NCBI GenBank assembly: GCA_030427635.1
Contig: JAUIBA010000001.1
Coordinates: 62,001-126,000, forward strand
Direction of reading: 5' to 3'
Source: Bacteroidia bacterium
Lineage (GTDB): Bacteria; Bacteroidota; Bacteroidia; Chitinophagales; Chitinophagaceae
DNA length: 64,000 nucleotides
Below, piece after piece: positions 1 to 64,000 of the stretch (within the stretch, counting starts at the first letter, position 1; every line of letters starts with the position of its first letter). A model generated the notes under the pieces. That model had not been told where the DNA came from, did not search any database, and saw only the letters and a list, made by a program, of their open reading frames with translations. A program made the position numbers and the translations under genes.

Positions 1-3000
1 CCGGTATCAGGTCCGGCTAATATTTGCCAGAGCAGTGCGTATACATACACAGCTACACCTGCCGGTGGCACATGGAACAGTAGCACCCCGGGCATAGCAT
101 ATATAGGCACCGGTACCGGAATACTTACGGGTGCTTCTGCAGGTGCTGTAGCAGTTTCATATACTTTAGGCACAGGTTGCCGTACTACTATGCTGGTTTC
201 TGTTACAGCGCTGCCTGCGGCACTTACAGGCTCATCTGCTGTATGTGTCGGTGGTAGTATTTTACACACCAGTACCACAGGTGGTGGCACGTGGTCATCT
301 GAGAATCCGGGTATTGCATCCGTTTCAGCATCGGGTGTGGTTTCCGGTCTTACGGCTGGCACCTCTGTTATCACATATACAATCCCTCCCGGCTGCTATA
401 CGGTTAAGGCAGTAACGGTCAACCCATTACCATCGCCGCTTACCGGCAATACCAGCTTATGCATTGGTACCCCATCTCCATTATCCAGTGCCCCATCGGG
501 CGGCGGCTGGATCAGCAGTAATGCTACAATAGCATCAGTTACATCCGCAGGTGTGGTTACCGGACATGTGCAGAATACGGCACGTATCAGTTATATATTA
601 CCTACGGGCTGCATTGCCAGTACTACTGTTACGGTCAATCTTACACCTTCGGCTATCGTTGGCGCGGGCAACCTTTGTGTGGGTGTGCCCGCTACATTTT
701 CTAACACGGTGACAGGCGGTACATGGTCGTCTTCCCAGCCATCGGTTGCTTCCGTCTCTCTTTCTGGTGGGGTAGTATCTCCGGTCTCTGCCGGTACTGC
801 TCATATCACATACACATTATCTACCGGTTGCTATGTTACAAAGCTGGTTACCGTATATCCTTTACCGGCAGCAGTGTCGGGTGTTCCTGCATTATGTGCA
901 GGCTCCACCGCTACATTTACCGATGCCACTACCGGTGGCACCTGGAGCAGTAGTAATGGCGCTGTAGCATCTGCCGGTAGTACTACCGGCATTGTTGCTG
1001 GTTTGTCGGCGGGCACTGCATATATTTCATATACTTTGCCTTCAGGCTGTGCTACTACATATCTGGTTACTGTGCATCCGCTACCTTCTGGTATCACAGG
1101 CTCAGGTACGGTATGTCTTGGTAGTACATCTGTGCTGTCATCTGCATCCCCGGGTGGTACATGGTCATCTTCTGTACCGGCAGTTGCCTCAGTAGGGCCG
1201 GGAGGTTTGGTTTCAGGCATATCACTGGGTACTACCAGAATTACTTATACACTAGCCGCAGGCTGTTATGTTACCCGTTTGGTTACTGTAAGTCCTTTGC
1301 CTGCTGCCATTACAGGACCATTGACCAGCTGCCCCGGAGTAGGTTTTACATTATCCTGTGCTACAGCGGGTGGTGCGTGGAGCAGTGGGGCGCCCGGTAT
1401 CATTACTATTAATGCCACTACGGGTGCCGTTACCTCTATTGCCGCAGGTACCGCACTGGTCACATATACTATGCCTACCGGCTGTAGTGTATCTGAGACA
1501 GTTACTATTAATGCTGTACCTGATATTGCCGGGCCTTCCGGCATATGTGCCGGAGCCGCTACATCATTTACACACGCCACCCCGGGAGGCACATGGAGCA
1601 GTAGCAGTTCTTTGATAGCTGGCATCAATCCGTCTTCAGGTATTGCTGTGGGTTTTGCTGCCGGTACAGCTACTATTTCTTACACAATGCCGGGAGGGTG
1701 CATCGCATCAAAAACAATAACAGTTGCACCTGCCCCATCAGCCATTACCGGTACTGCATCTGTATGCCCCGGAGCATCCGTAACACTTCTTTCGGCTACC
1801 CCTGGGGGTAGTTGGAGTTCAGGAAACGTATCTGTTGTTACAATAGGCGCATCGTCAGGCATCATGACCGGAGTAGCTCCGGGCATTGCTTCCGTATATT
1901 ATACACTTCCGTCAGGTTGCGCAGTGTCGCGCACTATTACGGTGAATGCTATCCCTGCTACTATTAGTGGTAGTACATCTCTGTGTGCAGGAACTACAAC
2001 TACATATACCATTGCTGCTACAGGTGGCACCTGGTACTCATCAGCTACCGGCATTGCTACCATAGGTGCCACTACTGGTATTCTTACAGCATCAGCTGCC
2101 GGTACTACCACTGTTTCGTACAGTGTAGGCTCAGGCTGTCCTTCTGTAATGACGGTAACAGTCAATACGGTTCCTCCTGCTATTACAGGTGCAGGCTCTG
2201 TTTGTAATGGGTTTGATGTAACACTATCCAACTCACTGTCCGGAGGACTATGGAGTAGTACGGCCACCAGCGTAGCTACCATTGACGCTTCTTCCGGGCT
2301 TTTAACATCTTTAAGCCCCGGTACTACAGTTATTTCATACACTACAGCCGCAGGCTGTGCTGCTACACGCATTTTCAGCGTTAATGTTCAGCCTGCGCCT
2401 ATAGATGGGGCCCCTTCTGTATGTGTAGGTTATACTACTGCATTAAGTAGCTCACCTACAGGCGGTACATGGTATTCCGGCAGTGTAGGCACAGCATCAG
2501 TAACAGCTGCCGGCGGACTTGTTTCCGGCATATCATCAGGCACTGCTGTTATCTCTTACAGAATGGCTTCAGGTTGTCAGTCTGCAGCTACGGTCACGGT
2601 CAGCCCGGTTCCGTCGGCTGTTAGTGGTCCATCCTTATTGTGCGTAGGTAGCACTGCAGTATTTTCAGATCCGGCTCTTGGTGGTGGTACCTGGAGCAGT
2701 TCTAATGCAGTTGTTGCATCTGTGGATGTTGCTTCCGGCTCCGTTACAGCCGTATCAGCAGGTACCTGTACTATCACATATATGATTGGCTCCGGCTGCT
2801 TTATTACTGTGCCACTCAGTGTTATGCCGGTACCGGCTCCCATTACCGGCACTGCCAGTGTTTGTACGGGAATGACCACCACGCTCAATAGCATTACTCC
2901 CGGAGGTACCTGGGTGAGCGCTGTAATGATGCATGCTACAGTAGGTAGTACTACTGGTTTGGTTACTGGTAGTCTTCCCGGCAGTACAGAGGTCTCCTAT

Positions 3001-6000
3001 GTGTTATCTTCCGGCTGTAGCGCATCTGTCACCGTTACCGTTAATCCGCTCCCCGGTCCTGTATCCGGAGTCTCAGGGGTCTGTCAGGAGTCTGTCGCAT
3101 TGATGGGCAACTCTGTTAGCGGAGGTACATGGGCAAGTAGCGTTCCGTCTGTAGGTACTATCGATGCCTTATCAGGTATGTTTACAGGTGTTAGCGCGGG
3201 CATTACTGATATTACATACACGGTAGGAGCAGGTTGTTATGCTACCCGTTCTTTATCTGTACACCCGCTTCCCGTATCCATTGCAGGTAGTAGCACGGTA
3301 TGTGAGGGGCAAAGCATATCGCTGTCCTCCGCTACGTCCGGAGGCATATGGACAGCTTCAGGTACCGCAGCTATCAGTAGCTCAGGTGTGCTTACAGGCA
3401 TTGCCTCAGGTACAGCATCAGTGAGCTATACATTACCGGGCACCGGCTGCACTACTATAAAGGTTGTTACCGTACATCCGTTAGCGGCCAATGCAGGTAG
3501 CCCTGTTACATGTCCCGGATTCAGTGTTACCCTTACAAACCCTAATCCGGGCGGTACATGGTCCAGTGGTAGCACCGCAGTTGCAACGGTTTCAGGCAGT
3601 GGGGTAGTTACAGGTGTTATACCAGGTACTGCCACTATCAGTTATACACTACCTTCCGGCTGTGTTGCTGCTACAGTTGTTACGGTTAATGGGCTATCTG
3701 CCAATACTGGTACTGCCGCGGCATGTATTGGGGAGGCTGTTACATATACTAATGCTGCTCCTGGCGGTACCTGGACATCATCCGATATATCGGTAGCCAC
3801 TATTGATGCTACAGGTAACGTTGCTGCACTTAATGCGGGTACTTCTGTTATTTCCTACACTTATGGTACAGGCTGTGTCGCTACGTCTCTGGTCACAGTA
3901 CACCCTGTATCTCCGGTAGGTGGTAGTAGTGCTGTTTGTGTTGGCCTGTCTGCTTCCTTATCTACTCCCATATCCGGCGGGTCATGGTCATCCCCATCTC
4001 CTTTGGTTGCTGTCCATGCCGTAACGGGTAGCATTACCGGGCTTTCAGCAGGTACTGCCGTTGTGTCTTATACACTTCCCACAGGATGTGTCACCACTGC
4101 TACGGTTACGGTGCATCCGCTTGCCGATATCACCGGCACGGCTTCGGTTTGTGGCACATCATCTGTTACACTTTCCAATGCTGTTGCAGGTGGTACATGG
4201 TCTTCCGCTACACCATCCGTTGCATCTGTCAATATGCTTTCGGGCGTTGTTACAGGTGTTACTACTGGTACTGCCGCTATATCGTATCACTTACCTACAG
4301 GTTGCAGCGCAGGTAGGGTTGTAACAGTTTTTGCAACGCCAGCTCCGGTTACGGGTACCCTCCGTTTTTGTCAGGGGCAGTCCGTAACACTTGCCAGCGC
4401 TACTCCCGGAGGTTCCTGGTCCGTATCTCACCCTGCCACAGCTGGTATTGACCCGCTTACCGGTACCGTCACAGGTCTTGCAGCAGGTACAGCTACAGTA
4501 TCCTATATCATGCCGTCGGGCTGTAGCGCAGTAGCTATAGTTACGGTAGATGCTGCACCACCTGCCATTACCGGTACTACCGCCGTTTGTCAGGGTGCGG
4601 GTACCATACTTACCAATACTATGCCATCCGGTAGCTGGAGTAGCTCTGACATATCGGTTGCTACTATCGGCACATCATCAGGTGCAGTCACTGCGCTCAT
4701 TCCGGGCACCTCTGTTATCAGCTATACATTGCCATCTGGCTGTGCTACAGGTGTTGTACTCACGGTCAACTCGTTACCCACGCCTGTTTCAGGTAGCTCC
4801 CTGTTATGTGTAGGATATTCACTTACACTCAGCAGTAGCCCTTCAGGCGGTTCGTGGAGTTCTTCCAGTGCAGTAGCTGGTGTTAGTCCGGGCTTTGGCA
4901 TCGTTACCGGGCTTTCTGCAGGTACTGCCGTAATAACGTACACACTTGGTACAGGTTGCCGGCAAACTAAAATTGTAACAGTACAGGCACCGCCTGCTAC
5001 TATTTCCGGTCCGTCGCAGGTATGTGTTGGCAGCTCGGCTATGTTTTCTTCTGCTACATCCGGCGGCGTTTGGGTAAGCTCTGCTACTACTATAGCATCA
5101 GTAGATGCAATCTCCGGACTGGTTACAGGCATTGCTCCCGGTACAGCTGTTATCTCCTATTCTCTTTCTTCGGGTTGTAATGCATTGTTTACGGTCTCAG
5201 TAGCGCCGCTTCCTGCTGCCATTTCCGGTGCGTCTGTAGTATGTGAGGGTAGCACTGTCTCGCTTACTAATACTACCAGTGGTGGCTCATGGTCTTCTGC
5301 TGCTACTACTGTTGCTACTGTTTCTGCATCCGGGGTGATATCCGGTATCTCAGCAGGCACCGCTGTCATTTCTTATATATTACCTACAGGCTGTGCCACT
5401 ACTGCCACGGTTACAGTACATCCATTGCCTGCATCGCTTTCAGGCTCCTTTGCCCTCTGTGCAGGTACCAGCACTACTATGGTTTCATCTCCTGCATCAG
5501 GTACATGGAGCAGCGATATGCCTTCAGTAGCATCTGTCGATGCGGCTACTGGTTTGGTATCGGCAGTCACACCAGGCACTGCAGGTATCACTTATACATT
5601 ATCTACAGGCTGCGCTGTGAGGCGTATTGTTACGGTACATCTTACCCCGGCTCCGGTGTCCGGTCCTTCGGTGGTGTGTGCAGGAAGTACCATCCTCCTT
5701 TCTGATATGACTGCCGGCGGTGTATGGACATCACTTGCTGCACCCATAGCCACCGTATCGTCCTCCGGGCTGGTGTCTGGTATTGCAGCAGGTAGTACAA
5801 CTGTATCATATACACTGCCATCAACCGGCTGTGGCGTTGCGTTCCACCTTACAGTAAATCCGGTGCCGGCATCCATATCAGGTATTGTACCGCTTTGCCC
5901 AGGCTCAGCTACCACATTATCCAGTGCCGATGCCGGTGGCTCATGGTCTCTTTCTGCCCCTGTGGCTGTTATTGATGCCACCACAGGTATAACTACAGGT

Positions 6001-6950
6001 GTGTCATCCGGCACTGCTACTGTTTCATACATGCTCACCACCGGTTGCTATACTACAGGTGCTTTGATAGTTAACCCTTTACCCGGTGCAATAGTCGGCT
6101 CATCAGCCATTTGTCAGGGAGCATCAGCTATATATAGTTGCGCCCCGTCTGGCGGCTCATGGTCATCATCTGTTCCGGGCATTGCTGCTATTCATCCGTC
6201 TTCAGGCGTGGTTACCGGCATTTCCTCCGGTTCTGTGTCTGTGAGTTACACACTCCCTACCGGCTGCCGTACTATACGGGCTGTAACTGTTAACCCCTTA
6301 CCAGATGTTATCTCCGGCGACACTGTTGCCTGTATCGGTTTGCCTATGCATCTGCTCAACGCTGTTTCAGGCGGTATTTGGTCAGGTTCGTCAGCCTCTG
6401 TAGCTACGGTCGGCTCTTCCAGCGGTATAGTTACGGGTGTGTCAGCAGGTACGGTTACAGTATCATACACATTACCTACGGGGTGTGGAGTTGCCACTGC
6501 ATTAACCGTTCATCCTGTACCGGCCCCTGTTACAGGTCCTTCTGTACTGTGTCAGGGTAGTTCTGTAATACTTTCATGTGCTACCGTAGGTGGCAGCTGG
6601 CAGAGCGGTACCCCTCTTGTAGGCACTATCAGCACTAGCGGTACCTTTACTGGTATTGATGCCGGTGTTGCCGCAGTTTCCTATATATTGCCCACAGGTT
6701 GCAGCGCTATAAGCTATCTCACCGTCCATCCTTCTTTACCTGTTACTGGTCCATCATCAGTTTGTGCCGGCGATTCGGTCAATTTGTATAATGGCATACC
6801 CGGGGGTACATGGTCATCTTCTGCCCCTGCTGTCGCTGCCATTTCATCTACAGGACGGTTATATGGTAATATTTCCGGCACAGCGGTTATTACATATGCA
6901 TTGCCATCCGGTTGTTACAGCACACACCCAGTAAACGTCAATCCCTGGCC
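1..6950 (+). repeat. 32 tandem protein-coding repeats, about 213-222 bp each
   Basis: Tandem units encode the Ig-like modules of the giant protein. The units have diverged in sequence and keep only the motif residues (two Cys, Trp, GG, SGT/AGT, SYTLP), so this is an old expansion under selection and not a recent nucleotide-level duplication. The boundary is approximate; the last unit ends near NVNPWP. Confidence 0.9.
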
Positions 6951-8292
6951 AATTGCATATTATGTTACCGGTGGTGGTATTTTCTGTGAGGGTGGGGCAG
7001 GCGTGCCTATAGGGCTCACAGGTTCTATGTCTGGGTTTGTATATAAACTGTATAATGGCACCACAGAGGTATTATCAGTACCCGGTACAGGTACTGCATT
7101 CAGTTTTGGCATTTATTCCGTAGCGGGTACTTATACCGCAATTTCTATAAATCCCGTTACCGGTTGTCGTCGTGCTATGGCTTTAGATGCCACAGTATCA
7201 CCTACGCCTTATGGGCCACCTTCAGTATCAGTTACACCTGATGCCGATACGGTATGTGCCGGTACCTCGGTACACTTCTCTCCCATTCCGGTAGGTGGTG
7301 GTGCGGCACCTGCATATCTGTGGTTTGTCAATGGTAGTCTGGCAGGACTGGATACCTCATATACATATATCCCTTCACCCGGAGATGTGGTTACATGCCG
7401 TCTCTCCAGCAGCTCCCCATGTGCTGTTCCTGCCACTGCAGAAGCTTCTGCTTCAGTAGCAGTACTTCCCGTTGTCAATCCATCTGTTTCAATAGTGGCT
7501 ACACCCGGCACCGTCTTATGTGCTGGTGTACCAGTGTCATTTATGACCACTCCCGTGTATGGTGGCTCTGCGCCGGCATACCTGTGGCAGGTTAATGGTA
7601 CTGTTATTGGTTCGGGTGTGTCTTACAGCTACACACCAGCCGATAATGATATGATAGTCTGCCGTATGGTATCTGATGAGCGTTGTCCGGTTAGTGACAC
7701 TGTTATCAGTAATACTATCACAATGGACGTAAACCCACAGCTCATTCCGGCTGTTACAGTCAGCGCTACTCCTGGCTTTAATGTTGTACCGGGTACCAGT
7801 ATTACTTTTTCTGCAACTGCAGTTAATGCCGGGTCTGCTCCTTCATATCAATGGAAGATTAACGGTACTGCCATTACTGGTGCTACAAGTGCTGTTTTTG
7901 TATGGAGTGTATTTGCCGGTGGGGAAGAGGTTAGTTGCGAGGTCACCAGTCATGGCGACTGCGGTGGCTACACCACATCAGATGCCGGTATTGTCTCATT
8001 TGGCACAGGTATATCTGTTACCGGTGGACATTCTGATGTCTGGTCTATGTTCCCTAATCCCTCTAATGGAACATTTACTGTTTCAGGAGATGCAGGCAAT
8101 ACAGGTTTTGTACATATCACAGTTACTGATGTGCCCGGCAGGCAGGTATACCATACTCAGGTGTCTGCCGTTAATAATCATGTACGGCAAACTATATCTC
8201 TTGGTAGTGAGCTGGCCAATGGTATTTATCTGGTAACAGTAAAAGGTGCAGATGGAAATATTGCCGTATTCCATCTCATGCTGGAGCGGTAA
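1..8292 (+). CDS. Giant Ig-like repeat surface protein with T9SS sorting domain (5' end outside window)
   Basis: The frame is open from base 1, so the start lies upstream; the first ATG in the window (190) falls inside a repeat. Thirty-two tandem repeats of about 71-74 residues fill bases 1 to about 6950. Each has the pattern VC-G, GG-W-SS, an S/AGT followed by a beta strand ending SYTLP, then GC and a VTV-P linker. All 32 keep the same two cysteines (about 51 residues apart) and the tryptophan, which suggests one disulfide per unit. The units resemble bacterial Ig-like group 2 (BIG2) domains. After them come a divergent domain, three PKD/Ig-like domains (about 7210-8010) with the W-VNG and SYTP pattern, and a final 85-residue type A T9SS sorting domain (FPNPSNGTF near its start, GIYLV near its end). 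Role inferred: secreted, cell-surface adhesin or filament. Convergent with smpB. Family is firm, function is not known. Confidence 0.9.
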   Translation, partial: PVSGPANICQSSAYTYTATPAGGTWNSSTPGIAYIGTGTGILTGASAGAVAVSYTLGTGCRTTMLVSVTALPAALTGSSAVCVGGSILHTSTTGGGTWSSENPGIASVSASGVVSGLTAGTSVITYTIPPGCYTVKAVTVNPLPSPLTGNTSLCIGTPSPLSSAPSGGGWISSNATIASVTSAGVVTGHVQNTARISYILPTGCIASTTVTVNLTPSAIVGAGNLCVGVPATFSNTVTGGTWSSSQPSVASVSLSGGVVSPVSAGTAHITYTLSTGCYVTKLVTVYPLPAAVSGVPALCAGSTATFTDATTGGTWSSSNGAVASAGSTTGIVAGLSAGTAYISYTLPSGCATTYLVTVHPLPSGITGSGTVCLGSTSVLSSASPGGTWSSSVPAVASVGPGGLVSGISLGTTRITYTLAAGCYVTRLVTVSPLPAAITGPLTSCPGVGFTLSCATAGGAWSSGAPGIITINATTGAVTSIAAGTALVTYTMPTGCSVSETVTINAVPDIAGPSGICAGAATSFTHATPGGTWSSSSSLIAGINPSSGIAVGFAAGTATISYTMPGGCIASKTITVAPAPSAITGTASVCPGASVTLLSATPGGSWSSGNVSVVTIGASSGIMTGVAPGIASVYYTLPSGCAVSRTITVNAIPATISGSTSLCAGTTTTYTIAATGGTWYSSATGIATIGATTGILTASAAGTTTVSYSVGSGCPSVMTVTVNTVPPAITGAGSVCNGFDVTLSNSLSGGLWSSTATSVATIDASSGLLTSLSPGTTVISYTTAAGCAATRIFSVNVQPAPIDGAPSVCVGYTTALSSSPTGGTWYSGSVGTASVTAAGGLVSGISSGTAVISYRMASGCQSAATVTVSPVPSAVSGPSLLCVGSTAVFSDPALGGGTWSSSNAVVASVDVASGSVTAVSAGTCTITYMIGSGCFITVPLSVMPVPAPITGTASVCTGMTTTLNSITPGGTWVSAVMMHATVGSTTGLVTGSLPGSTEVSYVLSSGCSASVTVTVNPLPGPVSGVSGVCQESVALMGNSVSGGTWASSVPSVGTIDALSGMFTGVSAGITDITYTVGAGCYATRSLSVHPLPVSIAGSSTVCEGQSISLSSATSGGIWTASGTAAISSSGVLTGIASGTASVSYTLPGTGCTTIKVVTVHPLAANAGSPVTCPGFSVTLTNPNPGGTWSSGSTAVATVSGSGVVTGVIPGTATISYTLPSGCVAATVVTVNGLSANTGTAAACIGEAVTYTNAAPGGTWTSSDISVATIDATGNVAALNAGTSVISYTYGTGCVATSLVTVHPVSPVGGSSAVCVGLSASLSTPISGGSWSSPSPLVAVHAVTGSITGLSAGTAVVSYTLPTGCVTTATVTVHPLADITGTASVCGTSSVTLSNAVAGGTWSSATPSVASVNMLSGVVTGVTTGTAAISYHLPTGCSAGRVVTVFATPAPVTGTLRFCQGQSVTLASATPGGSWSVSHPATAGIDPLTGTVTGLAAGTATVSYIMPSGCSAVAIVTVDAAPPAITGTTAVCQGAGTILTNTMPSGSWSSSDISVATIGTSSGAVTALIPGTSVISYTLPSGCATGVVLTVNSLPTPVSGSSLLCVGYSLTLSSSPSGGSWSSSSAVAGVSPGFGIVTGLSAGTAVITYTLGTGCRQTKIVTVQAPPATISGPSQVCVGSSAMFSSATSGGVWVSSATTIASVDAISGLVTGIAPGTAVISYSLSSGCNALFTVSVAPLPAAISGASVVCEGSTVSLTNTTSGGSWSSAATTVATVSASGVISGISAGTAVISYILPTGCATTATVTVHPLPASLSGSFALCAGTSTTMVSSPASGTWSSDMPSVASVDAATGLVSAVTPGTAGITYTLSTGCAVRRIVTVHLTPAPVSGPSVVCAGSTILLSDMTAGGVWTSLAAPIATVSSSGLVSGIAAGSTTVSYTLPSTGCGVAFHLTVNPVPASISGIVPLCPGSATTLSSADAGGSWSLSAPVAVIDATTGITTGVSSGTATVSYMLTTGCYTTGALIVNPLPGAIVGSSAICQGASAIYSCAPSGGSWSSSVPGIAAIHPSSGVVTGISSGSVSVSYTLPTGCRTIRAVTVNPLPDVISGDTVACIGLPMHLLNAVSGGIWSGSSASVATVGSSSGIVTGVSAGTVTVSYTLPTGCGVATALTVHPVPAPVTGPSVLCQGSSVILSCATVGGSWQSGTPLVGTISTSGTFTGIDAGVAAVSYILPTGCSAISYLTVHPSLPVTGPSSVCAGDSVNLYNGIPGGTWSSSAPAVAAISSTGRLYGNISGTAVITYALPSGCYSTHPVNVNPWPIAYYVTGGGIFCEGGAGVPIGLTGSMSGFVYKLYNGTTEVLSVPGTGTAFSFGIYSVAGTYTAISINPVTGCRRAMALDATVSPTPYGPPSVSVTPDADTVCAGTSVHFSPIPVGGGAAPAYLWFVNGSLAGLDTSYTYIPSPGDVVTCRLSSSSPCAVPATAEASASVAVLPVVNPSVSIVATPGTVLCAGVPVSFMTTPVYGGSAPAYLWQVNGTVIGSGVSYSYTPADNDMIVCRMVSDERCPVSDTVISNTITMDVNPQLIPAVTVSATPGFNVVPGTSITFSATAVNAGSAPSYQWKINGTAITGATSAVFVWSVFAGGEEVSCEVTSHGDCGGYTTSDAGIVSFGTGISVTGGHSDVWSMFPNPSNGTFTVSGDAGNTGFVHITVTDVPGRQVYHTQVSAVNNHVRQTISLGSELANGIYLVTVKGADGNIAVFHLMLER

Positions 8293-8333
8293 GTGCGTAC
8301 GTGCTCCTTACCGGTAGCTAAAAGGGACGCACG

Positions 8334-8780
8334 CTATTTCAGGAAACGTTTCATTTCACGTTCCGCATCCCGCGATTTTATGCTTTCCCGTTTGTCGTGG
8401 AGTTTTTTGCCGCGTCCCAGTCCCAGCTCTACTTTCGCATATCCGTTATCCGATATAAATACGGCAAGCGGCACTATCGTAAGGCCTTTCTCTTTTATTT
8501 TCAGATGCCATTTCTTCAGCTCCTTACGCGTAAGGAGCAGTTTGCGGTCATGAACAGCTATATGCCCGGCATACCCTGCATTGATATATTCTGCTATGTG
8601 CAGATTTTTAATCCAGAGTTCATCATCGCCAAAATAGCAATAGCTGTCATTGAAGCTTACCCGTCCCAGTCTTATAGACTTTATTTCAGAGCCTGTAAGC
8701 ACAATGCCGGCAGTAAGCCTGTCTTCTATCGCATATTCAAACGTAGCAGGGCGGTTCTTGATGTATATTTTTTCCGGCAA
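8334..8780 (-). CDS. smpB: SsrA-binding protein SmpB
   Basis: 148 residues, normal length for SmpB, which binds tmRNA and delivers it to stalled ribosomes. Family signatures are visible: KNRPATFEYAIEDR near the N-terminus, GIVLTGSEIKSIRLGR, the AYI-AGY stretch, RKLLLTRKEL, and the basic C-terminal tail with GRGKKLHDKR. The start must be a TTG at 8778-8780: the codon just before it (8781-8783) is an in-frame TAG and there is no in-frame ATG before the C-terminal tail. Convergent with the giant gene; accD ends about 20 bases upstream on the same strand, so the two may be cotranscribed. Confidence 0.96.
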   Translation of the reverse strand: MPEKIYIKNRPATFEYAIEDRLTAGIVLTGSEIKSIRLGRVSFNDSYCYFGDDELWIKNLHIAEYINAGYAGHIAVHDRKLLLTRKELKKWHLKIKEKGLTIVPLAVFISDNGYAKVELGLGRGKKLHDKRESIKSRDAEREMKRFLK

Positions 8781-8800
8781 CTATGGTTGTGGTTTAATAT

Positions 8801-9664
8801 TTAACTGGCTTCACTTTTCAGAAACCACTCAGCAGCCAGGCTGAGTTTGTTTTTCAGCACTTTGCGGTCTGCAATAAAGTCCAGAAATCCGTGCTCCAGC
8901 AGAAACTCAGAACGCTGAAATCCTGCAGGCAGGTCTTTCTTGATGGTTTCCTTGATTACACGTGGTCCGGCAAAGCATATCAGGGCATTAGGCTCAGCTA
9001 TGTTTATATCTCCCAGCATAGCATAGGATGCTGTTACACCACCCGTAGTAGGGTCTGTCATCAGAGAGATATAGGGAAGTCCGGCATTAGCCAGCAGCGT
9101 AAGCTTGGCTGCCGTTTTTGCCATTTGCATCAGAGAGAAGGCACTTTCCATCATACGCGCACCGCCCGATTTTGAGATGATCAGCAGGGGCAGCTTATGT
9201 GCTATAGCATAATCTATTGCTCTGCTTATTTTTTCACCTACTACCGAGCCCATTGAGCCGCCAATGAAATTAAAGTTCATACAGGCCACTACAAACGGAA
9301 TCCCATTCATAGTACCGGTACCTACTGTCATAGCATCGTTTAGCCCGGTCGAGTGCTGGGCATCATCAATACGGGTTGTGTAAGGTTTCATATCCACAAA
9401 CCCCAGAAAGTCGCGGGGAAGGATATTTTCAAACAGCAATTCGTATTTATTGTTGTCAAAGAGGATATTGAAGTAGTCAAGAGCATCTATACGGTTATGG
9501 TAGTTGCACTTAGGGCATATATGCAGATTGTCCTGTAGTTCTTTTACCGTTGTAGTATTCTTGCACTCCGGACATTTATGCCAAAGGCCATCCGGAGTCT
9601 CTTTCTTATCACTGGTCGATGTAAGTATTCCCTTTTTATTGCGACGAAACCAAGTTGAAGACAT
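8801..9664 (-). CDS. accD: Acetyl-CoA carboxylase carboxyltransferase subunit beta
   Basis: 287 residues. Transfers the carboxyl group from biotin to acetyl-CoA in the first step of fatty acid synthesis, together with AccA, which is not in this window. An N-terminal four-cysteine zinc finger is present (C31, C34, C50, C53). The crotonase-like carboxyltransferase core shows GGSMGSVVGEKI and SGGARMMESAFSLMQMAK. ATG start at 9664, with a TATCTTTG -7 element 25 bases upstream. No anomaly seen. Confidence 0.97.
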   Translation of the reverse strand: MSSTWFRRNKKGILTSTSDKKETPDGLWHKCPECKNTTTVKELQDNLHICPKCNYHNRIDALDYFNILFDNNKYELLFENILPRDFLGFVDMKPYTTRIDDAQHSTGLNDAMTVGTGTMNGIPFVVACMNFNFIGGSMGSVVGEKISRAIDYAIAHKLPLLIISKSGGARMMESAFSLMQMAKTAAKLTLLANAGLPYISLMTDPTTGGVTASYAMLGDINIAEPNALICFAGPRVIKETIKKDLPAGFQRSEFLLEHGFLDFIADRKVLKNKLSLAAEWFLKSEAS

Positions 9665-9689
9665 AATCTGTATATTGTTAGGCCGACGG

Positions 9690-9697
9690 CAAAGATA
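9690..9697 (-). promoter_or_regulatory. TAnnTTTG -7 element of accD
   Basis: TATCTTTG on the minus strand matches the Bacteroidota -7 consensus and sits 25 bases before the accD ATG. No clear -33 TTG was found at the usual distance. Confidence 0.5.
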
Positions 9698-9775
9698 CGG
9701 TTATGAGCAATAACCTGGTGCGGTGACCCGTGTAAGGTTTATGCCTGACATATTTCTGTTATGCAACCGCTCTTT

Positions 9776-10681
9776 TTATACAGGTGGGAGTAACATAGAA
9801 ACCCCTTTCAGCGGTGCTCCCCATAGTCCGGGTGCCAGATATACAACAAACGAAAAAAGCGCTATCGCAAAAAACAGATTTACTAGCGCTACATATTTTA
9901 TCCCAAAATGATTCTTGGAAGGCACATGATCTTTCGACAGTCTGAAGAATCCCAGCATATATGCGCCCCCCGTAGCTGCTATCAGCATAATGGTAATGAT
10001 AAACAGCTCTCTGTCTATCAGGTTCCATCCCAGTGCTATATCTGTACGCGAAAGAAACTTAACTCCTATGGTTATTGCTATAAAGCCCATCACCACTTTT
10101 ACTCTGTTCAGTACCTCTTTTGAGGGCACGAGCACATCCAGTATTTTAGGGAAAAGAAAAGGCAATGACAATCCTGCCGAGAAACCTGCGAGACTGATAA
10201 AGGGACCCAGCACTCCGGCAGAGTAGCCGGTAAGCGCCGCTACTACTACCATAGGTACAATAGAGGATATGGACATAGCAGGTAGCGTAAGCGCCATATA
10301 CATAATACCACTAATGTTGCCCGTTTTTGCCCGGGTAGATGCAGCATTTGCCCACGAAGCCGGCAACTTAAAGTCAAAAACACCCAGCAGGGATATTCCC
10401 AGCCCCAGGAATAATCTGCAAAGTGCAAAGTTCAGTAGCCAGTGCGAGGTAAATCTCAGTAGCCCGGTCGCATTGGCTATTACAGAACCCAGTGCCCCCA
10501 CTAAGGAGAACATAAAGAAAAGTGTGATGGTATATATGAGTATATTCCGGTTCCCCTCTGCTTTAGGCTTGCTTTTAGGTGCCAGATATCTCCGGGTAAT
10601 GGGCAATACAGCATAAATAAATGGCGTAATCACAGTAAGCAGCCCCACTGCAGCTGCTTTCAGAAATACGCCGGCTATCAT
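9776..10681 (-). CDS. DsbD-type transmembrane domain protein lacking redox cysteines
   Basis: 301 residues from the ATG at 10681 (a TTG at 10696 is the alternative). Multi-pass membrane protein that follows the transmembrane domain of Bacteroidota DsbD/CcdA proteins along its length: GLLTVITPF-YAVLP in the first helix, FDFKLPASWAN, SGIMYMALTL, LGPFISLAGFSAGLSLPF, VKVVMGFIAI-IGVKFLS, DRELF and a C-terminal PGLWGAPLKGVS. In DsbD the first and fourth helices carry the cysteines that move electrons (TPC and SCTGP). Here they read TPF (F21) and ISSIVP (S140). The only cysteine is C88, at another position. The usual periplasmic Ig-like domain and C-terminal thioredoxin domain are also absent. It is therefore a DsbD relative unlikely to do thiol-disulfide transfer; function unknown. 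Follows the receiver-domain gene on the same strand. Confidence 0.75.
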   Translation of the reverse strand: MIAGVFLKAAAVGLLTVITPFIYAVLPITRRYLAPKSKPKAEGNRNILIYTITLFFMFSLVGALGSVIANATGLLRFTSHWLLNFALCRLFLGLGISLLGVFDFKLPASWANAASTRAKTGNISGIMYMALTLPAMSISSIVPMVVVAALTGYSAGVLGPFISLAGFSAGLSLPFLFPKILDVLVPSKEVLNRVKVVMGFIAITIGVKFLSRTDIALGWNLIDRELFIITIMLIAATGGAYMLGFFRLSKDHVPSKNHFGIKYVALVNLFFAIALFSFVVYLAPGLWGAPLKGVSMLLPPV

Positions 10682-10717
10682 TACCGCATAGCTCAATATA
10701 TGAAGTTTGAGTGTTTG

Positions 10718-11104
10718 TTAATTCAGTCCATCTATAATGGCCACTATCTTCTCAAATGCATCCTCATCCTTTATTACATAATCTTCTGCACCCTTACGTA
10801 TTGTCTGTAGCGCAGTGCCATAAGCATCCTGGCTGGATAGCATGATTACGTGAATATATTTATTGATCTTCTTTATCGATTCCAGAATCTGCATACCATT
10901 TGCAGCAGCTTTATCTTCCGAGTCAAGGTTAAAGTCCAGAATAATTACATCCGGCTGCTCTCTGAGATGTTTCAGGCACTCTTCTCCCGTCTTATAAAGC
11001 GTTATTTCATGAAATGTTCTGGTAGACAGGTAGTCTTCCAGCAGGGTAGACATCATTTCATCATCATCTACCACAAATATTTTCTTAACCATTTTGCCTG
11101 CCAT
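10718..11104 (-). CDS. Stand-alone response regulator receiver domain
   Basis: 128 residues, one CheY-like receiver domain and no output domain. Acidic pocket D13-D15, phosphoacceptor D57 (IILDFN), switch S90/S91 (MLSSQDAYG) and K112 (VIKDED) are present. It should relay phosphate from a histidine kinase by protein contact; no kinase is in this window. ATG at 11104 has a GGAG six bases upstream; a second ATG at 11092 is possible. It has its own promoter (TTG-N20-TAAATTTG) and a 5' leader of about 70 bases containing a perfect 10-bp hairpin. Confidence 0.9.
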   Translation of the reverse strand: MAGKMVKKIFVVDDDEMMSTLLEDYLSTRTFHEITLYKTGEECLKHLREQPDVIILDFNLDSEDKAAANGMQILESIKKINKYIHVIMLSSQDAYGTALQTIRKGAEDYVIKDEDAFEKIVAIIDGLN

Positions 11105-11145
11105 AGCTCCGGAGAAATTAGGTTTTCGTTCTTACTTAGCATATT

Positions 11146-11169
11146 CAGGCAGTGAAAATTCACTGCCTG
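11146..11169 (-). promoter_or_regulatory. Perfect 10-bp inverted repeat in the response regulator leader
   Basis: Arms CAGGCAGTGA and TCACTGCCTG flank a 4-base loop (AAAT). It lies about 8 bases after the predicted transcription start and 42 bases before the receiver-domain ATG. There is no T-tract after it on the minus strand, so it is not a typical terminator; it could be a leader hairpin or an operator. Confidence 0.5.
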
Positions 11170-11180
11170 TCATTACCTAC

Positions 11181-11211
11181 CAAATTTAGTACTACTTTTT
11201 CTAAAAGTCAA
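11181..11211 (-). promoter_or_regulatory. Promoter of the receiver-domain gene
   Basis: On the minus strand TTG (11209-11211), a 20-base spacer, then TAAATTTG (11181-11188). Both elements and spacing fit the Bacteroidota sigma-A-type consensus. Confidence 0.65.
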
Positions 11212-11247
11212 TTATGAAAAAATGAAATGTACGTAATCACTCTGTCA

Positions 11248-12939
11248 TCATTGTCTTTTTTTGAAGAATATGAACCCGTTACTGCTTCCGGTTTGCTCCA
11301 GTTCAGGTATCTGGTTATATTTAGTACTGTCCTGTATCTTGGATATAAAATAGGCCGGCTTGTCAGTTTGGCCGTGTATTAACCATTCCTCATTGGGTTG
11401 CGGGGTTTCTCTGCCGGTCTTATCTCTTCTCATTCCTTTATAAGCTGTGGCCCCACCTGGTTGCTTATCTGTATAGAATAGATTTGCATAGCTTTTATAG
11501 CCCAGCGGATGTACATATACATCCTGCCCTTTAAAGCGCTCAAAGTAGTTTATTGCCGCCCGTTGAGAGTATCCCTCTATACGCGGGGTAAAGTAGAGCA
11601 TCACACTCTGTATCACTATTATATGCACCCCTGCCGATATCATAATCGCCCTTACCGGATTCTTTTTCAGGAGGCGCCCTGTTGTGAATATACTTGCCAG
11701 GTATATAATGCCCGGTATACATGCTGCATAGCTCCATGTCACATCTGCCCTGAAGTTCGCCACGGCAAACGGGTCTGCTATATAGGGAATAATCAGTTCC
11801 TTGTTCATAGCTACCAGTGGCAGCAGTGTTATCAGCAGCCCGAATAGTGTACCCACAATAGTGTACATTATTGTGGTCATCTTTTGTGTTTTTTCTCCGC
11901 TGGTTATTTCATACACCTTTATAGCTGCCAGCCACGTAAGGGGGAAGTAACACAGAGAAGAATAGTGAACAATTTTCGTTTTCACTATCGAGAAAAGCAG
12001 CAGCACTACCCAGAACATTATCCACATCAGCCTTGTGAAGTCAGTATAGTTTTTAGGTTTTGCCGGTTTCCTTGTGTACTGAAAAAGAAATGCTGATGCC
12101 GGAAAGCACCCTAGTAGCAATACTATGAAGTGATAAAAGAACGGCCCTCCATGGTCAGAGTCTTCTGTACTGAAAAGGCGTATCTGGTATTGAATAAACT
12201 CTTTCAGAAACCAGCCTCCCTGTTCCGCACCATATACCATGGATGTTACCGCCATCCACATTGCAAACGGTATGGCAGCGCCCACGGCTATTATGATGAG
12301 GTCACGCAGCCGGTAACCGTTCAGCCCTTTATTAATAATAAAGTACACAGTTATAGATAGTATGGCTACAAGTATAGCCACAGGCCCCTTTGTCAGCACT
12401 GCCAGCCCCAGCAGTAACCCTGCCGCTATGGCTCTTGTAGCGCTGCGCTCGCTTAGTCGCATCCTGTACACCTGGTAGAATGCCGCAAATATGAAAAGGT
12501 TGAACAGGGGGTCTATGATACCGGTCTTAAAGTAAAAGTGTGGTAGCCATGATGCCGCATATAGTACTACCCACCACAGGCCGGCCTTTTCATTTACCAG
12601 CCGTTTACCACAGTGGTACAGGGTCAGTAGGGTAGCAATGCCTGCCAGCGCATTGGGTAGGCGTGCTGCAAACTCCCCGCTTCCAAACATTTTCATAGAG
12701 AGCATTTGCAGCCATATAAACAGGGGTGGCTTTTCCCAGAAGGGCATGAAGTCTATTTGTGGCCGCAGGTAATCGCCGGATACAATCATTTCCCGGGCGC
12801 ACTCAGCAAAGTTTATCTCGTCCCAGTCAAATAAATGAACAGCTCCCAGAAATGGTAAAAAAAGTAAACAGGATATAAATGTGATGATAATATGGTTACG
12901 GTACTTATGCAGCATTATTATTTTCAGACTGCTGTTCAT
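11248..12939 (-). CDS. GT39/ArnT-like membrane glycosyltransferase
   Basis: 563 residues, polytopic. The first extracytoplasmic loop carries the FDWDEINFAECAREM motif with the catalytic-type acidic residues of the GT-C fold (PMT/ArnT family), followed by WEKPPLFIWLQ and FAARLPNALAG. Such enzymes move a sugar from a polyprenyl-phosphate carrier to protein or lipid A on the outer face of the inner membrane; donor and acceptor cannot be told from sequence. The ATG at 12939 is chosen over a TTG at 12954 because it lies just after the yraN stop; ATG 12915 is also possible. Lies immediately downstream of yraN, likely cotranscribed. Confidence 0.85.
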   Translation of the reverse strand: MNSSLKIIMLHKYRNHIIITFISCLLFLPFLGAVHLFDWDEINFAECAREMIVSGDYLRPQIDFMPFWEKPPLFIWLQMLSMKMFGSGEFAARLPNALAGIATLLTLYHCGKRLVNEKAGLWWVVLYAASWLPHFYFKTGIIDPLFNLFIFAAFYQVYRMRLSERSATRAIAAGLLLGLAVLTKGPVAILVAILSITVYFIINKGLNGYRLRDLIIIAVGAAIPFAMWMAVTSMVYGAEQGGWFLKEFIQYQIRLFSTEDSDHGGPFFYHFIVLLLGCFPASAFLFQYTRKPAKPKNYTDFTRLMWIMFWVVLLLFSIVKTKIVHYSSLCYFPLTWLAAIKVYEITSGEKTQKMTTIMYTIVGTLFGLLITLLPLVAMNKELIIPYIADPFAVANFRADVTWSYAACIPGIIYLASIFTTGRLLKKNPVRAIMISAGVHIIVIQSVMLYFTPRIEGYSQRAAINYFERFKGQDVYVHPLGYKSYANLFYTDKQPGGATAYKGMRRDKTGRETPQPNEEWLIHGQTDKPAYFISKIQDSTKYNQIPELEQTGSSNGFIFFKKRQ

Positions 12940-12956
12940 CAGCCCGTGCTGCAAAA

Positions 12957-13313
12957 CTAATAAAACGCTTCCTCGAAATGGACGATTTCCCGCACATGGT
13001 CTCCTTCGGTCATTACACTTATTATATCATACCTGATATTCCGGTATTGGGGGTACATGTTTATAAATGCTTCCCCGGCTGTTTTAAGATGATTTTGCTT
13101 TGCTTTGGTTACCGCCTCTTCCGGAAACTGTAGTTTAGAGGATGTTCGGGTTTTTACTTCGGCAAATATCACTATGTCTCCTGTGCAGGCTATGATATCT
13201 ACCTCCTTTTTTCCGTGCCGCCAGTTCTGGTGTATTACATCATAACCTTTGCTTTTCAGAAAGTTAGCAGCCGCATGTTCTCCTTTTAAACCTGTTTTAT
13301 TATTATTGGGCAT
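12957..13313 (-). CDS. yraN: YraN/UPF0102 endonuclease-like protein
   Basis: 118 residues, usual length. N-terminal GEHAAANFLKSKGYDVIHQNWR, then the nuclease-like core with E/VDIIA and FAEVKTR, matching the restriction-endonuclease-like fold of UPF0102. Role in the cell is not established. The ATG at 13313 is preferred over the adjacent TTG at 13316. Divergent from the sugar isomerase gene. Confidence 0.93.
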   Translation of the reverse strand: MPNNNKTGLKGEHAAANFLKSKGYDVIHQNWRHGKKEVDIIACTGDIVIFAEVKTRTSSKLQFPEEAVTKAKQNHLKTAGEAFINMYPQYRNIRYDIISVMTEGDHVREIVHFEEAFY

Positions 13314-13425
13314 CAAATGTTAAATGTACTGTGATTTGTCTTTGTTATGATTTTTCTTCTGAAATTGCAGCCCGGAATAAATTAACGGTATTTTCTATCA
13401 TAAAAGCCCACAATAACAACTTACG

Positions 13426-14409
13426 ATGAAGCAACTAGTTACAGACTTTCCATTGCAACTGCAGGAAGCGCTTATAATTGGTAAAAATCATAAATTTATT
13501 ACATCGCCTGAAAACTTCAGCAACATTGTTGTTACAGGGTTGGGGGGGAGTGGCATAGGTGCCACTATCGTGCAGAACTATGTTTTTGATAAGATACGCA
13601 TCCCTTTCATTGTCAATAAAGACTACTTTCTTCCTGCATTCATAGATAAAACCTCATTGGTTATCGTCTGCTCCTATTCCGGGAATACAGAAGAGACACT
13701 TATGGCTATGCAGCAGGCACGTAAGAAGCGTGCAAAAATCATATGCATTACCTCGGGTGGTAAAGTAGCTGAGTTTGCCCGTGCCAAAAAACTCGATTGT
13801 ATATTGGTTCCCGCAGGCATGCCTCCGCGCTCCTGCCTCGGCTATTCTCTCATTCAGATACTGGCTGTACTTAGTCATCTGGGTTATATAGGCAATGCAT
13901 ATGAGCGTGAAGTAAAGGCGGCAATAAAGCTCCTGAAAGCCGATGCGGAAAGTATCAAAAAGAATGCAACCGCTCTTGCAAAGAAGATTGTTGGCAAAAC
14001 TCCCATCGTATACTCATCTTCGTTTATGGAAGGGGTAGCCATACGTTTCCGTCAGCAGCTTAATGAGAACAGTAAAATGCTGGCATGGCATGGTGCTATA
14101 CCGGAAATGAACCATAACGAAATGGTAGGCTGGCGCGATGATGCTGCAGATAAAGCGGTTATTATCCTGCGCGATAAGGACGATTTTGAGCGCACACAGC
14201 TCAGAATGGAAATAGGTAAGAAGATTATCAAAAAATATCACCCTACCATACTGGAGATACATTCAGAGGGTAAGACCTATTGGGAGCGTGTGTTTTTCCT
14301 TATTCACATCACCGACTGGATATCAGTATATCTGGCCGATATGAGAAATATGGATGCTGTGGAAGTGAAGGTGATAGACTACCTGAAAGGGGAGCTGGCA
14401 AAAGCATAA
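13426..14409 (+). CDS. Bifunctional phosphoglucose/phosphomannose isomerase
   Basis: 327 residues. Two SIS-type sugar-phosphate binding halves: GLGGSGIGAT (about residue 38) and SYSGNTEETL (about 84), and the catalytic-region motif IPEMNHNEMVGW (about 225) typical of the archaeal-type dual-specificity PGI/PMI family. It should interconvert glucose-6-P and fructose-6-P, and mannose-6-P with fructose-6-P, in the cytoplasm. ATG start; monocistronic, followed 26 bases later by a terminator hairpin. Confidence 0.93.
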   Translation: MKQLVTDFPLQLQEALIIGKNHKFITSPENFSNIVVTGLGGSGIGATIVQNYVFDKIRIPFIVNKDYFLPAFIDKTSLVIVCSYSGNTEETLMAMQQARKKRAKIICITSGGKVAEFARAKKLDCILVPAGMPPRSCLGYSLIQILAVLSHLGYIGNAYEREVKAAIKLLKADAESIKKNATALAKKIVGKTPIVYSSSFMEGVAIRFRQQLNENSKMLAWHGAIPEMNHNEMVGWRDDAADKAVIILRDKDDFERTQLRMEIGKKIIKKYHPTILEIHSEGKTYWERVFFLIHITDWISVYLADMRNMDAVEVKVIDYLKGELAKA

Positions 14410-14435
14410 TTAAAGTACAATAACTACAATAATGG

Positions 14436-14462
14436 AAGCCCTGCAACTGCTGGGCTTTTTTT
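14436..14462 (+). terminator. Rho-independent terminator of the sugar isomerase gene
   Basis: Stem AAGCCC / GGGCTT with a 10-base loop, followed directly by a run of T. It lies 26 bases after the stop codon. Confidence 0.8.
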
Positions 14463-14512
14463 ATGCTCGGTCAACAAACGTAAATTGCAGTTACACAAAA
14501 TGTATATACCAG

Positions 14513-14722
14513 ATGGAACAACACAAATTCAATACTGCCGTACTTTCTGCCCTTTCTATGGTTCTTGCCCGTCAGGAGTTTCTTACCGGCCTTCTTATGG
14601 AATCCGTAGCTGTAGGTAATCCTGAGTTTCTTAATACGCTACGTGAGTCGCACGCTACGCTGGTTGAGGAGTCCTCCCGTGAGTGGCTGGAAAGACTCTC
14701 TCAGATACATGAAAGTATGTAG
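14513..14722 (+). CDS. Small hypothetical protein, 69 residues
   Basis: The frame is also open from an ATG at 14432, but that codon sits in the terminator of the previous gene, so the ATG at 14513 (MEQHKFNTAVLSALSMVL) is chosen. The product looks soluble and helical (VLSALSMVLARQEFLTGLLMES, then LRESHATLVEESSREWLERLSQIHESM). No family recognised. Lies between the sugar isomerase and ftcD on the same strand. Coding status is moderately likely from amino-acid composition and position only. Confidence 0.5.
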   Translation: MEQHKFNTAVLSALSMVLARQEFLTGLLMESVAVGNPEFLNTLRESHATLVEESSREWLERLSQIHESM

Positions 14723-14792
14723 TTTCAGCATGTTTTATTACAAATACAGGCAATCGCACTTCCGCTTTATCAGAGTGTATTGCCCCAACTAC

Positions 14793-14800
14793 TATTTTTG
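14793..14800 (+). promoter_or_regulatory. TAnnTTTG -7 element of the formimidoyltransferase gene
   Basis: TATTTTTG, 26 bases before the ATG at 14827. The -33 element is not clear. Confidence 0.5.
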
Positions 14801-14826
14801 CATCTCCAACAAAAAATACCAACTGC

Positions 14827-16515
14827 ATGAAAGACTTTTCAAATGCAATTATTGAATGCGTCCCCAACTTCAGTGAAGGGCGTGATATGAATATCATTAA
14901 ACAGATTACTGACGAAATAGAAAGTGTAGAAGGTGTAAGCCTGCTGGATGTAGACCCTGGCAAGGCTACCAACCGTACAGTTGTCACCTTCGTAGGCAAC
15001 CCCCAGGCTGTTATAGAGGCAGCTTTTCTTGCTATTAAAAAAGCTGGAGAGCTCATAGATATGCGCACACACAAGGGAGAGCATCCGCGTATGGGCGCTA
15101 CAGATGTTTGTCCTTTGATTCCCGTTTCCGGCATTACTATGGAGGAGACTATTGCGTTTGCCCGTCAGTTGGCACAGCGTGTTGGTAATGAAGCAGGTAT
15201 ACCTGCATACCTCTACGAATACGCAGCTACTGCCGATTACAGACGCAACCTTGCCGATATCCGCAGTGGTGAGTATGAAGGCCTGCAGACAAAAATGCAG
15301 CAGGAGCAGTGGAGGCCGGACTATGGCCCACATGCATTCAATGCACAGGCTGGCGCTACCGTAATTGGTGCCAGAGACTTCCTCATTGCGTACAATGTGA
15401 ATCTGAATACAACATCTACCCGCCGTGCCAATGCGGTAGCATTTGATATCAGAGAAAAAGGACGTCAGAAAAAAGATGAGAACGGTAAGGTGGTAAAAGG
15501 AGCCGATGGTGAGCCGGAATGGCAGCCCGGTATACTGAAGAATGTAAAAGCTATTGGTTGGTTTATAGAAGAGTATGGTATAGCGCAGATATCCATAAAC
15601 CTTACCAACATGAATGTAACCCCGCTGCATCAGGTTTTTGATACGGTATGTGAGCGCGCTACAGCCCGTGGACTCAGGGTTACCGGTAGTGAGCTGGTAG
15701 GCCTTGTGCCGCTTCAGGCTATGCTTGAGGCTGGTAAGTTCTTTCTGCGCAGGCAGCAGCGCAGCATAGGAGTAGGAGAGGCAGAGCTGGTACGTATTGC
15801 CATCAGGTCTCTGGGGCTGGACGAGCTGGGCCCATTCGACCCTCAGAAGAAAATCATAGAGTATCGCCTGCGTGATGTCAATGTAAAACGTCTGGTAGAT
15901 ATGTCGGTTACCCGTTTTGCACAGGAAACCGCATCTGAGTCGCCTGCTCCAGGAGGCGGTTCTGTATCAGCGCTTTGCGGTGCATTAGGTGCCTCACTGG
16001 GCACTATGGTGGCAAATCTCTCCTCTCACAAAAAGGGCTGGGACCATAGGTGGGAAGAGTTTTCTGATGCTGCAGAGAAAGGTCAGGAGCTTATAAAGGA
16101 AATGCTTTATCTGGTAGATGAGGATACCAACTCCTTTAATGCTATCATGGCTGCATTTGGGCTGCCTAAGGCTACTGACGATGAAAAAGCAGCACGTAAG
16201 GCCGCTATTCAGGCTGCTACTATTTACGCTATTAAGATTCCATTCCGTACTATGGAGGTAGCGCTCGATGCTATGGCGCTGGCTATAGATATGGCAGCTA
16301 AAGGAAATCCCAATAGTGTGAGCGATGCAGGTGTTGGTGCATTGTGTGCCCATACTGCCGTGAAAGGTTGCTATCTCAATGTGCGCATCAATGCACAGGA
16401 CCTGAAAGAGCACCCCGAAGTGAAGCCGTTACTGGAGCGTGCAGAAACTATTCTTGCCGAAGCCGCCTCCCGTGAGCAGCAGGCATGGAAAATTGTTATT
16501 GATACAATGAAGTAA
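14827..16515 (+). CDS. ftcD: Glutamate formimidoyltransferase / formimidoyltetrahydrofolate cyclodeaminase
   Basis: 562 residues, the full two-enzyme fusion. Residues 1 to about 330 form the formimidoyltransferase part (CVPNFSEGRD at the N-terminus, HKGEHPRMGATDVCPLIPV around the active-site histidine). Residues about 350-560 form the helical cyclodeaminase (SESPAPGGGSVSALCGALGASL). It moves the formimino group from histidine-derived formiminoglutamate to tetrahydrofolate and releases ammonia, the end of the Hut pathway. hutI lies about 22 kb away on the other strand, so histidine genes are dispersed. Followed by a strong bidirectional terminator. Confidence 0.96.
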   Translation: MKDFSNAIIECVPNFSEGRDMNIIKQITDEIESVEGVSLLDVDPGKATNRTVVTFVGNPQAVIEAAFLAIKKAGELIDMRTHKGEHPRMGATDVCPLIPVSGITMEETIAFARQLAQRVGNEAGIPAYLYEYAATADYRRNLADIRSGEYEGLQTKMQQEQWRPDYGPHAFNAQAGATVIGARDFLIAYNVNLNTTSTRRANAVAFDIREKGRQKKDENGKVVKGADGEPEWQPGILKNVKAIGWFIEEYGIAQISINLTNMNVTPLHQVFDTVCERATARGLRVTGSELVGLVPLQAMLEAGKFFLRRQQRSIGVGEAELVRIAIRSLGLDELGPFDPQKKIIEYRLRDVNVKRLVDMSVTRFAQETASESPAPGGGSVSALCGALGASLGTMVANLSSHKKGWDHRWEEFSDAAEKGQELIKEMLYLVDEDTNSFNAIMAAFGLPKATDDEKAARKAAIQAATIYAIKIPFRTMEVALDAMALAIDMAAKGNPNSVSDAGVGALCAHTAVKGCYLNVRINAQDLKEHPEVKPLLERAETILAEAASREQQAWKIVIDTMK

Positions 16516-16533
16516 CATACACCTCAGGTATAA

Positions 16534-16573
16534 AAAGAATAGCGTGTGGCATTAACCCACACGCTATTCTTTT
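16534..16573. terminator. Bidirectional terminator between convergent genes
   Basis: A perfect 16-bp stem (left arm 16534-16549, right arm 16557-16572) with a 7-base loop. The left arm begins with A and the right arm ends with T, so it can end both ftcD and the minus-strand gene at 16597. Confidence 0.88.
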
Positions 16574-16596
16574 AGTGCTTATATTACGTATCGCTA

Positions 16597-17010
16597 TCAG
16601 GCATTCTGTGCCTGCCACGCTTCCATTCGTTCTTTTTCGTTTATGGATATGGACTGAATTATTTTCCACATATCATTCTTGTCCAGCTTCATGGTATACA
16701 GGTAGTCACAGGTATAGAGCAGCTCTTCTTTCTCATTCATATATCGCCAGCATACCTTCACATTGGCTATCCTTGGTGTTATATCTCGCCGCGACCATAC
16801 TTCATGCCGCACTTTCGCTATGCCAAACTGCCTGTAGAAGGTAGCTCCCTGGTTAAAAAAACCTTCCAGTCGTCCTGCATCATTAAACAATGACATCGCA
16901 TCGTCCGAAAGCATGGTACAGGGTATGTTATACATAAATGAAAGCCCCTTGGTATTATACTGTTCCAGAGCTCTGGCATAATTCTCAAAGAAATTATTAA
17001 TCTGCTGCAT
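16597..17010 (-). CDS. NTF2/SnoaL-like small protein
   Basis: 137 residues, cytoplasmic, no signal peptide. N-terminal helix INNFFENYARALEQYNTKGL followed by alternating strands including VKVCWRYMNEKEELLYTCDYLYTMKL and a C-terminal strand with WKIIQSISI, the order seen in NTF2-like alpha+beta domains. No catalytic residues can be named. It stands alone and ends at the terminator shared with ftcD. Confidence 0.6.
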   Translation of the reverse strand: MQQINNFFENYARALEQYNTKGLSFMYNIPCTMLSDDAMSLFNDAGRLEGFFNQGATFYRQFGIAKVRHEVWSRRDITPRIANVKVCWRYMNEKEELLYTCDYLYTMKLDKNDMWKIIQSISINEKERMEAWQAQNA

Positions 17011-17142
17011 GAAAGGTGAGATTGTTATTTGCGTGGTAGTACGCTTTTTTCCGGCGCCACGAAATTACCACTTTCGCAAATCACGTTGTTGACTTAAAGA
17101 ACATTTTTCCCTTACTAATTCGTAAAATAGGTGTCGTATTGC

Positions 17143-17150
17143 TAATTTTG
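17143..17150 (+). promoter_or_regulatory. TAnnTTTG -7 element of pyrR
   Basis: TAATTTTG, 16 bases before the TTG start. The predicted leader is only about 10-13 bases, so there is no room for a PyrR-type attenuator ahead of pyrR. Confidence 0.55.
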
Positions 17151-17166
17151 GGGGCGTAAATAAGCT

Positions 17167-17709
17167 TTGCCATTGAAGACACTGCTAAATGAAGCTCAGC
17201 TGGAGTTAACACTACAGCGGCTCGCACATCAACTGATAGAGAATCACAGTGATCTTGCTAACACTGCCTTCATTGGTATTCAGCCAAGAGGTGTTTTCCT
17301 GTCAGACCGTATTCTGGAAAAATTGAAAAAAATCAGCCGTCGTAAAAATCTCAATTATGGCAGGCTGGATATTACTTTCTACAGAGATGATGTTCACTCA
17401 TCTTCCGATATTCAGGTGCCATCACATACCGATATTACTTTCAGTATAGAAGGTAAGAAAGTGGTACTGATAGACGATGTTCTGTACACCGGCCGAACCA
17501 TACGTTCTGCTATGGATGCATTGATTGACTTCGGTCGTCCGGCCAGTGTGGAGTTGCTGGTACTGGTCGACAGAAGATTTAGCCGGGAGGTACCTATACA
17601 GCCCGACTATACAGGGGCCAGTGTTGATACCATTCTTACCCAGAAGGTGAAAGTTTGCTGGAAGGAAAAGGATGGAATAGACGAGGTTATTTTGATTGAT
17701 AAGAAATAA
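17167..17709 (+). CDS. pyrR: Bifunctional pyrimidine operon regulator / uracil phosphoribosyltransferase PyrR
   Basis: 180 residues. Type I phosphoribosyltransferase fold with the PRPP loop VVLIDDVLYTGRTIR (about 98-112), IGIQPRGV near the N-terminus and ELLVLVDR towards the end, all as in PyrR. An in-frame TAA at 17161-17163 and the lack of any in-frame ATG before the PRPP loop mean the start is a TTG (17167, or the next TTG at 17173). It lies 77 bases upstream of pyrB on the same strand, the usual pyrimidine arrangement. Whether it acts as an RNA-binding regulator here or mainly as an enzyme is not shown. Confidence 0.92.
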   Translation: MPLKTLLNEAQLELTLQRLAHQLIENHSDLANTAFIGIQPRGVFLSDRILEKLKKISRRKNLNYGRLDITFYRDDVHSSSDIQVPSHTDITFSIEGKKVVLIDDVLYTGRTIRSAMDALIDFGRPASVELLVLVDRRFSREVPIQPDYTGASVDTILTQKVKVCWKEKDGIDEVILIDKK

Positions 17710-17786
17710 AGTTACCGGTGCCAGTTGATATAAGTTATCGCGGCCACTGGTAAATCAGTTTTCACATATCCGATTAATATTTTAGA

Positions 17787-18713
17787 ATGCTATCAGTAAA
17801 ACATCTGCTGGGAATACGGGACCTTACACCCGGTGATATTGGTTTGATTTTTAAAACGGCAGATAATTTTAAACAGGTATTGCAGCGGCCTATCAAAAAG
17901 GTTCCCTCCCTGCGCGATACAACTGTAGCAAATATCTTTTTCGAGAACTCTACCCGTACCCGGCTGTCATTTGAGCTGGCAGAAAAGCGCCTGGGTGCCG
18001 ACGTGGTAAACTTTTCAGCTTCCGGCTCTTCGGTATCTAAAGGAGAAACGCTCATAGATACCGTAAAGAATATCCTGGCCATGAAGGTAGATATGGTTGT
18101 TATGCGTCATGCAGCCAGCGGTGCTCCCTGGTTCCTGGCCAATCATATTAATGCCAGCATTATCAATGCCGGCGATGGCACTAACGAACATCCCACTCAG
18201 GCATTACTGGATGCATATTCCATGAGAGAGCAGGTAGGTGACCTTAAAGGAAAGCATGTTACTATTGTAGGTGACATCATGCACTCCCGTGTAGCGCTTA
18301 GCAATATATACTGTCTTAACAAGCTGGGGGCTAAAGTTACTATTGCCGGGCCGCCTACGCTTATACCTAAGCATATAGAGCTGCTGGGGGTAGAGGTACA
18401 GCACAATCTTAAAAAGGCACTGGAAAACTGCGATGTAGCCAATATCCTGCGCATTCAGCTGGAGCGGCAGAACAAGCCTTTGTTCTCTACGCTGAGGGAG
18501 TATGCACTGCACTATGGTGTTGATAAAGCCATGCTGGACAGTCTGGGACGCGATATTGTAGTCATGCACCCTGGCCCCATAAACCGCGGTGTGGAGTTAA
18601 GCTCCGATGCAGCCGATTCAAAGCAGTCCATCATACTGGATCAGGTAGAGAATGGCGTAGCCGTCCGCATGGCGGTTATATACCTGCTGTCTGGTAAGCG
18701 GGAAATAGAATAA
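17787..18713 (+). CDS. pyrB: Aspartate carbamoyltransferase catalytic subunit
   Basis: 308 residues, standard length. Catalyses carbamoyl phosphate plus aspartate to N-carbamoyl-aspartate in pyrimidine synthesis. Carbamoyl-phosphate loop FFENSTRTRLSFELAEKRLG, ASGSSVSKGETLIDT, MRHAASGAP, DGTNEHPTQALLD and the C-terminal HPGPINRGVEL are intact. Downstream of pyrR; pyrI is not in the window. A small hairpin follows. Confidence 0.97.
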   Translation: MLSVKHLLGIRDLTPGDIGLIFKTADNFKQVLQRPIKKVPSLRDTTVANIFFENSTRTRLSFELAEKRLGADVVNFSASGSSVSKGETLIDTVKNILAMKVDMVVMRHAASGAPWFLANHINASIINAGDGTNEHPTQALLDAYSMREQVGDLKGKHVTIVGDIMHSRVALSNIYCLNKLGAKVTIAGPPTLIPKHIELLGVEVQHNLKKALENCDVANILRIQLERQNKPLFSTLREYALHYGVDKAMLDSLGRDIVVMHPGPINRGVELSSDAADSKQSIILDQVENGVAVRMAVIYLLSGKREIE

Positions 18714-18751
18714 TTACAGCTTAGAACCACATATAATATTGCACAACATAG

Positions 18752-18772
18752 CCGGGATATTATCCCGGTTTA
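18752..18772. terminator. Hairpin between pyrB and the convergent lipoprotein gene
   Basis: CCGGGAT / ATCCCGG with a 3-base loop, then TTTATTT on the plus strand. It touches the stop codon of the minus-strand gene, so it mainly serves pyrB. Confidence 0.6.
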
Positions 18773-19429
18773 TTTGTTGGCCTCATCTACCGATCCATCT
18801 ACTGATGCATGGTAGTTGCTCACTTTGTAGAAGTGGAGCGTATCGCTGTAGTAGTAAGGGTTGTTCAGATGTTTTGCTATACGGCTGCGCACCTCCGCAG
18901 TGTTTTTCAGGAATCTCAGTGTTGGGTCTGCTACTATTGCAGTTACCAGTGAGTCCTGAGTCAGCTTTATTACTTTTACAAAGAAGTATCCTTCCTCTCT
19001 GGTGCCGTCTTTTGCTTCTTTTTCCACATTTCTGTATGCCACATTCAGAAACCGTGCATTGCCTATTTTAGATAGGTAGCTGTGCCATTGGAAATAGTGG
19101 GGGTTGGTACCATCATTTTCCTGACGGGTCAGATAATAGAAACGGCTTGTTTGCCTCAGCAGGTTGCTGTTGGCCGCTACCATTTTCTTTTTCCCTGCTG
19201 CCGATAGTTCCTCATTGGCTACCTGTGCCGATGTGATGCCGTACAGGTCAGTAGCATTCTGTACCAGTATGTAGTCTAGTTTGTTGGTATCTTCTACAGC
19301 TTTCCATATTCCCAGCAGGCTATTGTCTGAGTTAATGCGCGGATTTTCATCAATTGGAAAACGTGAATAGTTACGGCAACTTGCAAAAGCCGCCGCGCAT
19401 GCCAGCAAAAGAGATGCATACTTTTTCAT
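18770..19429 (-). CDS. Hypothetical lipoprotein, 219 residues
   Basis: The internal ATG at 19429 gives a clean lipoprotein signal (MKKYASLLLACAAAFASC, lipobox FASC, Cys18), so the longer upstream frame is rejected. The mature part has LGIWKAVEDTNKLDYILVQN and SRFYYLTRQEN-HYFQWHSYLSKIGNARFLNV, which resembles small beta-rich envelope proteins, but I recognise no family. Expected in the periplasm, anchored to the inner or outer membrane. The cytochrome lipoprotein lies just upstream on the same strand. Confidence 0.7.
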   Translation of the reverse strand: MKKYASLLLACAAAFASCRNYSRFPIDENPRINSDNSLLGIWKAVEDTNKLDYILVQNATDLYGITSAQVANEELSAAGKKKMVAANSNLLRQTSRFYYLTRQENDGTNPHYFQWHSYLSKIGNARFLNVAYRNVEKEAKDGTREEGYFFVKVIKLTQDSLVTAIVADPTLRFLKNTAEVRSRIAKHLNNPYYYSDTLHFYKVSNYHASVDGSVDEANK

Positions 19430-19514
19430 ACTCAAATGAGGTTTTATGACCGCCAAGATAATAAAATAGTCACTGGTTATATATATCCGGGCAGATAAAT
19501 TGTAGATGTTTTAC

Positions 19515-19868
19515 TTAATGACCGCTCATCGTTATCAGATAGCGTAGTATTTTATCCTGCTTTTCATTATTCAGCACCATGCCTTTTGAGTTTATTTTCT
19601 TTACCATTACTGGCACTATTCTCTGCCACTCGGCTTCTGTTTTATTCGTTGGCCGGTACAATGCATGGCATTCCCCGCATTGGGTCTCATATAGCGCCTT
19701 GCCTTCGTTCAGCTCGGTAAGTGTGTAGCCGGGAAACTTTGAAGCTACCCTGTTCACATCTTCCTGAGTCGGTGACGATGCACTTTTCTTGTCAGATGTT
19801 GTCTTTTTTGATGAGAAACAACCTGCCAGTACTATGGTTGTCAACGCTATAATGGCTCTTTTTTTCAT
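19515..19868 (-). CDS. Small c-type cytochrome lipoprotein
   Basis: 117 residues from the ATG at 19868. Lipobox VLAGC (Cys17), a Ser/Lys-rich linker, then one haem c site CGECH; a methionine in NSKGMVLNN or in LITMSGH could be the distal ligand. It should be a periplasmic, membrane-anchored electron carrier; its partners are unknown. The longer frame up to 19958 lacks a sensible N-terminus and is excluded by a TATATTTG -7 element at 19890-19897. A perfect 9-bp inverted repeat lies further upstream. Confidence 0.85.
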   Translation of the reverse strand: MKKRAIIALTTIVLAGCFSSKKTTSDKKSASSPTQEDVNRVASKFPGYTLTELNEGKALYETQCGECHALYRPTNKTEAEWQRIVPVMVKKINSKGMVLNNEKQDKILRYLITMSGH

Positions 19869-19889
19869 TGCAGGTAATGTAATTGATTT

Positions 19890-19897
19890 CAAATATA
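19890..19897 (-). promoter_or_regulatory. TAnnTTTG -7 element of the cytochrome lipoprotein
   Basis: TATATTTG on the minus strand, 21 bases before the ATG at 19868. The -33 region is poorly conserved, which would fit an activator-dependent promoter. Confidence 0.5.
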
Positions 19898-19930
19898 CGC
19901 AACCACTTCGGGCGGTGCAAGGCAAAGTTT

Positions 19931-19951
19931 TGCAGGTGATATTCACCTGCA
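19931..19951. promoter_or_regulatory. Perfect inverted repeat upstream of the cytochrome lipoprotein
   Basis: Arms TGCAGGTGA and TCACCTGCA around a 3-base centre. It is 33 bases upstream of the -7 element, a common activator position. It could also be a hairpin following the neighbouring gene's terminator. Confidence 0.5.
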
Positions 19952-19972
19952 CACACATAGTGCTGCATTAGT

Positions 19973-20010
19973 TAAAAGAATAATGGCACCCTGGTAGAGG
20001 ATGCCATTAT
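19973..20010 (-). terminator. Terminator of the 636-residue T9SS-sorted protein gene
   Basis: A 9-bp stem (arms 19980-19988 and 20002-20010) with a 13-base loop; on the minus strand it is followed by TTCTTTT, 23 bases after the stop codon. Confidence 0.7.
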
Positions 20011-20032
20011 AAGTGGTATTAGCAGTACGTTT

Positions 20033-21943
20033 TTATAGTACGGTAAATCGTACACTTTGGTTATTATTACCGTCACTCATGCGTAGCAGGTACACTCCTT
20101 TGGGTAGGTCTTCAAGGTTCATGTACTCAGTCACTTTACCATTATTGGCTACAATAGTTTGTTTTTTTACAATATTACCCATTGCCGATAAAATGGATAT
20201 CTCTGCTGTAGCGCCGGAGATATGTCCGTTCAGGCGGAAATTGCCGGTGTTGGGGTTGGGAGAGAGGGTCAGCATGCCCATAGCCATGCCGGTATTACCT
20301 ATTCCGGCGCTGCCTGTTGTGTTTATTACCACAGACTCCAGGGTAAACCGGGCACAAGGGTCAGTATTGGTTACTTTACATGTTACAATGTCGCCGTCGG
20401 CAAATGTGTCTGTAACAAATGTATTGTCTGTAGCGCCGGGTACAGCCGTACCGTTTATGTGCCATTGGTAGGTTACCGCGCTTGTGCCTCCTGTATAGGA
20501 TGCTACCAGTGTTACCGCAGTGTCGGGGTCTATTGTTGTACCGGGGGTAGCTGCTATTGTAACTTCCGGCAGGGATGCCGATGCCTGCGTCATCATAGAT
20601 ATCGTACCGCTTACAGCCGTATCACTTAGCCTGCACAGGTAATTACTTGTCAGGGTACAGTACACCAGGTCCCCCATTGCCGGTATATAGCTGTAGGTAG
20701 GCCCTGTTGCTACATTCACACCGTTTTTGGTCCAGCGGTACATAGGAGCAGTACCTCCCAGTACAGGTAGTGCCGAGAAAGTTACCGGTTTGCCCAGGCA
20801 GGAAGGGTTAGATGGCCCTACTGATATAGACAAGGCTGGGTCACTAAGTGGCGTTACTGTTATTGTCTGGCTGCTGTTTGCGCTGTCAGGAGATACACAT
20901 ATACCACCGGGATATAGGGTAGTGCTCACCACGTCTCCGTTTGTAGGAATATATGAATATGTATTTCCTGTTCCTGACGGAGTGCCGTTTACATACCATG
21001 CATAGGATGGTGTAGGGCCCTCGTTTACAGGATTGGCTGTGTAGGTAACAGAAGTACCGGCACATAGCATACCCGGTACTGACGATGAAATGCTTACTGA
21101 CGGTACTACCGGATTGCTCACGGTCACCGTAGCCGTTACCGTACAGGTGCCTCCGGTATGTGTTATAGTGGCGGTGCCGGCTGTGATACCGTTTATATCT
21201 GCCGTTGTGGATGTTGATGCTCCTATAGATGCAATTGTTGCATCACTTGACGACCACGCACCTCCGGGGGCCGGGTTAGGACAGCTCAGTGTTATTGCGG
21301 CTCCGGGGCATACCGTATAGGTAGCTGCAGCTATAGCCGGGCAGTAGGTCACAGATATGCTGTCTACTGCAGGCACGCCCAGCGGGTTGAAGCCATCATT
21401 TACGTGGGTAAACACAAGGCGTATGTTATTCCCGGCATATGCAGTCAGGTCCAGAGGCCCTATGGCAGTATAGTTAGTATAGGCAGTTGCTGAGTTTACA
21501 TATATCCTGTCATATGCAGGGCTCACTGTTGTTCCTGCCACAGGTGTTGCCGTTACGGTGGGGGTCACCGATACTATGAGAGAGTCCCATCCCGGGTCTG
21601 CTACCGGCTGGCGGTATAGGAATGTAAGCTGTACATTTGTGGCATCCGCAGGTATGGCTATACCGGGATTGGAGCGATAAAAGTGGTTGATGCTCGTAGA
21701 CCCGGAGTTGGTTCCGGCATAGGTAGTAGTATTGCCTATATATGCGCCGCGTGTGCCTACCGCACTGCCGGTACCCATTGCCCATTGATTGGCACCTGTA
21801 TTTACCGGGGTCCAGCCATTGGCAAAAAAGTTGGCCGGGAAGCTTTCAAATCCACCATTCCCGGTACCACTCACAAGGGTTATCTGAGCAGTGGCCGTGA
21901 GCGATAAAAAACAGCCGAGTAGGGCTATGTAGCTTTTTTTCAT
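20033..21943 (-). CDS. T9SS-sorted multidomain surface protein, small relative of the giant protein
   Basis: 636 residues. Signal peptide 1-20 (MKKSYIALLGCFLSLTATAQ). Residues about 21-205 form a jelly-roll (MAM or choice-of-anchor-like) domain ending DSISVTYC. Next is a single Ig-like repeat (about 206-290) with the same VC-G, GGAWSSS and late cysteine as the repeats at 1-6950. Three PKD/Ig-like domains follow with YAWYVNG, YRWTKNG and YQWHING. The last 85 residues are a T9SS sorting domain (SPNPNTGNF and KGVYLLRM). Likely exported and attached to the cell surface. It has the same domain order as the end of the giant protein, with one repeat in place of 32 or more. Confidence 0.85.
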   Translation of the reverse strand: MKKSYIALLGCFLSLTATAQITLVSGTGNGGFESFPANFFANGWTPVNTGANQWAMGTGSAVGTRGAYIGNTTTYAGTNSGSTSINHFYRSNPGIAIPADATNVQLTFLYRQPVADPGWDSLIVSVTPTVTATPVAGTTVSPAYDRIYVNSATAYTNYTAIGPLDLTAYAGNNIRLVFTHVNDGFNPLGVPAVDSISVTYCPAIAAATYTVCPGAAITLSCPNPAPGGAWSSSDATIASIGASTSTTADINGITAGTATITHTGGTCTVTATVTVSNPVVPSVSISSSVPGMLCAGTSVTYTANPVNEGPTPSYAWYVNGTPSGTGNTYSYIPTNGDVVSTTLYPGGICVSPDSANSSQTITVTPLSDPALSISVGPSNPSCLGKPVTFSALPVLGGTAPMYRWTKNGVNVATGPTYSYIPAMGDLVYCTLTSNYLCRLSDTAVSGTISMMTQASASLPEVTIAATPGTTIDPDTAVTLVASYTGGTSAVTYQWHINGTAVPGATDNTFVTDTFADGDIVTCKVTNTDPCARFTLESVVINTTGSAGIGNTGMAMGMLTLSPNPNTGNFRLNGHISGATAEISILSAMGNIVKKQTIVANNGKVTEYMNLEDLPKGVYLLRMSDGNNNQSVRFTVL

Positions 21944-22508
21944 GCTTAAATATCTTTATGAATATGTGTTATTGATTAATGCTTGTTGGTTTTTTCTCAT
22001 TCTGAGTCATTTACAACTCATTATGATAGCTTATCAGGTTTAAAAATAGTACAATTTATGTTAGGTTATAGCAGGTATAAGCATTTGTTATTGGTGCTGT
22101 AATAAATCATACTTGCCGGAAAGTCATTATTTACCGACCTTTGTACCCTCATATAAACCTGTATTCTATGTCACCTGATTCCTTTATCGCTTTATACCTC
22201 CCCTCGACTTTTTTTAACGGTAGCAGAATTTCATATAGTAAATTTTCCGCGAGTAATTTTTGTAACCTTTTTGAGCAGAAATAATATTGTATTAAAATAT
22301 TGTTTCTATATAAAGTGTTTTATTTTATTCTTTTGTGTGTGTTGTTGCAACATTTGCTCACTATGAAAAAAATAACTTCCCACTACGCTCCTGGCGCGGT
22401 AAATTAATAGATACATGCATCTGATGGAGATGCCGTTAGCAATACCCTTACCACATTCATACGGTTCAGTATTACCTTTATTATCCGCTATTTCAAATCA
22501 TTCCTGTT
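21944..22508. other. Intergenic region, 565 bp, AT-rich, between divergent genes
   Basis: Upstream region for both the T9SS-sorted gene (minus) and the GH125 gene (plus). It holds a 10-bp perfect palindrome TGTTGCAACA at 22343-22352 and a weak -7-like TACCTTTA at 22463-22470 before the GH125 gene. A 14-codon ORF (22363-22407) begins MKKITSHY but has no other support. No tRNA or clear terminator seen. Confidence 0.5.
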
Positions 22509-23933
22509 ATGAACAGACGCCGTTTTATTTCCGCAGCATCTATGGCCGGTGCTGCTTTGCTTACTGCTCCATATGTCAGCGTATTAGGCGCTGCCTCTGA
22601 TGCATTTCCGGTAGTGCGTATTGCACCTGGCAAAAGAAAGTTTACCAGTACTGCCGTAGAACAGCTCATTGCAGAAGTTACTGCCGGAATTGGGAATAAG
22701 GAAATTGCATGGATGTTTGCTAACTGTTTCCCCAATACGCTCGATACTACTGTGGACTTTTCTATAGAAAATGGCCGTCCCGATACATATGTAATTACCG
22801 GTGATATAGATGCCATGTGGCTGCGCGATTCTTCTGCTCAGGTATGGCCCTATATTCCCTTATGTAGCAAAGACGATAAATTAAAACAGTTAATTGCAGG
22901 CGTCATTAACCGGCAGACAAAATGTATCCTCATAGACCCATATGCCAATGCATTTTATAAAAATGAGCATAAAGAAAGTGAGTGGAAGAGCGATGTCACA
23001 GATATGAAACCCGGCATTCATGAGCGTAAATGGGAAATAGATAGTCTTTGCTATCCCATAAGGCTTGCCTGGGGTTACTGGAAAGAAACCGGAGATACAT
23101 CAGTTTTATCAAAAGAGTGGGTAAGTGCTATGAAGCTGGTAGTACAAACATTCAGTGAGCAGCAGCGTATGAGTGGTAAAGGGCCATACTCCTTTATGAG
23201 GCGTACAGAGTTTGCTACAGATAGTGTGCCTTTGCGCGGTTATGGTTATCCTGCTCGTCCCAACGGGCTTATCTGCTCCATGTTTCGCCCCAGCGACGAT
23301 GCCACAGTTTACCCATACCTTATCCCTTCCAATTTTTTTGCCGTTGAGTCGCTGCGTCAGATGGAGGAATTATTGCTGGCAGTAAAGGCTCCGCAGGAGC
23401 TAATTAAAGATTCAGTCTCATTGCGTACAGAAGTAGAAGAGGCATTGCAGGAGCACGCGGTTGTGAATCATAAATCATACGGCAGTATATATGCTTTTGA
23501 AATAAATGGATACGGCAGTGTCAATCTGATGGATGATGCCAATATTCCGTCTCTGCTTGCGTTGCCATATCTCGTTCCGTCTATGGCAGAGGGTAATATA
23601 TATAAGGCTACGAGGAGTTTCATTCTATCTTCAGATAATCCTTTCTTCTTTAGCGGCTCTGTAGGAGATGGGGTAGGAGGGCCACATGTAGGTATGGATT
23701 ATATATGGCCTATGAGTATCATCATGCGGGGTATTACCAGCAATGATGATATCGAGATAGCTAATTGCCTGTCAGTGTTGCAGCGGTGCCATGCGGGTAC
23801 AGGTTTCATGCATGAAGCTTTCCTGAAAGATGATGCCTCTAAGTACACACGTTCCTGGTTTGCATGGGCCAATACTTTGTTTGGGGAGTTTATATGGAAG
23901 GTTTACCGCGAGCGGCCACATTTATTGAGCTGA
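22509..23933 (+). CDS. Glycoside hydrolase family 125 (exo-alpha-1,6-mannosidase-like)
   Basis: 474 residues. Twin-arginine-type signal (NRRRFISAASMAGAALLTAP) suggests export of the folded enzyme. GH125 (alpha/alpha)6 core features are visible: TYVITGDIDAMWLRDSSAQVWPY (about 88-110), GYGYPARPNGLICSMFRPSDD, and a C-terminal HEAFLKDD followed by SWFAWANTLFGEFIW. Known members release alpha-1,6-linked mannose, for example from N-glycans or mannan. It is not in an obvious polysaccharide utilisation locus: no SusC/SusD pair is nearby. ATG chosen because the signal begins there. Confidence 0.88.
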   Translation: MNRRRFISAASMAGAALLTAPYVSVLGAASDAFPVVRIAPGKRKFTSTAVEQLIAEVTAGIGNKEIAWMFANCFPNTLDTTVDFSIENGRPDTYVITGDIDAMWLRDSSAQVWPYIPLCSKDDKLKQLIAGVINRQTKCILIDPYANAFYKNEHKESEWKSDVTDMKPGIHERKWEIDSLCYPIRLAWGYWKETGDTSVLSKEWVSAMKLVVQTFSEQQRMSGKGPYSFMRRTEFATDSVPLRGYGYPARPNGLICSMFRPSDDATVYPYLIPSNFFAVESLRQMEELLLAVKAPQELIKDSVSLRTEVEEALQEHAVVNHKSYGSIYAFEINGYGSVNLMDDANIPSLLALPYLVPSMAEGNIYKATRSFILSSDNPFFFSGSVGDGVGGPHVGMDYIWPMSIIMRGITSNDDIEIANCLSVLQRCHAGTGFMHEAFLKDDASKYTRSWFAWANTLFGEFIWKVYRERPHLLS

Positions 23934-23954
23934 TGCCATTGTTTTCACATTTAG

Positions 23955-23988
23955 TTGACAATGAAGGCGCATATGCTTGCTATCTTTG
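23955..23988 (+). promoter_or_regulatory. Promoter of the outer-membrane barrel gene
   Basis: TTG (23955-23957), 23-base spacer, TATCTTTG (23981-23988). The candidate ATG codons at 23995 and 24001 come 6 and 12 bases after the element, so the transcript should have almost no leader. Confidence 0.6.
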
Positions 23989-24000
23989 TCGGGAATGGGG

Positions 24001-24714
24001 ATGAAGGCGCGCGCAGCAGCAATGATTTTTTCGTGTTTGTCAGCACAATACGTATTTGCTCAGCCGGCACCGGATACGGCTATGCTTATAGCTAAACTGA
24101 GAAAAGACTCAGCCCGCATATACCGTCCCCGTCCGATACAGTTATTACTCTCGCTGGACCAGCGGAATACTTTTCTGGAAACATCGGCTAATCGTAATAC
24201 TCCTGTAGATATGCAGGGCGTTAAGTTTGGGCTCAAGTTGCACAGTCGTCACAGGGGTGGGGTAGGTATATATCGTATTACAGATGCCCGCTCACAAAAG
24301 GCAAAAAGTGAGGCTGGAGAGCCGGTAGAAGTCAGTTTCCGGTTCAATTATCTGACTGTCTTTTATGAGTATTACTTTATTCATACCAGAAAGTGGGATG
24401 TTGGTATTCCGCTTGAGGCTGGCATCGGAAGATACAAAGCGCTTGAGATTCAGAACAATGGTAATGAAGGCTTATTGTATCCGTTAGGTCTTGGTGTAAG
24501 TGGTCATTACAAGCCGCACCGCTGGGGAGCACTGAATGTGATGGGGGGCTATAGGCTGGTGGCTAATAACAGTGACCCGCTGAAGCTCAGCAATTGGTTT
24601 TACGCATTCGGCATTTCACTGAATACCCGTAACCTGTATGACGATGCACGTTATGCATATCGTAAGCGTTGGTATCGCAGGCAGCTGGCGCACATAGGCA
24701 AAATTTCAGGTTAA
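24001..24714 (+). CDS. Probable outer-membrane beta-barrel protein
   Basis: 237 residues from ATG 24001 (ATG 23995 adds two residues; earlier in-frame starts lie inside the promoter). Signal peptide to about VFAQ. The mature part has alternating short strands with aromatic ends and glycines (VSFRFNYLTVFYEYYFIHTRKWDVGIPLEAGIG, LLYPLGLGVSGHYKPHRWGALNVMGGYRLV), as in small Bacteroidota OM barrels. The C-terminal tail is basic and does not end in a typical barrel signature. No specific family recognised. Confidence 0.65.
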   Translation: MKARAAAMIFSCLSAQYVFAQPAPDTAMLIAKLRKDSARIYRPRPIQLLLSLDQRNTFLETSANRNTPVDMQGVKFGLKLHSRHRGGVGIYRITDARSQKAKSEAGEPVEVSFRFNYLTVFYEYYFIHTRKWDVGIPLEAGIGRYKALEIQNNGNEGLLYPLGLGVSGHYKPHRWGALNVMGGYRLVANNSDPLKLSNWFYAFGISLNTRNLYDDARYAYRKRWYRRQLAHIGKISG

Positions 24715-24736
24715 CATACACGGCATGGTTATAACA

Positions 24737-24768
24737 AAAGAGCCATCCGTTTTTCCGGATGGCTCTTT
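24737..24768. terminator. Bidirectional terminator
   Basis: 13-bp stem AAAGAGCCATCCG / CGGATGGCTCTTT with a 6-base loop, followed by CTTTT on the plus strand and A-rich before it. It separates the OM-barrel gene from the end of the convergent efflux operon. Confidence 0.88.
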
Positions 24769-24771
24769 CTT

Positions 24772-27700
24772 TTAGGCCACAACTGCTTCTGCTATGGCTT
24801 CTTTATGCTTGTGTTTGTTTTTCTTTTTTCTGCGGCCGCTGACTCTTTCCCTCAGCTTATCTACCAGGTAGTACATCACCGGCACTACTAGTAGCGTTAG
24901 CAACAGGGAGCTGGTAAGCCCGCCTATTATTACCCAGGCCATACCGGCTTTTACCTCCGCACCCGCACTTTGCGACAGGGCCATAGGCATCATACCTACT
25001 ATCATGGCTACAGTGGTCATAAGTATAGGTCTGAAACGCTCTCTGCCGGCATCAACCAGTGCTTCTATAAGGCTTGCCCCTTCAGCTTTTCGCTGGTTGG
25101 TAAAGTCCACCAGCAGTATGCCGTTTTTAGCCACCAGTCCCATCAGCATAATCAGGCCTATCATAGCAAATATGGTCATGTCATTCATGGTCAGCGCCAG
25201 TGCCAGGAAGGCGCCTATCATTGCCAGCGGCAGAGCAAAGAGTACTACAAACGGATACACAGCGTTTTCGTACAGTGCCACCATTATCAGGTACACCAGC
25301 AGTATGCCCAGTCCCAGCGCACCCAGCAGGCTGCCAAATGATTTGGACTGGTTTTCCAGGTTACCAATAAAGTGCCATGATACACCGTCGGGCAGTTGCA
25401 GCTTGTCTATAGATGATTTTATCTCTGCACCTACAGTACCTGCCGAGCGTCCTACAACAGCCGCATTTATGTTTATAGACGATAGTCTGTCCATACGCTC
25501 TAGCGCTGTTTCACCCATGGTTTCCTTTATGTCGGCAAACTGTCCCAGCTCAAACGACTGTCCCTGACTGTTGGTAAACTGAAGTCTGCGCAGGTCATCA
25601 GCACTGGTTTTATCATATTTGTCGGCCTGTACCATTATGTCATACTCGTTACCCTTGTCACGAAATTTGGTACGGTCATTTCCTCTGAATGCGTTGGAAA
25701 CTGCAGCGCCTACTTCCGAGGCATTGATGCCCAGAATAGCCATCTTTTCACGGTTTAGCTCTATGTCCAGCTGTGGTTTGGGGTCGGCAGTACTGTATTT
25801 TACATACTGTATACCAGGTGTGCCGGTTACTATATCGCGTATCATTGCAGCTGCCTTACGTACATTATTCCTGTCCGCCGATTTGATAGCAATCTGTACA
25901 TCAGCCTGGTTGGTATTCCCGGTAATTCCCACAGGGGTTATGGTTGCCTTTACGCCAGGTATTTCACCTATCAGTTTCTTCATTCTGATGCCAAAGTCAT
26001 CTGTAGATGTCTTACGTTCTTTCCTTTCCGTAAGTGATACGTTGATGTCTGCAATGTTGCCGTTGCTGGAAGTAGCAATACCGTTAGAACTGTAGCCTAT
26101 GTTAGAGAACACATTCACTACTTCCGGCTGTTTGAATAGCAGCTTTTCTACCTGCTGCGTCAGCAGGTTCGTCTGGTACACGGTTGTCTGTGGTGCCAGC
26201 TCCAGGTGTATGCTTAGTTCTCCACGGTCACTGGGGCTCACAAATGCCGACCCTACAAAGCCACCAGCCAGCAGGCCAAAGGAACCGAAGAACAGTACCA
26301 GAGTACTGCCCAGTACCCAGCGTTTATGCTTCAGCGCCCACTGTAGTATATTGGTATAGCCATCACGCATGCTGGTTATTGAGTTCTCAAACCAGATGTT
26401 TACTTTACCCCACAATGTTTTAGGGTTCAGATGCTGCACCTTGCCAAACTTGGCTGCAAGCATAGGCGTAAGTGTAAAACATACCAGAAGGCTCATAAGG
26501 GTAGAGCATACCACCACCAGTGCAAACTCACGCAGGATGTTACCTATCAGGCCACCTGCCAGTGATAATGGCACGAATACCACCACATCCACCAGCGTTA
26601 TCGCTATAGCGGTAAAGCCTATTTCTGAACGCCCCTCTATAGCGGCAGTTTTCCGGTCTTTACCCATTTCCATATGGCGCATGATGTTTTCCAGTATCAC
26701 TATAGAGTCATCTACAAGGATACCTACTACCAGAGACAAGGCCATAAGGGTCATCAGGTTCAGCGACATGCCGAATGCATTCATAAATATGAACGTAGGT
26801 ATCATAGAGGCCGGTAATGCCACCAGTACAAAAAGCGCGCTACGGCCACTGTGCAGGAAAAACAGCATTACCAGTGATACTATGAGTACTGCCAGAAACA
26901 GGTCCTCCATCACAGCATCGGCAGAGTCCAGCGTATATACCGACTGGTCCGATGCTATTGAGAACTTCATATTCATGCCGGTGTAGCTCTTTTCTATAGC
27001 AGCTACTTTAGCTTTTACCAGTTCACTTACCTTCACGGCATTGGCATCAGACTGCTTCAGTATCTGCACCCCCAGCGATGGTACGCCATTATAGTGGTTG
27101 ATAGCGGTAACATCCTGTTGTGCATCCACTACCTCTGCCACATCTTTGAGGTACACCTTGCCGCCATCTGTACGTTGTAGTATTACCAGGTCACGCAGCT
27201 GTTGCGTATTGTTGAATTTGGCGTCGTATTTTATAGAGTATTCTGTTTCGGTAGTTTCTATATTACCTGCGGGAGACGAAAGGCTTGCCGCACTTACAAT
27301 GTTAGCTACCTGCGATACGGTCATATTATAGGCAGCCAGCTTGTCCTTATTCATATTCACCTTTATCTCGCGCTTATTGCCGCCCACCAGGCTCACCTGG
27401 CCCACACCTTCCACATTGGCCAGCTGTGGCGATACCTGGTTGTCCATGATATCATAGAGTTCTGCCGGGCTGGCGTTGGCTGTTACACTCATACGCAGCA
27501 CAGGTATGTCATCGGTAGAGAATTTATTCACTACCGGGTTGTCTATATCCTGTGGCAGTACGGCCAGTATCTGATTTACTTTACGCTGCGCATCATTCAG
27601 CGCTTTGTTCACATCCACCCCGTCTTTCAGGGTTATGGTTACTATAGAAGCCCCCTCCTGAGAGGTAGAGGTGATACGGTCCACCCCCTCCAGAGAAGAT

Positions 27701-27915
27701 ACCGCATCTTCTATCTTACGTGTTACCACGTTTTCTATTTCTTCTGCCGATGCACCTCTGTAGCTGGTAATCACAGTTACCACATTGGCGTCAAATTTGG
27801 GCAGCAGGTTATAATTGAGCGCCCTGTAGCTGATGAAGCCGAAAAGTATCAGCGTCACAAATATTACGGTTATCAGCAGCGGGCGGTTGATAGCTAATTC
27901 TGCCAGTTTTTTCAT
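24772..27915 (-). CDS. RND efflux transporter, inner-membrane pump
   Basis: 1047 residues, full length for the AcrB/MexB (HAE1-type) family. Proton relay residues are present in GILVDDSIVILEN (helix 4) and MGLVAKNGILLVDF (helix 10); porter-domain motifs include GGNKREIKVNM and SPSDRGELSI. It should expel hydrophobic compounds using the proton gradient, with the periplasmic adaptor and TolC-like channel encoded just upstream. The C-terminus is very basic (GRRKKKNKHKHK). Third structural gene of the marR operon. Substrate not predictable. Confidence 0.95.
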   Translation of the reverse strand: MKKLAELAINRPLLITVIFVTLILFGFISYRALNYNLLPKFDANVVTVITSYRGASAEEIENVVTRKIEDAVSSLEGVDRITSTSQEGASIVTITLKDGVDVNKALNDAQRKVNQILAVLPQDIDNPVVNKFSTDDIPVLRMSVTANASPAELYDIMDNQVSPQLANVEGVGQVSLVGGNKREIKVNMNKDKLAAYNMTVSQVANIVSAASLSSPAGNIETTETEYSIKYDAKFNNTQQLRDLVILQRTDGGKVYLKDVAEVVDAQQDVTAINHYNGVPSLGVQILKQSDANAVKVSELVKAKVAAIEKSYTGMNMKFSIASDQSVYTLDSADAVMEDLFLAVLIVSLVMLFFLHSGRSALFVLVALPASMIPTFIFMNAFGMSLNLMTLMALSLVVGILVDDSIVILENIMRHMEMGKDRKTAAIEGRSEIGFTAIAITLVDVVVFVPLSLAGGLIGNILREFALVVVCSTLMSLLVCFTLTPMLAAKFGKVQHLNPKTLWGKVNIWFENSITSMRDGYTNILQWALKHKRWVLGSTLVLFFGSFGLLAGGFVGSAFVSPSDRGELSIHLELAPQTTVYQTNLLTQQVEKLLFKQPEVVNVFSNIGYSSNGIATSSNGNIADINVSLTERKERKTSTDDFGIRMKKLIGEIPGVKATITPVGITGNTNQADVQIAIKSADRNNVRKAAAMIRDIVTGTPGIQYVKYSTADPKPQLDIELNREKMAILGINASEVGAAVSNAFRGNDRTKFRDKGNEYDIMVQADKYDKTSADDLRRLQFTNSQGQSFELGQFADIKETMGETALERMDRLSSININAAVVGRSAGTVGAEIKSSIDKLQLPDGVSWHFIGNLENQSKSFGSLLGALGLGILLVYLIMVALYENAVYPFVVLFALPLAMIGAFLALALTMNDMTIFAMIGLIMLMGLVAKNGILLVDFTNQRKAEGASLIEALVDAGRERFRPILMTTVAMIVGMMPMALSQSAGAEVKAGMAWVIIGGLTSSLLLTLLVVPVMYYLVDKLRERVSGRRKKKNKHKHKEAIAEAVVA

Positions 27916-27954
27916 CTTGTCTTATTTTATTTGTTTTTACATCCGGAGCGTATA

Positions 27955-29010
27955 TCACTCCATTATGCGCACTGCCGATCCGTCAGTAATATTTATCTGT
28001 CCGTTCACTATTATTTCATCACCTTCTTTCAGTCCGTCAATTACTTCTATGTTTGCTCCGGTCTCTTTACCTGTAGTAATAGCACGGCGTTTTGCTTTCC
28101 CATCTTCTACTACATACACATATGGGTCTTTAAGGCTCTCTGCCAGTGCAGAGCGTGGTATCTGCAGCACAGGGCGCTGGCTGCTGGTCACAAAGTCGGC
28201 ATATACAAATGTGCCGGCTTTCAGTGGGTGTGCCTGTGTATTGTTTAGGGATATCTGTATCTGATAGTTGTGTGTAGCATCACCCTGAGCATTTACAAAG
28301 AGTACTTCTCCTGTAAACGTCTGTCCTGGATACAGGTCAGTGGTAATATTTACCTGCTGTCCTTTATGTACTTTATAGGCATCCTGCTCACTTACCTTCA
28401 CATCTACTTTCAGTCGCGATATATCTACTATGTTGGCCAGTATTGTTCCCGGATTTACATATTCACCATTTTCTACGCGCTTCTCTGTTACCTGCCCGCT
28501 TATTGGGGCTTTTATCTGGTTATCAGCCAGTTGTTTTTTTATCTGCGCTATCTGATTGGTGGCATTATCCAGGTTATACTTAATGTCCTGCACATTGTTC
28601 TCTGTTGTGGCATCTCCTTTCAGCAGTACAGAAAAACGCTCATAATCGCGTTGCAGTTTCTGCTGTTGCAGCTGTGCCGCTTCCAGTCTCAGTTGCAGCA
28701 GCCGGCTGTCCACTTCGGCCATTACCATGCCTTTGCTTACATTGCTGCCCTGCATAAATGCTACCCGTGTAAGATTGCCCGCAGCTGTAGCAGATACTGC
28801 CGCTTCCTGCCATGGCAGCAGTGTCCCTGTTTTTACCAGCTTTTCAGTCAGGGTATCCATGGTGGCACGGGCTACGTTTACAGGTATCTGTACATTAGCA
28901 TCAATAGTTACTTTCTTTTTCTCATCTATTTTATGCTTATTACCGGCAAGCTTCAGGCCCATCAGTACTACTACGGCGGCTATTGCCCCTATTATCCATA
29001 TCCTTTTCAT
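27955..29010 (-). CDS. RND efflux periplasmic adaptor (membrane fusion protein)
   Basis: 351 residues. N-terminal membrane anchor (about 4-22), a biotinyl-lipoyl-like half with GTLLPWQEAAVSATAAGNLTRV and IKAPISGQVTEKRVENGEYVNPG, a coiled-coil hairpin between them (about 110-170) and a beta-barrel with VNITTDLYPGQTFTGEV, as in AcrA/HlyD proteins. It bridges the inner-membrane pump to the outer-membrane channel. Lies between the tolC-like gene (33 bases) and the pump gene (39 bases), so one transcript is likely. Confidence 0.95.
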   Translation of the reverse strand: MKRIWIIGAIAAVVVLMGLKLAGNKHKIDEKKKVTIDANVQIPVNVARATMDTLTEKLVKTGTLLPWQEAAVSATAAGNLTRVAFMQGSNVSKGMVMAEVDSRLLQLRLEAAQLQQQKLQRDYERFSVLLKGDATTENNVQDIKYNLDNATNQIAQIKKQLADNQIKAPISGQVTEKRVENGEYVNPGTILANIVDISRLKVDVKVSEQDAYKVHKGQQVNITTDLYPGQTFTGEVLFVNAQGDATHNYQIQISLNNTQAHPLKAGTFVYADFVTSSQRPVLQIPRSALAESLKDPYVYVVEDGKAKRRAITTGKETGANIEVIDGLKEGDEIIVNGQINITDGSAVRIME

Positions 29011-29043
29011 TTTCTGTTCTTTTATTGACTCAGGTTGTGTTTG

Positions 29044-30387
29044 TTATAGTTTGTTGTAATATGCTTCCAGTGTACTGTTGGTACGCTCTATATCCAGCCG
29101 CGCCAGATAATAACGTATCAGCGATGAGATGTAATTATTCTGTGCCTCTCTGTATGCCGATTCCGCATTCAGCAGGTCGCTCAGGGAGCCTACTCCCTCT
29201 TTGTATTGCAGGCTGGTATTGTCATATACCTGTGCCGCCAGTGTCACGTTTTCCTGGTTGGTGCCCAGTGTGTTACGGGCTTGTGCCAGCTGGCTGCTCG
29301 CATTGCGAAACTGTTGCAGCTCATTTGCCAGGTTTATCTCCTGTGTAAGTCTTGCATTGTCGCGCTGTACAACTGCCTGATGGTATTGTGCATTTCTGCG
29401 GAAGCCATCAAAAAGGTTCCAGCTTACTTTTACACCTATGGTAGAATAGTCAAACTGACGGGCGAAAACATCGTCAAACTGTGAGCCAAATCCGTTAAGA
29501 CCGTAGCGGGCAAAAGCCGACACAACCGGTATTCCTTTCGCTTTTATGCTGCGGGCATTGATGTCATATAGCTCTATCTGCTTGTCCTGTATCTGATAGG
29601 ATAGCGTGTTTTTGATTCTGTAGTCCACCTTTGCAGCTGCCTGAGGCTTATATCCCAGCCATTTCGCTGTGTCGGTAAGTACTATGGGACGTTCATCGTA
29701 TACTCCCATTGCATTGCGCAGGGAGTTCATAGCCAGTTCCATTGTGTTTTCAGCTACAGATATCTGTGCCGCTACATTATTCAGGTTTACTTCTACCTGC
29801 TTTACATCTACCTTTTTAGCTATGCCTGCTTCGGCCTGCAGCTTTGCTACCTGTAGCATACGTGCTATCCGTTCTTTGTTGCCACGCAGTAGCTCCAGTT
29901 GCTTCTGAGCTGTTATTATCTGGTAATAGGCCGATGCTATGTTGTAGATAATAGTTTGTCTTACCTGCTCACTGTTCAGTGAAGCCAGTTCCTGGTTAGG
30001 TTTATTGGCTTTCAGTCCCGTTATCAGTGATTGATTATAAATAGGCTGGTCGGCCTGCGCTACAAGTGTGTTAGAGAACTTGTTACCGAATGTCAGCCTG
30101 GTTTCTGTAGGAAAAAGGGGAGGGCTGGCTGGTATCACATTCGTTTGCAGTTTCAGGTTATTATCCAGCTCGCCGTTAATATTTACCTGAGGCAGGTAGG
30201 CTGCTACCGCCTCACGCGACGCCTGCCGTGCATTCTCTACATTATTACTGGCTACCATCATAGATGGATGGTGTTTCAGCCCATAGTCTATACAATCTTT
30301 CAGGGTGTAGCCACTTTGCGCCATTACGGGTTCTGTGGCTATGCCAGATATGAGCAGAGACAGTGTTATTACAAAATACTTTTTCAT
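29044..30387 (-). CDS. TolC-family outer-membrane efflux channel
   Basis: 447 residues. Signal peptide to about VMAQ, then two long alpha-helical repeats typical of the outer-membrane efflux family: SLNSEQVRQTIIYNIASAYYQIITAQKQLELLRGN in the first, NLFDGFRRNAQYHQAVVQRDNARL and YKEGVGSLSDLLNAESAYREAQNNYI in the second. Forms the exit duct of the tripartite pump. First structural gene after marR, separated by 81 bases rich in TTGA/TCAA half-sites. Confidence 0.94.
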   Translation of the reverse strand: MKKYFVITLSLLISGIATEPVMAQSGYTLKDCIDYGLKHHPSMMVASNNVENARQASREAVAAYLPQVNINGELDNNLKLQTNVIPASPPLFPTETRLTFGNKFSNTLVAQADQPIYNQSLITGLKANKPNQELASLNSEQVRQTIIYNIASAYYQIITAQKQLELLRGNKERIARMLQVAKLQAEAGIAKKVDVKQVEVNLNNVAAQISVAENTMELAMNSLRNAMGVYDERPIVLTDTAKWLGYKPQAAAKVDYRIKNTLSYQIQDKQIELYDINARSIKAKGIPVVSAFARYGLNGFGSQFDDVFARQFDYSTIGVKVSWNLFDGFRRNAQYHQAVVQRDNARLTQEINLANELQQFRNASSQLAQARNTLGTNQENVTLAAQVYDNTSLQYKEGVGSLSDLLNAESAYREAQNNYISSLIRYYLARLDIERTNSTLEAYYNKL

Positions 30388-30399
30388 TTCTGATGATTT

Positions 30400-30449
30400 A
30401 TCAACTATTGATATGTTAACTATTGATATGATGACAATTGATGCATCAA
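30400..30449. promoter_or_regulatory. Cluster of MarR-type half-sites between marR and tolC
   Basis: Holds ATCAA-CTA-TTGAT (30400-30412), a 13-bp direct repeat AACTATTGATATG (30403-30415 and 30418-30430) and the perfect palindrome TTGATGCATCAA (30438-30449). The TTGA-N4-TCAA form matches the palindrome in the marR promoter, so the same repressor probably binds both. No TAnnTTTG box was found here. Confidence 0.6.
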
Positions 30450-30468
30450 CTATTTAATGCAAAAAAAA

Positions 30469-30945
30469 TTAATCCTTTTCCAGTTTATCGGCTATTTCCT
30501 TCATATTATAGATTGCTATACGCTTTTCATCTTCTGCCAGTACAGAGAATGTTTCGCTTTCTACTCTACGCATCAGTTGCTTTATTTTTTCTGCCAGAAA
30601 CCGGCCTCCGTCTGTTACGTATATCAGATTTCTGCGCTTATCGTTTGCATCCTGCTCTATACGTACCAGACCTTTCTTTTCCAGTAATACCAGTGTACGC
30701 TGTATGGAGGATTTATCTCTTTGGGTAATATCTGCTATTTCCTGCTGGGACAATCCATCCAGTGCATATGCTGTAAGCAGTATCGGAAACTGTTCCAGTT
30801 GCAGTGGTATCTTTTCATCCTGAAATATCTGGTTACCTCTTCTAAACATTGTTTTCTGTATCCGGTGTATCTGGAAAAAGAAAGTATCCCGCATTTCTGC
30901 AAACAGCTTTTCAGCTAATAACTCTCTTTTACTTTCTGTATTCAT
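30469..30945 (-). CDS. MarR-family transcriptional regulator of the efflux operon
   Basis: 158 residues. Winged helix-turn-helix with LSQQEIADITQRDKSSIQRTLVLLEKKGLVRIEQD and the wing RRNLIYVTDGG, between dimerisation helices at both ends. Likely a ligand-responsive repressor of itself and the downstream pump genes. Its promoter is TTG-N19-TACCTTTG, and the palindrome GTTGACATGTCAAC fills the spacer between the two boxes. The ATG is only 4 bases after the -7 element, predicting a leaderless message. Confidence 0.93.
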   Translation of the reverse strand: MNTESKRELLAEKLFAEMRDTFFFQIHRIQKTMFRRGNQIFQDEKIPLQLEQFPILLTAYALDGLSQQEIADITQRDKSSIQRTLVLLEKKGLVRIEQDANDKRRNLIYVTDGGRFLAEKIKQLMRRVESETFSVLAEDEKRIAIYNMKEIADKLEKD

Positions 30946-30949
30946 AACA

Positions 30950-30979
30950 CAAAGGTATTAACAGTTGACATGTCAACAA
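30950..30979 (-). promoter_or_regulatory. marR promoter with operator palindrome in its spacer
   Basis: Minus strand: TTG (30977-30979), 19-base spacer, TACCTTTG (30950-30957), then TGTT and the ATG. The perfect 14-bp palindrome GTTGACATGTCAAC occupies 30964-30977, so a bound MarR dimer would exclude RNA polymerase. Confidence 0.78.
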
Positions 30980-31035
30980 TGAAAAAAAATGACTTTATAA
31001 TTTATTTAAGAAATATCTGCCGGATGCTATCATAG

Positions 31036-32901
31036 CTATTTTATGACCGGGAGTACAATATTGGTAGGGTACTTGCCACCAGAATATATGCGTATGTCGC
31101 ATGGTATAAAGTCGGCATCACTACAGGTATATATATTTACAAACTGCTGTGGGTTACGGTCTGCCAGTGGAAACCAGCTGCTTTGTATCTGTATCATCAA
31201 CCTGTGCCCTTTTTTGAATACATGTGCCACATCGGGCAGATTAAAGGACACTTTGGTTACTTTTCCCGGCACGAAAGCTTCTGGATATTCAAAACTGTTG
31301 CGATAGCGCCCGCGCATTATTTCACCTCTTACCAGCATTTCATAGCCCCCCATTGGGTAGCCACTCTCTTTTTTATTGTCATAGGAGAAGTCATCAGGAA
31401 ACACATCTATCAGCTTTACCACAAAGTCGGCATCTGTGGTACTAAGGCTTGCATATATATTAGCCAGTACAGAGCCTGCCAGCGTCATGTCTTCATGCAG
31501 CACATCGGTAGTGTAGGTAAGCACATCCGGCCGGCGTTCTGCAAACCGCTGATCATCTGTCATGTATTCTTTTGTCCGTTTGAAGTGTACATCTTCGGTA
31601 TAGGGTACAGGATGCTCAGGTGAGCTGGTATACTTGCGGCTGCCACCGTGGTCAGATGAGTGAAACCCGGCACTGCCATTGGCATTCAGGTACAGTTTCT
31701 TCCTTCCTGCATCGGCAGGTGGCCATTGGTTAAATGTCTGCCATTCATTGGCCCCGGAGAAATATACAGTAGCCTCCGCTATTTTATCAGCACTACCTTT
31801 CCCCTCCAGATAGTATGCAAAGAAGGGTTGCTCCACATTTTTCTGGTACCATTCCGATGTTTTACTGCTAAACTGTACATTACCCAATCTGTCTCCATCT
31901 GTTTTGGCCCAGCCACCATGTATCCACGGTCCCATCACCAGCTTGTTATTATTCGGTGCTTTCTTTTCTATTGCCTTGTAAAGATTCCATGCGCCATAGC
32001 AATCTTCTGCATCAAAAAGTCCACCTGTTACGAGTGTTGCAGTTCCCGCAGGTATATGCTGCACATGGTTGCGTGTATTGCGTACCTGCCACCACTTATC
32101 ATAGTTGGGGTGTGCATATATTTCTTTCCAGAACTTAATACTGTCTCCCATCAACCGGGCCAGATTTTTCAATGCTCCGGTTTCCAGATAGAACTTATAG
32201 TTGTCTTTGGTATAATACTCAAACCCTTTGCCCCACTGCGTAGTAGGTACAGGTCTTGGCCGTCCGAATATTGTATAGAAATTGAATGCATCCATTTCCA
32301 TAAATGCCCCGTTGTGGTGAAAGTCATCTCCCAGAAACCATTCTGTTACAGGAGCCTGAGGGCTGGAAGCTTTTAGTGCCGGGTGGCCGCTCAGTGCGCC
32401 CATTGTGGCATAGTAGCCGGGATAAGATATGCCGTAGATGCCTACATTACCATTGTTGTTCTTTACATTCTTTACCAGCCAGTCTATAGCATCGTAGGTG
32501 TCGCTGGCTTCATCTGTTTCTTTACCCCACTTTTCTGCATTGTATGGGCGCACATCCATAAACTCGCCCTCGCTCATAAAACGGCCCCGCACATCCTGTA
32601 GTACCATTATATACCCTTTACGGAAGTATGCCATGTAGGGTGTGTTCCAGAATGCTTTGTATTTCTTAGTTCCATACGGGCCAATAGAGTAGGGTGTCCT
32701 GTTCATTAGTATAGGATGCTTTCCCTGCATACTTTTAGGCGCATATATGGCTGTAAACAGCTTCTTGCCATCGCGCATGGGTATGCTTACCTCCGTCTTG
32801 GTATAGTTCCGTACCAGCCATGCAGAGTCTGCATTAGGTGTGTTTCTGGCTTCAGCGTTAACAGCCATACAAACGAGTGCGGCATAGAGCAATCTCTTCA
32901 T
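31036..32901 (-). CDS. CocE/NonD-family serine hydrolase (X-Pro dipeptidyl-peptidase-like)
   Basis: 621 residues from ATG 32901, where a signal peptide begins (MKRLLYAALVCMAVNAEA); the frame extends upstream without a sensible start. Alpha/beta hydrolase core: nucleophile S159 in GISYPGYYATMGAL, acid in LFDAEDCYG and histidine in GPWIHGGW, followed by the C-terminal jelly-roll of the S15/CocE superfamily (EDMTLAGSVLANIYASLSTTDADFVVKL). Substrate may be peptides or acyl esters such as beta-lactam side chains; not decidable here. Exported to the periplasm or beyond. Lies upstream of marR with no shared signal. Confidence 0.92.
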   Translation of the reverse strand: MKRLLYAALVCMAVNAEARNTPNADSAWLVRNYTKTEVSIPMRDGKKLFTAIYAPKSMQGKHPILMNRTPYSIGPYGTKKYKAFWNTPYMAYFRKGYIMVLQDVRGRFMSEGEFMDVRPYNAEKWGKETDEASDTYDAIDWLVKNVKNNNGNVGIYGISYPGYYATMGALSGHPALKASSPQAPVTEWFLGDDFHHNGAFMEMDAFNFYTIFGRPRPVPTTQWGKGFEYYTKDNYKFYLETGALKNLARLMGDSIKFWKEIYAHPNYDKWWQVRNTRNHVQHIPAGTATLVTGGLFDAEDCYGAWNLYKAIEKKAPNNNKLVMGPWIHGGWAKTDGDRLGNVQFSSKTSEWYQKNVEQPFFAYYLEGKGSADKIAEATVYFSGANEWQTFNQWPPADAGRKKLYLNANGSAGFHSSDHGGSRKYTSSPEHPVPYTEDVHFKRTKEYMTDDQRFAERRPDVLTYTTDVLHEDMTLAGSVLANIYASLSTTDADFVVKLIDVFPDDFSYDNKKESGYPMGGYEMLVRGEIMRGRYRNSFEYPEAFVPGKVTKVSFNLPDVAHVFKKGHRLMIQIQSSWFPLADRNPQQFVNIYTCSDADFIPCDIRIYSGGKYPTNIVLPVIK

Positions 32902-32966
32902 ATCAGACCTTTTATTTGTTTGATGCGATTCGTAAACATACAATTTATATGTAGTATCCTAAAAGC

Positions 32967-32992
32967 AAATGCCGCGCAGTTGCACGGCATTT
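32967..32992 (-). terminator. Hairpin after the FGE-sulfatase-domain gene
   Basis: AAATGCCG / CGGCATTT stem with a 10-base loop; on the minus strand it is followed by GCTTTTAG. It lies 26 bases after the stop of the gene ending at 33018. Confidence 0.55.
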
Positions 32993-33017
32993 ATAGCTAA
33001 GTTATTTTCTTTTGTTG

Positions 33018-33893
33018 TTATTCAGATTCCTGTGGAGCTGCATCCTTTACCTCCACCAGCCTGAAGCCCAGTGATCTTGACTTTGTATCTGGCAGGTATG
33101 CTGCTCGTCTTGTTACTGTTACTTCATACGCGGCATTCTCTACAGAGCCACCACGTACCACTTTCGATTTTCCTCCTGTTGGTCCTGTTGGGTTTTCTAC
33201 AGTGTCTCTGCTGCCATAGCTACGGGTGTACCAGTCACTGCACCATTCTTCCACATTGCCACACATATCATACAGGCCAATGTCGTTGGGCTGTTTCCTG
33301 CCCACAGGGCGTACATTGCCATTCGTATTTTCTTTGTACCATGCTATGGATTGTGGTCCTGCACTGCGGCCAGCATATCTCTGACCAGTTTTTTTCTTTT
33401 CCGCCACACGCAGTCCCTGATTCTTTTCTGCTACCAGAAATTCATTAACACCACCACGAGATGGTTTCCCCGGCTTTATAAGGTGCTCAGTGATACCGCC
33501 ACGTGCCGCATATTCCCATTCAGCCTCAGTAGGCAGGCGGTATGTTTTTCCCGTAAGCTCATTCAGCCTCTTGATAAACTCCTGCACATCATCCCAGCTT
33601 ACATTGGTTACAGGGCACTCCTTGCACTGATGGTGCGATGGATTATCTTCCATTACTGCCTCCCATTGCTCCTGCTTTATCTCATACTGGCCCATGTTAA
33701 AGTCGGCCAGCTTCACAGTATGTGCCGGTTTTCTGTCGGTAGTACCATTATCATCGCCCAGATCAAAGTAACCACCGGCTACCTTTACCGTGGCTATTTG
33801 CAGCGGTCCCTGTATGGTTTTGTTGTACTTCCTCTGGGCCGTAGCAGGTACTGTAAGCAACAGCAGCAAAAAGGATGACAAGCCTGATCTCAT
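33018..33893 (-). CDS. SUMF1/formylglycine-generating-enzyme-domain secreted protein
   Basis: 291 residues. Signal peptide to about PATAQ, then one FGE-sulfatase (C-type-lectin-like) domain: VAGGYFDLGDD, FNMGQYEIKQEQWEAVM, CPVTNVSWDDVQEFIKRLNELTGKTYRLPTEAEWEYAARGG, GLYDMCGNVEEWCSDWY, VVRGGS and SLGFRLV. The strictly required active-site cysteine pair of true FGE is not evident in the last part, so a binding or scaffold role is as likely as sulfatase activation. It is too short, and lacks the lipoprotein cysteine, to be GldK or GldJ. A 33-base gap separates it from the Mrp gene upstream. Confidence 0.88.
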   Translation of the reverse strand: MRSGLSSFLLLLLTVPATAQRKYNKTIQGPLQIATVKVAGGYFDLGDDNGTTDRKPAHTVKLADFNMGQYEIKQEQWEAVMEDNPSHHQCKECPVTNVSWDDVQEFIKRLNELTGKTYRLPTEAEWEYAARGGITEHLIKPGKPSRGGVNEFLVAEKNQGLRVAEKKKTGQRYAGRSAGPQSIAWYKENTNGNVRPVGRKQPNDIGLYDMCGNVEEWCSDWYTRSYGSRDTVENPTGPTGGKSKVVRGGSVENAAYEVTVTRRAAYLPDTKSRSLGFRLVEVKDAAPQESE

Positions 33894-33926
33894 AAAGTAT
33901 GCGTTTGTTTTTGTTGTGTTGTTAGG

Positions 33927-35021
33927 TTAGTTCATCTGCACCACCTGAGTCGGCTCCAGATTCGCATTTCGTATGGCTACATTCCGTGCCACCGTTTGCG
34001 CCAGGTTAGTGAATGCAGCCTTTGCTATTGGCTCATCATCCACTATAGCTGGTATGCCTCTGTCTCCTCCCTCACGTATGCTCTGCACTATCGGTATTTC
34101 GCCCAGAAATGGCAGTTCAAACTGCTCTGCCATCCGCCGTGCGCCGCCCTGACCAAAAATGTAATATTTATTGTCAGGAAGTTCCCGCGGTGTAAAATAA
34201 GCCATATTTTCTACAATTCCGAGCACAGGCACATTGATCTGCGGCTGTTTGAACATCATTATAGCCTTTCTGGCGTCGGCTGCAGCTACTGCCTGTGGTG
34301 TAGATACAATTACGGCACCCGTTACCGGTACGGTCTGCACCATTGTCAGGTGCACATCTCCTGTTCCTGGCGGGAGGTCTATGATCAGATAGTCCAGTTC
34401 CTGCCAGTACACATCGCTTATAAACTGTTTCAGAGCAGAGCTGGCCATTGGTCCCCGCCATATTACAGCTTGTTTTTCATCTATCAGCAGCCCTATGGAC
34501 ATAGCTTTTACGCCATAGCGCTCCATAGGTACTATCATGCCCTTTCCGTTTACTTCTGTCATTTTGGGGCGTTCATCGCGCATTCCCAGCATGATAGGTA
34601 TAGATGGACCATATATATCAGCATCCAGCAATCCTACCGCCGCACCTTCCTGTGCCAGTCCTATTGCCAGGTTAGTAGACACTGTCGACTTACCTACGCC
34701 TCCTTTGCCCGATGCTACCATAATAATATTTTTCACACCCGGCAGCACTGATTTATTATCCTTACGGTTACTGTTTACGTTCGATGTCATATTTACCTTC
34801 ACCACGGCTTCCTTATCCACCAGTATGCGTATGGCATTCACGCAGGCCTTTTCTATCATCTCCTTCAGCGGACATGCCGGTGTGGTAAGTATCACAGTAA
34901 ATGATACGTTTTTACCGTCTATCTCCACATCCTTTACCATATTCAGTGTTACCAGGTCTTTCCCCAGATCCGGTTCCTCTACCTGGCCCAGCGCTGCCAA
35001 TACTGCTTCTTTTGTTATCAT
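33927..35021 (-). CDS. Mrp/NBP35-family Fe-S cluster carrier ATPase
   Basis: 364 residues from ATG 35021. N-terminal MIP18-type domain (about 1-85, with TPACPLKEMIEKAC), then a deviant Walker A P-loop (VASGKGGVGKSTVSTNLA) and DADIYGPSIPIMLG. It is thought to bind and hand over Fe-S clusters in the cytoplasm. The C-terminal CxxC that holds the cluster in many Mrp proteins is absent: the matching stretch reads ENMAYFTPRELPDNKYYIFG, so cluster binding would need other ligands. The frame extends to a GTG at 35057, but that codon overlaps the -7 element. Confidence 0.92.
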   Translation of the reverse strand: MITKEAVLAALGQVEEPDLGKDLVTLNMVKDVEIDGKNVSFTVILTTPACPLKEMIEKACVNAIRILVDKEAVVKVNMTSNVNSNRKDNKSVLPGVKNIIMVASGKGGVGKSTVSTNLAIGLAQEGAAVGLLDADIYGPSIPIMLGMRDERPKMTEVNGKGMIVPMERYGVKAMSIGLLIDEKQAVIWRGPMASSALKQFISDVYWQELDYLIIDLPPGTGDVHLTMVQTVPVTGAVIVSTPQAVAAADARKAIMMFKQPQINVPVLGIVENMAYFTPRELPDNKYYIFGQGGARRMAEQFELPFLGEIPIVQSIREGGDRGIPAIVDDEPIAKAAFTNLAQTVARNVAIRNANLEPTQVVQMN

Positions 35022-35056
35022 ATTTAATCCTTTGTTAAAGTGCTTTCCTCTGCTCA

Positions 35057-35064
35057 CAAAAGTA
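35057..35064 (-). promoter_or_regulatory. TAnnTTTG -7 element of the Mrp gene
   Basis: TACTTTTG on the minus strand, giving a leader of about 31 bases before ATG 35021. No good -33 box is visible. Confidence 0.5.
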
Positions 35065-35159
35065 CACTAAAACAGGTTTACTTTGTTTTGGCTCATATAT
35101 ACAGAAGCAATACAGGAATAGCCTGTTGGATAGTCTTCAGTAGCTTGATGCAAAATGAG

Positions 35160-35167
35160 TAAATTTG
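35160..35167 (+). promoter_or_regulatory. TAnnTTTG -7 element of the carboxypeptidase-regulatory-like gene
   Basis: TAAATTTG, 7 bases before the ATG at 35175, so the message should be leaderless or nearly so. Confidence 0.55.
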
Positions 35168-35174
35168 TGCTGCG

Positions 35175-35843
35175 ATGCGATTAAAGCTTACTATCTACAT
35201 TTCTCTGCTGTTCACACTTATGCTCGGTCTTGCTTCCGCAGCACAGGCGCAGAGTGCCGAAGGTATCATTCAGATTAATGGCGTTATCATGACGGCTGAC
35301 AGCCTGCGTGCGGTACCCGGTGCTACGGTATTGGTAAAAAACAAGAACAGGGGAGTGGAGGCTGAATATACCGGCGTATTTTCCATAGTGTGTTATAAGG
35401 GGGATACGCTCCAGTTTTCATGTGTAGGCTACAGAGCAAAGGAGTTTCCGGTATCGGTAGACCTTCCCGGGCAGTATTATTCGCTCATACAACTAATGGT
35501 ACAGGATACATTTTATCTGCCGGAAACCATAATACGCCCATTGCCCTCAAAGGCGGCATTTGACTATGCTTTCAAGTATTGGGATATTCCTAACGACCAG
35601 TATGAAATAGCCCGTAAGAATACAGATGCATACCTGCTGCGTATGCTGGCTTATACAACTCCACTTGATGGTAAGGAGGCGCAGACAAGGGCGCTGCGCC
35701 AGCAGGCAGCTGAGGCCGTGTATTATGGTCAGCGGCCGCCTATGAATATTTTCAGTCCTATAGCATGGGGTGAATTTTTTGAGGCATGGAAACGTGGCGA
35801 TTACCGGAGGAAAAACTACAACCCTTACCGTAAGCTAAAGTAA
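35175..35843 (+). CDS. Secreted protein with CarboxypepD-regulatory-like domain
   Basis: 222 residues. Signal peptide to about AAQAQ. Residues about 30-110 form a beta-sandwich of the carboxypeptidase-regulatory type (ITADSLRAVPGATVLVKNKNRGVEAEYTGVFSI, then DTLQFSCVGYRAKEFPV), often found at the N-terminus of Bacteroidota surface proteins. The rest (about 120-222) is helical, Lys/Arg/Tyr-rich and ends YRRKNYNPYRKLK. Known as a recurrent Bacteroidota family, function unknown. Divergent from the Mrp gene. Confidence 0.8.
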   Translation: MRLKLTIYISLLFTLMLGLASAAQAQSAEGIIQINGVIMTADSLRAVPGATVLVKNKNRGVEAEYTGVFSIVCYKGDTLQFSCVGYRAKEFPVSVDLPGQYYSLIQLMVQDTFYLPETIIRPLPSKAAFDYAFKYWDIPNDQYEIARKNTDAYLLRMLAYTTPLDGKEAQTRALRQQAAEAVYYGQRPPMNIFSPIAWGEFFEAWKRGDYRRKNYNPYRKLK

Positions 35844-35957
35844 AAACTACCAGCCTGCATTTCCTGTGGATAACTGTTTGTCGCTTTAACCCTCCTTTGG
35901 CTTACATATCGTTTATTAACTGTTACCTTAGCCATATACCATTATTTTCTCAGGGAT

Positions 35958-37022
35958 ATGCGCATTTTAAACGGTTATATTGTTAGTTCAGCTATTTGCG
36001 GATGCCTCATTACATTGGCATGTACTTCTGGTGCCGCTCATAAAAAACAAAATGCCGGCATTCCCGGGGCCGACAGTGGTGATTCGGTTGTTGCTGTGCA
36101 GGACACAGTTGCTCCACCACCACCTCCGCCACCTACATTAGATACTGCCGGTTATCGCCGTTTGCTGCTGCATATGGTGCATGATTCTGCATCTTCCCGC
36201 TGGCCGGTGGCAGAAAAGCAGCTGCCATTACCAGGGGCTCTGTTGCCATTTCACCGTATCATAGCATATTATGGCAACTTCTATTCTACCCGTATGGGTA
36301 TACTGGGTGAGTTGCAGCCTGACTCTATGCTGGCTAAGCTGCAGGGTGAGGTGAAAGCATGGCAGGAGGCTGACACTACAGTAAAAACCATTCCGGCACT
36401 TCATTATATCGTAGTATCAGCGCAGGGACAGCCAGGTAAGGCGGGTATGTACCGCCTGCGTATGCCATTTACACAAATAGAAAAAACACTGGAGCTGGCT
36501 GCAAAAATTGATGCCATTGTGTTTCTGGATATTCAGGTAGGGCAGAGTACCCTGCAGAAAGAAGTACCGGAGCTGGAAAAGTATCTCAGTATGCCCAATG
36601 TGCATCTTGCTGTAGACCCTGAGTTTTCCATGAAAACGGGGAAAGTTCCCGGTAGTGTCATTGGTACTTTCGATGCCGCAGATATTAATTTCACTACACA
36701 GTATCTGGCCAATCTGGTAAAGGAGCATAATCTGCCACCTAAAATACTGGTGATACACAGGTTCACAAAAGGGATGATTACCAACTACAAGGACATTGCA
36801 TTACACCCTGAGGTACAGATAGTGATGGATATGGACGGCTGGGGCTTCCCTGCCAAGAAGGTAAACTCCTACAAACTGGCAGTAGGTAGCGAACCTGTAC
36901 ACTTCACCGGCTTCAAGCTTTTCTACAAAAACGACATAAAAACGCCGCCATGGAAAACGATCATGTCGCCTAAAGATGTACTGAAGCTTTATCCTAAGCC
37001 TATGTACATACAGTATCAGTAA
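35958..37022 (+). CDS. Conserved lipoprotein with proline linker, unknown function
   Basis: 354 residues. Lipoprotein signal with lipobox TLAC (Cys22), a low-complexity linker with seven prolines (about 52-59), then a globular domain that reads like a TIM barrel: FHRIIAYYGNFYSTRMGILGE, PALHYIVVSAQGQPGK, IDAIVFLDIQVG, MPNVHLAVDPEFSMKTG, IGTFDAADINFTTQYLANL, ILVIHRFTKGMITNY, EVQIVMDMDGWG and a C-terminal MYIQYQ. The conserved acidic residues at strand ends (D in LDIQVG, DPEF, DMDGW) suggest an enzyme, perhaps acting on glycans, but this is inference. An AGGGAT lies just before the ATG. Confidence 0.75.
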   Translation: MRILNGYIVSSAICGCLITLACTSGAAHKKQNAGIPGADSGDSVVAVQDTVAPPPPPPPTLDTAGYRRLLLHMVHDSASSRWPVAEKQLPLPGALLPFHRIIAYYGNFYSTRMGILGELQPDSMLAKLQGEVKAWQEADTTVKTIPALHYIVVSAQGQPGKAGMYRLRMPFTQIEKTLELAAKIDAIVFLDIQVGQSTLQKEVPELEKYLSMPNVHLAVDPEFSMKTGKVPGSVIGTFDAADINFTTQYLANLVKEHNLPPKILVIHRFTKGMITNYKDIALHPEVQIVMDMDGWGFPAKKVNSYKLAVGSEPVHFTGFKLFYKNDIKTPPWKTIMSPKDVLKLYPKPMYIQYQ

Positions 37023-37200
37023 CCGCACAGTGTTACCAGTTCTATACGGTACCCGCCGCATGAATCTGTTGGGTTGGATAGTTGTTTTATCGCGAGGCTG
37101 AATTACCATATTTCATAAACAGTACTCTGGCTGCTTTTTATAATTCCGTTTGTGGAATCTGTCATAAGATGCGTCTTGGTGTTATACCAACACACCTTTT

Positions 37201-37836
37201 ATGAAAAAGATGATACAGACTATAGTAGCTCTTATGTACATTACTAACGCCTATGCTATACCCGCTGCTGATAGCCTGCAAGGCAAGCCTATGCCACTAA
37301 TTGCTGCTCGTACCCTCAGTGGTAAGGTTGTGGATACCGGATATTTCAAAGGTCATGTTACCATAGTCAGTTTCATGTATATTGGTTGTCCTCCCTGTAT
37401 GTATGAGATCAGTACGCTTAATGCTATTCATGATGAGTATGCAGCAGATGGGAGCGTACAGGTACTTACGGTAGCCCGTCAGATGCCGGAGCAGATGCAG
37501 CTGTTTAATTCACAAAGGAAATCTGACTTTTCTGTATATCGTAAAGTATTTCATGTAGACTCGATACGGTATGATATACAGCCGGCATGTCCTGTTGCCA
37601 GGAGTAAGATGAAACGCAGCGGCAGTGGCGAAAGTGAAACTATATATCTGACAAGTGAATGCTCCGTCATAGAAGATACCTACGGTGTTACATCATATCC
37701 TACCACATTTTATGTAGATGGTAAGGGCATTATACGCAGAGTTATAAAGGGTGGTCCATCTATGAATAATAGCCCTCTTTTTTATGAGGAGATGAAGCAA
37801 GCGGTAGAGCAGCTGCTTGCTAAGGAACAGCATTGA
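37201..37836 (+). CDS. TlpA/AhpC-type thioredoxin-fold protein
   Basis: 211 residues with a signal peptide (to about NAYA). Thioredoxin fold: GKPMPLIAARTLSGKVVDTGYFKGHVTIVSFMYIGCPPC, with a CPPC active site near residues 65-68, and a cis-proline stretch SYPTTFYVDGKG. Two further cysteines (PACPVA and TSECSV) lie in an insert between them. Expected to reduce or oxidise thiols in the periplasm, for example in cytochrome c maturation or in antioxidant defence. Stands alone; a small inverted repeat TTGGT/ACCAA precedes the ATG. Confidence 0.85.
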   Translation: MKKMIQTIVALMYITNAYAIPAADSLQGKPMPLIAARTLSGKVVDTGYFKGHVTIVSFMYIGCPPCMYEISTLNAIHDEYAADGSVQVLTVARQMPEQMQLFNSQRKSDFSVYRKVFHVDSIRYDIQPACPVARSKMKRSGSGESETIYLTSECSVIEDTYGVTSYPTTFYVDGKGIIRRVIKGGPSMNNSPLFYEEMKQAVEQLLAKEQH

Positions 37837-37973
37837 TTATATAGTACCTACTGCCGTTGTGTGCCGTAAATTGCTTATCGGATGTGCCTGTAGTGGGTAT
37901 GCATAGTAGCTATAGCAGTTGATATTGACTTTGCATTGGGAGGGATTTTAGACACATATAGATGGCTATAGCA

Positions 37974-38546
37974 TTAAAGCATCTGTACTGTTTTTCGGAG
38001 TTCCGGAAGCACCTCTGTCTCAAACCATGGATTCTTTTTATGCCATATCTTATTTCGGGGAGACGGGTGTACCAGTGGCATGTAACGGGGCATATACTTA
38101 CGGAAGTTCCGCACATTTTCAGTAACATTTGCCATGCTTTCCTTGCCCAGGTAACGGTTTTGAGCATACATGCCTATCAGTATTGTAAGCTGTATGTGCG
38201 GCATAGCTGTAAGGAGTTTTTCATGCCACAATGGTGCACATTCCGGCCTGGGTGGCAAATCGCCCGAAGTACCTTTTCCCGGGTAGCAGAAACCCATTGG
38301 CACCAGCGCAAATAGACTGCTGTCATAAAACTGGTCGGACGATACCCCCAGCCACCTGCGTAGCTCATTACCACTCTGGTCCTGCCAGGGTATACCTGAT
38401 TGATGCACTTTTGCTCCCGGTGCCTGACCTATAATGAGAATGCGTGCCTGAGGCGAAGCCTGCAGTACCGGCCGGGGTGTATGTGGCAGATGTGCCTGGC
38501 ATACAATGCAGGCAGCAATATCCTGTAAAAGCCTGTTCATTAGCAT
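37974..38546 (-). CDS. Uracil-DNA glycosylase family protein with putative Fe-S cysteines
   Basis: 190 residues (ATG at 38546; ATG 38540 also possible). UDG-superfamily motifs IIGQAPGAKVHQSGIPW (motif 1) and HPSPRN (motif 2) are present. Four cysteines have the spacing of the [4Fe-4S] family-4/5 enzymes: C13 and C16 (CIVC), then C87 and C103 sixteen residues apart (GFCYPGKG and PECAPLW). It should remove uracil from DNA in base-excision repair. Lies 55 bases downstream of hutI on the same strand and convergent with the thioredoxin-like gene. Confidence 0.88.
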   Translation of the reverse strand: MLMNRLLQDIAACIVCQAHLPHTPRPVLQASPQARILIIGQAPGAKVHQSGIPWQDQSGNELRRWLGVSSDQFYDSSLFALVPMGFCYPGKGTSGDLPPRPECAPLWHEKLLTAMPHIQLTILIGMYAQNRYLGKESMANVTENVRNFRKYMPRYMPLVHPSPRNKIWHKKNPWFETEVLPELRKTVQML

Positions 38547-38600
38547 GAATTTACAGTAGCTTTTCCAATTTTCAGGTTGTAATCTGAAAATGAATGTGCA

Positions 38601-39830
38601 TCAGCATATGAGCCTGTGCACCGGCATATTGCCATAGTCATATGGTATGTACGCCAGCGATGGGATTTTTTCAGTGATGATGATATTACCCAGCTTGCCA
38701 TGTTTTATAGTACCCATTTTATCTTCCAGTTCCATAGCCGCCGCACCGTTGATTGTTACTGCATTTATGGCTTCTTCCGGTGTCATTTTCAGTTGCGTAC
38801 AGGCTATACTCAGTAGCAGTGGTACATTGCCCGATGGGCACGACCCAGGATTGTAGTCTGTAGCAAGGCATACAGGTAGTCCTGCGTCTATTATTCGGCG
38901 GGCAGGCTGGTAAGTGATGCCCAGAAAGAAGGCTGCACCGGGTAGTAGCACCGGCATTGTCTGGCTGCCTTTCAGTGCTTCTATTTCAGCATCACCCACA
39001 CATTCCAGATGGTCTACACTCAGGGCATTGTGCTTTACTCCTGTCTGCACACCTCCGGAGTGGTGCAGCTGATTGGCATGTATTTTGGGTTTCATACCAT
39101 ATTTCCAGCCGGCTTCCAGTAGTCGTTCCGTTTCCGGTATGCCAAAGAAACCCTGTTCGCAGAATACATCCATATAGTCAGCCAGCCCTTCGGCTGCTAC
39201 TACTGGCAGCATCTTGTTTATTATAAGGTCTACATATGCCTCCTTATTGTCTCTGTATGCGCGGGGGTAGGCGTGTGCTGCCAGGAATGATGCTTTTACA
39301 GGTATGTTTACCGCCTCCCGTAACTTACGGATGACCCGTAACATTTTCAGCTCACCTTCCAGTGTAAGACCATATCCGCTCTTTATTTCTATAGCGCCGG
39401 TACCCTGGCTCATTACTTTATGTAATCGTTGCAGGCTTTGTTCGTAAAGCAGCCCTTCGTCCATTGCATTAAGTTTGTCGGCCGAGTTGAGGATACCTCC
39501 GCCACGCCGGGCTATTTCCTCATAGCTTACTCCTTTTATCCTGTCTACAAACTCTCCATCGCGCGGGGCGGCAAAAACAAGATGTGTATGGCTGTCGCAC
39601 CATGCCGGTAGTACCATTCTGCCGGTAGCATCTATTGTTTCATCGGCTGTCATTTCCGGCATACTTTTCATGGAGCCATAACTGTGAATGATACCATTGT
39701 CTATGACAAGCCAGGCGTCATTTACCGTCGGGATGGACGACATTGCGGTACCGGCTACCCGGCGTATGGGTGTTGTGTCTGCTGCTTCTGTCTGGCACAG
39801 AGCTGCAATATTGGTAATAAGTATGCGCAT
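38601..39830 (-). CDS. hutI: Imidazolonepropionase
   Basis: 409 residues, amidohydrolase fold. Metal-binding HTHLVF (after LPAWCDS), SGYGLTLEGELKMLR, HANQLHHSGGV, the DHLE strand and LATDYNPGSCPSGN mark HutI, which converts 4-imidazolone-5-propanoate to N-formimino-L-glutamate, the substrate of the ftcD product. It begins 17 bases after the SprE-like gene, so it is probably read from that gene's promoter, a curious pairing with no shared pathway. Confidence 0.96.
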   Translation of the reverse strand: MRILITNIAALCQTEAADTTPIRRVAGTAMSSIPTVNDAWLVIDNGIIHSYGSMKSMPEMTADETIDATGRMVLPAWCDSHTHLVFAAPRDGEFVDRIKGVSYEEIARRGGGILNSADKLNAMDEGLLYEQSLQRLHKVMSQGTGAIEIKSGYGLTLEGELKMLRVIRKLREAVNIPVKASFLAAHAYPRAYRDNKEAYVDLIINKMLPVVAAEGLADYMDVFCEQGFFGIPETERLLEAGWKYGMKPKIHANQLHHSGGVQTGVKHNALSVDHLECVGDAEIEALKGSQTMPVLLPGAAFFLGITYQPARRIIDAGLPVCLATDYNPGSCPSGNVPLLLSIACTQLKMTPEEAINAVTINGAAAMELEDKMGTIKHGKLGNIIITEKIPSLAYIPYDYGNMPVHRLIC

Positions 39831-39847
39831 GTATAATTTATTTGTTG

Positions 39848-42800
39848 TTACCTGTTGTAGGCAACATTATAAAATGCCCGGTATCCGTCGGCCGACTTGT
39901 CAGCAAACATTTTCTTATAGTTGCGGGCAGATATGAGCAGGATATTCACTTCGGTATTGTCGTATTCATCCAGTACTGCCGATGCCGACAGGTCTGCCAT
40001 ATATGCTTTTGCTGCCGCTGCATTTTCAAAGCCGCCTACTATCATCACCGCTTCTTTCATTTTGTAAAAGTCCAGTAGTAATGTGAGTGATGCAGCTGCG
40101 TATTTTGCCGAATCGAACTTACGTATATCCTGTTTGAGCGGGGCTGTGCGGGAGTCAAGGCCCGGTAGCACAATGATACAATAGTGAGGGCTGTCTGCCT
40201 GATAAGAGTAGGCGAGTGGTGCATCGGAGATAGCAGGTGCATCTTCTGGTTTACTATCGGCAGGTGCAGTCGTACCGGCAGTTGCAGTACTGGCTGCCGG
40301 CTTGTGCACACGGGGTACATAATCTTCCCTGTACCATGATGGCTTACCGCCATTACGCACTTCAGAAATGTATTTTTTTACAGACTTACCCCAGTCGGTA
40401 AGAGAATCATTGGGATTTGACTTCAGGAATAGTGTTATTATAGAATCAGCCATGTCGTAGTTGCCTGATCCGGCCCATGCCATGGCTTCCACTACCTGAA
40501 ACCGTTTCTGATACAGGGCATTATTGTATTTTTTTCTGGCATCTTCAGCACTGAGGCGGGCCTCTGTGTACTGATGTTTCATGAGCAGGTCATAAGTTTT
40601 ATCAAACTGCGCAGCCACTTCTTTTGTATTTACATCAGCACCTTTTGCCTCACTTTTTGCAGGACGCAGCAGGTGTGCATATTGAGAGTTGGGAAACTTG
40701 CTGAGGAGCTCATTGCTATAGGTTTGTGCCACATCCAGCTTGCCTTGCTTTACAGCTATCTGATAGCGAAGAAACAGTTCTTCTTCTTTCTGGCTATGTG
40801 CAGGGTAGCGGGCTACAAGTGTATCCAGCGTATGCAGCGCACTTTCATAGTCATCAAGCTGTTTTATATATGCTTTTGCCAGCAGTATATATGCTTTTTG
40901 CTGAATCCTTTTTGATAAATCCTGCTGCTCTTTTGTGTTAGGTATTTTGGACAGTAATGCTGCTTCTGTAGGTAGTCCGTTTTCGGTGCGGGCTATAGCT
41001 CCGTCTTCCTCCTCCCCGTCATCAGCACTGCTGCCACCGCCTGTAGTCGTATTACCTGCCGTAAGCGGTGCTGCAGATGCTCTGCGCCAGTTATCAGTAA
41101 GCTGCCTGTTGCCCCATTTACGTTTAAAGTCAGAACTTCCCTGTGTAATCAGGGTAGGGTTAGAAAAGTACCAGTTGCTTGTGCTGCCGGTACCACTACC
41201 ACTTCCGCTTACCGCCTCGGCGGCCACTGCCGATGCCCCGGCTGTCTCTGCCGCTGCTATACTGTCTCTTATCTTTTTTTCCTGTTCCCTGAGGTACCTG
41301 CGGGCTATCTGGCTCTGCTCTCTCTTACTGAGGCTTGCCAGATGCAGCATGGAATCAATTTCGCGTATGGTATTTACTGGTCCTGCTATTTCTGCCAGTC
41401 CGGCGCTACGCTGTGCTATAGAGGCCAGGCCCTTATCTTTTACCCCGGTTCCGTATTTGGCAGCACTGTCATAAGCGGCTTTGGCATCGGTATATTGTGC
41501 CTGGGTATAAAAAACCTCTCCCATAGCGGCAAAGGATAGCGCTTTCTGCTTTCTGGTAGCCTTTGGCGTACGTGTGCTTTTCTTAAAGTAAGATATTGCA
41601 TCCCCATTATCGCCTGCTTTTGCCGATAGCTGTCCCAGTACATAGTATACCTGGTCATAATAGGTGGTGTACTTGCCATCTTTAAGCATACGTTTCAGGG
41701 GCAGGGTAGCAGCGGCCACATTTTCGCCATTCCTCAGTTTGTTAGACGCTATGTACTTCCGGGCATAGAAGTCCATTTCTATTTTGGGGAAATAACCCAG
41801 TACTATTTCAAAGCTGCTGGCAGCCTCATCATAGCTACCCATATTAGCCAGTAATTGTCCGTTTAGGAACGCGATACGTACTTTAAGCCATGAAGGAAGA
41901 TAACTATCGTCCTGCGCTATCGTCAGCTGTTTGGATGCCTCCTCATAGTTTGCCACTTTCAGGTAGGCAAATGCTTTTTCTACTGCCAGTCTGCCGGTCA
42001 GATTTTCAGGAAGGTCTTTTTCAAACTCCAGCAATGACAGTATTGACTCTGCATTTTCTACCTGTCCGGCAGTGGCATAGGTACGGGACAGCCATAGTAT
42101 CGCATCATTATGCACTGACTTATGTTGCCAGAATGCCAGCTTTGATTTTTTCTTTTTATCTACAATAGACGGAGCCGGTTTTGAACGGCTGTAGTGGGAG
42201 CTTCCTTTCTTTTTACCTGCTTTCTGGTCGTTTGCTATTATATATCTGAAAGAAATGGCAGCATTTTCATAATTGCCCTTGTAGTAGTAAGCTCTGCCCA
42301 GAAGCAGGTACATATCGTTTCCCCATTTTATTCTTGGGTCATGTATCTGTATCCCAACGGATACTTTATGTACAATACTATCCATATCTGCTGCCAGCAG
42401 AGAGGAGTCTTTATTGGGGTCAAAGGGGAACAGGTCTATAGGGGCGTCATACTTATCCCTGTTAGCCCGTCGCATATTCATTTCCGCCTCTTCCATTTTC
42501 CGGTTGGCGTTATAGTAGTAGTTATAGTGCGTGAAAGAGTTCTGGAAGAACCGCCGTTTAGGCCCCCACGGCTTTTTCAGCATAGATGTGTTAGACCATT
42601 CCTCGCGCTTTTGCTTCAGTTTCAGCTCCAGGGCCAGTTTCACATCCTGCTGCTTCTTCTTTTCCTTAGCCTTAGCCATTTTAGCTTTCTGGTCGCGCTT
42701 TTTCGCCAGGCTGTCTGTTTTTGCTTTTCTTGCTGCGGCAATGCTGTCCGTTTTCCGGGCCCTTGCTACCTTGGCACTATCCAGCTTTTTGGTACGTACG

Positions 42801-43498
42801 AGCTTCACACTGTCCAGAACATTTTTTCGTATTGCAGCTATGCTATCCCTGTAGTCTTTCTGAACGGCTTTTATACTATCCAGCCTATGCCGTCTCACAA
42901 GGGTTACACTGTCAGAGTAACGTTTGCTTGACTTGTACTTTTTTACTTTAGCCAGACTGTCATTACGGTGTTTCTGTACACTTCGTATACTATCTATACG
43001 CTCTTTGCGCATGGCAGTGACACTGTCTGTTATGTGTTGTCTTGCATCTTTTATAGAGTCCAGCCGTGCCGTTCGCTCATCTTTCAGTGCCTGTAGCTTT
43101 TTGTTTCTGGTTTTGGCCAGGCTGTCTTTATATTTTTTACTTTCCTTATATTTCCTTACTGATGCTATGCTGTCACTCTTCTTTTTTCTTACTGCGGCTA
43201 TACTGTCTGTAGCATGTTTGCGCGCCAGCTTTATACTGTCATAGCGCTCTTTTCTGGCAGCCGCAGCGCTGTCCATGGCATGTTGCCGCGCATCTCTTGC
43301 ACTGTCCTGCGATTTTTTTCTTGCTTTTGCCAGCGCTTCCCGTTGCGCGGATCTTGCTTTAGCTATACTGTCGGTGCGGGCTTTAGCACTTTTCTGGGCG
43401 CTGGTATTTTTCTTTCCGGCAGACTGTGCCCACACGCTCCCGGGTATAGATAGCGTGCAAAAAAATAATATTATATATGATATTATTTTTATTCTCAA
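39848..43498 (-). CDS. SprE/PorW-like TPR protein with hendecad-repeat stalk
   Basis: 1216 residues. Signal peptide to about VWAQS with no lipobox at the cleavage site. Residues 43-269 are an 11-residue repeat (DSI-x3-RK-x3), very rich in Lys and Arg. Then comes the SprE/PorW-like body: WGPKRRFFQNSFTHYNYYYNANRKM (about 311-335), DMDSIVHKVSVGIQIHDPRIKW, several TPR-like pairs (about 400-700 and 850-1010), a Ser/Gly/Thr-rich linker (about 770-830), and a C-terminal YCIIVLPG domain ending GYRAFYNVAYNR. SprE and PorW are T9SS components, so this is probably one, although known ones are lipoproteins and lack the stalk. Start is a TTG at 43498: the signal begins there and there is no in-frame ATG upstream. 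Confidence 0.75.
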   Translation of the reverse strand: MRIKIISYIILFFCTLSIPGSVWAQSAGKKNTSAQKSAKARTDSIAKARSAQREALAKARKKSQDSARDARQHAMDSAAAARKERYDSIKLARKHATDSIAAVRKKKSDSIASVRKYKESKKYKDSLAKTRNKKLQALKDERTARLDSIKDARQHITDSVTAMRKERIDSIRSVQKHRNDSLAKVKKYKSSKRYSDSVTLVRRHRLDSIKAVQKDYRDSIAAIRKNVLDSVKLVRTKKLDSAKVARARKTDSIAAARKAKTDSLAKKRDQKAKMAKAKEKKKQQDVKLALELKLKQKREEWSNTSMLKKPWGPKRRFFQNSFTHYNYYYNANRKMEEAEMNMRRANRDKYDAPIDLFPFDPNKDSSLLAADMDSIVHKVSVGIQIHDPRIKWGNDMYLLLGRAYYYKGNYENAAISFRYIIANDQKAGKKKGSSHYSRSKPAPSIVDKKKKSKLAFWQHKSVHNDAILWLSRTYATAGQVENAESILSLLEFEKDLPENLTGRLAVEKAFAYLKVANYEEASKQLTIAQDDSYLPSWLKVRIAFLNGQLLANMGSYDEAASSFEIVLGYFPKIEMDFYARKYIASNKLRNGENVAAATLPLKRMLKDGKYTTYYDQVYYVLGQLSAKAGDNGDAISYFKKSTRTPKATRKQKALSFAAMGEVFYTQAQYTDAKAAYDSAAKYGTGVKDKGLASIAQRSAGLAEIAGPVNTIREIDSMLHLASLSKREQSQIARRYLREQEKKIRDSIAAAETAGASAVAAEAVSGSGSGTGSTSNWYFSNPTLITQGSSDFKRKWGNRQLTDNWRRASAAPLTAGNTTTGGGSSADDGEEEDGAIARTENGLPTEAALLSKIPNTKEQQDLSKRIQQKAYILLAKAYIKQLDDYESALHTLDTLVARYPAHSQKEEELFLRYQIAVKQGKLDVAQTYSNELLSKFPNSQYAHLLRPAKSEAKGADVNTKEVAAQFDKTYDLLMKHQYTEARLSAEDARKKYNNALYQKRFQVVEAMAWAGSGNYDMADSIITLFLKSNPNDSLTDWGKSVKKYISEVRNGGKPSWYREDYVPRVHKPAASTATAGTTAPADSKPEDAPAISDAPLAYSYQADSPHYCIIVLPGLDSRTAPLKQDIRKFDSAKYAAASLTLLLDFYKMKEAVMIVGGFENAAAAKAYMADLSASAVLDEYDNTEVNILLISARNYKKMFADKSADGYRAFYNVAYNR
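42692..43372 (-). repeat. 33-bp-period coding repeat (hendecad stalk)
   Basis: Eighteen DS dipeptides occur at residues 43 to 262. Of the 17 intervals, 13 are exactly 11 residues, two are 22 (one degenerate unit each) and two are 16. Both 16s carry a similar 5-residue insert next to YKES/YKSS. Eleven-residue periodicity fits a right-handed coiled coil or a long single helix. Confidence 0.85.
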
Positions 43499-43590
43499 TT
43501 CGTGATGCTCGTTGCCTGATATAAAACGAAAAACAAGTGAATAAATTATGTGGGGGAAACCCTAATAATGTAGCACTATGCAGGCAGTTC

Positions 43591-43620
43591 CAAAAGTAGG
43601 CAAAAAACGATGGCGCACAA
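43591..43620 (-). promoter_or_regulatory. Promoter of the SprE-like gene and hutI
   Basis: Minus strand TTG (43618-43620), 19-base spacer, TACTTTTG (43591-43598). Leader of about 88 bases before the TTG start at 43498. Confidence 0.65.
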
Positions 43621-43714
43621 TATCAGAATAATGATAAATTAACAATGTGTAATTTTTTGAAAAGTCGGGTAATTGCTAACTTCGGCTCGGGATAATATTT
43701 GCATTTCCTGTATT

Positions 43715-43927
43715 ATGAGTGAGCGTAAGGGTAATATCAGTGCTGCACGTTATGCAGGGTTGGCTACACAGTGGTTTGTGATGTTGCTCATTGCCGTATG
43801 GATAGGGTATAAGGCCGATAGTATGCTGGGATGGAGCGTTCCTTTGTTTTTAATATTATTACCGCTAATTTCACTGGCTTTTTCGCTCTGGCGATTAGTG
43901 AAAGAATTAAACAGACAGCATAAATGA
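43715..43927 (+). CDS. AtpZ/AtpI-family small membrane protein
   Basis: 70 residues from ATG 43715; the frame runs further up, but the family N-terminus (AARYAGLATQWFVMLLIAVWIGYKAD) fits this start. Two transmembrane helices joined by DSMLGWSVPLFL. The family is linked to F1Fo-ATP synthase assembly or Mg2+ supply. The next gene overlaps it by four bases (ATGA). Confidence 0.82.
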   Translation: MSERKGNISAARYAGLATQWFVMLLIAVWIGYKADSMLGWSVPLFLILLPLISLAFSLWRLVKELNRQHK

Positions 43928-44319
43928 AACGCAGATTTGTATTGATACAACTGGTGATATTTGCAGTGCTTACAGGCCTGTTTTTGGGCCTGCATGCTAT
44001 GCAACCGGCATTTGATACGCTGGCGTTACATACTGCCAATACATTGATGCTGGTGCTTTCTATAAGTGCGCACAAACTTGTAAACAGAAAAATAGCGGGA
44101 AGACCACAGGCTTTTGTGCAGGGGGTATATAGTGCGTCATTGCTCCGGCTCATGGTGTGCATGGTGGCCATGCTGGCTTATGTGATGCTAAATCGCCATA
44201 ACATTCACAAGCCTACTGTTTTCGTTTTATTTGGTGTATATGCAGTTTATTCTGCTGCAGAAACAATTTTGTTGTCAAAAACAGCCAGAACCTCCCGATC
44301 AGCAGATGCAGCATCCTGA
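43924..44319 (+). CDS. Four-helix membrane protein paired with AtpZ-like gene
   Basis: 131 residues, about four transmembrane helices (LIQLVIFAVLTGLFLGLHA, TANTLMLVLSISAHKLV, SLLRLMVCMVAMLAYVML, TVFVLFGVYAVYSAAETILL). Its ATG overlaps the stop of the AtpZ-like gene, so the two are translationally coupled. In many Bacteroidota a protein of this sort lies between the AtpI/AtpZ gene and atpB, but here no atpB follows and the next gene is an SprT-like protease. Confidence 0.65.
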   Translation: MKRRFVLIQLVIFAVLTGLFLGLHAMQPAFDTLALHTANTLMLVLSISAHKLVNRKIAGRPQAFVQGVYSASLLRLMVCMVAMLAYVMLNRHNIHKPTVFVLFGVYAVYSAAETILLSKTARTSRSADAAS

Positions 44320-44349
44320 ATGTCATAGAGAAAAGTATATCCCTGTAAA

Positions 44350-44997
44350 ATGAAAAAGCACGAGAAGGCGTTCGGTTTTCTGGATCAGTTTCTACCTGAG
44401 GGCAGTTACAGTCAGGTAGCTCCGTTTTTTCAGTCGCATGCTATACACCTTACACTTACCAATGAACGGAAAAGTGTTCTGGGCGATTATCGTCACCCGG
44501 TTAAAGACATTCCTTATCATAGAATAAGTATAAATGCTAACCTTAATAAGTATAGCTTTCTGATAACGTTGCTACACGAGCTGGCACATCTCTTTACCTA
44601 TGTATATTTCGGTCATAAAGCTTCCCCACATGGCAATGAGTGGAAAACTCAGTTTCGTCATATACTTATCCCTTTTCTTGGCAAGCGTTTTTTTCCGCCA
44701 GATGTAGAACGTGCATTATACTCATATCTGCATAACCCGGCAGCAAGTACATGCACCGATGCCGAGCTGTTTAAAGCGCTATACCGGTACGATGAGCACA
44801 AACCCGGATATAAGCTGGTAGATGATGTGGGGGTTAATCAGTTTTTTGAAACAGAAGATGGAGAAATTTTTCAGAAACTGGAGAAGCTACGTACCCGTAT
44901 TAAATGCAGGAGCCTCAGGTCGGGTAAGTTATATCTGTTTCAAAGTATAGTAGAGGTGCGACATATTCGTCGAAGACCAGAGTTTGCAAACATGTAG
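44350..44997 (+). CDS. SprT-like zinc metallopeptidase domain protein
   Basis: 215 residues. HELAH zinc site (H76, E77, H80) with a likely third ligand H94 in SPHGNEWK, the arrangement of SprT-like domains. No C-terminal zinc ribbon; instead a basic tail (TRIKCRSLRSGKLYLFQ). In eukaryotes the relative SPRTN cleaves DNA-protein crosslinks; the bacterial role is unclear. It sits before a SWIM/SNF2 helicase gene, which would fit a DNA-linked role. Translation may be coupled to the upstream gene (30-base gap). Confidence 0.85.
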   Translation: MKKHEKAFGFLDQFLPEGSYSQVAPFFQSHAIHLTLTNERKSVLGDYRHPVKDIPYHRISINANLNKYSFLITLLHELAHLFTYVYFGHKASPHGNEWKTQFRHILIPFLGKRFFPPDVERALYSYLHNPAASTCTDAELFKALYRYDEHKPGYKLVDDVGVNQFFETEDGEIFQKLEKLRTRIKCRSLRSGKLYLFQSIVEVRHIRRRPEFANM

Positions 44998-45105
44998 CAG
45001 TAGCTGAGCGTTTTTTATTTAACACAAAAACTTCAGGTAAGTCTGTCTTTAGTTACCTTAACATAGATTTTGCCCTTTTAAATTTTCTGCTCTTCAAATT
45101 TACGC

Positions 45106-45113
45106 TACATTTG
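45106..45113 (+). promoter_or_regulatory. TAnnTTTG -7 element of the SNF2 helicase gene
   Basis: TACATTTG, giving a leader of about 30 bases before ATG 45147. No clear -33 box. Confidence 0.45.
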
Positions 45114-45146
45114 TTGCTTGCTTTTTTTTGAATCTGCAGCCATATA

Positions 45147-48100
45147 ATGTCCTTACCACCCATTCTTAGATACGTTTATAATCATGGAACTGAAGAAGTA
45201 ATCCGCAGGGGAAAGAAAATATTCTATTCCGGTGGTGTTCAGATGCTTGATGTAGACCATATTCTGGAGCAGATACGGTTCAGGGTGCGTAATGACCAGT
45301 ATCAGAATTACTATACCGTTACTGTAAATAAGTACTTGCAGAACAAAGACCTGGCAGTACGCTGCCAATGCCCGTACAATCTGGGCGAAATATGCAGACA
45401 CGAAGTAGCTGCGCTCTTTCAGCTCAATGATATACTGCAGAGTGGCTTTTTTGAGAATCTGAATATTACTTATGAGCAGAAGCATACAGTGGTACGTATG
45501 CGTCAGGTAACCCGTCAGATGCTACAGTTATTCACAGAAAGCGAGGCACTGGATATTGCTGAGCGGGCTGCCGATAGTAATAAAGTAACAATAGTCAACA
45601 ATCGTAACGGGCATATAGAAGCCGATGTAACTATTGATGGCGCTACATTCAGTGTTGTTGTAAAGCAGAACGAAGAACGGTATTTTGATACATCCTGTGG
45701 ATGTGAGGAGCATACACACCCATTATGTACCCACAAGGCAGCCGTATTCCTGTTTGTGCTGAAAAGGTTTGGTGCCAATCATTTTCACTCAAACCAGAAC
45801 TGGGATATACAGAAGAATAAGCTGCTGGAGCAATATGGTTATAGCCTGAGCGATGACCTGACCGGTAAATTCGAGTTTATATATCAGAACAATAAGCCAT
45901 TCCTCCGTGTACTGGACCCTACTATAAAAAAAGTAACTGCCAGGCAACAGGTGGCTCCTGTGGTTACAACTGTAGTGCCGGAAGAAAGCGAGCCGGAAAA
46001 ACGTTTAGGAGTGGTTTTTGATACCTCCCCCAATACTTTTCCTTTTGTTTCGGTGGGATTGATTAGTGCGCAATGCGACGAAAATAACGAGTTGCTTCCC
46101 GGTATAGAAAAGCTCGAGCTCAGCCAGTATGTAAACCCAATGCGATTTGTATCGCAGGACCGGGACCTGCTGCCTGTAGTAAGGAAGTTTCAGCCGGAGG
46201 AGCTTTTGCGTTATCTCAAGAAAACATTACCATTCGGAGACTTTCTGCATGATTATGACAGTCTCCTTAAGGATATACCACAGGACGATGTACGGGAACA
46301 GGCATGGGAATATTTATTGCCTAAGTATCAGAAACTGCTGGATAAGCATAAAGAACACCCGCTTTTCTTTCTGCACAAGCCGGGGGGATTACTGTCTTCT
46401 CAATCATTGGAACCGGTAGCGTTATCAGGCAATAAAGTACGCCCACAACTGGTGGCAGGTAAAGCTGGCAATGCTTACCGCACTGAGCTGGAATGGAATA
46501 TAAATAATAAGGCAGTTCCTTTTAATGATGTTACATTTATCAATCCTGCGCTCATAATGTATGAGCATTGCTTATACAGTGTTGCAGAGCTTTCAGATAT
46601 AGCCCTCGTAGAGCAGTTTGAGCCTACCGGTGTAAAGGATATCACTGCTGCCGACTGGCCTGCATTTCTGGAGAACCAACTCATGAAGTGGGCATCATCA
46701 GTGCATGTTCACTTTGCCGAAGAGTTGGTAGAGCATGTGCAGCGCACCACACCCGCACAGAGATTGTATCTGTATGAGCGGGATCAGACCCTTATTTTGC
46801 AGCCTGTGCTCTTGTATGGTAGTGTAGAGATAAAACTGTCATTTTTCGGAGATGTGATTGAAGCCCGCAATGGAGTAGTATCTGTGGCCAAAAGAAATGA
46901 GGCTGCAGAACGTGCATTTGCCGAGATGCTCCACACACTTCATTCAGATATATCTTACAATAAGAGTGAAGATGCATATTTTCTTCCGGGGAATGCAGTG
47001 CTTACCAATAACTGGTTTTTCAGGTTTACAGATCTGATGCGGGAGCAGCAGGTAGAGCTGCTGGGAATGGAAGGACTGAAAAACCTGCGTGTAAATGTGC
47101 ATAAACCGCAGACTCATATTCAGGTAAGTAGCGGTATTGACTGGTTTGATGCTACTGTGCAACTATCATTTGGTGACCAGCTGGTATCTATAACTGAGGT
47201 GAAAAAAGCATTGGCCCAGCGACAGAACTTTGTAAGGCTCGGTGATGGCTCGCTGGGGCTTTTACCTGAAGACTGGCTGAAAAAGTACAGTCTGATGCTG
47301 AAAATGGGTGAAACCAAGGGAAACAAGGTACGCCTGAAAAAGTATCATTATAATGTACTGGATGAGCTGCTTTCAGAAATAGATGAGGAAGCATTGGTAG
47401 ATGAGCTGGAGGCTAAAAAGGAACGTATGGAACGCATCCTTACAAGCGACTTTTCGGCTATAAAGCCGCCTGATAAATTGCAGGCTACGCTTCGCCCTTA
47501 CCAGATAGCAGGATTTCAATGGCTTACATTCCTTAACGAAGCAGGCTGGGGAGGCATCCTTGCCGATGACATGGGTCTTGGTAAAACAGTGCAGACACTT
47601 GCTTTTTTTCAGCACTATAAAAATCAGCATGAAGATGCAAAGTTTTTGGTGGTGTGCCCTACTACGCTGATGTATAACTGGGAGCATGAGATTAAAAAAT
47701 TCACTCCCGGCCTTACACACATCATACACCATGGACCTAAGCGAAACTCGCTACCGGCATCATATACCGGATTTGATATTATTGTCACTACTTATGGAAC
47801 AATGCGTAGTGATATCAAGGGCCTGAGGGAAATACAGTTTGATTATGTGGTCCTTGATGAATCTCAGTTTATCAAGAATCCCCAGTCTCAGGTGGCAAAA
47901 GCATCACTGTTGCTCAATAGTAAGAATAGGTTAGCATTGAGTGGTACCCCGGTTCAGAACAATACGTTCGACCTCTATGCACAAATGAACTTTCTGAATC
48001 CCGGTATGCTGGGTAGCCGTGAGTTCTTTATGAGTGAGTTTGCTACGCCCATAGATAAGTTTATGGAGGATGAGGTAAAGACACAGTTACGTCGTCTTAC

Positions 48101-48878
48101 GCACCCATTCCTGCTGCGCAGAACGAAGGAACAGGTAGCCCGTGACCTGCCGGAAAAAACAGAAACTATTCTCTATTGCGAGATGGGTACAGAGCAGCGC
48201 CGCATATATGATGCATATAAAAACACCTACAGGTCTCAGATACTGGGAATGATAGACGAGCAAGGTATGGAGCGCTCTCAGATGCATATACTACAAGGGC
48301 TTACCCGCCTGAGGCAGATATGTGATTCTCCCGCTATTCTTAATGAGACCGAGCGTTTTCATAACTATTCAGTAAAGCTGGATGAGCTGAACCGGGAGAT
48401 TACAGAAAATGTAGGTGACCATAAAGTGCTGGTGTTTTCTCAGTTTTTGGGTATGCTGGCACTCATACGTCAGCGACTGGATAAGGAGAAGATAAGCTAT
48501 GTTTATTTTGATGGCAGTTCATCGTCCGCAGAAAGAGAAAGAGCGATAAGCACTTTCCAGAATGACCACGAATGCCGTGTATTCCTTATTTCACTTAAAG
48601 CAGGTGGTATAGGTCTTAACCTTACCGCTGCCGATTATGTGTATATCGTGGACCCATGGTGGAACCCTGCGGTAGAGCAGCAGGCAATAGACCGTACGCA
48701 CCGTATAGGACAGACAAAAAATATCTTTGCCTATCGTCTTATATGTAAGGATACGCTGGAGGAGAAAATGTTGCAGCTACAGGAGCGTAAACGAGCGCTG
48801 GCAGCAGACCTTGTGTCAGACGATAGTGCTTTTATGAAAAGGCTTACCCGTGATGATATTGCATTCCTTTTCAGTTGA
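45147..48878 (+). CDS. SNF2-family helicase with two SWIM zinc fingers
   Basis: 1243 residues. Two SWIM motifs of the same spacing (C-x-C-x7-C-x-H): C73, C75, C83, H85 and C184, C186, C194, H196. After a long middle region come the SNF2 ATPase lobes: Walker A in DDMGLGKTVQTL (about residue 806), motif II in VVLDESQ, LSGTPVQNN, and lobe 2 with VLVFSQFLGML, LISLKAGGIGLNL and IDRTHRIGQT. Expected to move along or remodel DNA-protein complexes using ATP. The DESQ form of motif II is normal for the bacterial HepA-like group. It lies after the SprT-like gene on the same strand but has its own -7 element. Confidence 0.95.
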   Translation: MSLPPILRYVYNHGTEEVIRRGKKIFYSGGVQMLDVDHILEQIRFRVRNDQYQNYYTVTVNKYLQNKDLAVRCQCPYNLGEICRHEVAALFQLNDILQSGFFENLNITYEQKHTVVRMRQVTRQMLQLFTESEALDIAERAADSNKVTIVNNRNGHIEADVTIDGATFSVVVKQNEERYFDTSCGCEEHTHPLCTHKAAVFLFVLKRFGANHFHSNQNWDIQKNKLLEQYGYSLSDDLTGKFEFIYQNNKPFLRVLDPTIKKVTARQQVAPVVTTVVPEESEPEKRLGVVFDTSPNTFPFVSVGLISAQCDENNELLPGIEKLELSQYVNPMRFVSQDRDLLPVVRKFQPEELLRYLKKTLPFGDFLHDYDSLLKDIPQDDVREQAWEYLLPKYQKLLDKHKEHPLFFLHKPGGLLSSQSLEPVALSGNKVRPQLVAGKAGNAYRTELEWNINNKAVPFNDVTFINPALIMYEHCLYSVAELSDIALVEQFEPTGVKDITAADWPAFLENQLMKWASSVHVHFAEELVEHVQRTTPAQRLYLYERDQTLILQPVLLYGSVEIKLSFFGDVIEARNGVVSVAKRNEAAERAFAEMLHTLHSDISYNKSEDAYFLPGNAVLTNNWFFRFTDLMREQQVELLGMEGLKNLRVNVHKPQTHIQVSSGIDWFDATVQLSFGDQLVSITEVKKALAQRQNFVRLGDGSLGLLPEDWLKKYSLMLKMGETKGNKVRLKKYHYNVLDELLSEIDEEALVDELEAKKERMERILTSDFSAIKPPDKLQATLRPYQIAGFQWLTFLNEAGWGGILADDMGLGKTVQTLAFFQHYKNQHEDAKFLVVCPTTLMYNWEHEIKKFTPGLTHIIHHGPKRNSLPASYTGFDIIVTTYGTMRSDIKGLREIQFDYVVLDESQFIKNPQSQVAKASLLLNSKNRLALSGTPVQNNTFDLYAQMNFLNPGMLGSREFFMSEFATPIDKFMEDEVKTQLRRLTHPFLLRRTKEQVARDLPEKTETILYCEMGTEQRRIYDAYKNTYRSQILGMIDEQGMERSQMHILQGLTRLRQICDSPAILNETERFHNYSVKLDELNREITENVGDHKVLVFSQFLGMLALIRQRLDKEKISYVYFDGSSSSAERERAISTFQNDHECRVFLISLKAGGIGLNLTAADYVYIVDPWWNPAVEQQAIDRTHRIGQTKNIFAYRLICKDTLEEKMLQLQERKRALAADLVSDDSAFMKRLTRDDIAFLFS

Positions 48879-48914
48879 TGCAACCTTTATTTTCTATACC
48901 CTGTAGGTTTTGAG

Positions 48915-48922
48915 TACCTTTG
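48915..48922 (+). promoter_or_regulatory. TAnnTTTG -7 element of the FN3-like protein gene
   Basis: TACCTTTG, 53 bases before the ATG at 48976; it lies in the gap after the helicase stop. Confidence 0.45.
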
Positions 48923-48975
48923 TCCTGTAGCAGTCATTGTTAATGGCTGTTATCCATGGTTAAAAAATCGCTTCG

Positions 48976-50463
48976 ATGAGAGTACTTTTTTTAGTTTCCC
49001 TATTTCTTTTCATAGGTATATTATCGTATGCGCAGGGAAGTAGTGTAAACATGCTTGCTCAGAGTCCGGATGGTAAAACGGTAAAAATCGTTTGGTCGTT
49101 TAAGGATGTACCACAGGATATCATGGGCTTTGATATCAAAAGAAAGGATGGACTCGGTGACTGGAAGCGCCTGAATGCATCTCCCATAATGCCTGGGATA
49201 TCATTGCGGAAAGACCTTTCTCCCACAGGTGTAGATAATATTGATGCTAATCGTATAAGGGAGAAGCTCAGAGACATGTTGGCTTCAAAAACTGTTACTG
49301 AAAACAATTTTGGCTGGTTTATGAGAAAGTGGAAGAACGGAGACCGTTCTGTAATGGATGTCATTGCACTTTCCAGGATGGATTTTGATGTTTCCTTATT
49401 CAGTGGGTTTGGATATGTAGACCGTACTGTGGTGCAGAAAATGGATTATAAGTATGGCCTTTTTAAAAGTGGTACAGATACACTTATAGCGCAGATATCA
49501 TGGAACTATGGTGCGATACCCGACCTCAATGTGATACAGGAAATATCTTCCCGTGTTGTTCCCGGTAGTATGAGAGGTGTGGAACTGATTTGGGAGGCAA
49601 ATGCCGATGGAATGAAGTCGGGATATATTTCGGGGTTTAACATATATAAGCGGGGGATAAGGTTGAATGAACGGCCCATATCGTCAAATGATCCCGATAA
49701 TCCTACACAGTTTAGCTGGACAGATATTACGGCCCCTACAGATGTTACAGACCACTATAGTATAAGTGCAGAATCTCTTTTTGGTATAGAGGGTACAATC
49801 CGCTCATATACATATGAGCCATCAGAGCATCCTGCTAAATATTATGAACCGGAAGTCACGCATCTTGCGTCAGAAGGTTACTTCTTCAAAGATGGTACTT
49901 CAGTCAAATGGACATTCCCACATAATGAGGAGCGGTATATAAAAGGATTTTATGTAGAGAAAGATAATATGCCCAATGGTTACATAAGGGTATCTGAGTT
50001 ACTACCGCCATCAGCAAGAAGTTTTCTGGACAAGTCTGGCTCACAGGCCAATTACTATCTGAGAGTGAGAGTGGTAGCAGTATATAATGATAAATCATTG
50101 ATAGGAGGTGCTGCCAGGGTGTTTAACTATTTCCCGTCTTCAGAACCGCCTATGCCGCAAAACACACGAATTGAATATATCAATGTACGGGGTAAAGATG
50201 CGTTGAGAATTGTCTGGGATGGTCCAATGGCTGGTGATAATGTTACTGCGGGCTATCGTCTTTATCAGTATGATGTCTTAAATGACAAATTCACGTTGAT
50301 GGCAGATAATATCCCCGTTTCAGGTCACGAATACCTTTACACCCTTAGTGCTGCAAGGCAGAAGGTATATAAGTATTATGTGACCGGGATAAGCCATACA
50401 GAAAATGAAAGCATGGCAGGCAAAATAGCGACATGGTTTCCTGAGCAGGCATCTGCAAAATAG
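48976..50463 (+). CDS. Secreted protein with fibronectin-III-like domains
   Basis: 495 residues. Signal peptide to about LSYAQ. Repeated beta-sandwich stretches read like FN3 modules: KTVKIVWSFKDVPQDIMGFDIKRKDG, GVELIWEANADGMKSGYISGFNIYKRG, SVKWTFPHNEERYIKGFYVEKDN, and ALRIVWDGPMAGDNVTAGYRLYQYD. No T9SS sorting tail and no lipobox. The second half of the first module carries a charged helical insert. Likely periplasmic or secreted binding protein; no specific role. Convergent with the DUF1835 gene. Confidence 0.75.
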   Translation: MRVLFLVSLFLFIGILSYAQGSSVNMLAQSPDGKTVKIVWSFKDVPQDIMGFDIKRKDGLGDWKRLNASPIMPGISLRKDLSPTGVDNIDANRIREKLRDMLASKTVTENNFGWFMRKWKNGDRSVMDVIALSRMDFDVSLFSGFGYVDRTVVQKMDYKYGLFKSGTDTLIAQISWNYGAIPDLNVIQEISSRVVPGSMRGVELIWEANADGMKSGYISGFNIYKRGIRLNERPISSNDPDNPTQFSWTDITAPTDVTDHYSISAESLFGIEGTIRSYTYEPSEHPAKYYEPEVTHLASEGYFFKDGTSVKWTFPHNEERYIKGFYVEKDNMPNGYIRVSELLPPSARSFLDKSGSQANYYLRVRVVAVYNDKSLIGGAARVFNYFPSSEPPMPQNTRIEYINVRGKDALRIVWDGPMAGDNVTAGYRLYQYDVLNDKFTLMADNIPVSGHEYLYTLSAARQKVYKYYVTGISHTENESMAGKIATWFPEQASAK

Positions 50464-50476
50464 TTCAGCTTACATG

Positions 50477-51295
50477 CTAAAGGTTGAGTGTAGCTTCAGG
50501 TAGTTTTACATCAAAATCCTTTAAAGTCTTATTTGGGTCGCCCTGCATTCTTATTTTATCTCCTGCAGCCATCTGTCGCAGCCGCCAGCCCAGATACAGG
50601 TCACCGGTAGGGATATTATTTTTTGTCATGGCCTGGTTGACAACACGCGATGCTTTCTGAAACTGAGCCGTGCAGGATGCAAACAGGTGAGCATCATAAT
50701 AATCAGCTTTCCGGGATGTGATGCGTTTCCCTCCATCCAGTGTTCGTATTGGAGCGTCTTCTGTAACCAGTTTCTGCCATTCTTCAGCATCGGTTTCTAT
50801 TTCGGCATAGCTTACCGGACGTGCCAGCCTGCGCGCCTTCACTACCTCCCGTGCATTTAACTCACTTATATTTTTGGGGTAGAATACTTTGCCATTATCA
50901 TCAAGGAAAGGCAGTCCTGCAACGTTTACCACATAAAAACGTCCCGGGTATTTGCCCAGATATTTTGTGAGCCATAACAGGGTACAGGTATCTGCCGGCC
51001 ACGGTGCCAGCCATACCCACGCCTGTATCTGCTCATCAGCAGCCATGGCAGCACTTACTTTCAGCATCCGCTCCATATCATCTACACTGATTTCGCTTTT
51101 CTCTCCCGGCACTACTTCCTGCCAGAATGCAGTGCGCAATTCTGAAAACTTCTGTCCGTCTTCCTGTTTTTTTAATGGGCCTACATTTAGTAAGTCTTTT
51201 ATCACAACTACTTCACCTCTAAGGTCCTCATTCATATTCATAGCTTCTGCAAACGGTGCAGCTGCCATATCGCCTGTAACAAAATGATATACCAT
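50477..51295 (-). CDS. DUF1835-domain protein
   Basis: 272 residues, cytoplasmic. N-terminal DUF1835-like part (MVYHFVTGDMAAAPFAEA, VVVIKDLLNVGPL) and a C-terminal DUF3658-like part (PISYAE-type ARPVSYAEIETDAEEWQKLVTEDAPIRTL, GWRLRQMA). Function of both domains is not known. Divergent from holA with a 135-base gap. Confidence 0.8.
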   Translation of the reverse strand: MVYHFVTGDMAAAPFAEAMNMNEDLRGEVVVIKDLLNVGPLKKQEDGQKFSELRTAFWQEVVPGEKSEISVDDMERMLKVSAAMAADEQIQAWVWLAPWPADTCTLLWLTKYLGKYPGRFYVVNVAGLPFLDDNGKVFYPKNISELNAREVVKARRLARPVSYAEIETDAEEWQKLVTEDAPIRTLDGGKRITSRKADYYDAHLFASCTAQFQKASRVVNQAMTKNNIPTGDLYLGWRLRQMAAGDKIRMQGDPNKTLKDFDVKLPEATLNL

Positions 51296-51430
51296 CCTTC
51301 AAACAATGTAAACCGCGAAAATAAAGACATAGCATAACAAAACCGTCGTTGAGTTTAGCACTATGTGGATAACCTGAGGCTGATAACATCTGTCTGATAA
51401 TTGCCCTTTTTGTAACTTCACCGGTTAGCA

Positions 51431-52456
51431 ATGAGTGCCGAATACAATAAGATAATACAGATGCTGGAGATGAAGCAATTCGCTCCTGTATATCTGGCTG
51501 ATGGTGAGGAGCCATATTACCTTGATAAGCTGACAGGTTACTTTGAAACAGCAATACTCAATGAGTCTGAACGGGACTTTAACCTCACTGTGCTTTATGG
51601 GAAGGAAGTGCAATGGCAGGATGTGGTAACCGCTTGCCGGAGGTTTCCCATGTTTGCCGAGCGGCAGGTAGTAATACTGAAAGATGCAGCATCTCTGCGG
51701 GGCGGTGAGGGTGATGATAAAGGGCTTAACTCATTACTGGGCTATATAAACAACCCGTCTCCGGCTACAGTATTTTTCATAGAACACCCGTTTAAGAAGG
51801 CCGATGTACGAACAAAGTTTGTAAAAAAGGTAAAGGAAAAAGGTGTCCATTTTACTTCCGATAAGATAAGAGATGAAAAGATTCCTGACTGGGTAGAACA
51901 GTATGGGAAGGAGATAGGTTTTGCAGTGCCCCGGCAGGAAGCAGAAATGCTTGCCTCTTACCTGGGTAACGACCTGCAGAAAATAGTAAATGAGATACAG
52001 AAAATACGTATCAATGTGCCTGATGATATACAACTTACGGCACAGCTGATACAGAAGTATATTGGCATCAGCAAGGAGTACAATATTTTTGACTTTCCCG
52101 CCGCACTCACTTCCAACAATAGGGATAAGCTATTCAGAATGCTGTCATTTTTTCTTTCCAATAGCAAGGCTGCCCCTATGCCATTAATCATTGGCTCATT
52201 TTATAATCACTTTAACCGGTTATATGCAGCTCACTTTGTAAAGGGCAAGTCCGACAAAGAAATTGCATCTGCACTCGGTATGTCTCCCTATTTCGTAAAG
52301 GATACCATGAGTGCCTTAAATTCCTGGCCGCTACAGCGGGTAGAGCGATGTATCCTGTTACTGGGCAGGTATAACAATATGGCCGTAGGCATAAACAGTA
52401 CTGCCGATGACAGGGAACTGCTACGCGAAATGGTAGGGCGTATGATGGAGGTATAA
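51431..52456 (+). CDS. holA: DNA polymerase III subunit delta
   Basis: 341 residues. Clamp-loader delta subunit: N-terminal APVYLADGEEPYYLDKLTGYFE, the AAA+-like fold without a P-loop, RRFPMFAERQVVILKDA, FIEHPFKKADVRTKF, LGNDLQKIVNEIQKI and the C-terminal SFYNHFNRLY-AHF and AL-MSPYFVKD. It opens the beta clamp during replication. Followed after 60 bases by the DUF983 gene, which has its own promoter. Confidence 0.94.
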   Translation: MSAEYNKIIQMLEMKQFAPVYLADGEEPYYLDKLTGYFETAILNESERDFNLTVLYGKEVQWQDVVTACRRFPMFAERQVVILKDAASLRGGEGDDKGLNSLLGYINNPSPATVFFIEHPFKKADVRTKFVKKVKEKGVHFTSDKIRDEKIPDWVEQYGKEIGFAVPRQEAEMLASYLGNDLQKIVNEIQKIRINVPDDIQLTAQLIQKYIGISKEYNIFDFPAALTSNNRDKLFRMLSFFLSNSKAAPMPLIIGSFYNHFNRLYAAHFVKGKSDKEIASALGMSPYFVKDTMSALNSWPLQRVERCILLLGRYNNMAVGINSTADDRELLREMVGRMMEV

Positions 52457-52480
52457 CGCAGCCCTTGTGACAGCATAACA

Positions 52481-52511
52481 TTGTAAAGGCTGTGGAAAAA
52501 TGTTATTTTTG
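52481..52511 (+). promoter_or_regulatory. Promoter of the DUF983 gene
   Basis: TTG (52481-52483), 20-base spacer, TATTTTTG (52504-52511). The ATG at 52517 follows after five bases, so the message should be leaderless or nearly so. Confidence 0.7.
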
Positions 52512-52516
52512 CACCC

Positions 52517-52951
52517 ATGAATGCATCATCAAAGCGGCCCTCTATGCTGGCTGCTATGTTTACGATGAAGTGTCCAAGCTGCAGACGTACACATGTGTTT
52601 GTAAACAAAAGCATGTTCCCGTTAAGCAAGCTTGTAGAGCTAAAGGAAGAGTGTGAGGTGTGTGGTCAGAAAATGAAATCTGAGCGTAACAACGGCGGCG
52701 GCATTAACTATGCCTTGAGCATGGTTCTGTTTTTTCTCAATCTTTGCTGGTACTGGCCGATTTTTGGTCTGCATTATGATGACAATAGTGTCTATTATTA
52801 TCTCATATCCAGCACTATTGTAGTACTTGTTCTGCAGCCATATCTTATGCGCCTGTCACGTATGATATACCTTTACCTTTACGTGGGTTTTGGAAACAGC
52901 AGAAGGGTACCTGCATCCGGCGATGACAATGACGGTCAGGAAACCTTGTAG
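52517..52951 (+). CDS. DUF983 zinc-ribbon membrane protein
   Basis: 144 residues. N-terminal zinc-ribbon cysteines CPSC and CEVC (about 21-24 and 48-51), then two transmembrane helices (ALSMVLFFLNLCWYWPIF and YYYLISSTIVVLVLQPYLM). Matches DUF983, sometimes found with cytochrome oxidase assembly genes; none is nearby here. Convergent with the formyltransferase with a 4-base gap. Confidence 0.85.
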   Translation: MNASSKRPSMLAAMFTMKCPSCRRTHVFVNKSMFPLSKLVELKEECEVCGQKMKSERNNGGGINYALSMVLFFLNLCWYWPIFGLHYDDNSVYYYLISSTIVVLVLQPYLMRLSRMIYLYLYVGFGNSRRVPASGDDNDGQETL

Positions 52952-52955
52952 ATGG

Positions 52956-53705
52956 TTACTTATTCCAATCTTTACAGAAGTATACTTTTTGTCCGCCTAT
53001 TATACAGTAGGGGGGCTCAAAACCGGGCATGGATGTAGCCCTTACATGTCTGTCTATCTTTTCATCGGGCCACTCAAGGTTTATGTGGCGAAGCTCGTTA
53101 ATTTCTGAGCGCATATGCAGGCTGGTGCCATACCTGCTTATCAGATGCTGTTGTGGCAGTGGCTGGTATTGTCCGGTCACAATATGTTTTAGTGTTTGCC
53201 GGAACAGGTGCAGGGATGCATTTCTGGTAAGCTTGTAAAGGTCATCTACCCAGCAGTTATCCGGTATGGGAAAACGTTTCTGAAATAAGATGTCACCATG
53301 GTCAATGCGAGGGTCCATGATGTGTATAGTGGTTCCAAAATCAGTCTTTCCCTCTATGATGGCAAAAGAAAACTGATTACTGCCGCGGTATTCCGGTAAT
53401 GGCGCCATGTGCAGATTTACAGCTACCTGAGTTGCTTTTGCTATTTGTTCTGCCGTTAGTATTTTATGGTATTGTACGGAATACAGTATATCACACGCAG
53501 GTATATCATCGGGGGAGGAGAGTACCGGTATATTGTGAGCCGCTGCAAGAGCAGTAAGATCATGCGCTCCTTCAAACTCTTTTCTGCTGGTAGTGAGAAC
53601 GCCGGCTATATCAATTTCCAGCTCGTCTTTTACAGAAATAAGGTAATTAAAACAATCATAACCGATAGGTTTGGAACCTAAAAAGAGGATTTTTTTTAAT
53701 GCCAT
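52956..53705 (-). CDS. Formyltransferase-family protein
   Basis: 249 residues from ATG 53705 (a TTG two codons upstream lies in the -7 element). N-formyltransferase fold with the catalytic Asn-His-Asp set: NLHMAPLPEYRGSNQF (N and H) and IMDPRIDHGDIL (D). It uses 10-formyltetrahydrofolate, but it is shorter than Fmt and lacks the Fmt C-terminal OB domain, so it is more like sugar or amino-sugar formyltransferases. The divergent glycosyltransferase 59 bases away supports a role in surface glycan modification. The acceptor is unknown. Confidence 0.82.
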   Translation of the reverse strand: MALKKILFLGSKPIGYDCFNYLISVKDELEIDIAGVLTTSRKEFEGAHDLTALAAAHNIPVLSSPDDIPACDILYSVQYHKILTAEQIAKATQVAVNLHMAPLPEYRGSNQFSFAIIEGKTDFGTTIHIMDPRIDHGDILFQKRFPIPDNCWVDDLYKLTRNASLHLFRQTLKHIVTGQYQPLPQQHLISRYGTSLHMRSEINELRHINLEWPDEKIDRHVRATSMPGFEPPYCIIGGQKVYFCKDWNK

Positions 53706-53708
53706 GCC

Positions 53709-53716
53709 CAAATTTA
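53709..53716 (-). promoter_or_regulatory. TAnnTTTG -7 element of the formyltransferase gene
   Basis: TAAATTTG on the minus strand with only three bases (GGC) before ATG 53705, which puts transcription start at or next to the start codon. Confidence 0.6.
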
Positions 53717-53764
53717 CATGTGATAAATGAGAGCAGAAAGGAAACTACTGTATTTTAGTGCCTT

Positions 53765-54982
53765 ATGCATCAAAAGCGCATCCTGTTCCTTACTAATCGT
53801 GTACCATACCCGTTGAAAGATGGTGGTAATCTGGCAATGAGAACCATGATAGATGGTTATATAGCTGCCGGATGGAAAGTATTTCTCCTTACAATGAATA
53901 CTACCCGGCATACGGTAGCTGAGTCTGTAATAGAGAAGGAATTCGCTTATCTGGATGGTTGTGTTTCCGTTTCTGTTGACAATAGAATCACATTAAAGCG
54001 GATGTTTGTCAATCACTTTTTCAGCAGAGAGCCGGAGCATGTAAGCCGTTTTTATACCCAGGAGTATGCCGATAAGCTGGAGGAGGTGCTACAACAGTTT
54101 AAGCCGGATGTGATACAGGTAGAGAGTGTTTACCTTACCAGTTACCTGCCGCGCATCAGAGGGCTGAGTAATGCGGTTCTCGTTCTTCGTATGCACAATG
54201 TAGAGTACCAGATATGGCAGGGGATGGCTGGTAAAACTAAAAATGTGCTGAAGGCTGCATATCTGGAACGCCTTGCAGAGCGTATTCGCAATTATGAGCG
54301 AAACGCATGGCATGATTACGATTTGCTGCTTACCATCACAGAGCGGGATGCAGGTCTGGTGTACAGGCTGGAAGACTCTGCCAATCTGATAGTAGCGCCT
54401 TTTGGAATTAATACATCAGGTATTTCTATGGCTGACAATGAGCAGTGGGTAGGGTATCATATAGGCGCTATGGATTGGTTACCCAATCAGCAGGGTATGC
54501 GGTGGTTTCTGCATAAAGTATGGCCGGGCATCCGCAAAATGTGTCCCACATTTCAGTTTCATTTTGCGGGTAGGGGAATGAGTGCTGACTTCATGAATAC
54601 AAAGCTGAAAGGAGTGCATTGCGAGGGTGAGGTAGAAGATGCTGATAAGTTTATAAATGATAAGAAGATACTCATCGTGCCACTGTTGTCAGGTGGGGGT
54701 ATCAGGGTAAAAATTCTGGAGGCAATGGCCCGGGGCAAAGTGGTAATAACCACATCAAAAGGTATAAAAGGTATAGAGGCAAAACCAGATGAGCACTATT
54801 TGAGGGCCGGCTCGCCTGATGAGTTTGCCAAATGTGTAAAATGGTGCCTGGAAAATAAAGCAAAGGCCGAAAAGCTGGCAGAAAATGCAAGGCAGCTGAT
54901 ACTGGAAAAATATGAGCAGGATACGGTAATGCAGCAGGTAATAGCAGCTCTGGACCCGCTATTAACTCAGAGACATTCCTGA
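53765..54982 (+). CDS. Glycosyltransferase family 4 (GT-B) enzyme
   Basis: 405 residues. N-terminal KRILFLTNRVPYPLKDGGNLAMRTMIDGY, typical of GT4, VLRMHNVEYQIW, and the C-terminal donor half with GAMDWLPNQQGMRWFL and VPLLSGGGIRVKILEAMARGKVVITTSKGIKGIE, which contains the E-x7-E-like donor region. Transfers a nucleotide-activated sugar, probably in surface polysaccharide synthesis. A weak -7-like TATTTTAG ends seven bases before the ATG. Divergent from the formyltransferase, likely functional partners. Confidence 0.9.
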   Translation: MHQKRILFLTNRVPYPLKDGGNLAMRTMIDGYIAAGWKVFLLTMNTTRHTVAESVIEKEFAYLDGCVSVSVDNRITLKRMFVNHFFSREPEHVSRFYTQEYADKLEEVLQQFKPDVIQVESVYLTSYLPRIRGLSNAVLVLRMHNVEYQIWQGMAGKTKNVLKAAYLERLAERIRNYERNAWHDYDLLLTITERDAGLVYRLEDSANLIVAPFGINTSGISMADNEQWVGYHIGAMDWLPNQQGMRWFLHKVWPGIRKMCPTFQFHFAGRGMSADFMNTKLKGVHCEGEVEDADKFINDKKILIVPLLSGGGIRVKILEAMARGKVVITTSKGIKGIEAKPDEHYLRAGSPDEFAKCVKWCLENKAKAEKLAENARQLILEKYEQDTVMQQVIAALDPLLTQRHS

Positions 54983-55009
54983 TGACAGATTGCGCTTACG
55001 CATCCCGGT

Positions 55010-58000
55010 TTAATTAGTCGCAGATTTCAGCAGCCGTGATGGCATCCGTAACCAGTTGATGTTTTCCAGGTGCAGCGTAAATGATATACTGCGTAGCAGG
55101 ACATTGTTACTGCCAAACCTGTTACTGAGGTTGTCTCTGAAGTCACTACTCATAATGAGCGGGAAGTAGAAGCTCACCACATCCTGCGATAGTGATACCT
55201 CTATACCACCATCATACATCATTTTCGTAGCTTTTATATTGCTGAATCCAGGTGTGGGGTTGGGTATTAGTCCCGCATCAAAGAACAGTCTTACCGGCAG
55301 TTTAACTTTTGGGAGGTCTGTACGCAGGTTAATGGCCGCCATCCAGTTGTCACTACGGTATGCACTGTTATAAACGGGTACTTTAAAGCCCCCCTCACCA
55401 AATGCATTTATCTGCTGGCCATTGAAGCCGTCGGTAATATTACGGCTACGGTATGTACCATCGTATAGGTAGTCATTCATACCGGAATAAGTAGCGTTGA
55501 GTATATAACGGTCAGTTATTGCAGGGTTGTCATTGATGGCTATGAACTTACCCAGATATCCACGCACATAGAGCGCTTTGCCGGGTTTGTTATAGTTTAT
55601 CTTAACTACACCTTCCAGATTCAGTTTCGCAAAGTCGCCATTACCGTGCGCGTCCATTGTATAGCTGAATGGGTTGAATGTACGGTTGTTGCTATGTCTG
55701 TAACGTAATTTGACGTACATGTTATCTGAAGACATGAGGTATGGCACAGCAAGGCTGTCGACACCAGCGTTTATCTGCTCCTCAGTAATATTATACCCTT
55801 TCAGTGTAAGCATTCGCGTTACACTGCTTCTGGGGTCGCGCTCTCTGAAGGTAAAAGACAGTGACGGTGCCAGTTTGGTATATCTGCCATACAGTTTACT
55901 GGTCAGGTTTTTGTCAGTTACATCATTATGAAAGCTCTTACCTTCTGCCGTGAGCGTTATCTCTTTGAATGCATTGTGGGGAAACCAGTTGTAGCCTATA
56001 GCGCCTGTTCCTACCCAGGAGTCGGTAGTAAATGAATACATAGGAGCTAGTGCAAAGACAAACCGGTTTTCAGGCACTGTGAGGTTATGGAACAGCAGCC
56101 CTAATGACAATCCATCATATGCATTGTTTGCCAGTGCCGGTGCTATGAACAGTTTCTCATTATAGCTTCTGTTCAGTCCCAGTACAGGTTTAAGGCTGAG
56201 TCCAAACTTGCGGAAAAGTAGCCTTCGTTTATAATCGTCATTGGCAGTTTTTGCATCAGGTGTTTCATCGGCAATGGTAATACGGTCCCAATTGTCACCA
56301 GCCAGCGTAAGGGTACTTTTGTAGGTAAAGGGTTGCAGCCAGCCCTTACCGGTTATTGAATCACCCTTCCATGCGGTAACAGATACCGGGGCCGGTATCC
56401 GGGAGCGGTTCTGTACGGTTACTTCTGTATTTCCATTACGTACCCGGGCCTTGTCCAGCGAAAAATCTATTTTACGGTCTGTATTCATGACCCCATCAAA
56501 GAACCAGTCCAGCGGCAGGTCGCAGTGTTTTTGCATTACCGCCCTGAAGTCTTCGGGGTAGGGGTGTCTGAACTGCCATGTGGTAAAGTATTCCTGCATA
56601 CCTGCTGCAAAGTGCTCTTCACCCATATACTGTTCCAGCCATCGCATTACCTCGGCTGTTTTGTAGTACACATCTATACCATAGTTGGCATTTCTGAAGT
56701 TCTCTGACCGGGTATTGATTGGCTGATCTTCGCCTGTGGCTGCAAACTGGTAGTATATCAGTGCTTCATTCAGTGCATTCTTTTTTACTCTCGCTGCACT
56801 GTCTTTACCTATGGCTTTGGTAGTTTTTTGTTCATACAGTGTATTCAGCCCTTCGTCCATCCACGCGTGCTCCCTTTCATTACTGCCCAGCATTCCATAA
56901 AACCAGTTATGTCCTGCCTCGTGTATAACAACCGTACTAAGCCGTGCTGAAGCTACCCGGTCTATGAGTGTAATGGTAGGATACTCCATACCACCACCTG
57001 CTTTCATATCTCCCAGTACGGCTTTTATAGTGTTATATGGGTAGGGGCCTACCCATTTGCCGTAATGCGTCACCGCGGTGGCAAGATGTTTGGTTGCGTC
57101 TTTCCATTTATCACTGTAGGATGGCATAAATGCAGCCCATGTTATTATCTGCTTATTGGTGCCGGGGGAGTAGGTTGTGTCTTTCCGTACCAGGTACCTT
57201 TTATCGGCAAACCATGCGAAGTCATGTACATTTTCTTCGCGCCAGGTTGTTGTTTTCCACTCTCTTGAGCTTTCAGGAAATGGGTCATTACGCTTACTGT
57301 ACAGTTTCTGCTCTTCAGCCGGTAGTGGCAGTGCCGCAAGGCTGTCCAGCCACTTATTTTCAGATTCGGTCATACAGTTGCCGGTAGCCAGCACCACATA
57401 GTTGCGGGGGGTAGTTATCCGCACGTCGTATGAGCCGAACTCACTGTAAAACTCTCCCTGGTCAAGGTACGATATAGGATGCCATCCTTTGTGGTCATAC
57501 ACAGCCGGTTTAGGAAACCATTGAGAAACATAGTATGCCTGTCCTGTATGCCCGCTGCGGGAAAACACTGTGGGCAGCTTTACCCTGAATGGTGTGGTCA
57601 GCTTCAGTTTCTGACCAGGCAGCAGTGGGGTAGCAAGGTCTATTCTGGCAATATCCGGCGCCTCAGCCGATGTACTAGCATCTACTGATGTCTTGTCATT
57701 AAGTATAAACTGCAGACTGTCTATATATCCTCTATCCTTTTTGTCGGCATAATAAAAGGCTGTACTTCTGTTTTCGTCCTGCTGCTTTGCAAACGGGGTA
57801 TGATCGTTTTTATATGCATTGGGCCAAAGGTGCAGGTATATGAAGCGTAGTGTATCAGGGGAGTTGTTGGTATATGTAAGCTCTTCATAACCATGCAGCA
57901 TGTGCTTTTCGTCGTCCAGCTTTACTTCTATTTTTATATCCGTGCGCTGTTGCCAGTAGGTTTGTGCCGATGCCGGTATTGCTGCCAGGAGCAGCATTGC

Positions 58001-58018
58001 TGCCAGGTGTTGCTTCAT
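55010..58018 (-). CDS. M1-family metallopeptidase with probable C-terminal outer-membrane barrel
   Basis: 1002 residues from ATG 58018, where the signal peptide begins. M1 core: exopeptidase-type motif GGMEYP (about 340) and zinc site HEAGH-x18-E (about 380-404, in HEAGHNWFYGML and MDEGLN). Residues about 630-1000 then show repeated 10-12-residue amphipathic strands, aromatic at the ends (RFVFALAPMYSFTTDSWVGTGAIGYNWF, LYVRGYLGKFIA, NWMAAINLRT), like an OM beta-barrel, ending HLENINWLRMPSRLLKSATN. The C-terminal part is unlike the usual M1 helical domain, so the peptidase is probably anchored in the outer membrane. A terminator-like hairpin lies just upstream of its ATG. Confidence 0.82.
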   Translation of the reverse strand: MKQHLAAMLLLAAIPASAQTYWQQRTDIKIEVKLDDEKHMLHGYEELTYTNNSPDTLRFIYLHLWPNAYKNDHTPFAKQQDENRSTAFYYADKKDRGYIDSLQFILNDKTSVDASTSAEAPDIARIDLATPLLPGQKLKLTTPFRVKLPTVFSRSGHTGQAYYVSQWFPKPAVYDHKGWHPISYLDQGEFYSEFGSYDVRITTPRNYVVLATGNCMTESENKWLDSLAALPLPAEEQKLYSKRNDPFPESSREWKTTTWREENVHDFAWFADKRYLVRKDTTYSPGTNKQIITWAAFMPSYSDKWKDATKHLATAVTHYGKWVGPYPYNTIKAVLGDMKAGGGMEYPTITLIDRVASARLSTVVIHEAGHNWFYGMLGSNEREHAWMDEGLNTLYEQKTTKAIGKDSAARVKKNALNEALIYYQFAATGEDQPINTRSENFRNANYGIDVYYKTAEVMRWLEQYMGEEHFAAGMQEYFTTWQFRHPYPEDFRAVMQKHCDLPLDWFFDGVMNTDRKIDFSLDKARVRNGNTEVTVQNRSRIPAPVSVTAWKGDSITGKGWLQPFTYKSTLTLAGDNWDRITIADETPDAKTANDDYKRRLLFRKFGLSLKPVLGLNRSYNEKLFIAPALANNAYDGLSLGLLFHNLTVPENRFVFALAPMYSFTTDSWVGTGAIGYNWFPHNAFKEITLTAEGKSFHNDVTDKNLTSKLYGRYTKLAPSLSFTFRERDPRSSVTRMLTLKGYNITEEQINAGVDSLAVPYLMSSDNMYVKLRYRHSNNRTFNPFSYTMDAHGNGDFAKLNLEGVVKINYNKPGKALYVRGYLGKFIAINDNPAITDRYILNATYSGMNDYLYDGTYRSRNITDGFNGQQINAFGEGGFKVPVYNSAYRSDNWMAAINLRTDLPKVKLPVRLFFDAGLIPNPTPGFSNIKATKMMYDGGIEVSLSQDVVSFYFPLIMSSDFRDNLSNRFGSNNVLLRSISFTLHLENINWLRMPSRLLKSATN

Positions 58019-58034
58019 TGCGCTAAAATAAGGA

Positions 58035-58069
58035 AAAGGGCAACACACTTTTTCTGTGTTAAGCCCTTT
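58035..58069 (-). terminator. Terminator-like hairpin just before the M1 peptidase start
   Basis: On the minus strand 13 paired bases with a 2-base bulge, loop of 7, then TTTTCCTTATTTT. It ends the upstream YtxH cluster and lies only 16 bases before the M1 peptidase ATG. A TATTTTAG four bases before the ATG could be a separate promoter. Confidence 0.7.
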
Positions 58070-58178
58070 CTGACGGTAAAGAAAAACGGGTTACCTGGCT
58101 GCTATCTTCCATTCTCACACTTATTTCCCATCTGCAACCAGGTACCCGTACTTATTCTGGTATTATTGTCTGGCTGTA

Positions 58179-58454
58179 TTATGAGGCCGATGCTGCTTTT
58201 CTCAACTCATCTACATGGTTTCCAGCCTTGTGATACAGCATATTGGTGACCTCAGTTTTGGCGGCCTGTAGCCTTTCTGTAAGACCTGTTACCAGCTCAT
58301 CTACTCTTTCTTTCACTTCATCAATTGCATCATCTTTCTTTCTCAGGAGTTTTTTACGTGTTTTTGATCCTTTTGCGGGTGCAAATAATACTCCTAATGC
58401 AGCTCCTGCAGCCATCCCGGCCACAACGCCTGCTACTACTTTTCCTGTGTTCAT
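58179..58454 (-). CDS. YtxH-domain protein
   Basis: 91 residues. Gly/Ala-rich N-terminal membrane segment (VVAGVVAGMAAGAALGVLFAP), then KGSKTRKKLLRKKDDAIDEV, the YtxH/gas-vesicle-like signature, and an amphipathic helical tail. YtxH-type proteins are often general stress proteins. Part of a small minus-strand cluster with the membrane mini-protein and the OM barrel. Confidence 0.88.
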   Translation of the reverse strand: MNTGKVVAGVVAGMAAGAALGVLFAPAKGSKTRKKLLRKKDDAIDEVKERVDELVTGLTERLQAAKTEVTNMLYHKAGNHVDELRKAASAS

Positions 58455-58500
58455 AGTCTTTTGTTTTTTGTGGTTATATAAAAGTGTTTCTTCCTACTTG

Positions 58501-58656
58501 TTATCTGGTGCTTTTACCGCCTATTATGCGCAGCAGAACAGATATTATTGCCAATACCAGCAGGGCATGTATAAGAGCCCCTGCTCCATATCCGAGAAAT
58601 CCGATAGCCCATATCAGTACCAGTATAAGAGCTATACCATACAAAAAGCCTCCCAT
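58501..58656 (-). CDS. lmo0937-family small membrane protein, 51 residues
   Basis: A short gene read on the minus strand from the ATG at 58656 to the TAA at 58501. The product has two closely spaced hydrophobic helices (LYGIALILVLIWAIGFLGY and LIHALLVLAIISVLLRII) and a short basic end (GGKSTR), matching small hydrophobic lmo0937-type stress proteins. It lies between the OM-barrel gene and the YtxH gene on the same strand. Confidence 0.85.
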   Translation of the reverse strand: MGGFLYGIALILVLIWAIGFLGYGAGALIHALLVLAIISVLLRIIGGKSTR

Positions 58657-58700
58657 AGCGTTATATTTTAAAGGGTTAAGAAATCAGCGTGCTAAATCAG

Positions 58701-59345
58701 TTATAGCTGTATGCCCAGTGTGAGCTGCAGCCACTGATTTTTGTACCGGGGAGTACTGGAAGAGCCATCACCTGCATTGTCCTGCAAGTCCCATCCGGCA
58801 CGGCCACCTATTACAAATGGCGCTACTACCACATCGGCACCAAACATAAGGCCCATCCTGTTTTTCCGGATATTGTCGTTTGCAAACTCTTCTTCCTGTA
58901 GTACCGCATTATCGCCCCAGGTGTAGGTGTCATTCTGCCGTAGCAGGTATGAGTATACAGGACCACCCACAATATTTATAAACTCAGCAGGCTTTACCTG
59001 TATCAGTACAGGAACATCCAGATGTGATGTAGTGCGTGTCATCGTGTATCGGGAACCCAGTAAGGTGCCCTGTGCTTTGAATCCCTTCTGTGAATAGAGT
59101 ACCTCTGGCTGTATGCCCAGGTATTTCCCCAGTGGGATACTCACAAAGCCACCGGCTACAAACCCGGCTTTCGGGTCGGCGGTAAAGCTCTGGCCTTTTT
59201 CGTCCCATACGTTTGAACCATTGATACCGGCTTTTGCCCCTATTACAAAATCCTCACGTGTATCGCGAACGATCATTGTCTGTGCTGTAGCACCTTCGTA
59301 AATAAACAGTGCTGTTATGGCGGTTGCAATTATTGACTTTTTCAT
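58701..59345 (-). CDS. Outer-membrane beta-barrel protein, PorT-like
   Basis: 214 residues. Signal peptide to about ATAQ. The N-terminal FVIGAKAGINGSNV, GFVAGGFVSIPLGKYLGIQPEVLYSQKGFK and SHLDVPVLIQVKP match the outer-membrane barrel (PorT-type) domain of Bacteroidota; the final strand ends WLQLTLGIQL. Eight-strand barrel likely. In the cluster with a coiled-coil lipoprotein. Confidence 0.9.
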   Translation of the reverse strand: MKKSIIATAITALFIYEGATAQTMIVRDTREDFVIGAKAGINGSNVWDEKGQSFTADPKAGFVAGGFVSIPLGKYLGIQPEVLYSQKGFKAQGTLLGSRYTMTRTTSHLDVPVLIQVKPAEFINIVGGPVYSYLLRQNDTYTWGDNAVLQEEEFANDNIRKNRMGLMFGADVVVAPFVIGGRAGWDLQDNAGDGSSSTPRYKNQWLQLTLGIQL

Positions 59346-59389
59346 GGTTTTGTGATTTGGTGGTTACAGATTGGTTTTCATATTCCGGG

Positions 59390-59830
59390 CTATTTACCCT
59401 TACGCAGGTCGCGCAGTTGCTCGTCCAGATCGTCCATTTCATGGTTTACATCACGCTTGAAGTTTTCCCATTTCTCTTCTCCGTCTTCCTTATAGTCGTT
59501 CAGTCGTGTTTTTACGTCGGTGCTTCGCTCTTTCAGCTTTTTCATTTTGTTGCGGAAGTCGGCCTTTACATCTTTCTTTTCTGCTTCAAGCTCCTGCTGC
59601 AGGTCGGCCAGTTGTTGCTCATAGGCATCTGTACGCTCTGCCATTGTGCGTTTATAGTTTTCAATGTCCATTGAGAACTCTGTTGCAGCTTCACGCAGTT
59701 GCTCTCTTGTAGCTGCGAGGCTATCCTGCATTTCTTCGTTTGCCTCCTGCATTTTGTCGTTGTTACATGCGGTAATGGTCATGCCGCATGTGGCTGCTAT
59801 AAGCAGCGCATAGATGAGTCTGGTTTTCAT
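59390..59830 (-). CDS. Coiled-coil lipoprotein
   Basis: 146 residues. Lipoprotein signal with lipobox TITAC (Cys22), then a long, charged helix from about residue 24 to 145 (SLAATREQLREAATEF, QLADLQQELEAEKKDV, KMKKLKERSTDVKTRL). No catalytic domain. Probably a periplasmic tether or spacer such as the murein-binding type. The leader is about 110 bases long, starting at a TAACTTTG element, and contains an 11-bp long-range inverted repeat. Confidence 0.8.
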   Translation of the reverse strand: MKTRLIYALLIAATCGMTITACNNDKMQEANEEMQDSLAATREQLREAATEFSMDIENYKRTMAERTDAYEQQLADLQQELEAEKKDVKADFRNKMKKLKERSTDVKTRLNDYKEDGEEKWENFKRDVNHEMDDLDEQLRDLRKGK

Positions 59831-59872
59831 GGTATTCGTTTTTGGTTTATGCCGGGTGGTATATTCAACAGG

Positions 59873-59951
59873 AGGTTGAAGTATTGCTGATATGCTTACT
59901 GTCCCGGGCCATTGTTATGTTTCGTTACTTCAACCTACTGATACAAAGTTA
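59873..59951 (-). promoter_or_regulatory. Promoter element and long-range inverted repeat before the coiled-coil lipoprotein
   Basis: TAACTTTG (59944-59951, minus) is followed by a perfect 11-bp inverted repeat with arms AGGTTGAAGTA (59873-59883) and TACTTCAACCT (59926-59936), 42 bases apart. The transcript would start at about 59940, right next to the first arm. This may fold into a closed leader stem or form a two-site operator. Confidence 0.5.
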
Positions 59952-60022
59952 CTATCACATATCAGGGTAACTGTTACACGGTTAAGAGACTTATTTGCAT
60001 AAATCCCACATGGGAGATGCTG

Positions 60023-60586
60023 CTATATGGCCTCCAGTGCCATGCGTTCCTCATCTACATGCATATGCCTGTAGTTACTGGGGGTGTAGCCGGTAACTTT
60101 CTTGAACTGGTTAGAAAGGTGGGCTACACTGCTATAGTTAAGCTTATAGCTTATCTCTGTGAGGTTCATCTCTCCGTATAGCAGCAGCTCTTTTACTTTT
60201 TCTATCTTATGCCTGATGATGAACTGCTGTATGGTCATACCCTTTACTGCAGAGAATGTATTGGCAAGATAAGTATAGTCCAGCCCCAGAGCCTCACTGA
60301 TATACCAGGAGTACTTTACAGCGGGCAAATCTTCCAGCCCGTGTATCATTTTGATTACTACATTCTTAATGCGTTCAATAAGAATGTCTTTTCTGTCTTC
60401 CTGAAGCTCCAGACCTGACTGCCTGAGGTTTTCCTTCAGTTGTTCGCGTTGGTAGGTGGTTATCTCAGGCAGGCCGTCAACTGTGCCCAATTCGATAGTA
60501 GAATACCTGAGTCCCAGTTTTTGTAGTATGTCTTTTACCGCCATTTTGCAGCGAAGGCATACCATGTTCTTGATGTAAAGTCGCAT
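60023..60586 (-). CDS. AraC-family regulator with HMA-like N-terminus
   Basis: 187 residues. The start MRLYIKNMVCLRCKMAVKDILQKLGL has a CxxC (C10, C13) in the order seen in heavy-metal-associated domains. The C-terminal half is an AraC helix-turn-helix: MTIQQFIIRHKIEKVKELLLYGEMNLTEISYKLNYSSVAHLSNQFKKVTGYTPSNYR. A metal- or thiol-sensing regulator is possible; it is known as a recurring Bacteroidota family. It stands upstream of the YtxH/OM-barrel cluster on the same strand and may control it. Confidence 0.88.
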   Translation of the reverse strand: MRLYIKNMVCLRCKMAVKDILQKLGLRYSTIELGTVDGLPEITTYQREQLKENLRQSGLELQEDRKDILIERIKNVVIKMIHGLEDLPAVKYSWYISEALGLDYTYLANTFSAVKGMTIQQFIIRHKIEKVKELLLYGEMNLTEISYKLNYSSVAHLSNQFKKVTGYTPSNYRHMHVDEERMALEAI

Positions 60587-60896
60587 AGGTGAGAGTTTTG
60601 TGAGTGATTAATAAAGTGGTTTACTCATCGGGGCCGTCGCTTGCCCTGATGCGACAGGGTTCGTTGATAGGTAGATAGGTATAGAGCGCTCTCACGGCAT
60701 CTATGCAAGGGGTAGAGTGGTGCCGTTTCTGATGTAAATTTACAACCATCATACCCCGGAATCAATAGTTAACACACGTCTGCGGTGTTAAAAAAAATGA
60801 AATTGAAATTGTTCTGTATGTTTTTGTTTTTCTGTAATTAATTGATTTTCAGTTTTTTATAGCAGTATTTTTTGCTTGCTGTTTATAGGTTTGCAT

Positions 60897-61115
60897 GCGG
60901 AATTGCGTAATGCTAAAGTTATGTAAAAGACTCTTTTAGCGTCTTAATTACACTAACCTTCAGCTGGGGCAGTGTAGATAAAAGGCCGGACTTGTTTATG
61001 CTTTAGCAGGTGGAGTGGGGGACTTATGGCAGCCGGAAATAGATGGAACAAGGGCTGCCTTATAAACCTGGTATTATCAGGAGCGGATAGCGCATGAGCT
61101 ATCCGCTCCTGTATT
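60897..61115 (+). ncRNA. Candidate small RNA of about 220 nt
   Basis: Predicted from the TAGGTTTG box at 60886-60893, three ordered stem-loops (60923-60951: 9 bp with a 2-base bulge; 61028-61059: GGCAGCC/GGCTGCC; 61078-61111: 14 bp, perfect) and a TATTATTATATT tail. It does not resemble tRNA, SRP RNA, tmRNA or RNase P RNA. No -33 box stands out, and the last hairpin may belong only to pepD on the other strand, so confidence is low. Confidence 0.3.
61078..61111. terminator. Terminator hairpin next to the pepD stop
   Basis: A perfect 14-bp stem (CAGGAGCGGATAGC and its complement) with a 6-base loop, 10 bases after the pepD stop. The U-rich tail is better on the plus strand (TATTATTATATT) than on the minus strand. 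Confidence 0.75.
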
Positions 61116-61121
61116 ATTATA

Positions 61122-62582
61122 TTATGATTTTACGGGAATACGCTTCAGTGTTTCCAGCAGGTATGCCCAGAATTTCTGAACGGAAGATATCTGTACACGC
61201 TCATCGGGAGAGTGTGCGCCTGTGATGTTAGGCCCGAAAGATATCATCTGCATGTCGGGATAGTTTGTGCCCAGAATACCACATTCCAGACCCGCATGTA
61301 CCGCATTGACATGAGCTGGTTCTTTATACATTTCCTGATACAGATTGTCCATAAGGCGCACTATAGGTGCATCGCGGCGGGGCTGCCAGCCCGGATATAT
61401 ACCGGAGAAATTCATTCTGGCGCCGGCCAGCTCAAATGCACTGGATATAGAGGCGGCAAGATCCCACTTTTCACTATCTACACTGCTACGGGTGAGGCAT
61501 TGAATACTATAGGTGCCATCTGCTATGGCCACACGGGCCAGGTTATTGGATGACTGTACGAGGCCTGCTATCTCAGGGCTCATGCGGTATATACCATTCT
61601 GGCAGGTATAGATAGCACGTAATAGATGGCCCTGTACATCGTGTGGAAGCACATGAGTGGGCAATGAAGCATCAGAGACAGTAACAGAGATAGCGGCATC
61701 GGTGATGCGGTATTCATCTTTTACTATGGCATTAAATGCTGTTACAGCCTCTTTTACGGCCTGTACCTTGCCCGTTTCAGTAACAATAAGCGCTACCGAC
61801 TCGCGTGGGATAGCATTGCGCAGACTACCGCCGCTAACTGTGGCTAACTCTATTCCCAGGTCTTTAGTAAGCTGCAGTAGCAAGCGGTTCATGATTTTAT
61901 TGGCATTACCGCGACCCAGATGTATATCGCCACCGGAGTGCCCGCCTGTGAGGCCCTTTACCGTAATGGTAAGTGCGGCATTGCCTGCGGGTATTACCGG
62001 GCTATAGCTGCCATCGGCAGTAACATCTACACCACCAGCGCAGCCAATGGTAAGTTCGTTATCGGCCTCGGTATCCAGATTGAGCAGAATATTGCCGGTG
62101 AGTATGCCTCCTTTCAGCGACAGGGCTCCGGTCATACCTGTTTCTTCGTCTATGGTAAACAGCGCTTCTATAGCTGGGTGGGGGATATCGGTAGCGGAAA
62201 GCAAAGCCATGATGGCGGCTACACCTATACCGTTATCGGCACCCAGGGTGGTGCCACGGGCGCGTACCCAGTCGCCATCTACATACATTTCTATGCCTTG
62301 TGTATCAAAGTCGAATGTGGTATCATTATTTTTTTGGTGCACCATATCCAGATGGCTCTGTATAACTATGGTTTCCCTGTTTTCCATGCCCGGCGTAGCC
62401 GCTTTACGAATAATAACGTTGCCTGCTTCATCTTCTGTAACCGGCAGACTCAGCTGCTCACCAAATGCTTTTATGAATGCAATGACACGCTGTTCTTTTT
62501 TAGAGGGGCGGGGTACTGCATTGAGGTCGGTAAAGTGAGACCAGAGCGACTGCGGAGCTAATGTTCTTATCTGTTCGTTCAT
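61122..62582 (-). CDS. pepD: Aminoacyl-histidine dipeptidase (M20 family)
   Basis: 486 residues. Zinc-site motifs QSHLDMVHQ (about 75), LGADNGIGVAA (about 113), TIDEETGMTGA (about 143) and LDTEADNE, with a C-terminal HAGLECGILG and SFGPNITGAHSPDERVQI. PepD cleaves beta-Ala-His and Xaa-His dipeptides in the cytoplasm. The supply of free histidine would feed hutI and ftcD. ATG start at 62582; monocistronic. Confidence 0.95.
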   Translation of the reverse strand: MNEQIRTLAPQSLWSHFTDLNAVPRPSKKEQRVIAFIKAFGEQLSLPVTEDEAGNVIIRKAATPGMENRETIVIQSHLDMVHQKNNDTTFDFDTQGIEMYVDGDWVRARGTTLGADNGIGVAAIMALLSATDIPHPAIEALFTIDEETGMTGALSLKGGILTGNILLNLDTEADNELTIGCAGGVDVTADGSYSPVIPAGNAALTITVKGLTGGHSGGDIHLGRGNANKIMNRLLLQLTKDLGIELATVSGGSLRNAIPRESVALIVTETGKVQAVKEAVTAFNAIVKDEYRITDAAISVTVSDASLPTHVLPHDVQGHLLRAIYTCQNGIYRMSPEIAGLVQSSNNLARVAIADGTYSIQCLTRSSVDSEKWDLAASISSAFELAGARMNFSGIYPGWQPRRDAPIVRLMDNLYQEMYKEPAHVNAVHAGLECGILGTNYPDMQMISFGPNITGAHSPDERVQISSVQKFWAYLLETLKRIPVKS

Positions 62583-63025
62583 GTTTTATCTGTTTCAGGG
62601 TACTAATGTAGGAATATAAACAGCGAATAAGGTGTGCTGATATGTATATGAAATGTTGTTTTTACAACCGGGCTGCAGGGTTTATGAGTGATAATTATCT
62701 ATAGCGGGTATCCGGGGGGTATTCCGAAGTGGGAAGTTTTATTTTTCTTTTACTGGTTTTTGTGTTTATTTTATTGATAATCAATATTTTGTTGTTCTTA
62801 TTGGGGTTCAGAAGTTCCCAAAAAGGTTACAAAAATTACTCGCGTAGTATTTGTTATATGAAGCATTCCGGGGGCTATGTATGTATAAAGCCGGAAAGGA
62901 TGACAGATGTTTCAAAGGCTCAGGGTTTGGTTTGCAGGGACAAAGTTCGGCCAATACTATGAAAGTAGCACATGTGATTTTTGTACCTATTGCAGCCAGT
63001 AAATGACCTGATAATTTAAGTGTTC
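62583..63025. other. Intergenic region, 443 bp
   Basis: Upstream region of pepD (minus) and downstream of the WG-repeat gene (minus). It holds a T-rich stretch (about 62735-62800) that makes a hydrophobic plus-strand frame starting at a GTG (62729-62962), which I do not accept as a gene. No strong hairpin, repeat or -7 element seen. Confidence 0.5.
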
Positions 63026-64000
63026 TTAATAGGGTATAAAGTACACATCCTTAAAGCCACCTTTGTTAGTGCCCTCCAGTATCATTCTGTTGCCATTAGC
63101 CTGGTCTGTACTAAAGAAGAATATTTTATCATCGTTGCAATAGTAGAAGTAGCCGGGAATACCCTCCTGTGTATGATGCATACTTTTCAGAATGTTGTAG
63201 TTGTAGTATCGTTTTTTATTCATGTACATTTCTATGCCAGTGGGGGTGACAATGTAGGTGCGAGGGGTTGTTTTATGCGGATTTTTGGGGTCCCCTGTTA
63301 ATTCTGCTATCCAGGTGAAATGTTCTCTTAGTTGTACTGTTTTTTCTATTTCTTCCTTACTGTCAACTGTTCTTCCTTCTTTATCTATTTTGAGGGTAAC
63401 CTTGTTACTGCCGTAATGATAGATAGCTATAGCCACTCCATTAGAGAACGCACTCACACTTTCATATTTGGGTGGTACAATAATGCCTTTGTCTTTGTGT
63501 AGTATACCCCACTTTCCTTTGGTTTTAAAACGGGCAAGCCCATCTTCATCAAAAGATGAAATGTTTTCAAATGTGATATCTATAACTTTTTTATTGTTGT
63601 GGTCTATAGCGCCATGTTTGTCTCCCAATCTTACTACTGCCAGGCCATTACGAAAGTTAAATGCTTCATCATAGCTGAAAGGAATAACAATGTTTCCCAG
63701 GCTATCGGCATAACCCCAAAGCCCTTTATACTTTGCCGGCATAAGCCCTTCTGTAGGTGCCTTTGATGCCTGAAAATTATAGGACTTTCTGCCTACCATC
63801 TCTCCCTTATTGTTTATAGCTCCATTGTATATGGCCTTGCTCACAAAGGCAGATCCCTCTATAAATCTGCCAATAGTGTCATATTCAAAAGGGGCTATGA
63901 CATTCCCTTTTTCATCAAGAAGCCCCCATTTGTAATCAGAAGGTTTTGTGCCTTTTCTTGCCCTGTACAGGTTTTCTTCTTTGTCCCATATCAGTACCTT
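63026..64000 (-). CDS. WG-repeat protein (5' end outside window)
   Basis: The frame is open to the window edge on the minus strand, so the start lies beyond base 64000; 324 residues are visible. WG-type repeats of about 33-40 residues are clear: YKWGLLDEKGNVIAPFEYD, LWGYADSLGNIVIPFSYDEA, KHGAIDHNNKKVIDITFENI and KWGILHKDKGIIVPPKYESV, each followed by a strand with G-A-V. The last 120 residues diverge and end KGGFKDVYFIPY. WG-repeat proteins are thought to be beta-rich binding proteins, often secreted; role unknown here. Confidence 0.85.
   Translation of the reverse strand, partial: KVLIWDKEENLYRARKGTKPSDYKWGLLDEKGNVIAPFEYDTIGRFIEGSAFVSKAIYNGAINNKGEMVGRKSYNFQASKAPTEGLMPAKYKGLWGYADSLGNIVIPFSYDEAFNFRNGLAVVRLGDKHGAIDHNNKKVIDITFENISSFDEDGLARFKTKGKWGILHKDKGIIVPPKYESVSAFSNGVAIAIYHYGSNKVTLKIDKEGRTVDSKEEIEKTVQLREHFTWIAELTGDPKNPHKTTPRTYIVTPTGIEMYMNKKRYYNYNILKSMHHTQEGIPGYFYYCNDDKIFFFSTDQANGNRMILEGTNKGGFKDVYFIPY

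Follow-up and report, generated by a model that had tools for sequence, protein, structure and literature searches.

The cysteine pair is the defining feature of DsbD and CcdA, and the locus described here raises the question of what a DsbD membrane domain does when both of these cysteines are gone. The gene lies in the window, i.e., the whole 64,000-nucleotide stretch of Bacteroidia DNA that was analysed, directly downstream of a response-regulator gene. The features referred to in the text are listed below, with codon and residue numbers of the DsbD-like protein counted from the ATG at 10681.

9776..10696, minus strand: cysteine-free stand-alone DsbD transmembrane domain gene; 306 aa from the TTG at 10696, 301 aa from the ATG at 10681
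10619..10621, minus strand: codon of F21, the site of the TM1 electron-transfer cysteine (TPC to TPF)
10442..10444, minus strand: codon of H80, found in 29/33 clade members and 3/34 thioredoxin (Trx)-fused relatives
10418..10420, minus strand: codon of C88, the only cysteine of the protein, unconserved across the clade
10415..10417, minus strand: codon of R89, an arginine in the third hydrophobic segment, found in 33/33 clade members and 0/34 Trx-fused relatives
10280..10282, minus strand: codon of P134, found in 32/33 clade members; V, A, T or S in Trx-fused relatives
10262..10264, minus strand: codon of S140, the site of the TM4 electron-transfer cysteine (SFSC to SISS)
10718..11104, minus strand: single-domain response regulator of 128 aa, the next gene upstream, at a distance of 21 bp (TTG) or 36 bp (ATG)

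The minus-strand frame at 9776-10681 is open for 301 residues and closes with a stop at 9776, while the plus strand in the same register contains many stops. The TTG at 10696, located five codons 5' of the ATG, is a candidate start and fits the N-termini of relatives P0002-P0004 slightly better.

A DsbD membrane domain without the cysteine pair

The sequence-only reading had described a DsbD transmembrane domain that lost both electron-transfer cysteines and lacks thioredoxin and Ig-like domains, and each of these points was borne out. PF02683 (DsbD_TM) matched residues 9-212 of the DsbD-like protein with 33.9 bits against the Pfam cut-off of 27.1 and was the sole Pfam model above its cut-off; a placement in another transporter family, which that reading had named as counting against it, was not obtained. 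The thioredoxin and DsbD_N models gave no match at E values up to 10, and the NCBIfam DsbD subfamily model NF001419 reached 24.2 bits against a cut-off of 330. Among the features of a DsbD reductase, the TM1 cysteine (TPC), the TM4 cysteine (SCTGP), the Ig-like domain and the thioredoxin domain are all missing, whereas the motifs TPxxxxxxP, LPxSW, DRE/DRD and PGLWGAPL are retained.

The positions of the lost cysteines were located by comparison with CcdA. A profile of 81 relatives aligned with the solved CcdA structure 5VKV (E 8e-10), and the cysteine motifs of 5VKV, SPC and TPC, share columns with the canonical TPC and SCTGP cysteines. Because the CcdA and DsbD cysteine motifs are in register, F21 and S140 occupy the electron-transfer positions. 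The core helices of CcdA align with the DsbD-like family; in contrast to CcdA, which has six helices and needs its cysteine pair, the DsbD-like protein has two further C-terminal hydrophobic segments (eight in total by our hydropathy count) and no pair.

The genome of the window contains only one other PF02683 match, a 725-aa DsbD with an N-terminal region, the TPC and SCTGP motifs and a C-terminal thioredoxin-like CVNC motif; the presence of such a canonical copy elsewhere in the genome was one of the checks put forward with the sequence-only reading. The DsbD-like protein corresponds end to end to the transmembrane (beta) domain of this Bacteroidota DsbD and is 44% identical to it over the membrane domain. 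The residues required for thiol electron transfer are absent, and we read the DsbD-like protein as a redox-dead paralogue of the DsbD transmembrane domain.

A distinct clade maintained by selection

We compared the cysteine sites in 185 proteins, comprising the 82 matches listed by the first protein search and the best 120 of 589 profile matches. Pairwise alignment revealed that, among these listed matches, 25 short proteins of the DsbD-like type lack both cysteines (25/25), the outcome for which the sequence-only reading had proposed to test the orthologues. Within these 25, site 21 is occupied by F in 13 and Y in 12, site 140 by S in 24 and Y in one, and an arginine is found at position 89 in every protein. 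The exception at site 140 is P0012, a cysteine-free protein that reads AYIVP at the TM4 site and carries the source name 'MFS family permease'. Among the remaining 160 relatives, 130 can be read at both cysteine sites and all of them keep both cysteines (130/130); the other 30 are truncated or fail to align at one site or both. A full thioredoxin tail is missing from 10 of these 130 and from one of the 30. All 11 fall outside the cysteine-free clade, and in most of them a thioredoxin tail begins or the membrane domain is incomplete. In the fetched genomic loci, the short stand-alone frames, which by our reading represent 14 distinct loci, are all devoid of both cysteines, whereas the remaining frames retain the pair. 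L057, considered as a lone-cysteine intermediate, was rejected: the apparent loss is an alignment gap, and the sequence reads SFSCTSGIIGP.

A tree of 69 rows chosen by us (35 stand-alone, 34 Trx-fused) separated the two groups by a single branch with support of 100/100. The same split was recovered with an SH-aLRT value of 100 without the columns surrounding the two cysteine sites, R89 and P134, and again with the 11 cysteine-keeping proteins that have no full thioredoxin tail added. Orthologues with intact cysteines, which would have told against the sequence-only reading, were therefore not found; the cysteine-keeping relatives lie outside the clade in these trees.

Substitution rates were estimated by the NG86 method. 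Three close pairs gave dN/dS values of 0.022/0.797, 0.040/0.870 and 0.014/0.857, i.e., ratios of about 0.02-0.05, and a fourth, more distant pair gave 0.184/2.599; between the window gene and its nearest genome relative, silent sites are saturated. The cysteine-free clade is under strong purifying selection.

Residues that set the clade apart

Residue composition was compared between 33 distinct stand-alone domains and 34 Trx-fused domains. R89 is present in all stand-alone domains and in none of the Trx-fused ones, G73 in 33/33 and few, respectively, and L94 in 33/33, with F at this position in 34/34 Trx-fused domains. H80 (29/33 vs 3/34), T78 (30/33), P134 (32/33) and S140 (31/33) are nearly as constant among the stand-alone domains. 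Conversely, E202 is found in 34/34 Trx-fused domains and is gone from the stand-alone clade. Relative to Bacteroidota DsbD, the clade has thus gained R89, G73, L94 and P134 and lost E202.

The best conserved membrane segments are TM1, TM3, TM4 and TM6, i.e., the core rather than the loops. When the topology of DsbD is assumed, the predicted cytosolic loops contain 14 K+R and the predicted periplasmic loops four, and under this assumption H80 and R89 would lie near the periplasmic side of TM3. C88 had been singled out as the only cysteine left. It is indeed the only one in the protein, but we rejected it as a functional residue and give it no special weight, because position 88 is not conserved and is F in many relatives.

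Distribution and gene neighbourhood

The stand-alone gene is present in 11 of the 35 genomes of the genus and, in the family sample, in at least 11 of 394 genomes and in 4 of 101 genera. The culturable relative Nemorincola caseinilytica also carries a copy. Among 396 genomes sampled from the order, no stand-alone frame was found in the 24 genomes of other families that had a match at E 1e-70. All 20 genomes carrying the stand-alone gene have a second PF02683 match, displayed as a long canonical frame in 19 of them and counted only in the other (G368); within the genus, the stand-alone clade is 39-46% identical to the canonical domain. A few genera of one family keep the stand-alone redox-dead paralogue by selection.

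In the genus, canonical dsbD is preceded by a gene of one DsbD_N-like family in 20/20 sampled loci (L241-L260), as identified by Pfam in the three scanned loci and by BLAST similarity in the other 17, and it often precedes thioredoxin or cytochrome-assembly genes. This separate DsbD_N-like gene is present although DsbD itself also has an N-terminal region. The surroundings of the stand-alone gene differ. Its directly upstream gene is a signalling gene in 15 of 20 genomes, of which 11 have a single-domain response regulator at this place and four a class III nucleotide cyclase; this is the conserved linkage with regulator, kinase or cyclase genes that a component of a His-Asp phosphorelay or cyclase pathway should have. 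The regulator lies on the same strand in six genomes, that of the window included, with gaps of 21-84 bp. In the other five, a related regulator is divergent, with a hybrid kinase and a second regulator beyond it, and there co-transcription does not apply. The cyclase is on the same strand in all four genomes, with gaps of 25-106 bp and one gene cut by a contig end; three of the four were called by Pfam and the fourth by 51% identity. The remaining five genomes have no regulator, kinase or cyclase next door, the neighbours there being MBOAT, cation efflux, START_2, a TPR protein and one protein without a Pfam match. Since the genomes are related, these 20 do not amount to 20 independent events.

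Homologues of the regulator, kinase and cyclase were found within 2.5 kb of none of the 92 canonical loci, in a search in which the flanks often reached less than 1 kb upstream and the queries came from the stand-alone loci. With signalling genes beside one type and DsbD_N-like genes beside the other, the canonical genes sit in a redox setting and the stand-alone genes mostly in a signalling setting. No thioredoxin gene was found beside the stand-alone gene in the loci examined, and no fusion of the DsbD-like domain to a signalling domain was found among the matches listed. A TPR protein upstream of a cyclase (L238) was considered as a kinase; it matched the kinase query through its TPR part only and Pfam detected TPR only, so it was excluded from the kinase count.

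Other neighbours mostly differ between the stand-alone loci. At one locus, the regulator and the DsbD-like gene are immediately preceded by a gene for an inward-rectifier-type potassium channel (L035:10695-11675); at another, a gene that joins an Nramp transporter to a universal stress protein domain (L036:15304-17175) lies downstream of the DsbD-like gene. In the window itself, the plus-strand frame at 190-8292 encodes 2700 aa with dozens of Ig-like repeats of ~65 residues each (GGxWSSxxPxVASV...GTAxISYTLPTGC) and a tail resembling a secretion sorting domain; a similar repeat protein is encoded elsewhere in the genome (L270 10925-16000).

The associated regulators, kinases and cyclases

The window regulator consists of a receiver only (PF00072, Pfam), in which D13-D15, D57, S90/S91 and K112 appear, on our reading, to be the usual receiver residues. 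At an identity of at least 50%, its family occurs in 21 of the 35 genus genomes, including 11/11 with the stand-alone gene and 10/24 without it (Fisher p 0.0009, a value that ignores relatedness and follows a cut-off chosen after the list had been seen). Away from the stand-alone gene, the regulator adjoins a hybrid kinase in 6 of 13 fetched loci, with no such kinase in the other seven. One of these six loci also contains a cyclase: in L174 (G005:C755:1-3000), regulator, nucleotide cyclase and hybrid kinase lie side by side, and no stand-alone gene was found in that genome.

Pfam detected TPR repeats in two cyclases. Among the hybrid kinases, that of G017 has TPR, while the G003 and G002 kinases combine HisKA, HATPase and receiver domains and gave no TPR match; we read a putative HPt domain at the hybrid kinase C-terminus, where Pfam gave none. 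The genome of the window encodes an orphan TPR-type hybrid kinase on contig C37, which shares 66% identity with the G017 kinase and near which the 18 kb fetched contain no regulator of this family, and two related cyclases on contig C8. In the regulator tree, the regulators beside TPF and TPY copies fall apart with support of 85/89, the TPF ones not forming one strict clade. This is a weak hint that there were several associations or that a larger cluster underwent differential loss.

Proposed function and alternative explanations

The usual location of the cysteine-free copy next to signalling genes suggests an electron carrier remodelled to serve in a signalling pathway. These neighbours, which lay outside the sequence-only reading, favour a signalling role without proving it; we infer the role from gene order, and adjacency is not interaction. 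We consider the chances about even that signalling through kinase and response regulator, or through a cyclase, recruited the redox-dead DsbD fold as its partner in the membrane.

The chief rival to this signalling reading is a plain transporter, which would be an ordinary carrier of the LysE-superfamily type for an ion, amino acid or metal, placed beside signalling genes by co-regulation or descent. We regard this as unlikely, although it is the alternative that survives best. The DsbD family was put in the LysE superfamily, as a relative of its transporters, by Tsu-type sequence statistics (PMC4608589), and an elevator motion has been proposed for CcdA (PMC7329351). Conservation of the membrane core rather than the loops and the new intramembrane R89 would suit a transporter, as would the one member beside a cation-efflux gene and the one beside Nramp-Usp. 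On the other hand, the relation to the LysE superfamily comes from family-level statistics, and the DsbD-like protein has no direct match to any of its models; no transporter family model besides PF02683 passes its cut-off, no metal-binding or other substrate motif is evident, and signalling neighbours are far commoner than transport genes.

Less probable still is a regulatory pseudo-subunit of the canonical DsbD/thioredoxin pathway, acting for instance by partner binding or competition. A second PF02683 match accompanies the stand-alone gene in all 20 genomes, as a long canonical frame in 19 of them, and within the genus the clade is 39-46% identical to the canonical domain. Against this stands the genomic position, as the stand-alone gene, unlike canonical dsbD, is not beside redox genes, together with the loss of canonical-specific residues such as E202.

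That the protein still carries electrons, with thiols borrowed from a partner protein or from C88, is very improbable and was nearly rejected. TM1 retains its TPxxxxxxP frame, and the proline that follows the TM4 site is likewise still present, but both sites are changed in all 25 database members among the matches listed, C88 is variable and no thioredoxin gene adjoins the gene in the loci examined. The suggestion that a partner supplies the chemistry lost its support because the membrane domain is entirely free of cysteine in 10 of the 33 distinct stand-alone members. Finally, a decaying dsbD duplicate, which the missing outer domains and active site might suggest, is refuted by the selection signal of the three close pairs, the frames read having no internal stop and the clade being long-lived across four genera.

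Returning to the signalling reading, the pathway in the genome of the window would comprise the TPR hybrid histidine kinase of contig C37, the single-domain response regulator upstream and the DsbD-like protein. The membrane core and the new H80 and R89 positions may form a site reached from the periplasm. For CcdA, an elevator-like motion of TM1 and TM4 has been proposed (PMC7329351), and a similar rocking of these helices might be kept in the DsbD-like protein as a conformational switch without electron transfer. The cytosolic face could talk to the response regulator or, in a sister genus, to a nucleotide cyclase. As to direction, two options appear about equal: the protein may report a signal, as a receptor or transceptor, or it may be the target of the phosphorylated regulator, e.g., as a gated transporter.

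Transporter-like receptors are known to feed two-component systems, as in CbrA with its SLC5-like domain. The likeness to CbrA-type receptors would be a transporter-derived membrane fold linked to His-Asp signalling, here by gene order. In contrast to these receptors, a protein descended from electron carriers would make up the membrane part, encoded separately and, among the matches listed, never fused to a kinase. A literature search over texts available in part found no report on cysteine-free DsbD proteins or on a link to response regulators, which is weak evidence of absence.

Somewhat more tentatively than the recruitment itself, we propose that a thiol carrier turned into a new membrane signalling protein, i.e., a DsbD-fold receptor or regulator-gated unit. 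It would have kept the elevator core, and replaced the redox centre by an aromatic residue, a serine and a new arginine site. Its partners would be TPR-sensor phosphorelays in the one genus and, in a second, nucleotide cyclases.

For annotation, our analysis carries a warning, as several databases call cysteine-free members thiol:disulfide interchange protein DsbD and one calls such a protein an MFS permease. The cysteine-free clade is a natural variant for asking what the DsbD fold itself does, and if the proposed role is true, this small elevator-like fold can do something besides electron carriage.
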